This document shows, in pieces, positions 1 to 37,470 of a stretch of 37,470 nucleotides of DNA. Under the pieces are notes generated by a model. The model worked only from the letters and a program-made list of their open reading frames with translations. It did not search any database and was not told the origin of the DNA. Numbering within the stretch: the stretch's first letter is position 1; each line of letters opens with the position of its first letter. The translations under genes and the position numbers were made by a program. Origin of the DNA: Methanohalophilus euhalobius (GTDB lineage: Archaea; Halobacteriota; Methanosarcinia; Methanosarcinales; Methanosarcinaceae); assembly GCF_900215215.1 (NCBI RefSeq), contig NZ_OBDR01000015.1, forward strand, positions 1-37,470, written 5' to 3'.

Positions 1-85
1 TTGGTGTGGCTTTACTAAAAAGAATTCTTAAGCAGGCCAAAATCGCCAGGGACAAATGGCTTGAAACAAATTAATATTGTTATTT

Positions 86-705
86 TCACTCCCCCGCAAA
101 TTCCGCCAGCCCCTCCTCCAGGGAAACTTGCGGGACAAATCCCAGTGTTTTAGCCGCGCTGATGTCGGCCACACTGTGGCGGATGTCACCGGTGCGGGCC
201 TCCCGGTATTCCAGGGCCAGGTCACTGCCAAAAACCTCCAGCACGATTTCGGCGAGCCGGTTGACAGCGGTCTGTGTGCCGGTGCCGGCGTTGAAGACCC
301 TGCCGATGGCTGCGTCCTTTTCGACCAGCAGTTCTACCAGATCCACGATGTCGTGCACGGAGATGAAATCGCGGGTCTGCTCGCCATCGCCGAAGATTAC
401 CGGGGATTGGCCGGCTTTTGCACGCTCGATGAATTTGGTGATGACACCGGAGTAGGGATTGGAGGGATCCTGGCGGGGGCTGTAGATGTTGAAGGGGCGC
501 AGCACTGCTACGGGCAGGCCGAAGGCGCGGTGGTACATGAGGGCGTACTGTTCGCCTGCGAGTTTGCTGACGCCGTAGGGGGAGAGGGGTTGTGTGGGAT
601 GGTTCTCATCGATGGGGGTATGTAAGGTGTCGCCATAGATGGCGGCGGAGCTGAAGTAGACGAAGCGTTTCAGGTGGGTCCGCCGGTGATGAAGATTGTT
701 TGCAT
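86..705 (-). pseudogene. NAD-dependent sugar-nucleotide epimerase/dehydratase, internally deleted
   Basis: The 3' two thirds encode an extended short-chain dehydrogenase of the GalE/WcaG type. It keeps the FSSAAIYGD strand, the catalytic YGVSK (YxxxK), the LRPFNIYSPRQ segment and a DFISVHDIVD substrate-domain motif, and ends in a clean stop. The N-terminal Rossmann half is missing. An ATG at 705 opens MQTIFITGG, a typical epimerase start up to the first glycines of the NAD loop, but this is followed after two codons by TGA. The rest of the enzyme continues in another frame from about 679. About 100 codons of a roughly 310-codon gene appear deleted, with a frameshift at the join. Without the dinucleotide loop it cannot be an active epimerase. 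GC content is clearly above that of neighbouring genes, which suggests transfer. Native role was probably surface-polysaccharide sugar synthesis. Confidence 0.8.
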
Positions 706-707
706 GG

Positions 708-736
708 GAGTTCCCCACACATGTGGGGATGAACCG
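708..736 (+). CRISPR. Solitary type I-E-like CRISPR repeat (29 bp)
   Basis: A 29-bp unit begins GAGTTCCCCACAC and ends GGGGATGAACCG. It has the length, the internal inverted repeat (CCCCACA/TGTGGGG) and the ends of type I-E repeats such as the E. coli consensus. No second full copy lies 32-33 bp away on either side. A partial GTTCCCC at about 760 is too short and wrongly spaced. It abuts the start codon of the deleted epimerase, so it looks like the relic of a lost array. No cas gene is visible in the window. Confidence 0.7.
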
Positions 737-909
737 ATTGCATCCAGTAAAGTACGTATGTTCCCCTTCCAATAGGTTCCTCATTGAGCCAGTGAATCCT
801 TCCAGTATTTGCCATCAGAGGAAATTTTATCTTCTATCGCATAAACGACACGACTAGTCATCGATACAAAAATATTTCTAGGTCACACACATTGGTCGAA
901 CATAATAAG

Positions 910-1311
910 ATGAACGGAAAATTAAGCATGGAGAAAGAAGAAAAGGTAATTGCGATTTTGCTGACAATGGCGATATTATCCCTGGCTGTAGCATATGTCA
1001 CCTATTTTCCCAACTCTTTTAACAAAACAGGTGAACAGCCCTTAACAGATTCTACAGAAGTAGGGAAAACTGTGACAATCGAAGGAACCCTATACAGTAA
1101 GGAAGCCACATTCAATGGAAATCACCTGATTCTTCAGATAGATTATAATTCCGATTTGCTAACTGTATTTATACCGGAAGATAACGGTGCAATGAATATA
1201 GATTCACGGATAACTGTCGGGGATAAATTGAGGATAAAGGGAGAAGTGGATGAGTATAAGGGGGAACAGGAAATCATAGTGAAAAATGAAAACGATATCA
1301 AGAAAATGTAA
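910..1311 (+). CDS. Membrane-anchored OB-fold (tRNA_anti-like) protein
   Basis: A small protein of about 133 residues. A charged N-terminus (EKEEK) is followed by one hydrophobic segment, about residues 13-32, and then an extracytoplasmic-looking domain. That domain (EVGKTVTIEGTLYSKEATF ... VGDKLRIKGEVDEYKGEQEI) has the beta-strand pattern of an OB fold of the tRNA_anti type. The function is unknown; anchored OB folds can bind nucleic acid, sugar or protein. The start is uncertain. A TTG at 892 is in frame, but an AT-rich box near 868-879 would place transcription at about 900, favouring ATG 910 or ATG 928. No strong Shine-Dalgarno is visible. It stands alone between the epimerase relic and the nucleotidyltransferase. 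Confidence 0.6.
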   Translation: MNGKLSMEKEEKVIAILLTMAILSLAVAYVTYFPNSFNKTGEQPLTDSTEVGKTVTIEGTLYSKEATFNGNHLILQIDYNSDLLTVFIPEDNGAMNIDSRITVGDKLRIKGEVDEYKGEQEIIVKNENDIKKM

Positions 1312-1352
1312 ATCGGTACAATTTTAAGTCATAAAAAATATCATTCCTATAT

Positions 1353-2513
1353 ATGAAAGCCTGTATTATGTGTGGAGGAAAGGGGACCCGACTTAGGCCT
1401 TTAACGTTTGACAGACCAAAACCAAATATTCCAATCATCAACAAAGCATCAGTGGTACACCTTGTGGAGCAACTTGCAAAAGAGGGATTCACTGAGATAA
1501 TTATCACCCTGGGCTACATGGGTGATAAGATACTGGAAAAACTGGGTGATGGCAGCATGTTTGGTGTCCATGTGGAATATGTGTATGAAGAAACAAAACT
1601 GGGCACAGCAGGAGGTGTGAAAAATGCCGAGAAGTACCTCTGTAATGAACCGTTCCTGGTTGTTGGAGGAGATCATGTCATGGATCTTGAACTCCGTAAT
1701 ATGTACAGGTTCCATGAGCGCAATGACGCAATCATTACAATCGGTCTGCTATCCATAGATGATCCCAGGGAATTCGGCATCGCGGATATGGATGTGAATA
1801 ACCGTATAAATCGATTCCTTGAAAAACCAGGACCCGGTGAAACATTCAGCAATCTTGCAAGCACGGGTATATATATGTGTGACCCGGAAATCTTCAAATG
1901 GATCCCGGAAAACCAGCCCTACGATTTTGCCAAAGACCTGTTTCCATCACTGATGGCAGAAGACAGAAGAATCAATGGTTTGCTTGTGCGAGGACACTGG
2001 ACCGATGTAGGCAATCCGGCAGCCTATCGCCAGGCACAGCGCTGGATGCTTGAATCAATGCCTGGAACTACCATTGAAGGTCACTTCAACACCAAGGATT
2101 CCCGTATAAACGGACCCCTCAAAATAGGCAACAATGTGGTGATCGGTTCCAACTCCGCAGTTGTGGGCCCAGTGGTGCTCGGTGAGAACACAACAATAGG
2201 CAACAATGTCCTGATAGGCCCATATACGACGATTGGTTCTAACTGTGTCATCAAGGATGGATGCAGAATTCTTTCATCCTATATATTCAATGATGTGACC
2301 ATAGGAAGTAATTGTAACACTTCAGGTACTGTGATTGACAACACTACAGTGGTTGGCCAAAACTGCAGCCTGGAAAACGGGACTGTAATAGGCCCAAGAG
2401 TACATATAGGGAACGATTCAACAATCCATTCCAATGTCAAGATCTGGCCGGACCTGACAATCAAAAGTGGGTCCACAATACAGGACAATTTGCTTAATCC
2501 TGATTATGGTTAA
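1353..2513 (+). CDS. NDP-sugar pyrophosphorylase with left-handed beta-helix C-terminus
   Basis: A sugar-1-phosphate nucleotidyltransferase of 386 residues, which would form an NDP-sugar plus pyrophosphate for glycan or S-layer sugar synthesis. The N-terminal catalytic domain (about 1-240) has the signature GGKGTRLRPLT at 8-18, the GTAGG loop near 84-88, the metal-binding GGDHVMD at 105-111 and the product-site motifs FLEKP and TDVGNP. From about 250 on, hexapeptide repeats (IGNNVVIGSN, IGPYTTIGSN) form a left-handed beta-helix that usually mediates oligomerisation or carries acyltransferase activity. Base and sugar specificity cannot be read from the sequence; GDP-mannose and dTDP-glucose types look alike. 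A TTTTAAG box about 28 bp upstream and no Shine-Dalgarno suggest a leaderless transcript. Confidence 0.85.
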   Translation: MKACIMCGGKGTRLRPLTFDRPKPNIPIINKASVVHLVEQLAKEGFTEIIITLGYMGDKILEKLGDGSMFGVHVEYVYEETKLGTAGGVKNAEKYLCNEPFLVVGGDHVMDLELRNMYRFHERNDAIITIGLLSIDDPREFGIADMDVNNRINRFLEKPGPGETFSNLASTGIYMCDPEIFKWIPENQPYDFAKDLFPSLMAEDRRINGLLVRGHWTDVGNPAAYRQAQRWMLESMPGTTIEGHFNTKDSRINGPLKIGNNVVIGSNSAVVGPVVLGENTTIGNNVLIGPYTTIGSNCVIKDGCRILSSYIFNDVTIGSNCNTSGTVIDNTTVVGQNCSLENGTVIGPRVHIGNDSTIHSNVKIWPDLTIKSGSTIQDNLLNPDYG

Positions 2514-2528
2514 TTTGAAAAAGAGTGA

Positions 2529-2553
2529 TTGAATATCCACTCAGGATATTCAA
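2529..2553. terminator. Perfect 10-bp hairpin between convergent genes
   Basis: TTGAATATCC and GGATATTCAA pair perfectly around a 5-nt loop. The hairpin lies between the converging stops of the nucleotidyltransferase and the FKBP gene and is followed by T-rich sequence near 2565-2577. A bidirectional terminator or 3'-end stabiliser is likely. Confidence 0.55.
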
Positions 2554-2570
2554 CCATTTAATGTTACTTT

Positions 2571-3101
2571 TTATTCTTCTATGGATACCAGCGTAATATT
2601 GAATTTCAGTGTTTTACCGGCCATAGGATGATTGAAATCAATCATTGCAGCGGTGTCATTGACATCAACAATAACTACCTGCCGGCCATAGGCGGTTGAA
2701 AGCCGGTCACCTATTTGGTATGGTGTCGTTGTATTGGGCAAATCACCAAGGGGTACTGCCCTGACAAGTTCTTCTTTGTAGGGGCCATATGCCTGTTCAG
2801 GTGAAAGTTGCACTGTCTTTTCTTCCCCGACAGCCATTCCCTGCACTGCACTGTCAAAACCTTTGATCATCCCTTCTCCTCCCAGGGTAAAGCCCAGAGG
2901 TTCATATGATCTGGCAGGGTTGTGTATTCCCTCTTCCCGGGCAACTTCTTCTATGGAAGTATCAAATACCGTACCGTTTTCAAACTCACCAACATAATCC
3001 ACGGTGACATTGTCTCCTTCCTCTGCAACTTCAGCGGGGGTCGAGCAGCCACTTATGAGAAGAATTGCGGCAAGTGCCAAAATAAATAGTAGTTTTCTCA
3101 T
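2571..3101 (-). CDS. FKBP-type peptidyl-prolyl cis-trans isomerase, lipoprotein
   Basis: A 176-residue protein with a signal peptide and lipobox (LLISGC, Cys19), so it is probably exported and lipid-anchored. The mature part has the FKBP opening strand VTVDYVGEFENGTVFDTS and the MIKGFDSAVQGMAVGEEKTVQLSPEQAYG core. An insert-in-flap region follows (YQIGDRLSTAYGRQV), as in SlyD-type FKBPs, and the final strand is TLKFNITLVSIEE. It would catalyse prolyl isomerisation or act as a chaperone on secreted proteins at the outer face of the membrane. It lies 34 bp after the radical SAM gene on the same strand and may be cotranscribed with it, though no functional link is evident. Confidence 0.88.
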   Translation of the reverse strand: MRKLLFILALAAILLISGCSTPAEVAEEGDNVTVDYVGEFENGTVFDTSIEEVAREEGIHNPARSYEPLGFTLGGEGMIKGFDSAVQGMAVGEEKTVQLSPEQAYGPYKEELVRAVPLGDLPNTTTPYQIGDRLSTAYGRQVVIVDVNDTAAMIDFNHPMAGKTLKFNITLVSIEE

Positions 3102-3135
3102 GCTCTGACTAATTTACTATTCATGATAAAACTTG

Positions 3136-4671
3136 TCATTCACGGATCACTGTTGCTGAAATGGACCTGAAACCGTGACCTGTTACCCTCACATCAACAA
3201 ATTCACCCAGGGGAAGTTTTTCTGAGATACCTACAAGTATCGGATAGGAGCCCATCTGCCTGCCAAAGGTGCCCACCGAGCCCTCACCCCATACCTCACA
3301 AAGCACGTCCCTGAGTATAGTATCCCGGGGCACTACCTTCCTCAACATGGGCAAGTCAATATCCTTGCGGACCTTTTCCTTGTATTTCAAAAAATTTTTC
3401 CGGTTTTTGGCCAAAGGCAACTGCTGTTCTGCTGCAGGAGTACCGCTAAAGGGCATAACCTGGCGAATGTTTATCCTGCGCAACAAAAGACCATCATCCA
3501 GGATATTTTTCAAGAAATCATAATTCAATCCGAAGGTTTTCTTTGTTTCTCCTGCCAGACCGTGTACAAAATTAAGTCCGGGAAGCAGATGTGAAAGACC
3601 ATTCTCACCTCTTATGCTTCCAATCTCATTCATCAATTTTACAGCTTCAAATACATCATCAGGCATTGCTTTGAGATTGTTGGCCCTGATTACAGCGGGA
3701 TCAGCACTTTCCATACCCATGGCTGCTACATCCCCGGGTGTGTGATATTTCAAAATGGTCTTCATGATTTTACTACATTCATCCGGATAGGTGGCTATAG
3801 TGGCCGGATTGGCATTGTCCATATGCAGTACCTCCAGCCCCGGAGCCACTTTCCGGATACCCGAGTACAGAGATTCAAGCGCCTGCGGATTCGGCCTTGG
3901 GAGAGAATCCCCTAAATCCACTGCATGATAGGTGAAAAGATCAGGTTGACGACCCAGGCGGAAATACAGGGCACCTTCCTTATAAAGACTGGCGGCTTCG
4001 GCAACGACATCCTCCACGGAACGGTAGGTTGACGGACCATAAAAGAATTCAGTACAAAAAGAACAGTGAGTATCCCTGCCACATCCGCGATAGGTTTCCA
4101 TCTCACACATTATATTCGGAAAATCCGGATGCTGCCTGATTATAAAGGCACCCTTGTCGGCCCATCTGCCAATCTCCCCAACCGTACGCATCCGGTGTTC
4201 AACATTATCAGGGTCCCCGATGCAAGGGCCGGGGGCAATTATATCATGCACAAATGCCTCGATGTCCTGCCGTGCAACAAATACATTTTCATCAGCCATT
4301 TCAAGGGTTGAGGCTGCCATGCCGCCTTCACTGCTGTAACCCAGGCGTATAGGTCCACCGATCACCTTCACACCCGCAGCGGTCCTGCAAAGGTATTCGA
4401 TTTCCTTCAGGGTGATAGGAGAGGAGCGCAGGTATTTGCCGGGGACGGTCATTCCCGACAGGATAACTACAAGATCAGCCCGACCAAGCAGGGCAAGGTC
4501 TTCCTTTTTACTGTTCCTGATACCGTCTATTGTGAAATAGGATATATTATCCCGACCGATACCACGCTCAACCAGGGCTCCTGCTATATAGCGTATGTAG
4601 GGAGAAATATAAGGAGGAACTCCGAAACATGCGGGTTCGTCAACATAACCGTCTATGATTGCAATTTTCAT
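3136..4671 (-). CDS. Radical SAM protein with noncanonical CX5CX2C cluster motif and TRAM-like C-terminus
   Basis: A 511-residue protein resembling the uncharacterised archaeal Fe-S oxidoreductases of COG1031. The N-terminal region (about 1-150) looks like a B12-binding-type Rossmann domain ([21 protein letters not shown]). The radical SAM core follows ETYRGC. Its cysteines are C197, C203 and C206, giving CX5CX2C where the usual spacing is CX3CX2C. Later motifs include [19 protein letters not shown] and [14 protein letters not shown]. The last about 60 residues ([16 protein letters not shown] ... [22 protein letters not shown]) resemble a TRAM or OB-like RNA-binding domain, hinting at modification of RNA. 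The substrate is unknown. The start has a GGAAGGT ribosome site upstream and is divergent from ilvD. Confidence 0.75.
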
Positions 4672-4710
4672 GGATACCGTGGACCTTCCTATAATGACAA
4701 ACAGAAAGCT

Positions 4711-4722
4711 TACTTATATTTA
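4711..4722 (+). promoter_or_regulatory. Likely TATA box of ilvD
   Basis: ACTTATATTTAA lies about 45 bp before the ilvD ATG. Initiation about 25 bp downstream would give a short leader that includes the AGAGGT ribosome site at 4751-4756. Confidence 0.5.
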
Positions 4723-4762
4723 ATGTTTCATACATATGGAGTAATTACCCAGAGGTTTCCAC

Positions 4763-6424
4763 ATGAGAAGTGACAGTATCAAAAAAGGGACAGAGAGGGC
4801 ACCCAACCGTTCCCTCCTCAGAGCTACAGGAGTTACCGATTCAGAAATGGAAAAACCGTTTATCGCGGTGGTAAATTCCTGGACCGAAGTTGTTCCAGGC
4901 CATATTCATCTTGATAAAGTATCCGAAGCCGTCAAGGCAGGCATACGCAATGCCGGGGGAGTTCCCTTTGAATTCAATACCATAGGAATATGTGACGGTA
5001 TTGCGATGGGTCATGAAGGAATGAGATATTCCCTCCCAAGCAGGGAAGTCATCGAGGATTCGATCGAACTCATGCTCGAAGGCCACCGTCTGGACGGCAT
5101 GGTAATGATCACATCATGTGATAAAATCACACCCGGCCATCTCATGGCTGCCGGCCGGCTTGATATTCCGACTATCGTGGTTACCGGCGGACCTATGCTA
5201 CCCGGTTTTTCGGGAGATGAGCCCCGGGACCTGATCTCCGTATTCGAAGGAATCGGGGAACACCGCACCGGCAAAGCCACCGCCGAGCAACTGAAGGTAC
5301 TTGAAAATGTATCATGTGCGGGTGCCGGGTCATGTGCCGGGATGTTTACCGCCAATACAATGGCTTGTATGACCGAAGCGCTTGGACTGAGCCTGCCCGG
5401 CTGTGCCACGGCCCATGCGGTAGATGCCAAAAAGATCCACATCGCCAAGGAATCCGGAGAACGTATCGTTGCAATGGTGGATGAAGGTTTGTCAGCACGC
5501 AAGGTGGTCAGCCAGAAATCTTTCGAGAATGCGATCATGGTAGACATGGCAGTAGGCGGGAGTACCAACACAGCCCTGCACCTGCCGGCTATTGCCCATG
5601 CGTTCGATATGGAACTGCCCCTGGATACATTTGATCGCCTGGGCCGTTCAATCCCGCATCTCATCGGATTGAGACCTGGTGGCAAATATCACATGATCGA
5701 TTTTGAAAGAGCCGGTGGCGTGCATGCAATAATGCAGAGATTGAAACCAAAACTCAATCCCGGAGAAAGAACTATCACCGGAAAGACAGTTGGAGAAAAT
5801 ATCGACGAATGCGTGATCATAAATCCTGCCATAAATAAGAAGATTATCCAGACCCTTGATAAGCCCCTCCATAAGGAAGGAGGCCTGGCTATACTGAAAG
5901 GAAACCTCGCCCCGGAAGGTGGAGTGGTCAAACAGGCAGCTGTTGAGTCCGGAATGATGCAGCACAAGGGCCCTGCAAGGGTCTTTGAAAGCGAGGAAGG
6001 AGCCATGCATGCAATCCTTGATAATGACATCAATCCCGGAGATGTTGTGGTAATCCGTTATGAAGGCCCCAAAGGAGGGCCGGGAATGAGGGAAATGCTT
6101 TCCCCGACATCGGCAATTGCAGGCATGGGGCTGGCAGATTCAGTTGCCCTTATCACAGATGGCAGATTTTCCGGTGGAACCAGGGGGCCCTGTATAGGCC
6201 ATATTTCTCCGGAAGCCATGGAAGGCGGACCAATTGGCCTAATAGAGGAAGGGGACATAATAGAGATCGATATCCCTGCAAGGAAACTGGAGCTTCTTAT
6301 CGATGAAGAAGAGATGCAAAAGAGAAAAGAAAACTTCGAACCTCTTGTAAAAGAAGTAAAAGGATATCTTGCCCGTTACAGGAAATCCGTAAGTTCTGCC
6401 AACAAGGGTGCTATCAGGGAATAA
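4763..6424 (+). CDS. ilvD: Dihydroxy-acid dehydratase
   Basis: IlvD converts 2,3-dihydroxy-isovalerate and 2,3-dihydroxy-3-methylvalerate to the 2-oxo acids that precede valine, leucine and isoleucine. The 553-residue length is normal for the family. Visible hallmarks are the N-terminal [20 protein letters not shown], the Fe-S and Mg motifs [30 protein letters not shown] and [16 protein letters not shown], and near the C-terminus the [18 protein letters not shown] and [21 protein letters not shown] blocks. It is a cytoplasmic iron-sulfur enzyme. It is not beside other branched-chain genes here. Its stop codon is immediately followed by the stop of the convergent gene, with no intergenic base. 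Confidence 0.97.
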
Positions 6425-6994
6425 TCAGCTACGTTGAACGCAGGTGCCATCTTTTTTATCCACGGTGGAGATGGTGCCTTCCCCGATCATATCTTCAATA
6501 CTATTTTCAACTTCATCCTTCGGATAGCGGACCGAAAGCAGGCTTATAAGAACTTGCTTTTTAATTATCATACCATCAGGAAGATACTGGAGTATACTCT
6601 GTTTAAGAGGAGAAGGCACTTCGTCCACGGAGATCACTTTTTCATTATTCCTTATCCTTTTCATTCCAGTATAGAACGGATCATCATCCTGTTCACCAAC
6701 TTCGCCGGATTCAGGATTTGCAGTCACTACAGGTATTTCATCCGCAGATGAAGTATCAGCCACATAAGAAGGGGGAACTGGACCTGGCGAGGAAGTGCCT
6801 GCAATGTGGTCCTCAATAGATTTCAATCTGTTTTCGATTGAGATGAGTTTTTGAGCCATCAAGCCTGAATCATCGATTGTCTTTTCAGTATCAAGGGCAT
6901 CTTCGAGCAAACTGCATATAAAATTGTCACTATCCGGCATCAGTTCCAGTTTCGCAAAGAGGTTATCAGGAATGTCAATTTTCAATTGTCTCAT
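6425..6994 (-). CDS. Unknown protein with RHH-like N-terminus and linker
   Basis: I do not recognise a named family. From ATG 6994 the protein has 189 residues. The N-terminus (MRQLKIDIPDNLFAKLELMP, then NFICSLLEDALDTE) resembles the strand-helix-helix of ribbon-helix-helix or prefoldin-like small domains. A short coiled coil follows (SIENRLKSIEDHI), then a Pro/Ser/acidic linker. The C-terminal region (PSPLKQSILQYLPDGMIIKKQVLISLLSVRYPKDEVENSIEDMIGEGTI) looks like a winged helix. That would fit a DNA-binding or scaffold protein. An upstream in-frame ATG exists at 7021, but GAAGTGATT just before 6994 supports the shorter start. It lies 51 bp downstream of mtxH on the same strand. Confidence 0.6.
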   Translation of the reverse strand: MRQLKIDIPDNLFAKLELMPDSDNFICSLLEDALDTEKTIDDSGLMAQKLISIENRLKSIEDHIAGTSSPGPVPPSYVADTSSADEIPVVTANPESGEVGEQDDDPFYTGMKRIRNNEKVISVDEVPSPLKQSILQYLPDGMIIKKQVLISLLSVRYPKDEVENSIEDMIGEGTISTVDKKDGTCVQRS

Positions 6995-7045
6995 CTGAAT
7001 CACTTCATTAGTATAGACCATTGACTTATTTATAAAACGATATAG

Positions 7046-7978
7046 TCAGACCAACCTGTTAAATGGATGGGAAGAAGCAGGTTCTATTTCAAATTCCTCG
7101 GCAGATTCATAGATCATGATATCTGACATCGCAGCCACAGGGAAAATGTAGGGCGCATTCTCAATGGGGCCATAAAGCACAAAATTTCCGGCCGCTGCCT
7201 GCTGCATTACGGCAGATGCGATATCACACATCTTAAACACAAGGGGATCATGTTTCTTTTTATCCCTGAGCCATTCCCAGGAAGAAGGAGCGTTGTGAAT
7301 TCCCGAACCTACCGGCAACCCCCATTTGGCCTTGGCTGCCAGCGTAATCCTCAGGCTGACCCCGGAACCATTACCCATAGGAGTTATCCCGGGGTCAATC
7401 AGTATATTGCACATTCCGCATTCCAGAGCGATATCAATCAGGCCTTTGTCCATTGAAGATGTACCGGACTCCAGAAGTTGCATCCTGCCTTTGAAACCTG
7501 AATCCATGGCATTAAAACCCAGAACTATGGAGCTGTCTATATCTGAATCTTTTAACACCTTGCGTTCCTTTTCACCAATGGTCATATTTATGGAATTGTA
7601 AACTGCCCTGTCACCGAGACCAATCTCACTCACATATTCTGCCGCAGCCATCCGGGCCAAGGGGTCGGGGGAATCGATAAGGAAAGGAGAATCCGTAATT
7701 TCACTGACAAAATCAATATAGTTGCGTAGGGCTTGTTCGGTATCGCCGAATATGTGTACCAGACAGGGATTACCGGTTTCATCAGATGATGCCCGCTGGG
7801 AATTGAGCAGGTCCTCTGCAATTTTGCGATCAAACAACCCTTCATTAGCATCCTCCACTATATCATGTCCTTCGTAGAATATTGTGCCTGCAAGGGCTGT
7901 GGGCAGTTCACCGGGATTTCCTCCGATCTTCACACCGGCAATATTGGCAATTTTTTGCTCTTTTTGGAACCTGAACAT
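7046..7978 (-). CDS. mtxH: MtrH-like methyltetrahydromethanopterin:corrinoid methyltransferase (MtxH)
   Basis: A 310-residue homologue of MtrH, the subunit of methyl-H4MPT:coenzyme M methyltransferase that moves the methyl group between the pterin and the corrinoid. MtrH hallmarks are KIGGNPGELPTALAGTIFYEGH, the pterin-barrel strands FLIDSPDPLARMAAAEY and YNSINMTIGEKE, and LIDPGITPMGNGSGVSLR followed by GLPVGSGIHNAPSSW. It is the last gene of mtxX-mtxA-mtxH, the arrangement described for the putative Mtx methyltransferase of Methanosarcina barkeri, rather than part of an mtrEDCBAFGH operon. The partner should therefore be MtxA. A GAGGTTTT ribosome site precedes the ATG. The final methyl donor or acceptor is unknown. 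Confidence 0.85.
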   Translation of the reverse strand: MFRFQKEQKIANIAGVKIGGNPGELPTALAGTIFYEGHDIVEDANEGLFDRKIAEDLLNSQRASSDETGNPCLVHIFGDTEQALRNYIDFVSEITDSPFLIDSPDPLARMAAAEYVSEIGLGDRAVYNSINMTIGEKERKVLKDSDIDSSIVLGFNAMDSGFKGRMQLLESGTSSMDKGLIDIALECGMCNILIDPGITPMGNGSGVSLRITLAAKAKWGLPVGSGIHNAPSSWEWLRDKKKHDPLVFKMCDIASAVMQQAAAGNFVLYGPIENAPYIFPVAAMSDIMIYESAEEFEIEPASSHPFNRLV

Positions 7979-7987
7979 CTGAAAACC

Positions 7988-8572
7988 TCAAGCGATCTCG
8001 TAAATAAAACCGGAAAATGCATCCATAACCACTTTTTCACTGATAAGTATATCAGCACCGATGGATTCAGGTGGCTGATATTTCCTGACAGCTTTTTTAA
8101 AGGATATTGGAGAAGCTTCAAAGGGTTTCTCCGAATCATGATAATTGTCAACAATCGAGTATATTTCCTCAATGTCAGTAAGCCCGGTACGGTCTATAAG
8201 TTCCACCTGTTGGCGGAAACGCTCAATGGTTTCAATCTCCAGGTTCTCAATAAAGGGAATCGCCCCCTCGGAGCCCAGAATCCTGCCATCTTCATCAATA
8301 CCGTTTTCATAAAGGGCTTTCAGGGTCTGGCCGGCAAGATGGCCCCGGGATTCACTACCACAGAGAAGTATGTACCTGATATTGCAGTTGGAAACGACAT
8401 TCATTACGACTTTCTCAGCCCCCAGGTTTTCCGTTTTGCAACTACCCCAGATTGCTGCTTTTTCAAACAGAGGCATCGAACTTGCAAGGGTTACCACGGC
8501 AATACAGGATTTGGGATTGCCTGCACTGAAATCCCCTTTTGTAACAGGCCATTTTTCAGAAACTGTATACAA
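7988..8572 (-). CDS. mtxA: Soluble MtrA-like corrinoid protein (MtxA)
   Basis: A 194-residue homologue of MtrA, the corrinoid subunit of the Na+-pumping methyltransferase. Conserved features are the WPVTKGDFSAGNP start, KTENLGAEKVVMNVVSN and LLCGSESRGHLAGQTLKALYENG, in which His78 matches the cobalt-coordinating histidine of MtrA. Unlike MtrA of the Mtr complex it has no C-terminal membrane helix and ends in FSGFIYEIA. It should therefore be cytoplasmic and not linked directly to sodium transport. Translation appears to begin at a TTG eight bases after a strong AGGAGGT; no in-frame ATG lies nearby. It starts one base after the mtxX stop, which indicates translational coupling. Confidence 0.85.
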   Translation of the reverse strand: MYTVSEKWPVTKGDFSAGNPKSCIAVVTLASSMPLFEKAAIWGSCKTENLGAEKVVMNVVSNCNIRYILLCGSESRGHLAGQTLKALYENGIDEDGRILGSEGAIPFIENLEIETIERFRQQVELIDRTGLTDIEEIYSIVDNYHDSEKPFEASPISFKKAVRKYQPPESIGADILISEKVVMDAFSGFIYEIA

Positions 8573-8573
8573 T

Positions 8574-9428
8574 TTATACTACCTCCTTTTTGTTGGAAAC
8601 AAGAGATGCGGCAAGCATTATGGCCAGAGTATAATGGCCTCCCGCCCGGGATGTATCAATAAACACATGTTTATCCAGTAGGACGGGTGCCCCTATTCCA
8701 TTGCCTCCACCCAGAAATACAAGTGAACGGAAGATAAGATTACCTGATATGCCATCCGGGGCAAGGATGAAGTTAGATTTCCTGATGGCATCCTCTATAA
8801 GTATCGTGTAATGTTTTGCATCGATTCCTGCATCGTTTAACCGGTTTGCCAGGAAATCCGCATCTGCCAGGGTGCGATCCACACGTTCGTCACGGCCAAG
8901 ATCCCCCATACGCCCTCCCGACAGGATGCCAATTTCAGGCTCAATACCAAACCTGCGGATATAGGCAGCACTTCTTTGTACAAGTTCGATTTTATCGGAA
9001 AGAGAGTGGCCTTCATCAATACCCACAGGTGCAAGGAAAAAAGGATTATTGTCATGAGTTAGCAGGAAAGCAACCCTGTATAATTTCTCGATGCCGAGTA
9101 CCTCTTTGAGGTGAGACAGGGTACCCGAGGCTTTTGCCGTGCCTCTCACAGCCGCATCAACATCCCCGGATGCAAGCAGACTGCCGAGAACTTTTTCCGG
9201 TTGTGGGGTATCGATCACTTCAAGGTTTGTCCCGATTGCCGATATCTCACGCTGGTTGCCTATAAGAACCACCCTGGCATAACCTTCAACCTGAGCTTTT
9301 TCTGCACTCTGGATCAATTTGGGGGTGGGATTGCGCACACCCAGTGCAACCCGGGGACAATTATCAAGAGCCCTCGTACGTATGATATCCAGCAATCCGT
9401 CTGTCTTTTTCTGCATGGGCACCCTCAT
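8574..9428 (-). CDS. mtxX: MtxX, methanogenesis marker protein 4 (phosphotransacetylase-like)
   Basis: A 284-residue protein matching MtxX (methanogenesis marker 4), a methanogen family related to phosphate acetyl/butyryltransferases. Visible motifs are RVALGVRNPTPKLIQSAEKAQ, VDAAVRGTAKASGTLSHLKEV, VGIDEGHSLSDKIELV, IGILSGGRMGDLGRDERVDRT and LAPDGISGNLIFRSLVFLGGG. Its biochemical role is not established. Genetic association with mtxA and mtxH suggests a part in the same C1-transfer reaction, or in loading or editing it. It is the first gene of the three-gene operon and is divergent from rfcL. ATG 9428 is followed by a second in-frame ATG at 9416 that could also be used. Confidence 0.83.
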   Translation of the reverse strand: MRVPMQKKTDGLLDIIRTRALDNCPRVALGVRNPTPKLIQSAEKAQVEGYARVVLIGNQREISAIGTNLEVIDTPQPEKVLGSLLASGDVDAAVRGTAKASGTLSHLKEVLGIEKLYRVAFLLTHDNNPFFLAPVGIDEGHSLSDKIELVQRSAAYIRRFGIEPEIGILSGGRMGDLGRDERVDRTLADADFLANRLNDAGIDAKHYTILIEDAIRKSNFILAPDGISGNLIFRSLVFLGGGNGIGAPVLLDKHVFIDTSRAGGHYTLAIMLAASLVSNKKEVV

Positions 9429-9504
9429 TAATAGGCAAAGTTAAACAATCAACAAACAACACAATTATTAATTAGTTTTCGCTTTAATATAGGTGAGGTC
9501 ACAG

Positions 9505-10974
9505 ATGACAATAGCGCAAGATTGGGCAGAAAAATACCGTCCTGCCAAACTGGCAGATGTTGTGGGGAACAATAAGCCCCTGCAGGCCCTCCGTGACTGG
9601 AAAGAAGAATGGGAGCATGGAGTTCCTGAAAAAAAAGCAGTCATATTGAGTGGGCCTGCCGGTGTTGGAAAGACATCCGCTGCTCATGCACTGGGAAATG
9701 AGACGGGTTGGGAAATTATAGAAATGAATGCCAGTGACCAGCGGACTGCCGGGATTATCGAGAAGGTGGCGGGTTCTGCCTCACGCATGAGTACACTTAC
9801 AGGGATACAAAAGCGCCTCATAATACTGGATGAAGCAGATAATATGCACGGCTCGGCCGACAGGGGAGGAACCGGGGCCATTACGAATGTGATCAAGAAA
9901 TCCAATCAACCTATTATACTCATTGCCAATGACCTGTATGCCCTCTCATCAACTCTGCGTTCTCATTGTGTGAATATAAAATTCAATCCCATTCCCCAGC
10001 GCTCCATTCTGTCTGCACTGAAAAAGATATGCAAAATGGAAGGGATAATATGTGGTACAGGCGTGCTGGAGAAAATCGCTGAAAATACAGGCGGTGATCT
10101 AAGAAGTGCCATAAAAGATTTGCAGGCAACAGCAACCGATAAAAAAGAGATAGAAGTTGTGGATGTAACAACAGCCGAAAGGGATACAAAAGAATCTATT
10201 TTCAAAGTACTTACCAAAGTTTTCAAGGGCATGGACCCTGTTGAAGCCTACAGGGCTACTTTTTCCCTGGACGAAACACCTGAAGACCTTATTCAGTGGG
10301 TGGACGAGAACCTCCCCAACCAGTATCTGGACAAGGATGAAACACTAAGTGAAGATTTAACTGTCGCCTACCATAATCTTTCAAGAGCTGACACATATCT
10401 TGGCAGGGTACGATTGCGGCAGAACTACGGGCTCTGGAGATATGCAGGATTTCTGTTAAGCGGAGGAACGGCAATGGCAAAGAAGCATTCCCATTCCGGT
10501 TTCCGCAAGTTACAACCCCCTTCCATGTGGAGACGTATGGGCCAACTGCGCTCCAAAAGAAACATGAGGGATAACATAGCTGCAAAGGTGGGATTACATT
10601 GCAATGAACCAATCAGGGATTGCCGTATAGACCTGCTTCGAATGTACGGGCTTTTACTCAAAAACGAGGACTATGCAGTTGATGCAGCATATTCTCTTGA
10701 ACTCGATGTAGAGGAGATAGCCTACCTGACGGAAAGCAAAAGGGTGACAAAGAAAATCCAGAAAATCTATGATGCTTCCCGGGAAATGATGCATGAAAAG
10801 GAAGATGAAGATATCGACATATTCATGCATGCTCCTGAAAAAGACAAGGGACAGTCGACCCTTGATTCCATGTTTTCAGCAGAAAAAGACCCTGCAGAAG
10901 AAAATCAAATGGGAGGAAAGGAAAAGGATAATCCAAAACCTGCCAAATCCCAGAAGACTCTTTTCGATTTTTAA
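9505..10974 (+). CDS. rfcL: Replication factor C large subunit
   Basis: The large subunit of the archaeal clamp loader, an AAA+ ATPase that with RfcS loads PCNA onto primed DNA. About 489 residues. The N-terminus WAEKYRPAKLADVVGN is typical, Walker A is GPAGVGKTSAAHALG, Walker B is LIILDEADNMHG, and the sensor region is ALSSTLRSHCVNI. A helical collar follows and an acidic, lysine-rich tail. The protein ends in QKTLFDF, a PIP box for PCNA binding. A GTG at 9493 is in frame, but the GGTGAGGT at 9492-9499 is a ribosome site well spaced for ATG 9505, so I use the latter. pcn lies about 13 kb downstream in the window. Confidence 0.95.
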   Translation: MTIAQDWAEKYRPAKLADVVGNNKPLQALRDWKEEWEHGVPEKKAVILSGPAGVGKTSAAHALGNETGWEIIEMNASDQRTAGIIEKVAGSASRMSTLTGIQKRLIILDEADNMHGSADRGGTGAITNVIKKSNQPIILIANDLYALSSTLRSHCVNIKFNPIPQRSILSALKKICKMEGIICGTGVLEKIAENTGGDLRSAIKDLQATATDKKEIEVVDVTTAERDTKESIFKVLTKVFKGMDPVEAYRATFSLDETPEDLIQWVDENLPNQYLDKDETLSEDLTVAYHNLSRADTYLGRVRLRQNYGLWRYAGFLLSGGTAMAKKHSHSGFRKLQPPSMWRRMGQLRSKRNMRDNIAAKVGLHCNEPIRDCRIDLLRMYGLLLKNEDYAVDAAYSLELDVEEIAYLTESKRVTKKIQKIYDASREMMHEKEDEDIDIFMHAPEKDKGQSTLDSMFSAEKDPAEENQMGGKEKDNPKPAKSQKTLFDF

Positions 10975-11036
10975 ACCATATTTGCGATAGCCATTTATCT
11001 TCCAACCACCTAATTTTCCCCTAAGGGTTGAAAGAA

Positions 11037-12380
11037 ATGGCCAGAGAATATGATATTATAATCATTGGGACAGGTGTAGCAGGTACCGTTTGTGCGAACA
11101 AGGCAGCTGCGGCAGGAATGAAGATCGCAATTACAGATATCAGAGAATATGGCGGGACATGTGCACTTCGGGGATGTGTGCCAAAAAAAGTACTTGTGGG
11201 TGTTGCAGAAACCGTTGAACAGGTTAATCGTTTCAACAAACTGGGGATCATGCCACAATCTTCCGTAGACTGGAGCAAGTTAATGGAATATAAGCAAACG
11301 TTTGTGGAAAAATTCCCCGCCAACAAGGAAGAAAAGTTCAAAAATATGGATGTTGAGACCTATCATGGCGGGGCAAAGTTTGTTTCCCAAAATGAAGTCA
11401 AGATAGCAGATACAGTCCTCAAGGGCAAACACATTTTGATTGCATCCGGCTCAGTACCCCGAAAAATCGGAATCAAGGGAGAAGAACATCTGATTACAAG
11501 TGAACAATTTCTCAATCTCGATGAATTGCCCAGTAGAATTGTTTTTGTGGGTGGTGGCTATATTTCGTTCGAATTTGCCCATATCGCTGCCCGGGCGGGA
11601 AGCCAGGTAACTATCTTACAAAGAAGTGAAGTGCTCAAACATTTTGACAGGGACATGGTCAAATTACTGGTAAAAGCTTCCGAAGAAGCCGGCATAAATG
11701 TCAATACCGGTGTCTCTGTCAGTTCTGTTGAAAGTACTTCAGCAGGATATACTGTGAATACCAGGGACAGTGAGGGCAAAGAATCCCGGATTGAATGTGA
11801 CCTGGTTGTCAACGGTTCCGGCAGGGTTGCAGCCCTTGAAGGAATGGAACTTGAAAAGGGGAATGTTGAAACCAAAGACGGATTCGTGGAGACAAATGAG
11901 TACATGCAAAGTGTCTCCAATCCTTATGTATATGCAGCCGGCGATTGTGTAAAGCCGGGAGCTCCTTTAACCCCTGTTGCAAGTCTGCAGGGAACTACTG
12001 CAGCAGACAATATAATAAAAGGAAATGTCAAGACAGTGGATTATACCGGCATTCCTTCCACAGTATTTACCCTTCCTCCTCTCTCAAGTGTAGGTGTTAG
12101 TCTGTCCGAATCTACTGAAAAGTATGAAGTCCTGATCCATGACCGCAGCCATTGGTATAACAGCAGGCGCCTGTCGGAAAACTATGCAGCCTCAAAGGTC
12201 ATCATAGAAAAAGATAGCCAAACAATTGCAGGCGCCCACCTACTGGGGTCTCATTCAGAAGAAGTGATTAATCTCTTTGCAATGGCAATAAGGCTCGGAT
12301 TGACGCTCTCTGAATTCAAGAGAGTGGTTTATGTGTTCCCCACAGTCAGTTCAGAAATCCAGTCCATGATACGTAAATAA
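11037..12380 (+). CDS. FAD-dependent pyridine nucleotide-disulfide oxidoreductase
   Basis: A flavoprotein of about 447 residues of the dihydrolipoamide dehydrogenase/glutathione reductase/mercuric reductase superfamily. The FAD loop is IIIGTGVAGTVCANKAAAAG. The redox-active disulfide is GGTCALRGCVPKK (CX4C). The NAD(P) loop is IVFVGGGYISFEFAHIAARAG, and the second FAD motif is NPYVYAAGDCVKPGAPLTPVA. The C-terminal dimerisation domain ends YVFPTVSSEIQSMI and lacks the usual HAHPT histidine-glutamate motif of lipoamide dehydrogenases, so the substrate is probably a different disulfide or a quinone-like acceptor. A TTG at 11028 is in frame, but AAGGG at 11023-11027 is better spaced for ATG 11037. 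Its stop directly abuts the stop of the convergent ABC gene. Confidence 0.83.
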   Translation: MAREYDIIIIGTGVAGTVCANKAAAAGMKIAITDIREYGGTCALRGCVPKKVLVGVAETVEQVNRFNKLGIMPQSSVDWSKLMEYKQTFVEKFPANKEEKFKNMDVETYHGGAKFVSQNEVKIADTVLKGKHILIASGSVPRKIGIKGEEHLITSEQFLNLDELPSRIVFVGGGYISFEFAHIAARAGSQVTILQRSEVLKHFDRDMVKLLVKASEEAGINVNTGVSVSSVESTSAGYTVNTRDSEGKESRIECDLVVNGSGRVAALEGMELEKGNVETKDGFVETNEYMQSVSNPYVYAAGDCVKPGAPLTPVASLQGTTAADNIIKGNVKTVDYTGIPSTVFTLPPLSSVGVSLSESTEKYEVLIHDRSHWYNSRRLSENYAASKVIIEKDSQTIAGAHLLGSHSEEVINLFAMAIRLGLTLSEFKRVVYVFPTVSSEIQSMIRK

Positions 12381-13175
12381 TCACCAGGCGTGATAGTAAC
12401 CATCCTTAGAGAAAACCTGCACCTGTATTCCAAATATATCAGACAGGTTTTCTGCAGTTAATATTTCATCCGCTGGCCCGTCCCTGTATACCCTTCCTTC
12501 GCTGAGCAGGACCACCCTGTCAATTTCGGGAATCAGATCTTCGAGATTATGTGTCACAAGAATTATGTTTTTACCTTTTGAAGCAATAGTGCGCATGGAC
12601 TGCCTGAAAATATGCCGTGCCCTGATATCTAAGCTGTTTGCAGGTTCATCCAGTATCAGTACATCCGGGTCATGCACAAGTGCCCTGGCAACCAGTAGCC
12701 TGCGAGCCTGTCCGGTTGACATTTCGTTTATGGGACGTGAGGCAAGATGCTCAATACCAAGAAAGCCGAGCACCTCATGAGCCCGCCTTTTCATATCCCC
12801 TGTAATAGTATGATTGCGATACAGGCCTATACTGCTAAAAAAACCAGATACCACCACCTCGATTCCCGGAATATTACGCATGTATTCGTCCTGCAGGTCA
12901 CCGCTGATTATACCCATTTTATTGCGCAACCCAAAAATATCCCAGCGCTCCTTTCCAAATAAGCGGACAATCGTCTTTTCAGAGTGAAGAGGACGTAGAT
13001 CTCCTGTAACCGTTTTGATAAAAGAAGATTTGCCCGCTCCATTAGGACCGATAATCGCAACATTTTCTCCATTTTTAATATTAAGAGAGAAATTGTCCAG
13101 TAATATGTTGCCATTTTTACAAACTGTGACATTCTCCATTTCAATTATCATAGGTTTCGTATTTTTCTTTTTCAT
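12381..13175 (-). CDS. ABC-type ATP-binding protein (COG1119/ModF-like)
   Basis: A stand-alone 264-residue ABC ATPase. Walker A is GPNGAGKSSF, the Q-loop region is MGIISGDLQDEY, the signature is NEMSTGQARRLLVARAL, Walker B is PDVLILDEPANSLD, and the switch histidine is in ILVTHNLEDL. It resembles the single-domain relatives of ModF/PhrA (COG1119) whose role is poorly defined. No permease or binding protein is adjacent, so a transport role is unproven. A TTATATTA box centred about 26 bp before ATG 13175, with no Shine-Dalgarno, suggests a leaderless mRNA. It is divergent from the histidine kinase. Confidence 0.85.
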   Translation of the reverse strand: MKKKNTKPMIIEMENVTVCKNGNILLDNFSLNIKNGENVAIIGPNGAGKSSFIKTVTGDLRPLHSEKTIVRLFGKERWDIFGLRNKMGIISGDLQDEYMRNIPGIEVVVSGFFSSIGLYRNHTITGDMKRRAHEVLGFLGIEHLASRPINEMSTGQARRLLVARALVHDPDVLILDEPANSLDIRARHIFRQSMRTIASKGKNIILVTHNLEDLIPEIDRVVLLSEGRVYRDGPADEILTAENLSDIFGIQVQVFSKDGYYHAW

Positions 13176-13208
13176 GTATTACACGACAGTATTTGGATAA
13201 TATAATAC

Positions 13209-13216
13209 ATATATAA
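13209..13216 (+). promoter_or_regulatory. Likely TATA box region of the histidine kinase gene
   Basis: ATATATAA sits in a very AT-rich divergent intergenic region (about 13195-13230) that must also hold the promoter of the minus-strand ABC gene. Initiation about 25 bp downstream would leave a leader containing GAAGAGG at 13261-13267, the ribosome site for ATG 13272. Confidence 0.4.
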
Positions 13217-13271
13217 CATTAATACATATAATGAAAAGAACAGTTCCTTCTATTCGCATTGAAGAGGCTAT

Positions 13272-15056
13272 ATGAATCAAAATAATACCGATTTTAGGAA
13301 AGACAGTGATATTATCTTTCTAGCAGTGGTAATAGCCGGATTGTATATTATAAGCCTTGATAATTTTCTTTTATTCCATTCACTTGTGGAATTATTCAGC
13401 ATAGTAGTTGCAGTTGCTTTTTTCCTGATAGTCTGGAACCGCAGGAACATTATAGAAAACAATTACATACTGGCTGCAGGGATTGGATACCTTTTCATAG
13501 CCTCGATTGATCTTTTGCATACCTTTGCGTATAAAGGCATGGGTATATTTCCAGGCTATGATACAAATCTACCCACACAGCTGTGGATAGCAGCAAGATA
13601 TCTGGAAAGTTTGATCCTTGTAGTATCATTTTTCCTCATGGGGAAAAAGGTGAAAGCTTCAAATGTGACAACAACCTATCTAATCATCACAACAATCCTG
13701 ATTGTTTCAATTTTTGGCGGATATTTCCCGGATTCTTACATAGAAGGAGCAGGGTTGACTTCTTTTAAAATATACAGTGAATACCTGATCGCTTCTATCC
13801 TGCTAGTAGCACTTACATTACTGCACCAAAAAAGAAGCAACTTCCTCCCTAATGTGTACAAATATCTGGCATTGGCTATTGTTTTTACCATAATTGGAGA
13901 ACTCGCTTTTACATTCTACATAAGCGTGTATGGATTTTCAAACCTTGTGGGACATTTTTTCAAGTTGATTTCCTTTTACCTTATCTACAAGGCAGTAATA
14001 GTTACAAGTCTTGACAAACCCTATGAGATGTTGTTTGGGGAATTGAATCAGGAAAGGAAAAAATATACAGACCTTTTCAGGGCAATGAAAAACGGAGTAG
14101 CTGTTTTTGAGCCGGTTGATAACGGAGAAGACTTCCTTATCAAGGATATAAACCCGGCAGTGGAAAAAATTGAAGGGGTGAAGAAGGAAGATGTCATAGG
14201 GAAAAAAGTAACTTTAACCTTCCCCAATTCCAGAGAAACAGGCTTTTTGGACAACTTAAGGAAGGTATGGAATACCGGCGATCCCATACATACGGAACCC
14301 ATCCATTATTGTGACTCAGAAAGAGAAGGATGGAGGGAAAACGACATCTACAAACTTGCAAACGGAGATGTCGTTGCTGTTTATGAGGATGTTACAGAAA
14401 AAAAGAACACGCAAAGGCAGCAGGCACAGCTCACAAAAGAACTGCAAACCGTCAACCAGATCCTTCGCCATGATATATCCAATGATCTGAGTGCGATTTC
14501 AATGTCTGTAGATATATTCAGGAACAAAAGGGATGATAAATACCTTGACATGATTAAAAGGGCAGTGAAAAAGAGTATTTCCCGGATAAACGAAATGGGA
14601 ATGTTTGAAAAAACACTGGATTTTGAGAAAAAACTCAAACCATTTCAATTAAGTAAGGTTTTTGAAAAGCTACGTGGTAAATATGACTTAAAAATAAGTA
14701 TAGAGGGTGATGCCACAGTCATGGCCGATGAGGTCATATATTCAATTTTTGAAAATCTGATAGAAAATTCAATTAAACATGGAAAAGCAGATATTATTGA
14801 CATAAAGGTGCAAGAGAAAGAAGATGATGTAGAGGTTCGGGTAAGTGATAACGGAACCGGCATACCTGATTCCATAAAAAAGAAGGTTTTTGATGAAGGA
14901 TTTTCCACAGGCAAAGGCGGAATGGGATTATACATTGTCAAGACCACGATGAATCGTTATGGTTCAATACAGGTAGAAGACAATGATCCACATGGGGCTC
15001 GTTTTGTCCTCCGATTTAAAAAATATCCAGGAAAAGAAAATGTCAAATCTGAATAA
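13272..15056 (+). CDS. MASE3-PAS sensor histidine kinase
   Basis: A membrane sensor kinase of 594 residues. About residues 14-245 hold several hydrophobic helices with MASE3-type motifs (SIDLLHTFAYKGMGIFPGYDTN, then LVGHFFKLISFYLIYKAVI). A PAS domain follows (about 265-380; YTDLFRAMKNGVAVFEPVD and a DVTEKK exit). The dimerisation helix contains QILRHDISNDLSAI, with a probable phospho-accepting His. The ATPase domain has the N box ENLIENSIKHG, the G1 box VSDNGTGIPDSI and the G2 box GKGGMGLYIVKTTM. The signal is unknown. No response regulator gene lies in the window, so its partner is elsewhere or absent. Confidence 0.9.
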   Translation: MNQNNTDFRKDSDIIFLAVVIAGLYIISLDNFLLFHSLVELFSIVVAVAFFLIVWNRRNIIENNYILAAGIGYLFIASIDLLHTFAYKGMGIFPGYDTNLPTQLWIAARYLESLILVVSFFLMGKKVKASNVTTTYLIITTILIVSIFGGYFPDSYIEGAGLTSFKIYSEYLIASILLVALTLLHQKRSNFLPNVYKYLALAIVFTIIGELAFTFYISVYGFSNLVGHFFKLISFYLIYKAVIVTSLDKPYEMLFGELNQERKKYTDLFRAMKNGVAVFEPVDNGEDFLIKDINPAVEKIEGVKKEDVIGKKVTLTFPNSRETGFLDNLRKVWNTGDPIHTEPIHYCDSEREGWRENDIYKLANGDVVAVYEDVTEKKNTQRQQAQLTKELQTVNQILRHDISNDLSAISMSVDIFRNKRDDKYLDMIKRAVKKSISRINEMGMFEKTLDFEKKLKPFQLSKVFEKLRGKYDLKISIEGDATVMADEVIYSIFENLIENSIKHGKADIIDIKVQEKEDDVEVRVSDNGTGIPDSIKKKVFDEGFSTGKGGMGLYIVKTTMNRYGSIQVEDNDPHGARFVLRFKKYPGKENVKSE

Positions 15057-15072
15057 TCCATAAATTGTTTTC

Positions 15073-15091
15073 TGGCAGGCATATTCTGCCA
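15073..15091. terminator. Hairpin downstream of the histidine kinase
   Basis: TGGCAG and CTGCCA pair around a 7-nt loop 17 bases after the kinase stop. There is no strong T tract after it, so a role in termination is only possible. Confidence 0.3.
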
Positions 15092-15199
15092 TAGAGAAGT
15101 ATCTTAATATTTATCCATATAAAATAAACTGGCCTACCGAAGAAAAAATATGGAAATTAAAGACCTTAATTTATAAGCTGGATACAACAAAAGTATTCT

Positions 15200-15607
15200 T
15201 CAACGATTACTAATACCTTTTTGCTTGTCAATATCTGAAGCAATGGCTTCCAGTTCATCAAACATACGCTCGGAGTCTTTGCGCATTTCATGTACTGCTG
15301 CCTTCAGGCTTCCTCCTCTTAGATGAAGCAGACGTTTTTCACGGTAAACAAGTCCTGCCTTTACCAAATTCCGCACATGGTGATTAACACGAGAGAGATT
15401 TATGCCAAGGGCCTCAGCTATCATTTCCGATGAAACACGTTCATTCTCGGCAATGTTATCAAGCAAAGTCATTACAATCTGGTTTGCCGTGTTTTCTATG
15501 TCCCTTCCCGAAGACAGACCAAAGCTATTACATAACCAGTATAGATCTTGGTCAGGGTCCTTCTCCCTAGGTTTTTCCAGTTTTACCAGAATAATCTGCT
15601 GGCTCAT
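15200..15607 (-). CDS. ArsR/MarR-like winged-helix transcriptional regulator, divergent from groES
   Basis: A protein of about 135 residues. Its central winged helix reads NQIVMTLLDNIAENERVSSEMIAEALGINLSRVNHHVRNLVKAGLVYREKR and is followed by a wing and a C-terminal helix rich in charged residues (HEMRKDSERMFDELEAIASDIDKQ), probably for dimerisation. The open frame extends upstream to 15676. However, TTTTTATATA at 15631-15640 on the minus strand lies 25-30 bp before ATG 15607, so the mRNA probably starts at or near this ATG, and the extra 23 residues are promoter sequence. Its position head-to-head with groES suggests it may regulate the chaperonin operon or itself; this is an inference. Confidence 0.75.
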   Translation of the reverse strand: MSQQIILVKLEKPREKDPDQDLYWLCNSFGLSSGRDIENTANQIVMTLLDNIAENERVSSEMIAEALGINLSRVNHHVRNLVKAGLVYREKRLLHLRGGSLKAAVHEMRKDSERMFDELEAIASDIDKQKGISNR

Positions 15608-15630
15608 AAAAGATAATAACAGAATACTAG

Positions 15631-15651
15631 TATATAAAAATAACTGAGTTA
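15631..15651 (-). promoter_or_regulatory. Promoter of the wHTH gene with an overlapping palindrome
   Basis: On the minus strand, the perfect palindrome TAACTCAGTTA (15641-15651) is immediately followed by TTTTTATATA (15631-15640), which fits a BRE/TATA position for a leaderless transcript from 15607. The palindrome overlaps the BRE, a place where a repressor would block TFB. It loosely resembles the ACT...AGT arms of the groES palindrome. Confidence 0.45.
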
Positions 15652-15702
15652 TGTAGATATGATGTATACAAAACACATATGAAATGCATAAAATACAAAA
15701 AG

Positions 15703-15713
15703 TTTAAATAATA
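15703..15713 (+). promoter_or_regulatory. TATA box of groES-groEL
   Basis: TTTAAATAATA lies in a very AT-rich stretch. Initiation about 25-28 bp downstream would fall at about 15733-15737, at the edge of the palindrome at 15735-15749. The leader also includes a strong AGGAGG at 15762-15767 before ATG 15775. Confidence 0.6.
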
Positions 15714-15734
15714 TACATACCATTAAGATTCTAT

Positions 15735-15749
15735 ACTGACCGAGTCAGT
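15735..15749. promoter_or_regulatory. Perfect palindrome at the groES transcription start, candidate operator
   Basis: ACTGAC-CGA-GTCAGT is a perfect 6-bp inverted repeat with a 3-bp spacer, placed where transcription of groES should begin. Binding here would block initiation or promoter escape. The adjacent divergent wHTH protein is the natural candidate binder. Confidence 0.5.
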
Positions 15750-15774
15750 CTGAAAATGGTCAGGAGGACAAAGC

Positions 15775-16050
15775 ATGAACATAAAACCAGTTGGAGAAAG
15801 AGTTCTTATCAAACCCATTAAGGAAAAGGAGGTCACTTCCGGTGGAATATACATCCCGGAAAGTGCCCAGAAAGAGAAAAAGGAAGGAAATATTGTAGCC
15901 GTAGGCACATATGAAGACGGTAAAGAATTACCGGTCAAAAAAGGCGACCATATCATCTATGGTGGATTCCAGAGTGATGAAATGGAAATGGACGGAGAGA
16001 AATATCTATTCATAGACTTCAAGGATGTACTTGCAATTATTGAGGAATAA
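15775..16050 (+). CDS. groES: Co-chaperonin GroES (group I)
   Basis: The 10-kDa lid of the bacterial-type chaperonin, 91 residues. The N-terminal strand is NIKPVGERVLIKPI, the mobile loop that docks to GroEL is KEVTSGGIYIPESAQKEKK, and the roof and C-terminal strands include VKKGDHIIYGG and YLFIDFKDVLAIIEE. It caps GroEL during folding of cytoplasmic proteins. It stands 17 bp before groEL and they are surely cotranscribed. Group I chaperonins are bacterial proteins acquired by Methanosarcina-type methanogens, which also have the archaeal thermosome. The start follows a strong AGGAGG. Confidence 0.96.
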   Translation: MNIKPVGERVLIKPIKEKEVTSGGIYIPESAQKEKKEGNIVAVGTYEDGKELPVKKGDHIIYGGFQSDEMEMDGEKYLFIDFKDVLAIIEE

Positions 16051-16067
16051 ATTATCGGGGTATATAA

Positions 16068-17678
<1,611 letters not shown>

Positions 17679-17689
17679 TGGCATAGGGC

Positions 17690-17717
17690 AAGCCCTGCCA
17701 TCTTGCAGGGCTTTTTT
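17690..17717 (+). terminator. Intrinsic-type terminator after groEL
   Basis: AAGCCCTGC and GCAGGGCTT form a 9-bp perfect stem with a 6-nt loop, followed by a run of T to 17717. This is a textbook bacterial-style terminator, notable in an archaeon and in keeping with a transferred groESL segment. It should limit read-through into clpB. Confidence 0.75.
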
Positions 17718-17731
17718 GAGGCTTTACACCC

Positions 17732-17742
17732 GGGGGGGGGGG
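17732..17742 (+). repeat. Homopolymeric G tract (G11)
   Basis: Eleven consecutive G follow CACCC, between the groEL terminator and the clpB leader. Such a run is very unlikely by chance at this base composition. It could vary in length by slippage, or be an assembly artefact. Confidence 0.8.
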
Positions 17743-17813
17743 AGAATGTCTTCAAAAAAACACTCCAAAAGTATAAAGCCCTGAAACATTGAATTTAATG
17801 AGGGAGGATAATT

Positions 17814-20423
17814 ATGGACCTGAATAATTTCACACAGAAAGCCCAGGAGGCAATACAAAATTCCCGCACCATTGCTGCAAGATATTATCATCAGCAGATT
17901 GATACGGAGCATCTGTTCCTTTCTCTTTTAGAACAAAGGGAAGGACTTGTGCCTTCATTGCTTGACAAGATGAATATTTCCAGTGCAATGGTAAAAGAAC
18001 AACTCGAAAAACATTTGTCAGGTCTTGGGCAGGTATCAGGTCCGGGAAGCGAGAATGTTTACTTCACCCAGAAAGCCATCCGGGTACTGGATAATGCTGC
18101 AACCCTTGCGAGTAAGATGAATGATGAATATACCAGTGTAGAGCATATACTGGTATCCCTGGCCCGGGAAAAGGACAGCTACAGCAAGAAACTACTCGAG
18201 GAATTCGGGGCAGATGAAGAACGCCTGAACCAGGCGATAAAGGAAATCAGGGGGAATCGCAGAGTGACATCAGAAAACCCGGAGGATACATATGAACCTC
18301 TGGAAAAATACGGCATAGATTTTACAGAACTTGCCAACCAGGGGAAACTTGACCCGGTAATCGGCAGGGATCATGAGATCAGGCATACGATAGAAATACT
18401 GTCCCGCCGCAGGAAGAATAACCCGGTACTTATCGGAGAAGCAGGTGTGGGTAAGACCGCCATTGTGGAAGGACTGGCGCAGCGTATTGCAAAAAAGGAC
18501 GTTCCCGATGCAATGAAGAACAAACGTATAGTGGCCCTGGACATGGGTTCCCTGGTCGCAGGAGCCAAGTTCCGGGGAGAATTTGAGGAAAGGCTCAAGG
18601 CAGTCCTGAAGGAAGTAGCTGAATCTGAAGGCCAGATTATACTGTTCATCGATGAATTGCATACCATTGTAGGAGCAGGAGCCACTGAAGGTGCAATGGA
18701 TGCCGGCAATCTGCTCAAACCTATGCTGGCCAGGGGAGAACTGCACTGTATAGGTGCAACCACCCTTGATGAATATCGGAAATACATCGAGAAAGATGCA
18801 GCTCTGGAACGCAGGTTCATGCCTGTGATGGTGAATGCTCCGGATGTCGAGAACACAATCTCTATTTTGAGGGGTCTGAAAGAGAAATATGAGGTTCATC
18901 ACGGAGTACGGCTCAAGGATAGTGCCCTTGTAGCAGCCGCCGTGTTGAGTGACCGATATATATCGGACAGGTTCCTGCCTGACAAAGCCATAGACCTGCT
19001 GGATGAGGCAGCATCCAAAGTCAAGACTGCCATTGACAGCAAACCGGCCAGCCTGGATGAAGCTGACAGGAAACTGATGCAACTTGAAATCGAGAAGGAA
19101 GCCCTGAAAAAGGAAAAAGATGCTGCTTCAAAGGAAAGGCTGCAGAGCCTGGAGAAAGAGATATCAGAAATACGGGCCGAATCCGATGCAATGCGCACTC
19201 GCTGGGAAAATGAGAAGGCCACCATTGCAAAACTGAACAGCCTCAAAGAGCAGATCGATGATACCAAGACCCAGCTGGAACTGGCAGAGACAGAAGGCGA
19301 TTTTGAAAAGGCATCCCGCCTGAAATACGGTACCCTGGTCCCCCTGCAGCATGAATACGAGGAAGAGGAAAATCGGCTGAAGGAAAAACAAACCAATATG
19401 TTGCTCAAGGAAGAAGTGGATGAGGAGGATATCGCCCATGTAGTAAGCGAGTGGACCAGAATCCCGGTTACCAAACTCATGGAGGGAGAAAGGGAAAAAC
19501 TGGTGCATCTGGAGGATCGCCTGCATAAAAGAGTGATCGGCCAGAACGAGGCAGTAAAAGCCGTTTCAGATGCTGTGATCCGTGCCCAGGCGGGAATCAA
19601 GGACCCCCGCCGGCCAATCGGCAGTTTCATCTTCCTGGGACCTACCGGTGTGGGTAAGACCGAACTCGCCAAAGCCCTTGCAACCGAACTTTTCGATAGC
19701 GAAGATCATATGATCCGCATTGATATGTCCGAGTACATGGAAAAACACACAGTTGCAAGGCTTATCGGTGCACCGCCAGGCTACATCGGCCATGATGAAG
19801 GGGGCCAGCTTACCGAAGCCGTACGCAGGAATCCCTACTCGGTAATCCTGTTTGATGAGATCGAAAAAGCCCATCATGATGTATTCAATATCATGCTCCA
19901 GTTGCTCGATGACGGCAGGCTGACCGATTCAAAAGGCAGGACTGTGGATTTCAAGAATACAATAGTGATCATGACCTCCAATATCTGTGTGGATTACGCC
20001 ATATCCAAACTTGAAGAAGGAGTTGCCTACAGCAAGATGCAGGAGACGGCCATGAACGAACTCACCAAACACTTCAGGCCGGAATTCCTCAACCGTATCG
20101 ACGAGATCGCCATATTCCGCGCCCTTACCAAGGACCAGCTGACATACATCGTGGATATCAAGATAGAGGACCTTGTGCAGAGGCTCAAAGAGCGCAGAAT
20201 TGATCTTGAAATCACTGACCGGGCGAAGAAATACCTGGGAGATGCTGGCTACAGTGAGACGTACGGTGCGAGACCACTGAAAAGAGTCATTCAGAACGAA
20301 CTTGAAACCGAGGTCGGCAAACGTATTGTCAGTGGAGAGGTGATGGAATCCGATACTGTTGTTGTCGATGCCGATGAGCGGGGCCTTAATTTCGAGATCA
20401 GAAAGGGAGAAGAACATACATGA
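17814..20423 (+). CDS. clpB: ATP-dependent disaggregase ClpB
   Basis: A bacterial-type Hsp104/ClpB of 869 residues that extracts polypeptides from aggregates together with DnaK. The Clp N-domain (about 1-145) carries the two N repeats. AAA-1 has Walker [10 protein letters not shown] near 205, Walker [10 protein letters not shown] near 275 and the arginine finger region LERRFMPV near 330. The coiled-coil M domain spans about 405-525 and distinguishes ClpB from ClpA and ClpC. AAA-2 has [15 protein letters not shown] near 608 and [13 protein letters not shown] near 678. No ClpP-binding loop is apparent. A GAGGGAGGAT site precedes the ATG. It lies just behind groESL, making a small heat-shock chaperone block. 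Confidence 0.97.
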
Positions 20424-20440
20424 TCTCCCTTTTTCTTTTT
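20402..20440 (+). terminator. Hairpin terminator overlapping the clpB stop codon
   Basis: AAAGGGAGA (20402-20410) pairs perfectly with TCTCCCTTT (20424-20432). The 13-nt loop contains the clpB TGA, and a T-rich run extends to 20440. The T-rich side also lies at the 3' end of the convergent pssA gene. Confidence 0.65.
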
Positions 20441-20448
20441 GAATTAAC

Positions 20449-21132
20449 TCATTTTTCATAATACTGTCTGGGAATCCTCATGATAGGAGATTCCAGATAT
20501 AGCATCAGGGACAAAAACAGGATAGTGGAGAATATCCACACATAGGAATTTAGCAGGAAATAGGACAGTATTGTTGAGAAAAATAGTATTGATACAGCAC
20601 CCATGGCCCTGGGACCGCGAAGTTTGGGATAAGGATGGTCACTGACCATTAGATAACACAACAGCACGACCAGGCCAAAGATAACCCAGGTATAGATATA
20701 CTGGGGGGCAAGCAGGGCGTAGGACGATAAAACCACAGCAGAAGCCGTGATCGGCAATCCCTCAAAATCCGGGATCGTTTTCTTCTTTGTGTTGAAACGG
20801 GCAAGCCGCAATATCCCACATACCAGATACAGGCACGCAAAAACACCTGCTGCATAACGCAGGGAAACTGTGGTACCTAAAAAGATCAGGCATGAGGGGG
20901 CCACTCCGAAAGAAACAGCATCTGCAAGGGAATCAAGGTATTCCCCCATTGGACCCTGACTTATGGTACGTGCAAGATAACCATCCATCCCATCGGCTAC
21001 CGCTGCAATCAGCACAAAAACAAAACCCAGCTCAATCTGTCCACTGAAGGCTGCGAAAATAGCCAAAAGTCCGAAAACAGCGTTTGTTAATGTCATTATG
21101 TCCGGCAGGACCAGGTCCTTGAAGATATCCAT
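20449..21132 (-). CDS. pssA: CDP-archaeol/CDP-diacylglycerol-serine phosphatidyltransferase
   Basis: An integral membrane enzyme of 227 residues that makes archaetidylserine from CDP-archaeol and serine. The CDP-alcohol phosphotransferase signature is complete: DGMDGYLARTISQGPMGEYLDSLAD, that is DGx2DGx2ARx8Gx3Dx3D. Several hydrophobic helices surround it (VFGLLAIFAAFSG, FVFVLIAAVA, YIYTWVIFGLVVLL, ILFFSTILSYFLL). It is the third gene of artA-psd-pssA, starting 3 bp after psd. Together the last two genes would give archaetidylethanolamine, the proposed lipid for archaeosortase substrates. Confidence 0.9.
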   Translation of the reverse strand: MDIFKDLVLPDIMTLTNAVFGLLAIFAAFSGQIELGFVFVLIAAVADGMDGYLARTISQGPMGEYLDSLADAVSFGVAPSCLIFLGTTVSLRYAAGVFACLYLVCGILRLARFNTKKKTIPDFEGLPITASAVVLSSYALLAPQYIYTWVIFGLVVLLCYLMVSDHPYPKLRGPRAMGAVSILFFSTILSYFLLNSYVWIFSTILFLSLMLYLESPIMRIPRQYYEK

Positions 21133-21135
21133 CCA

Positions 21136-21837
21136 TTACCTCTCATGATGTGGGATTTTTGCAATTTTGGTATCGCCTGCATATACCCTATCCCCTTTAC
21201 TGACACAAATATCAAATCCTTCAGGGATAGTAACATCCACCCGGGACCCCAGCCTTATCATTCCAATCTTTTCTCCCTGCAGGATTTCATCCCCTTCCTC
21301 CACATAAGTAACTATCCGGCGCGCCAGGAAACCAGCTATCTGGGTTACTTCTATTTTTCCAACGGATGTCTGCAGCAGGATATTTGTTCTCTCATTGCGT
21401 GAGGAATCCTTGGTAAATGCCGGCAGATAGTTTCCTTTGAAGTGTTTTACAGATAAAACTTTACCGCAAAAAGGAGCGCGATTGACATGAACATTGTAAA
21501 GGTTCATGAAAATGCAAACCTTACGGCCCCTGATATCCGAAATTTTACCATCGGCCGGGGCAAGGATACAGTTTTTACAGAGAGTGGAATCCCTCTTAGG
21601 ATCACGGAAAAAGAAAACAAAAAATATTGTCAGCAAGCCAAACCCAAAAGTGGAGTAGAGGAATATTTGGCTTCCGGAAAACAGGTTCAGAAAGAAAGTA
21701 TTTTCGTCCAGCAGAGGCACATCCACCATTGATTGAACGTTAAATATCTGTAATCGCGAAGTTACATACATAAATCCCATTGCAATTGTGAGCAATGAGA
21801 CCGTAAAGACCCAGCTATGAGAACCTTTTGCAAGCAT
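21136..21837 (-). CDS. psd: Archaetidylserine/phosphatidylserine decarboxylase proenzyme
   Basis: A 233-residue pyruvoyl-dependent decarboxylase that converts archaetidylserine to archaetidylethanolamine. Two N-terminal hydrophobic segments (VFTVSLLTIAMGFMYV and a second near 50-70) anchor it. The short-type PSD core reads FMNLYNVHVNRAPFCGKV, then IGMIRLGSRVDVTIPE. The serine of LGSR is the expected self-cleavage point that becomes the pyruvoyl group. The ATG directly follows the artA stop (TAA-ATG), with a GGAAACAGG site inside artA, so the two are translationally coupled. Confidence 0.9.
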   Translation of the reverse strand: MLAKGSHSWVFTVSLLTIAMGFMYVTSRLQIFNVQSMVDVPLLDENTFFLNLFSGSQIFLYSTFGFGLLTIFFVFFFRDPKRDSTLCKNCILAPADGKISDIRGRKVCIFMNLYNVHVNRAPFCGKVLSVKHFKGNYLPAFTKDSSRNERTNILLQTSVGKIEVTQIAGFLARRIVTYVEEGDEILQGEKIGMIRLGSRVDVTIPEGFDICVSKGDRVYAGDTKIAKIPHHER

Positions 21838-22659
21838 TTACCTGTTTCCTGCAATTTTATCAATAATGTCCTTTAACCTGAATCTTGAAAGGGACACAAG
21901 TCCGTCAATCAGATCGAAGAGCTGGGGAAGAATCTTCAAAACAGCATAGCCTATTACAAAGAGGGCTACCGCCGAACCCATCTTGGCAATCACATGGTGG
22001 GCAATCTCAAAACTTTCTGCACCAAACCATTGCTCCCCATAAGCTATAATTACAAAAACATCACGAAAAATATTCAGTATATAGATAACCGGTACTGAAA
22101 CCATAAATGCCTGAAACAATTTATAAGCGGGCGCCCTGACAGAAACGATAAGGCCGCTAAAGAGGGCAATACTTTCAATAGCAGTGCAGGCAAGGATAAT
22201 CTCCACTGTATAACCATTGTAGGAGATCAGGTTCCAGGAATCCTGAGTAACTTGATAACCCAGAACGCCAAGAACCCATATGATGTTATCCGTAACAGTA
22301 GCAATAATCCAGTAATTAAGTGAAGGCAATTGAGCAAAAGGAAAATAAAACAGCGAACCTATTGCAGTCGCATTGGTAACCATTGAAGTAATATCCATAT
22401 TCGCAATCGGCAGGGTCTTTGATCTGTATTCATCTACCATCGAGTAAGCCATCATAAGACAGAAGCAGGCAACCATTATTGTAAGGAATACATTGAAATA
22501 ATCGTTAATTTCCATATAATGGATTGGCTGGTAAGCCCAGTGCGCACCAAAAGTAATCCATCCAAAAGCACCTATCAGTTTACGATAGGATAATTTACCG
22601 GGAAGAATCGCTGAAAGAACCATTAATCCTATTGATATCAATAAAATATAATCTGTCAT
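21838..22659 (-). CDS. artA: Archaeosortase A
   Basis: A multi-pass membrane transpeptidase-like protein, about 273 residues, that removes PGF-CTERM tails from surface proteins and attaches them to a lipid. The exosortase/archaeosortase triad is visible: Cys in EIILACTAIESIALFSG, Arg in YILNIFRDVFVI and His in FEIAHHVIAK. About eight hydrophobic segments run from LLISIGLMVLSAILPG to AVALFVIGYAVL. An in-frame TTG lies at 22686, but AAGGTG eight bases upstream supports ATG 22659. It heads an operon with psd and pssA. In haloarchaea PssA and PssD are needed for ArtA-dependent lipid anchoring, so the linkage is functionally meaningful. Confidence 0.9.
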   Translation of the reverse strand: MTDYILLISIGLMVLSAILPGKLSYRKLIGAFGWITFGAHWAYQPIHYMEINDYFNVFLTIMVACFCLMMAYSMVDEYRSKTLPIANMDITSMVTNATAIGSLFYFPFAQLPSLNYWIIATVTDNIIWVLGVLGYQVTQDSWNLISYNGYTVEIILACTAIESIALFSGLIVSVRAPAYKLFQAFMVSVPVIYILNIFRDVFVIIAYGEQWFGAESFEIAHHVIAKMGSAVALFVIGYAVLKILPQLFDLIDGLVSLSRFRLKDIIDKIAGNR

Positions 22660-22688
22660 TTTGGAAGCACCTTGATAAGTATCCAATC

Positions 22689-22703
22689 TTAATATAGTAT
22701 TAT
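22689..22703. promoter_or_regulatory. Overlapping divergent TATA elements of artA and the Nudix gene
   Basis: CTTAATATAGTATTA reads as a TATA-like box on both strands. On the plus strand it lies about 30 bp before the Nudix ATG, so that message may be leaderless. On the minus strand it lies about 35-40 bp before artA ATG 22659, leaving room for its AAGGTG site. The 64-bp gap between the genes must serve both. Confidence 0.45.
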
Positions 22704-22723
22704 CCTATTAAGGTTTTGTCAGA

Positions 22724-23140
22724 ATGAGACCGAAAACACCCCTACTAACAGTCGATGGCGTAATTATATTAAATGGAAAGATAGTACTTATTAAAAGGAA
22801 AAATGAACCTTACAGAGGATCGTTTGCCCTGCCGGGTGGTTTTGTAGAAATTGGCGAAACCACAGAAGAAGCGGTAAAAAGAGAAGTAATGGAGGAAACG
22901 GGGCTTCTAATCAAAATACTCAAATTGGTTGGTGTATATTCAGACCTTTCCCGTGATCCCAGGGGTCACACAGTATCCGTGGCCTACCTTGCAGTAGCCA
23001 AAGGCGAACCAAAGGCAGATACAGATGCTGCAGACGTTGGATGTTTTGATCCCAACAACCTGCCAGAGCTCGCTTTTGACCACCAGCAGATTCTAAATGA
23101 TGCAGGAGATGATATTGATGGAATTTTGTCCAAAATGTAA
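22724..23140 (+). CDS. Nudix hydrolase, ADP-ribose pyrophosphatase-like
   Basis: A 138-residue Nudix enzyme with the complete box [26 protein letters not shown] (GX5EX7REUXEEXGU). The N-terminal strand [30 protein letters not shown] and the later [23 protein letters not shown] match archaeal ADP-ribose and dinucleotide pyrophosphatases. It would hydrolyse a nucleoside diphosphate linked to another moiety, but the substrate cannot be fixed from sequence. Its last 23 bp overlap the tfs start in a different frame. Confidence 0.88.
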
Positions 23141-23432
23141 GAGTATGATGTTTCCCAGTAACGGGGACCTTAAGTGTCGCAAATGTGGATATGAGAAAAG
23201 CAGAGAAGAAGGCGCAGAAAACATGGTTTCGAAAGCCAAACGTGATGAACATGAGGTTACAGTGCTTGAGGAAAATGTCGATGAAGGATTACCTACAACC
23301 CTTGCCCAGTGTCCGGAATGTGGGAATAACAAAGCCTACTGGTGGATGCGACAACTACGTTCGGCAGATGAATCGGAGACCAGATTCTTTAAGTGTACAA
23401 AATGCAGTTATACCTGGAGAGAATATGACTGA
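23118..23432 (+). CDS. tfs: Transcription factor S (TFIIS-like RNA cleavage factor)
   Basis: A 104-residue archaeal TFS that reactivates backtracked RNA polymerase by stimulating transcript cleavage. The N-terminal zinc ribbon is [23 protein letters not shown]. The C-terminal ribbon is [12 protein letters not shown] ... [15 protein letters not shown]. Between them the hairpin RSADESET carries the catalytic acidic pair DE. AGGAGAT at 23104-23110 is well placed before ATG 23118, so the real start lies inside the 3' end of the Nudix gene, a 23-bp overlap implying coupled translation. Confidence 0.95.
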
Positions 23433-23453
23433 TTCCTCCGACAAAATAAAAAC

Positions 23454-23460
23454 TTATATA
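23454..23460 (+). promoter_or_regulatory. Likely TATA box of pcn
   Basis: TTATATA, preceded by purine-rich AATAAAAAC, lies about 55 bp before the pcn ATG. A start about 25 bp downstream leaves a leader with GGCGGAG just before ATG 23515. Confidence 0.45.
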
Positions 23461-23514
23461 ACCTGTCGCGTATAATGATTTTCAGATTTTAAAATAATCA
23501 GGCGGAGCGACAAA

Positions 23515-24252
23515 ATGTTAGAGGCAACAATTGATGCATCACTTCTGAAAGACTCCATTGAATCATTATCAGTATTGGTTGACGAAGCCCGAGTACACAT
23601 CTCACCCGAAGGAATAGGTGTGAAAGCTGTGGACCCGGCCAACGTTGCCATGGTCAGCTTTGAACTTCAGGCTGATGCCTTTGATGAATACCAGGCAGAG
23701 GAAAGCGAGATTGGCTTAGACCTTACAAGAGTACTGGACATATTGGGTGTCGCAGAAAAAACGGACAAAGTGAAGATGAGACTGGAAGAGGATTCCAGGA
23801 AACTCTCCATAAGCATTGGCGGAATATCATATACACTTACATTGCTTGATCCATCTACAATCCGTGCAGAACCCAGGATCCCACAGCTCGAACTGCCTGC
23901 AGAGATCGTTGTGAACGGAAAAGGATTCAGCAGGACCGTAAAAGCAGCCGAGAAGATAAGTGACCATATGTCAATGGGAGTTGAAGGAGAAATCTTCTTC
24001 CTGGAAGCAGAAGGCGACACAGATCGTATGCGTCAGGAAATGCCCCGCGATGAACTGATAAGCATCACCCCGGCACCTGCACGATCGTTGTTTTCCCTGG
24101 ATTATCTATCTGACATCATTAAACCTGCCTCTAAATCCAATGAGGTAACCCTTCAGATAGGAAATGATTTCCCTATCAAGATCAATTTTGAAATTGCAGG
24201 TGGAAGGGGAAAGGTCGGATACCTGCTGGCCCCCCGAATAGAGTCTGAGTAA
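23515..24252 (+). CDS. pcn: DNA polymerase sliding clamp (PCNA)
   Basis: A 245-residue PCNA, the trimeric ring that tethers DNA polymerase and other factors. Family motifs include the N-terminal EATIDASLLKDSIESLSVLVDEARVHI, the DPANVAMVSFEL segment, the positively charged IRAEPRIPQLELPAEIVV region of the interdomain connector loop, and the C-terminal FPIKINFEIAGGRGKVGYLLAPRIESE with the LAPRIE tail where PIP boxes dock. It lies 3 bp before priL and is surely cotranscribed with it. Confidence 0.97.
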   Translation: MLEATIDASLLKDSIESLSVLVDEARVHISPEGIGVKAVDPANVAMVSFELQADAFDEYQAEESEIGLDLTRVLDILGVAEKTDKVKMRLEEDSRKLSISIGGISYTLTLLDPSTIRAEPRIPQLELPAEIVVNGKGFSRTVKAAEKISDHMSMGVEGEIFFLEAEGDTDRMRQEMPRDELISITPAPARSLFSLDYLSDIIKPASKSNEVTLQIGNDFPIKINFEIAGGRGKVGYLLAPRIESE

Positions 24253-24255
24253 ATT

Positions 24256-25311
24256 ATGGAAAGGGCAGAACTTGCACTGTACCCCTTTACATCCGCCGCT
24301 TCGCAATATGTCGGAGTACTGGATTTTGATCTGAACCGCCTTATAAATTCAAGGGCATTCCAATCAGCCAGACTCAGGGGTGAGGAAAGATTAATCCAGT
24401 CTCTGACCACGGGCATCAGTAAACCCTCCCTCACAAATACAGATGAGGGACGGGTACTCACAGAACTTCTTTCCTACCCTTATGCAAGAATACTCGTATC
24501 CTGCCTGAACGATTCCTACCTTAACCGTAAATATTCTCATGCTGAAGCCGAAGCTGCATATTCCCTGCTGTTAGAGAGAGAAGATTTTTTTCTCAGGGAA
24601 ATAGGAGAAGAATTCGGAATCCATGCCAAACAGCACGAAAGAGGCTTCCATTTACATTTTGCGGATTTCTTGAAATATTCCACAACCCTCAAAGCAATTG
24701 AGTGGAAACTGATAAACCAGAGAATGGTACATGGCAACGTTTTTGTTGAAAGAAAAGATTTTGCCCGATTGCTGCAGGAAGCAATTAAAAAAAGTATTCA
24801 TGACAGCCTGCCCCTCAAAGTTCCCGAAAAGACCTGCACCGATTGTTCAGATGCACTGTCACGATTGAAGGAACTCCTCCAGCAAAAGAAAGGTGATATT
24901 GAAAGTGGACAGACAGGAGAAGTAGACAGTAAACTGTTTCCTCCCTGCATCAATTATGCCATCAATAATGTTCGCACAGGGGTAAACCTTGCTCATTCAA
25001 TGCGTTTTGCAATGACTTCCTTTTTGGCAGGTATTGGCATGACAGTGGATGATATAATCAACATGTTCAATGTATCCCCGGATTTTGATGAAGAAAAAAC
25101 ACGATACCAGATTGAACATATTGCCGGTTCCTCAGGTACAAAATATACTCCTCCCTCATGCAGTACCATGAAGACCTACGGCAATTGCCATGGAGCCGAT
25201 GAACTTTGCAAAAGAATCAATCATCCCCTGAACTATTATCGCAGGAAAATGTGGTATAAAAATAAATCAAAAAAGCCTGCGACTACAAAAGAAAAGAAAG
25301 ATACAGAGTAA
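24256..25311 (+). CDS. priL: DNA primase large subunit
   Basis: The regulatory, iron-sulfur subunit of the archaeal/eukaryotic primase, 351 residues. The N-terminal helical region begins LALYPFTSAASQYVGVLDFDLNRLI. The C-terminal domain has four cysteines in PPCINYAI, PPSCSTMKTYGNCHG and DELCKRINHPLNYY, matching the ligand order of the PriL 4Fe-4S cluster. It partners PriS, not in this window, to make primers. The extra CTDC pair near residue 194 sits before the cluster domain. A lysine-rich tail ends the protein. Confidence 0.95.
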   Translation: MERAELALYPFTSAASQYVGVLDFDLNRLINSRAFQSARLRGEERLIQSLTTGISKPSLTNTDEGRVLTELLSYPYARILVSCLNDSYLNRKYSHAEAEAAYSLLLEREDFFLREIGEEFGIHAKQHERGFHLHFADFLKYSTTLKAIEWKLINQRMVHGNVFVERKDFARLLQEAIKKSIHDSLPLKVPEKTCTDCSDALSRLKELLQQKKGDIESGQTGEVDSKLFPPCINYAINNVRTGVNLAHSMRFAMTSFLAGIGMTVDDIINMFNVSPDFDEEKTRYQIEHIAGSSGTKYTPPSCSTMKTYGNCHGADELCKRINHPLNYYRRKMWYKNKSKKPATTKEKKDTE

Positions 25312-25335
25312 CTGCCATAAATCACAGCACTCGTA

Positions 25336-28091
<2,756 letters not shown>

Positions 28092-28098
28092 TTACACC

Positions 28099-29478
28099 TC
28101 AATCGACATTAAGGTTATATTTTACTGCTATCTCCTTAAAGGCATCTGAAAGATAGTCTATCTTTTCCCTGCTGAGGCCATAGGTGTTCAGTTTCCATGC
28201 CCTGGTGGCACCCGGGAACATCCCGACAATCCCTAGTTTTGAAAGTTCGTCACTCAGGAAGAAGCCACGGCGTTTGTGTTCCTTTGCCACTTTATCGAAG
28301 GTCTGTGTTGTATCCACTTTGGTCAGTGTGTGTCTACGGGGGTACTCAGAAATCACCTTATTGCCTTCTATTTTCAAGAACTCTTCCATGAACCGATTGG
28401 AATTGCGGACCTCCTCATCCCAGTTCTGTGTACGTTTTTTCACATGCGGGAATGAGGCCATCATGGCAAGCAGGGTACCTCCCATAAGAGTACATCCCAT
28501 CATCTCCACTTCCTTGATGCCGAACTTACGTCCAGTTACATCTCCCTTCATCTGGGTTGTGCGGAAGATGAGGTCTGCATACTCATCCGTTGTGGCCAGC
28601 ACCCCTGAGGGAGCCGGGGAGGCCATACTTTTGTGACCGGAACCTACCACGAAATCGGCACCCAGTTTCTTGCCATCGACAGGCATCACACCCACGGTGT
28701 ATGCACCGTTATAGAGCACCGGTATGTCATAATCATGTGCAACCCCGGCTATGGATTTGATATCGTGTTCATTTGCATACTGGTAATCAAAGTGGTCCAT
28801 CATCATAAGGGAAGGAGGTTTTCCGTCCTCTCTGATAACATCCTCTATCTTTTCGGCCGTTGAGCCAACATCTACCTTGTTGTCATCGTCCAGTGGTATT
28901 TCCCTGATCTTGCCTCCGGCAGCCTCAACTGCCAGGAATTCCGTGTAATGTGCCAGGGATGAAACGATTACCGGATCATCTTTTTCCACAAGAGAAGATG
29001 TAACTGCCTGGAAACCTCTCCTGGCCCCGGGAACCACCCTGGCAGTATCCATATTCACAAAGCCTGCCAGTTCTTCGTGGAAATCAGCAATTGGAGGGCG
29101 ACTAATTTTGTCGAGACGAAAAGGCTTGCGGCATGAGTCACAAGTGGAATATCCATCCCCGTAGGATATGAGAGCCTTCCTTGCCTCAGGTGTAAGTCTG
29201 CCTGCAGCCTGGATAGGCTGGATGTTTATATTTCCCTCTTCCCTGTACCTCAATCCTATACGGTCAACTATTTGGGGAAAATTGGCCTGTTTTTCAGAAG
29301 TACCTTTTTCGAGGGCCTCAATAACCGATTTAAGGTTAGCAGTAGATTTCATGAATGCGTCTTCTTCCACGGCAGACATGCCGGTGGGAAGGGATCGACG
29401 AATTATCTCCCGCATATCCTCCAGCTCAAAAAAGGCCTCAAAGGTCTTCTCTATCAAATGGTCTTTGGAGCCTTTCAT
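28099..29478 (-). CDS. pscS: O-phosphoseryl-tRNA(Cys):Cys-tRNA synthase (SepCysS)
   Basis: A PLP enzyme of about 459 residues that converts Sep-tRNA(Cys), made by SepRS, to Cys-tRNA(Cys), the methanogen indirect route to cysteine. Family features are the N-terminal extension ending in NIQPIQAAGRLTPEARKALISYGDGYSTCDSCRKPFRLDKISRPPI, with its conserved cysteines, and VVGSGHKSMASPAPSGVLA with the PLP lysine. The frame extends to 29517 but runs into the tRNA gene. AGGAGGAAGAAA directly before ATG 29478 fixes the start. The ribosome site begins only a few bases after the tRNA-Cys 3' end, so substrate tRNA and enzyme are made from one transcript. Confidence 0.95.
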   Translation of the reverse strand: MKGSKDHLIEKTFEAFFELEDMREIIRRSLPTGMSAVEEDAFMKSTANLKSVIEALEKGTSEKQANFPQIVDRIGLRYREEGNINIQPIQAAGRLTPEARKALISYGDGYSTCDSCRKPFRLDKISRPPIADFHEELAGFVNMDTARVVPGARRGFQAVTSSLVEKDDPVIVSSLAHYTEFLAVEAAGGKIREIPLDDDNKVDVGSTAEKIEDVIREDGKPPSLMMMDHFDYQYANEHDIKSIAGVAHDYDIPVLYNGAYTVGVMPVDGKKLGADFVVGSGHKSMASPAPSGVLATTDEYADLIFRTTQMKGDVTGRKFGIKEVEMMGCTLMGGTLLAMMASFPHVKKRTQNWDEEVRNSNRFMEEFLKIEGNKVISEYPRRHTLTKVDTTQTFDKVAKEHKRRGFFLSDELSKLGIVGMFPGATRAWKLNTYGLSREKIDYLSDAFKEIAVKYNLNVD

Positions 29479-29492
29479 TTTCTTCCTCCTAA

Positions 29493-29563
29493 AGGCCGGG
29501 GTGAGAGTCGAACTCACCTACACCGATCTGCAGTCGGTTGCATAACCGCTCTGCCACCCGGCC
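29493..29563 (-). tRNA. tRNA-Cys (GCA)
   Basis: A complete cloverleaf can be folded. The 7-bp acceptor stem is GGCCGGG/CCCGGCC, the D arm is GCA...TGC with GG in the loop, and the anticodon stem ACCGA/TCGGT closes the loop CTGCAGA with anticodon GCA. The variable loop has four bases, and the T arm is GTGAG-TTCGACT-CTCAC. The discriminator is U, an identity element for tRNA-Cys. CCA is not encoded. It lies 14 bp before pscS on the same strand. Confidence 0.97.
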
Positions 29564-29692
29564 GATACGTATCCATTATTAATCCACATCATTGTTTTTC
29601 CAGATGAAAAACTATAAAGAAGAGATAAAGGCAGCCAGTGCCTTCATCGCTTCTTTCGTGGTGGTTGGTGTTTGCAGGCATTTGACGCCCAC

Positions 29693-29727
29693 AATTCACA
29701 ATAGTGAATTAACAATTGTGAATTGTT
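29693..29727. promoter_or_regulatory. Tandem palindromic operators at the tRNA-Cys-pscS-metY-metX promoter
   Basis: Two adjacent palindromes are present: AATTCAC-AATA-GTGAATT (29693-29710) and AACAATT-GTG-AATTGTT (29711-29727). Each contains one mismatch to the 14-bp core TTCACAATTGTGAA (cores 29695-29708 and 29709-29722). They also form a larger inverted repeat, ACAATTCACAAT with ATTGTGAATTGT. They cover the expected transcription start of the minus-strand promoter at 29735-29747. Confidence 0.65.
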
Positions 29728-29734
29728 GCTCCTT

Positions 29735-29747
29735 GTATATATAATTT
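29735..29747 (-). promoter_or_regulatory. TATA box of the tRNA-Cys-pscS-metY-metX operon
   Basis: On the minus strand AAATTATATATAC is a strong archaeal TATA element. Initiation about 25-28 bp downstream falls at about 29714, inside the tandem palindromes, about 150 bp before the tRNA. A second, tRNA-proximal promoter cannot be excluded; weak AT boxes lie at about 29575-29583 and 29605-29615. Confidence 0.55.
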
Positions 29748-29779
29748 GTGGGGAAGAAAGCAAAAAGGAAAGTTAGTCA

Positions 29780-30112
29780 TTACTGATCGTCAGGGCAGGC
29801 ATCATCAGCCCTGAGCTGGCGGCAAATCTCACAGAACCTGTGAGAAAGGTCATCAACCGTACCATTCTGGATATCGACCGCAAGACTGGCTATAGAAGCT
29901 TTTATTTCGTCATCAAATTCAATCCTGTAACCTCTTTTTTTGGTAAGATACTGGGAAACCGCTGAAGGAGCCATCCCGAAAAGCTTAGCCACTTCCTGTT
30001 GGGTTACACCGTTATCCACCAATTCTTTTGCAAGGGCAGCCCTGATAGCAGGCAGGACATCCCATACCACAACCTGACACGGAGTTTCAGTTTTCATATT
30101 CTCACGCTTCAT
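29780..30112 (-). CDS. HTH transcriptional regulator with cysteine-rich C-terminus (COG2522-like)
   Basis: A 110-residue protein. The helix-turn-helix (about 34-58) reads NGVTQQEVAKLFGMAPSAVSQYLTKKRG, XRE/lambda-repressor-like, resembling the HTH domain found with ThiN in archaeal ThiR. Cysteines are C12, C94, C97 and C106 (FCEICRQL then DACPDDQ). Four cysteines with CX2C spacing could ligate Zn or an Fe-S cluster, or act as a thiol switch. It sits between two sulfur operons with TTCACAATTGTGAA-like palindromes at each promoter, including one at 30140-30153 in its own leader. It is therefore the probable regulator of both and of itself. ATG 30097 is an alternative start. Confidence 0.8.
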   Translation of the reverse strand: MKRENMKTETPCQVVVWDVLPAIRAALAKELVDNGVTQQEVAKLFGMAPSAVSQYLTKKRGYRIEFDDEIKASIASLAVDIQNGTVDDLSHRFCEICRQLRADDACPDDQ

Positions 30113-30139
30113 TTTCTATAGATATTGACCTACAGGTAT

Positions 30140-30153
30140 ATCACTATTGTGAA
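30140..30153. promoter_or_regulatory. Candidate operator upstream of the HTH regulator gene
   Basis: ATCACTATTGTGAA matches the shared core with two mismatches. Its reverse complement TTCACAATAGTGAT differs by one base from the site at 29695-29708. It lies 28-41 bp before the regulator ATG, in the leader or near its start, which fits autoregulation. Confidence 0.5.
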
Positions 30154-30192
30154 TGGCAGTTGGTGCTTTCTACCGAACATACGTGCAAAAAC

Positions 30193-30209
30193 TTAAAAGG
30201 CATAAAAAG
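30193..30209 (+). promoter_or_regulatory. TATA region of the iscS operon
   Basis: TTAAAAGGCATAAAAAG offers one or two TATA-like boxes. Initiation 25-27 bp downstream falls on the palindrome at 30218-30231. The leader then carries AAAGGAGGT just before ATG 30290. Confidence 0.5.
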
Positions 30210-30217
30210 ATAATATG

Positions 30218-30231
30218 TTCACAATTGTGAC
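30218..30231. promoter_or_regulatory. Operator at the iscS transcription start
   Basis: TTCACAATTGTGAC is nearly a perfect copy of the shared palindrome, with one mismatch at the last base. Its placement relative to the TATA region is the same as at the tRNA-Cys operon, so the same repressor would block both promoters. Confidence 0.6.
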
Positions 30232-30289
30232 ACGGACGTATTAAGCATTAAAGAACGATAAAATATCACAATAAATAAAGGAGGTCACA

Positions 30290-31483
30290 ATGAACACCAA
30301 CAAGGATGATACAGGAAATATCATCTATCTGGACCATGCAGCCACAACATTTACTGATCCGAAGGTACTGGAGACGATGATGCCATATTTCACTGAAAAT
30401 TTCGGCAACCCCTCTTCACCTTACGATATGGCAAACGTATCCAAAGAAGCGGTTGACAGTGCCCGACAGCAGGTGGCCACTGCCATCAATGCAGATACAG
30501 ATGAGATATATTTTACAGGTGGAGGGACCGAGTCCGACAACTGGGCAATCAAGGGTATTGCCTTTGCCAACAGGAAAAAAGGCAACCATATAATCACCTC
30601 CTCCATAGAACACCATGCAGTCCTGCATACATGCCAGTGGCTGGAAAAGCAGGGTTTTGAGGTTACCTATCTTCCAGTGGACAAATACGGACAGGTCAGA
30701 ACAGAGGATGTAAAAAAAGCCATCCGGGACGATACAATCCTGATATCTGTAATGCTGGCAAACAACGAGATCGGCACAATTCAACCAATCCCCCAAATTG
30801 GCAGGATAGCCCGGGAGAAGAACATCTATTTCCATACGGATGCCGTACAGGGCATCGGTCAGGTGCCTGTGGATGTAGAAGCTCTGAATGTGGATTTACT
30901 CTCCCTCTCCTCCCATAAATTCTACGGACCAAAGGGTGTAGGTGCCCTGTATATCAAAAAAGGCACCCGGCTCGATAACCATAGCCATGGGGGTGCCCAG
31001 GAGAAGAAAAAGAGGGCAGGCACAGAAAATGTTCCCGGTATTGTGGGAATGGGTGCAGCTATCGAACAGGCCACATCTCAACTGGAAGAGCATGCCGCTC
31101 ATATGAAAAAACTGAGAGCACAGCTGGTAGAAGGCCTCCTGCTGATCCCGGCCACCCACCTTGCAGGCCATCCGGAAAAACGCTTGCCGAACAATGTGAA
31201 CGTAATCTTTGAATACATAGAAGGCGAATCCATTCTGTTGATGCTGAATTCGTACTCTATTGCAGCCTCTACGGGAAGTGCCTGTACCTCGGCTTCCCTT
31301 GAACCGTCACATGTGCTTATTGCCTGCGGATTCCCCCATGAGGTCGCACACGGGTCCCTGCGCCTGACCCTGGGAAAGGAAAATACGGAAGAGGATGTGG
31401 ATTACCTGTTGCAAACGCTGGAGCCAATTATCAGGAGGCTCAGGGCGATGTCACCTATGACACCAAAGGAACAGAGGGAATGA
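30290..31483 (+). CDS. iscS: Cysteine desulfurase (IscS/NifS family)
   Basis: A 397-residue PLP enzyme that takes sulfur from cysteine as a persulfide and passes it to IscU and other acceptors. Visible are IYLDHAATTFTDPKVLETMMPYFTENFGNPSS, the PLP lysine K210 in SLSSHKFYGPKGVGALYIKKG, and the mobile catalytic loop STGSACTSASLEPSHVL with C332, the spacing of the IscS/NifS class. Many methanogens lack or bypass IscS because sulfide is abundant, so its operon context matters. It is the first gene of iscS-iscU-moeB/thiF-larE, with a strong AAAGGAGGT ribosome site and a palindromic operator upstream. Confidence 0.95.
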   Translation: MNTNKDDTGNIIYLDHAATTFTDPKVLETMMPYFTENFGNPSSPYDMANVSKEAVDSARQQVATAINADTDEIYFTGGGTESDNWAIKGIAFANRKKGNHIITSSIEHHAVLHTCQWLEKQGFEVTYLPVDKYGQVRTEDVKKAIRDDTILISVMLANNEIGTIQPIPQIGRIAREKNIYFHTDAVQGIGQVPVDVEALNVDLLSLSSHKFYGPKGVGALYIKKGTRLDNHSHGGAQEKKKRAGTENVPGIVGMGAAIEQATSQLEEHAAHMKKLRAQLVEGLLLIPATHLAGHPEKRLPNNVNVIFEYIEGESILLMLNSYSIAASTGSACTSASLEPSHVLIACGFPHEVAHGSLRLTLGKENTEEDVDYLLQTLEPIIRRLRAMSPMTPKEQRE

Positions 31484-31488
31484 TATTA

Positions 31489-31890
31489 ATGATGTACAGT
31501 GAAAAAGTAATGGAACATTTCATGAATCCCCACAACGTAGGCGAGATGGAAAATCCCGACGGAGTCGGAGAGGTAGGCAATCCCCAGTGCGGAGACATCA
31601 TGCGGATATACCTGCGCATTGAGAATGATGTAATCACAGATGCAAAGTTCATGACCTTCGGATGCGGTGCCGCCATCGCATCCAGTAGTATGGCAACCGA
31701 TCTGATCAAAGGCAAGACCCTTGAAGAAGCCTGGGAGGTTACAAACAAGGCAGTGGCAGAGGCACTTGAAGGATTACCCCCTGTAAAAATGCACTGTTCG
31801 GTACTGGCTGAAGAAGGCATACACAAGGCAATCAATGATTATAGGGAAAAACAGGGTTTTGAGCCTTTGAAGGAGAAAACCGATGCTTAA
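31489..31890 (+). CDS. iscU: Fe-S cluster assembly scaffold IscU
   Basis: About 133 residues. The scaffold on which Fe-S clusters are built has three conserved cysteines, here in GVGEVGNPQCGDIM, MTFGCGAAIASSSM and VKMHCSVLAEEGI. The aspartate next to the first (CGD) is also conserved. The frame begins at ATG 31480, overlapping the iscS stop, but GAGGGA at 31474-31479 is spaced for ATG 31489 (or 31492). It is NifU/IscU-type without extra domains. No HscA/HscB or IscA lies nearby. Confidence 0.94.
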   Translation: MMYSEKVMEHFMNPHNVGEMENPDGVGEVGNPQCGDIMRIYLRIENDVITDAKFMTFGCGAAIASSSMATDLIKGKTLEEAWEVTNKAVAEALEGLPPVKMHCSVLAEEGIHKAINDYREKQGFEPLKEKTDA

Positions 31891-32608
31891 TGATACTGAA
31901 AAAGAACTCTATAGCCGCCAGATAATGATGGTCGGTGAAGAAGGCCAGGAGAAACTTAAAAACGCAACCGTAATGATAGCCGGCTGTGGAGGTCTGGGTT
32001 CACCAATTATGCATTACCTTGCTGTTGCCGGTATAGGTCACATCCGCCTTGTCGATAAGGATACTGTTGAAATGAGCAATCTCAACAGACAAATACTGCA
32101 CTGGCACCGGGATATCGGAAAAAGCAAGAGCCAGTCTGCTGAAGAAAAACTTGCAGAACTCAACCCCAACATCGAACTGGAAGCCTTCAATAAGGAAATC
32201 AATGCCGAAAACATAGATAAATTGATACAGGGAGCAGATATAATCGTAGATGCGCTGGATAACTATGAAACACGAATGTTGCTCAACAGGGCCGCAATCC
32301 GACAATCATTGCCTCTGGTCCACGGTGCAGTTCACGGATTCCACGGGCAACTCACTACAGTCATCCCGGGCAAAACACCCTGCATTGAATGTTTGATCCC
32401 TGAAAAACCCCCGAAAGAAGTATTTCCAATCATCGGTTGCACCGCAGGCGTAGTGGGTACGATGCAGGCAAACGAGGTGATCAAGTACCTGCTTGGCTGG
32501 GAAGATTTACATACCGGCCATATTGTAATGTGGGACGGCAGGAGCGGAACGTTAGACAGGATGAAAATATGCCGCAGGATGGACTGTCCAGAGTGCGGCC
32601 ACTTATAA
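31883..32608 (+). CDS. ThiF/MoeB/HesA-family E1-like adenylyltransferase
   Basis: A 241-residue E1-like enzyme that adenylates the C-terminal Gly-Gly of a ubiquitin-like sulfur carrier (MoaD, ThiS or SAMP type). The nucleotide loop is MIAGCGGLGSPIMHYLAVAGIGHIRLVDKD, followed by the arginine finger motif SNLNRQILH. DALDNYETRMLLNRAA and the GCTAGVVGTMQANEVIKYLLG crossover match MoeB. Zinc-binding pairs are CIEC and CPEC. It has no rhodanese domain. It overlaps iscU by 8 bp, so persulfide from IscS probably feeds the sulfur carrier it activates. moaA lies nearby, but no moaD or thiS does. Confidence 0.9.
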   Translation: MLNDTEKELYSRQIMMVGEEGQEKLKNATVMIAGCGGLGSPIMHYLAVAGIGHIRLVDKDTVEMSNLNRQILHWHRDIGKSKSQSAEEKLAELNPNIELEAFNKEINAENIDKLIQGADIIVDALDNYETRMLLNRAAIRQSLPLVHGAVHGFHGQLTTVIPGKTPCIECLIPEKPPKEVFPIIGCTAGVVGTMQANEVIKYLLGWEDLHTGHIVMWDGRSGTLDRMKICRRMDCPECGHL

Positions 32609-32609
32609 T

Positions 32610-33416
32610 ATGAAAAACATGACAAATAACAAATTGAAACAACTGGAAGATTTCATACAATCCACCGGCCCAGTTGCAATTCTTTTTTCGGGAGGTGTGG
32701 ACAGCAGCCTGCTTTCGGTTGTCTCCAGGGAAGTGCTTGGGGACAAACATATTTGCATCCTGTTGAATTCCCCACTCATACCCGAATATGCGGTATGCAG
32801 GGCAAAACAAACTGCCCATGATTACGGATTAAAGCTGCATGTACTGGATATTGATCCCCTTGAATATGAAAATATAAGAATGAACCCGAGGGATCGCTGT
32901 TACCACTGTAAGAAGAAAGTAATAGAAATTGCAAGGAAATATGCTGCATCCCTGGGTTATACGGTTATTGCTGATGGTACCAACGTCTCGGATACACAGA
33001 CATTGCGACCGGGGCTTGCCGCCAGTCGGGAAGAGAGAATACTTCATCCTTTCGTGTCTGCAAATATCACCAAAGCAGATATCAGGCAGATAGCAAAACA
33101 AAAAGATTGCGATTTCTGGGACCTGCCTTCTTCTGCCTGTCTGGCCTCACGTATACCCTATGGCGAGATGCTGGACGTCGAGAAACTCGGCAAAATTGAA
33201 CAGGGAGAGGATATTCTGCACAGAATGGGATTTTTGCAATGCCGGATGAGATTGCATGACGGGGGAACCCTTGCCCGTATAGAAGTCCCCGCTGAACAGA
33301 TTCCAACAGCCATCCTAAAAATGGATGATCTAATCAGTCACCTGAAAGCTACAGGGATCAAACATGTCTGCCTGGACCTCGAAGGCTACAGAAGTGGCAG
33401 CATGGATGAGACCTGA
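32610..33416 (+). CDS. larE: LarE-like ATP-dependent sulfurtransferase
   Basis: A 268-residue PP-loop ATPase of the LarE family. The ATP loop is LFSGGVDSSLLS at 25-36. Cysteines C97 and C100 (DRCYHCKK) and C177 (SSACLASRIPYGE) are in positions expected of the LarE class that binds a 4Fe-4S cluster with three cysteines, in contrast to enzymes that sacrifice one cysteine's sulfur. LarE thiolates the nickel-pincer nucleotide precursor of lactate racemase. No larA, larB or larC is here, so the substrate may be different. It starts one base after the moeB-like gene and ends the isc operon, so sulfur supplied by IscS/IscU may rebuild its cluster. Confidence 0.88.
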   Translation: MKNMTNNKLKQLEDFIQSTGPVAILFSGGVDSSLLSVVSREVLGDKHICILLNSPLIPEYAVCRAKQTAHDYGLKLHVLDIDPLEYENIRMNPRDRCYHCKKKVIEIARKYAASLGYTVIADGTNVSDTQTLRPGLAASREERILHPFVSANITKADIRQIAKQKDCDFWDLPSSACLASRIPYGEMLDVEKLGKIEQGEDILHRMGFLQCRMRLHDGGTLARIEVPAEQIPTAILKMDDLISHLKATGIKHVCLDLEGYRSGSMDET

Positions 33417-33418
33417 GA

Positions 33419-34735
33419 TCAGCGTTGTTTGTACTTGCGACAGCTGTTCACAAAATCATCTACAGGGAAGGAACCAGGGTGGGCGTGCATGTAACTTGCC
33501 ACGGAATTGTGTTCATAGATACCATCCATACCATCAACAATTCCTTTGCCCCGCTCCATAGTGTAAGCCAGACGGCTGTCAGACGCACAATCTGTTACAG
33601 AGTAATGGAATTCATGGCCACGTACTTCTCCCCTGAATATGGGGGAATCGGCCTGACCTTTGGTATAGCCCAGTGCCTGCAATTTTTTCGTCATGACGGT
33701 CTCAGCGGGGAAAAGATCCGCCAGTTTATAGACCCTCTCCTCTATTTCGTAGGAAGTGCAGAGATATTGCAGACCACCGCATTCCCCATAGATTGGCATC
33801 CCATCTGCTGAAAGGTCCTTTAGCTTATGAGTGGTCCGTGACTTTTCAAGTTCTGCTATGTGGAGCTCGGGATAACCGCCTCCGAAGTACATGCCGTCCA
33901 CATCAGGAATATCACCTTCAAGCGGGCTGAAGAATTTGATTTCAGCCCCGGCCCTGCGGAAGGAGTCCAGCATGTCCTGATAGTAGAAACAAAATGCACT
34001 GTCCATTGCAACACCTATTGTCACATCCGCCTCCTTGTCGGGTATGCATTCCTCAGGGGCAGCCGGGAGAGGTTCTTTTGCCAGGGACAGCACAGTATCC
34101 AGATCAACGTTTTCCTCGATGAAGTTACCCAGTTTTTCCAGATCATAATCCCGTTCATCAGCCATATGCAATCCGAGGTGGCGGGATGGGACGGTCAGGT
34201 CCTGATTCCTTGGCAGGGCACCAACAACCGGCACATCCCCCAGGGCATCCCTGATCATTTGAGCATGCCTGGGACTTCCCACCCGATTGAGAATCACCCC
34301 ATCAATACGTACATCACTGTCAAATTCAGAGTATCCTTTGATGAGGGCCGCAGCACTTCTGGACATACCGTGCACATTGACCACAAGGATCACAGGAGCA
34401 CCCAGGGATTTGGCCACATGGGCCGAACTTGCAAGATCTGAAGAATTTATGCCGTCAAAAAGCCCCATGACACCTTCAACGACCCCTATATCCGCATCAT
34501 TATAATTGCAATGAAAACTCTGCCTGACACCTTCCTCGCCCATCATGAATGTATCAAGGTTCCTTGAAGGTCTCCCGCAGATTGCTGTATGGTGAGTAGG
34601 ATCAATGTAATCCGGACCCACCTTATAGGGCTGCACGTTCATTCCCCGGCGGGTCAGGGCCGCCATGATACCCATGGAAACGGTTGTCTTACCGACTCCA
34701 CTGTGTGTGCCTGCAATAACTATTGATTTTTTCAT
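33419..34735 (-). CDS. Ni-sirohydrochlorin or cobyrinate a,c-diamide synthase (CfbB/CbiA)
   Basis: A glutamine-dependent amidase of about 438 residues. The N-terminal dethiobiotin-synthetase-like ATPase has GTHSGVGKTTVSMGIMAALTRRG and KVGPDYIDPTHH. The C-terminal class I glutaminase has MPIYGECGGLQYL with the nucleophile cysteine and RGHEFHYS with the histidine. It amidates the a and c side chains either of Ni-sirohydrochlorin (CfbB, coenzyme F430) or of cobyrinate (CbiA, B12). Methanogens carry both paralogues and I cannot separate them without an alignment. The frame opens upstream at 34786, but TTTTAAATA at 34757-34765 lies about 26 bp before ATG 34735, so the mRNA is probably leaderless and the start is 34735. 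Confidence 0.87.
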   Translation of the reverse strand: MKKSIVIAGTHSGVGKTTVSMGIMAALTRRGMNVQPYKVGPDYIDPTHHTAICGRPSRNLDTFMMGEEGVRQSFHCNYNDADIGVVEGVMGLFDGINSSDLASSAHVAKSLGAPVILVVNVHGMSRSAAALIKGYSEFDSDVRIDGVILNRVGSPRHAQMIRDALGDVPVVGALPRNQDLTVPSRHLGLHMADERDYDLEKLGNFIEENVDLDTVLSLAKEPLPAAPEECIPDKEADVTIGVAMDSAFCFYYQDMLDSFRRAGAEIKFFSPLEGDIPDVDGMYFGGGYPELHIAELEKSRTTHKLKDLSADGMPIYGECGGLQYLCTSYEIEERVYKLADLFPAETVMTKKLQALGYTKGQADSPIFRGEVRGHEFHYSVTDCASDSRLAYTMERGKGIVDGMDGIYEHNSVASYMHAHPGSFPVDDFVNSCRKYKQR

Positions 34736-34756
34736 GGCACAAGTTGGTTTGATTTG

Positions 34757-34765
34757 GTATTTAAA
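34757..34765 (-). promoter_or_regulatory. TATA box of a probable leaderless message (CfbB/CbiA gene)
   Basis: On the minus strand TTTTAAATA is centred about 26 bp before ATG 34735, and there is no Shine-Dalgarno in between. That is the geometry of a leaderless archaeal transcript. Confidence 0.5.
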
Positions 34766-34806
34766 ATATGGGGCAGTAAGCTTCACTGTTACCGGATAAA
34801 CTTAAG

Positions 34807-34815
34807 TTTATATAC
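34807..34815 (+). promoter_or_regulatory. TATA box of moaA
   Basis: TTTATATAC lies about 47 bp before the moaA ATG, so the leader would be about 20 bases. No good ribosome site precedes the ATG. Confidence 0.5.
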
Positions 34816-34857
34816 TCCCTTCACCATCCCAAATTAAACACCAATTACCGATATAGC

Positions 34858-35784
34858 ATGACTCCTGAAAAACATCTCACAGATTCCTACGGACGCACTA
34901 TAAAGAGCCTCAGGATATCGATTACTGATAGGTGTAATCTCAATTGTATTTATTGTCACAATGAAGGGAATATGAAAGCGGCAGATGAAATGTCAGCCAA
35001 AAAAATATCTGATATCATCAAGGCAGCCAGCCTGTATGGAGTAGACAGGGTGAAATTCTCCGGCGGAGAGCCACTTGTCCGCAGGGATTTCGAGGATATA
35101 CTGAAACGCCTGCCCCCCTTGAAGGATGTATCTGCAACTACCAACGGGATACTGCTGGAAGAGAGGGCCCAAAGCCTCAAGGAAGCAGGACTGGATCGGA
35201 TAAATGTAAGTTTGGATAGTGTTGATGACAAAAACTACAGTTTGATTACTGCAGCAAATCCGGGTGATGTATATAAAGTACTCAAAGGGATTGAAGAAGC
35301 AATCGAAGTTGGCCTTACTCCTGTAAAACTGAACATGGTAATGCTCAAAGGGATCAATGAAGACAAGATCGACCAGATGCTTGAATTTGTCCGTAAACAC
35401 AAAGGCAACATCATACTACAACTCATACAGTTAATGGATTTCCAGGATGTTGTAAAATACCAGGTTGACGTGCAAGAAATTGAAAAACAACTTGAAGAAA
35501 GGGCCGATGAAATCCATGTACGCAAAATGCACCGCCGCAAAAAGTACATCATCGACGGTGCAGAAGTTGAAGTAGTAAGACCCATCGACAATACTGAATT
35601 CTGTGCCAATTGCAATCGGTTGCGTGTGACAGCCGACGGGAAACTCAAACCATGCCTGTTGGTAAATGATAATCTTGTGGATACAAAAGGCGCAAATTCA
35701 GAAGATATTCCACGGTTGCTGGAGGAAGTTGTGGAAAAAAGGGTGCCTTTTTTCAGGGAAATATCACGGAGTACTAACAGGTGA
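34858..35784 (+). CDS. moaA: GTP 3',8-cyclase (molybdenum cofactor synthesis)
   Basis: A 308-residue radical SAM enzyme that rearranges GTP in the first step of molybdopterin synthesis, needed for example by tungsten or molybdenum formylmethanofuran dehydrogenase. The N-terminal cluster motif is SITDRCNLNCIYCHNEG (CX3CX2C). VKFSGGEPLVRRDFEDIL and ATTNGILLE follow, then RINVSLDSVD. The C-terminal cluster is in NTEFCANCNRLRVTADGKLKPCLL, and binds GTP. The protein lacks the usual GG C-terminal tail, ending in FREISRSTNR, as seen in some archaeal members. It converges with the coiled-coil gene. Confidence 0.94.
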   Translation: MTPEKHLTDSYGRTIKSLRISITDRCNLNCIYCHNEGNMKAADEMSAKKISDIIKAASLYGVDRVKFSGGEPLVRRDFEDILKRLPPLKDVSATTNGILLEERAQSLKEAGLDRINVSLDSVDDKNYSLITAANPGDVYKVLKGIEEAIEVGLTPVKLNMVMLKGINEDKIDQMLEFVRKHKGNIILQLIQLMDFQDVVKYQVDVQEIEKQLEERADEIHVRKMHRRKKYIIDGAEVEVVRPIDNTEFCANCNRLRVTADGKLKPCLLVNDNLVDTKGANSEDIPRLLEEVVEKRVPFFREISRSTNR

Positions 35785-35788
35785 ATTG

Positions 35789-37078
35789 TTACCTGAAAAG
35801 TATCTCTATATCCTCCTCGAATGCATCATTCACATGTGAACTCAACTCCGATTTTGTATTTTCCAGTTTCTCTTCCAGGGATTTCAGGAATTTTGTCTCA
35901 TCTTCCAGTTTATCCTGTGTGGAAACAAAAGCCTCTTGCTTTTTTGAAATATCCTTTTCCATTGAGGTTTTCTGATGATACACATCCATCCGATCCAATT
36001 GGTCTCTTAACTGCTCGAGCCTGTTATCGTATTTCTTTTTATTCTCATATAAGGATTTGAGAGAAGAAGAGTTTTTTATTGAATGCAGCTGTTCAAGAGT
36101 TTTATTTTTCTTTTTATCCTTCAGACCAAGTGAATCACTTTGAAGTCTCAGAATTAATTCATCATATAACGGATCCAGATCGTAATCCAGTGCAGAGACA
36201 GGATCTTTCATGACAATACCAAGTATATTGCGCATTTGTGGCGATAGCGTATGAATTCCGTTTTCATCCTGTTTTTTCATTCTGGATAATGCCTTGGACA
36301 ATGGAGTGAACATTCTTTTAATATCAGCTTCTACATTCAGGAGCTGTTGCCTGACATCGTCAATTTCACTGTTAATTGCTTCTGCCCGCGGATATTCCGA
36401 ACCTTCAATCAACTTTTCAAGATCTGATTTTGCATCCTGAATATTTGCATCCAGGGCGGTACACTTATTCTTCAATTCCTGAATTTTATTTCGACTATCT
36501 ATAATTTCAGATTCCAGATTATGGATATCTTCAATATCTACAAATATATTGTTGATCATATCCAGCTTATTGCGGGGCTTTTCAATTGTAGAAAATAAAT
36601 CACTTAAAGCATGGTTCAGGTTTGCAAGGTCGCCGTTTATTCTGTTATATTCAGTGGGATAGAGACTTTTTGCATAAAGCATGCTTTTTCGGGTATTGTC
36701 CAGGAAAGTATCCATATGGGAAAGCGATTCAATATAGAAGGCATAAGCCCCCTCTATGGAATTGTCATGTGGGACAGTGATTTTCTCATCAAGTATTTCC
36801 AGGTTATCAACAATAACATCCCGGTTTGAATCTGCGATCTTACCCATTTTCTTATCAGCTGATTCAATCGGTGTGGCATCCAGAAAGGAATTTTTGTCGA
36901 CCCTGAGCTGTTCAAGTTTATTGCCAATATCGGAATAAAGATTGCTTATAAGGGGTTTTGCAGCATTAACTTCCTTTTCATACCTGATTTTACTCCATTC
37001 ACGGAGTTTTTCAAATTCCAGATGTAATTCTTCAGGCTCATCCTTGCCCTTACCAAATAGTTTCTTGAGGAAATCCAT
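35789..37078 (-). CDS. Long coiled-coil protein of unknown function
   Basis: About 429 residues with no enzyme motif. I do not recognise a family. The N-terminus is MDFLKKLFGKGKDEPEELHLEFEKLREWSKIRYE, and then two helical blocks (about 60-190) precede long heptad-rich stretches (about 195-275 and 345-425; SEIIDSRNKIQELKNKCTALDANIQDAKSDLEKL, DNRLEQLRDQLDRM). A less helical segment lies at about 285-325 (PLSKALSRMKKQDENGIHTLSPQMRNILG). There is no signal peptide or membrane helix, so it is probably a cytoplasmic scaffold or filament-like protein. The frame extends to 37141, but TTTAATATTTATG upstream and context favour ATG 37078. Confidence 0.65.
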   Translation of the reverse strand: MDFLKKLFGKGKDEPEELHLEFEKLREWSKIRYEKEVNAAKPLISNLYSDIGNKLEQLRVDKNSFLDATPIESADKKMGKIADSNRDVIVDNLEILDEKITVPHDNSIEGAYAFYIESLSHMDTFLDNTRKSMLYAKSLYPTEYNRINGDLANLNHALSDLFSTIEKPRNKLDMINNIFVDIEDIHNLESEIIDSRNKIQELKNKCTALDANIQDAKSDLEKLIEGSEYPRAEAINSEIDDVRQQLLNVEADIKRMFTPLSKALSRMKKQDENGIHTLSPQMRNILGIVMKDPVSALDYDLDPLYDELILRLQSDSLGLKDKKKNKTLEQLHSIKNSSSLKSLYENKKKYDNRLEQLRDQLDRMDVYHQKTSMEKDISKKQEAFVSTQDKLEDETKFLKSLEEKLENTKSELSSHVNDAFEEDIEILFR

Positions 37079-37210
37079 ATATTCAGATGAAAAAACATGG
37101 TGATTTGTTAAAAAGATTCTGCATGAAGAAGAATTGAACATAAATATTAAATCGACTCCCGGACACCAGGTTCAAATTAGAATCTCTAATACAGAAATAG
37201 AAGGATACAA

Positions 37211-37470
37211 CCCGACTTTGACAGTCAAAAGTAATAATAGTGTTCTTAGCTTTGCTGTATTTGGTTACAATGCAACAAAAACTAAGAACGTATGAGATTA
37301 TTCCTAACAAGAATATATGCTTTCCTATCGGAACCGTTCTGGCTGTAAACCAACTTTACGAAATCCTAGATCTTTCTTCAGTTTTTGGTAAACACAAAAA
37401 GAATGGAATTGACATCAACAACCTGCTCAAAGCTCTTGTAAGTTACAAACTGACGGATAATTTCAGCATA
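37211..37470 (+). mobile_element. 5' end of an IS1634/IS4-type insertion sequence (cut by window end)
   Basis: From ATG 37270 an open frame of 67 codons runs to the last base. It reads MQQKLRTYEIIPNKNICFPI and continues through LAVNQLYEILDLSSVFGKHKKNGIDINNLLKALVSYKLTDNFSI. This is the characteristic N-terminus of the IS1634-like transposases common in Methanosarcinaceae. No ribosome site is obvious. The left end of the element is not certain. A palindrome TTTGAC-A-GTCAAA at 37217-37229 is a good candidate for part of the terminal repeat, so I place the boundary near 37211. The right end and the target duplication lie outside the window. Confidence 0.7.
37270..37470 (+). CDS. Transposase, partial (N-terminal 67 codons)
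   Basis: The N-terminal portion of an IS1634/IS4-family DDE transposase, truncated only by the window edge. The catalytic DDE residues are not yet reached. The motif GIDINNLLKALVSYKLTDNFSI is typical of the family, where it is followed by an RNase H-like core. No frameshift appears in the visible part. Confidence 0.75.
   Translation, partial: MQQKLRTYEIIPNKNICFPIGTVLAVNQLYEILDLSSVFGKHKKNGIDINNLLKALVSYKLTDNFSI

Follow-up and report, generated by a model that had tools for sequence, protein, structure and literature searches.

It is known that IscR, a bacterial member of the Rrf2 family, is a small cysteine-bearing DNA-binding protein with a [2Fe-2S] cluster, which exerts autoregulated control of iscSU and has wider targets in Fe-S and sulfur metabolism. 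Cysteine regulators of the CymR and CysB types provide master control of sulfur assimilation in bacteria, as is proposed here, but in the present locus tRNA-dependent cysteine synthesis is one of the branches predicted to be controlled. In the Thermococcales, SurR is a sulfur-linked regulator with a CxxC motif and an ArsR-like winged helix and responds to elemental sulfur; the protein described below is likewise archaeal, linked to sulfur and equipped with a CxxC motif, but its targets are assimilatory. HdrR of Methanosarcina barkeri is a winged-helix activator of hdrBCA with palindromic promoter sites (PMC11218639). It resembles our case in being a Methanosarcina regulator that has an HTH domain and whose promoter sites are palindromic, and differs, as far as the accessible part of that paper goes, in being an activator and not the regulator of a sulfur regulon. 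For the genes concerned, clade VII SepCysS genes are often neighbours of tRNA-Cys and of a small number of sulfur genes, and it was suggested that a duplicate SepCysS may raise cysteine synthesis under certain conditions (PMC5424206); in isc2 of M. acetivorans, iscS2-iscU2 is clustered with genes of methionine and NAD biosynthesis (PMC7585200). The accessible portions of these two papers mention neither an operator nor a regulator, both of which are predicted for the locus reported here. A text search of the literature found no description of such a regulator, and the regulation of cysteine, methionine and Fe-S supply in methanogens appears to be undescribed.

The window, i.e., the whole stretch of DNA that was analysed, comprises 37,470 nucleotides from Methanohalophilus euhalobius. 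A 110-amino-acid helix-turn-helix (HTH) protein, the predicted sulfur repressor, is encoded at 29780..30112 on the minus strand. The same strand carries tRNA-Cys (GCA; 29493..29563), SepCysS (Sep-tRNA:Cys-tRNA synthase; 28099..29481; TIGR02539, PRK09331), a MetY-like O-acetylhomoserine sulfhydrylase (26784..28088) and a MetX-like homoserine acyltransferase with C-terminal CBS domains (25336..26787). On the plus strand lie an IscS/NifS cysteine desulfurase (30290..31483; TIGR03402 over its cut-off), an IscU/NifU-N scaffold (31480..31890), a MoeB/ThiF-like E1 enzyme (31883..32608) and a LarE-like sulfur transferase (32610..33416; TIGR00268 over its cut-off). A preliminary description of this DNA had claimed four palindromes, beginning at 29695, 29709, 30140 and 30218, and all four coordinates were correct. 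Palindrome 1 (TTCACAATAGTGAA, 29695..29708) and palindrome 2 (TTAACAATTGTGAA, 29709..29722), each with one mismatch to TTCACAATTGTGAA, directly adjoin each other as the halves of a tandem predicted operator over the inferred start of tRNA-Cys-sepCysS-metY-metX, and a TATA-like TATATATA is centred about 24 nt upstream of palindrome 2 on the minus strand. This tandem arrangement was also seen in other Methanohalophilus and in Methanococcoides-type loci. Palindrome 3 (ATCACTATTGTGAA, 30140..30153; two mismatches to TTCACAATTGTGAA) lies 28 bp upstream of the regulator ATG and is the predicted autoregulatory operator. Palindrome 4 (TTCACAATTGTGAC, 30218..30231; one mismatch to TTCACAATTGTGAA) is located at the start of the iscS-iscU-moeB-larE transcript, which was inferred because of the nearby TATA-like CTTAAAAG at 30192-30199.

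With up to three mismatches, the window contained six sites against a mean of 3.3 after shuffling, and six were reached by 12 of 100 shuffles. This loose count alone is unimpressive, and the strength lies in the clustering and in the genome scale. The organism's own genome (1.94 Mb) had 17 sites with at most two mismatches and only 2 for the reversed pattern, and all five sites with at most one mismatch precede sulfur genes (three in the window, one before thiM-thiE and one before tusA-dsrE-iscS). When TTCACNATNGTGAA was searched in this genome with at most one mismatch, 12 sites were obtained, against 5 in the reversed control: six at sulfur promoters, five inside open frames of at least 150 codons and one in neither position. 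One of the five in-frame sites (L015) is possibly upstream of the true start. In the 80 named archaeal loci that surround relatives of the HTH protein, there were 96 sites with at most one mismatch, against none for the reversed pattern. Chance is no explanation for the palindromes, and it was dropped on the basis of the reversed-pattern controls.

Palindromes not conserved upstream of orthologous operons, or a regulator clustering with an unrelated pathway in other genomes, would have refuted the proposed regulon. Neither was the case. The palindrome is kept before the orthologous operons, and before further sulfur genes, in Methanosarcinaceae and Methanomicrobiales, and the partners of the regulator elsewhere are iscS-iscU, moeB-like, LarE, SufS, ThiS-like, NadA, SepCysS and MetY/MetX genes. 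The 400 bp in front of the regulator gene contained a site in 23 of 29 named Methanosarcinaceae loci and in 23 of 33 Methanomicrobiales loci (one of 34 was left out, having less than 100 bp upstream), and the reversed control gave 0. In several genera, sites precede the regulator gene and iscS; autoregulation and control of iscSU, as known from IscR, are inferred here from these positions alone. A scan for co-occurrence of palindrome and regulator had also been proposed. Among the matches listed, exact sites occurred in 25 of 33 regulator-positive genomes and in none of the eight regulator-negative ones (Fisher p 0.00013, with relatedness ignored). Each of these eight genomes had one weak match among those listed (E 2e-13 to 2e-16; 34-40% identity for the five with identity listed), which was taken as a paralogue. 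Because no exact site was present in the eight paralogue-only genomes, among the matches listed, the paralogue was dropped as a candidate for the palindrome binder. Eight of the 33 regulator-positive genomes lacked an exact site among the matches listed; six of them had one-mismatch sites at the regulator or tRNA-Cys, and the other two (G069 and G124) were outside the inspection. One-mismatch counts are noisy. Among the matches listed, they were 149 against 59 reversed in 10 genomes and 170 against 95 in 12 genomes, and they fell below the reversed control in G073 (5 against 11) and G098 (3 against 7), so that alone they would miss the regulon in some genomes.

These sites, their conservation, positions and targets, and the co-occurrence with the regulator were computed directly, and binding by the HTH protein is inferred. 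A different transcription factor might bind the palindrome, with the HTH gene as a mere neighbour. Such a reading would suit the probable Methanosarcina genomes (g6), in which sites are spread far from the regulator, and the Methanotrichaceae, which keep the regulator, in several cases with LarE/SufS neighbours, yet have the site in 0 of 9; a search for palindromes common to Methanotrichaceae gave no convincing candidate. Loci of the Methanocorpusculum type and of Methanomethylovorans were also without the site. The co-occurrence of sites and gene described above argues against another factor, as do the self-site upstream of the regulator gene in two orders and the joint change of operator and recognition helix in ANME-1, where TPAAVSQYV replaces APSAVSQYL and the site is TTAACAATTGTTAT in all three loci, a comparison that is limited to these three. 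We regard another factor as quite improbable, and consider it highly probable that a sulfur regulon in Methanosarcinaceae and Methanomicrobiales is run by the 110-amino-acid HTH protein.

The four cysteines claimed for this protein, C12, C94, C97 and C106, were confirmed. By direct computation, C12, C94 and C97 are present without exception in the 122 homologues compared (distinct, complete, with the alignment starting by residue 16 and without a stop), and a further cysteine follows in 121. The protein meets the definition of the four-cysteine HTH family, our own grouping including paralogues, by an N-terminal cysteine, an AVSQY recognition helix and a C-terminal CxxC followed by a further cysteine. 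In hmmscan against Pfam-A (E 0.001), just two profiles appeared, each scoring below its curated cut-off: HTH_3, of the XRE / HTH_3 superfamily, with 21.7 bits (cut-off 23), and HTH_23 with 19.4 bits (cut-off 24.6). The Rrf2-type winged HTH domain was not matched in this search, which distinguishes the protein from IscR, and the cysteine spacing of IscR is different as well. No NCBIfam family matched at E 0.001. A profile search of PDB sequences gave weak matches to Cro/lambda-like chains and no informative relative, and Foldseek against PDB returned nothing at E 0.001, i.e., no close solved relative. The structure model consists of five helices, the HTH forming its central part. C12, C94-x2-C97 and the fourth cysteine would most likely ligate an Fe-S cluster, and loss of the cluster would be the signal. 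In the absence of metal data, this cofactor and signal are inferences, and we judge the chance that an Fe-S cluster is sensed to be about even. The same repressor could control the same regulon with cysteines that hold structural Zn, the signal being a small molecule (cysteine, O-phosphoserine or sulfide) or a persulfide on a free thiol. The arrangement PC ... CxxC ... C suits Zn as well as Fe-S, the regulon is centred on cysteine and sulfur flux, and no iron transporter was recognised among the targets inspected. On the other hand, the model has no separate ligand-binding domain, iscSU is a frequent neighbour, and paralogue genes also adjoin iscS/iscU-like genes in some genomes, as judged by eye. 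Structural Zn remains a real possibility that falls short of an even chance.

The tRNA-Cys of the window is a divergent second type and not the canonical copy, and its SepCysS is a second, longer copy, inferred to belong to clade VII; another copy with 42% identity is encoded elsewhere in the genome. The preliminary description had overlooked that canonical copies of tRNA-Cys and SepCysS exist as well, and that the regulated ones are divergent second copies. A DNA search with the window tRNA-Cys gave matches in only 15 of 80 genomes, and therefore a covariance model was built and run on 25 and 29 genomes. The site was present, just downstream of the TATA box, at 25 of 27 divergent (window-type) tRNA-Cys genes; of the canonical ones, 1 of 46 had it. 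The loci for this comparison came from tRNA searches or were hand-picked from hit lists, without fetching every match, and duplicates and tRNA genes with fewer than 90 bases upstream were dropped. Another tRNA-Cys set, excluding genes with fewer than 100 bases upstream, is biased because the presence of a site was the reason for including many of its loci. Around 49 site-bearing tRNA-Cys genes, 129 TATA-like octamers lay upstream of the palindrome centre, compared with 11 on the downstream side, which takes in part of the tRNA itself; most upstream octamers were at -42 to -31 from the centre, and a further peak was seen at -18 to -13. When six Methanolobus-type loci were searched with Rfam, the output was limited to tRNAs and sub-threshold noise. 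In 13 of 23 genomes, the regulator occurs together with a second, distinct SepCysS.

These positions bear on the mode of control. If the HTH protein were an activator, or alternated between an activating and a repressing mode at these sites, the variable spacing between TATA box and palindrome and the promoters with two sites about 19-23 nt apart would be accommodated. However, the sites are downstream of the TATA box, where a bound protein is expected to block, and they overlap the inferred starts of the tRNA-Cys and iscS transcripts of the window. Activation is improbable in our estimate, and repression, although inferred, is likely. The palindrome might also be an RNA hairpin in the leader (an attenuator or processing signal), and it does lie in the probable leader of the regulator gene. 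This was considered and then dropped as very improbable: in many tRNA-Cys genes the palindrome is at -20 to -60 relative to the tRNA, close to the expected transcription start, a perfect 14-nt palindrome leaves no loop, and without the regulator there were no exact sites (0 of 8 genomes, among the matches listed).

In the mechanism preferred here, the HTH protein would repress its own gene and the genes of sulfur assimilation and trafficking. A dimer, inferred because the site is symmetric, is predicted to bind TTCACNATNGTGAA palindromes, often two in tandem, between the TATA box and the gene, and RNA polymerase would therefore be blocked. Falling supply of sulfur, cysteine or Fe-S may release the repressor. 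More IscS/IscU, enzymes of methionine and cysteine synthesis, sulfur carriers, thiazole enzymes and second tRNA-Cys would then be made, and in part of the genomes more second SepCysS too. DNA binding, repression, dimerisation, cofactor and signal are all inferred for this protein. The whole reading, an autoregulated sulfur repressor with Fe-S loss as the most likely signal, is probable in our judgement without binding, expression or metal data. The interpretation in the preliminary description is supported, with repression and the sensed factor (Fe-S, Zn or thiol) still a matter of inference. More tentatively, and with considerable doubt, the regulated tRNA-Cys and second SepCysS might make up a dedicated route of tRNA-dependent cysteine synthesis that is inducible and stands apart from translation, with the special tRNA as a metabolic cofactor, switched on together with IscSU and sulfur carriers by a four-cysteine Fe-S-sensing repressor when sulfur is short. 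With this analysis, a candidate master repressor, its operator and its target list are at hand for culturable, partly genetically tractable archaea, and a tRNA gene is assigned to a dedicated metabolic operator. It also tells regulated from housekeeping copies of tRNA-Cys and SepCysS, and therefore the reason for several tRNA-Cys isoacceptors and two SepCysS copies becomes directly testable.

The targets elsewhere were tRNA-Cys, iscSU, tusA, dsrE, thi4, thiM, nadA, cysK, CysRS, marker 16 (coenzyme M synthase) and the regulator itself, with surroundings inspected for only part of the listed sites. The inclusion of tRNA-Cys, SepCysS, MetX/MetY, thi4 and tusA sets this regulon apart from that of IscR. 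A few exact sites had no recognised gene nearby or were outside the inspection. The gene at L114 was wrongly taken for a homocysteine enzyme and is methanogenesis marker 16. Some targets are not obviously related to sulfur, namely a gene of the Prismane/CO dehydrogenase family and a small protein gene with an HTH_24 gene. A NifH-family gene was dropped as a target; it sits upstream of the site in the same direction, and the small protein and HTH_24 genes are therefore the likelier target.

The four palindromes were recounted in the window at the positions claimed in the preliminary description (29695-29708, 29709-29722, 30140-30153 and 30218-30231). In the window alone, this is only mildly improbable, as six loose matches were obtained against a shuffled mean of 3.3. 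The predicted 110-aa regulator (29780..30112, minus strand) is encoded between a minus-strand operon for tRNA-Cys (29493..29563), SepCysS (28099..29481), MetY and MetX with CBS domains, and a plus-strand operon for IscS, IscU, a MoeB/ThiF-like E1 and LarE. Its match to HTH_3 was weak and fell short of the curated cut-off, and at E 0.001 it matched no NCBIfam family. An AlphaFold model contained five helices (mean pLDDT 84), and a PDB fold search with it gave no match at E 0.001. The CBS domains of MetX (25336-26787) are fused at its C-terminus, which suggests allosteric control of methionine synthesis.

Across the whole 1.94 Mb genome, TTCACAATTGTGAA with up to two mismatches was found at 17 sites, versus 2 for the reversed pattern used as the chance control. 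All five sites with at most one mismatch stand upstream of sulfur genes: three are in the window, one is about 32 bp upstream of the likely thiM start in thiM-thiE (L001), and one is ahead of the tusA-dsrE-iscS operon (L002). With at most one mismatch, TTCACNATNGTGAA gave 12 sites versus 5 for the reversed pattern. Six of the 12 were at sulfur promoters, five were within open frames of at least 150 codons (one of these, in L015, is perhaps upstream of the true start), and one was neither.

Regulator homologues at E 0.001, in which the window type and a paralogue are mixed, were detected in 100 of 149 genomes of the order. Among the matches listed, window-type homologues were about 54–96% identical within the same family, and the paralogue was about 34–41% identical to the regulator. 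Across the 122 distinct complete homologues, which include both kinds, C12, C94 and C97 were always kept; in 121 of them a further cysteine lies beyond C97. The paralogue, with the same cysteines, adjoins a gene that we take to be Nre-like and, in some genomes, iscS/iscU-like genes (L096-L100, L093-L095); it may itself be another regulator of this kind, acting at an operator that is not known.

In the first set of regulator loci, a site with at most two mismatches was present in 28 of 30. In the 80 separately named loci, sites with at most one mismatch numbered 96, versus none for the reversed pattern. A site was located within 400 bp upstream of the regulator in 23/29 Methanosarcinaceae loci, 23/33 Methanomicrobiales loci (33 of 34 had enough upstream sequence) and 2/5 other loci, versus 0/9 in Methanotrichaceae and 0/3 in ANME-1; the reversed control was zero in every group. 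The scan of related genomes, which the preliminary description had proposed as a check, found the palindrome conserved at the regulator in Methanosarcinaceae and Methanomicrobiales. In several Methanoregula-type loci, iscS-iscU, often with moeB, diverges from the regulator, and a perfect TTCACAATTGTGAA lies about 64 bp upstream of the aligned regulator start. Genome-wide counts of one-mismatch sites were noisier (149 versus 59 reversed in 10 genomes; 170 versus 95 in 12), and in G073 and G098 they fell below the control. In all three ANME-1 loci (L209, L213 and L229), the recognition helix reads TPAAVSQYV versus APSAVSQYL, and the palindrome upstream of the regulator is the variant TTAACAATTGTTAT.

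Co-occurrence of palindrome and regulator, also proposed there, was borne out in the 41 genomes scanned. Exact sites were present in 25 of 33 genomes with the window-type regulator (82 sites versus 9 reversed) and in none of the 8 with only one weak regulator match, where the reversed control gave 3 (Fisher p 0.00013). This p value overstates the evidence, because the genomes share ancestry and chance may account for a few of the exact sites. Six of the eight regulator-positive genomes without an exact site have one-mismatch sites at the regulator or tRNA-Cys; two were outside this inspection.

Of the new elements, the strongest is the division of tRNA-Cys genes into regulated and housekeeping ones. 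We sorted 94 distinct tRNA-Cys genes by the nearest of five yardsticks; their loci came from tRNA searches or the hit lists of these, and were not chosen by site. A site within 200 bp, with at most one mismatch, accompanied 25/27 window-type genes and 4/5 of a second divergent type (B), versus 1/9 of the A73 type, 0/7 of the M type and 1/46 canonical genes (reversed control, 0/94). In a wider, biased set, the fractions were 44/64 for divergent and 5/45 for canonical-like genes, all five in Methanolobus-type regulator loci. Canonical copies often directly precede an apparent 5S rRNA gene, as judged by eye. In one genome of Methanococcoides, probably M. vulcani, two tRNA-Cys genes stand in tandem, and each of them is accompanied by separate palindromes. 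At 49 site-bearing tRNA-Cys genes, TATA-like octamers numbered 129 upstream of the palindrome centre, mostly between -42 and -31 but with a second, lower peak between -18 and -13, versus 11 downstream of it. The site thus sits roughly at the expected start of transcription.

In seven Methanolobus-type loci (L042, L043, L045, L141, L177, L179 and L190), a degenerate tRNA-Cys-like gene stands behind the same tandem palindromes, in the position of the intact tRNA-Cys of some other Methanolobus. It retains the T-arm and has lost the anticodon arm (by eye), and conserved hairpins lie 3' of it; a former tRNA may here have been converted into a different RNA that is controlled by sulfur. The Methanohalophilus-type locus L018 (G041) retains the operators and MetY; no tRNA-Cys was found in this locus, and its SepCysS match covers the last 53 residues only.

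SepRS was above the cut-off in 31/31 genomes examined, and all had at least one SepCysS copy. A window-like SepCysS (at least 66% identity) was present in 13/23 regulator-positive versus 0/8 regulator-negative genomes, the latter having only the 42–45% type. In the three Methanococcoides-type genomes that have it, the second SepCysS gene is distant from the regulator, with no site beside it among the matches listed. According to PMC5424206, clade VII SepCysS is found with tRNA-Cys and sulfur genes; PMC8762117 cites isoacceptor preferences of M. mazei SepRS and CysRS from Hauenstein and Perona 2008.

The sites, their conservation and position, the targets, the co-occurrence and the cysteines are established computationally; comparative genomics supports the sulfur regulon reading of the preliminary description, and the palindrome finding is real. 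We infer that the regulator would be a dimeric, autoregulated repressor, which when bound would block initiation and would be released as the supply of sulfur, cysteine or Fe-S falls. An Fe-S cofactor is favoured from sequence, because four cysteines are conserved in both kinds and iscSU is a frequent neighbour; there are no metal data, and neither Zn nor a thiol switch is excluded. The regulator would work similarly to IscR, but is outside the IscR family and its cofactor is unknown. It is uncharacterised. The preliminary description knew of no account of this control, and the literature searched nowhere describes the regulator, its operator or this control, which is weak evidence, as most subscription papers were outside the search.

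In other genomes, sites precede iscS-iscU with moeB or nadA, TusA and DsrE-IscS-IscU (TusA confirmed in L002), Thi4, ThiM-ThiE, NadA, CysK-CysE, CysRS located behind tRNA-Cys, SepCysS, SufS with FdhD, and the methanogenesis marker 16 gene. Names of target genes come from HMM matches or from similarity to proteins with such matches, and surroundings were examined for only part of the listed sites. Marker 16 is a coenzyme M synthase according to PMC12068725. A radical-SAM/ABC/CobW-like/FeS/marker-16 cluster has a one-mismatch site in two genomes of group g6, which we guess to be Methanosarcina. Less expected was a Prismane/CO dehydrogenase family gene behind exact palindromes in three g6 genomes (L270, labelled by Pfam; L272 and L276, by eye). 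Also less expected were a small protein gene and an HTH_24 gene in four g6 loci, three of which have a NifH-family gene directly upstream in the same direction. The small HTH_24-type gene (LPPSAKLVFK...) recurs directly downstream of sites (L261, L263, L269, L271; L111, L277). In most g6 loci it comes after the small protein gene; its other arrangement is divergent from TusA, which was confirmed in L277. Its product could be a second regulator acting in a cascade.
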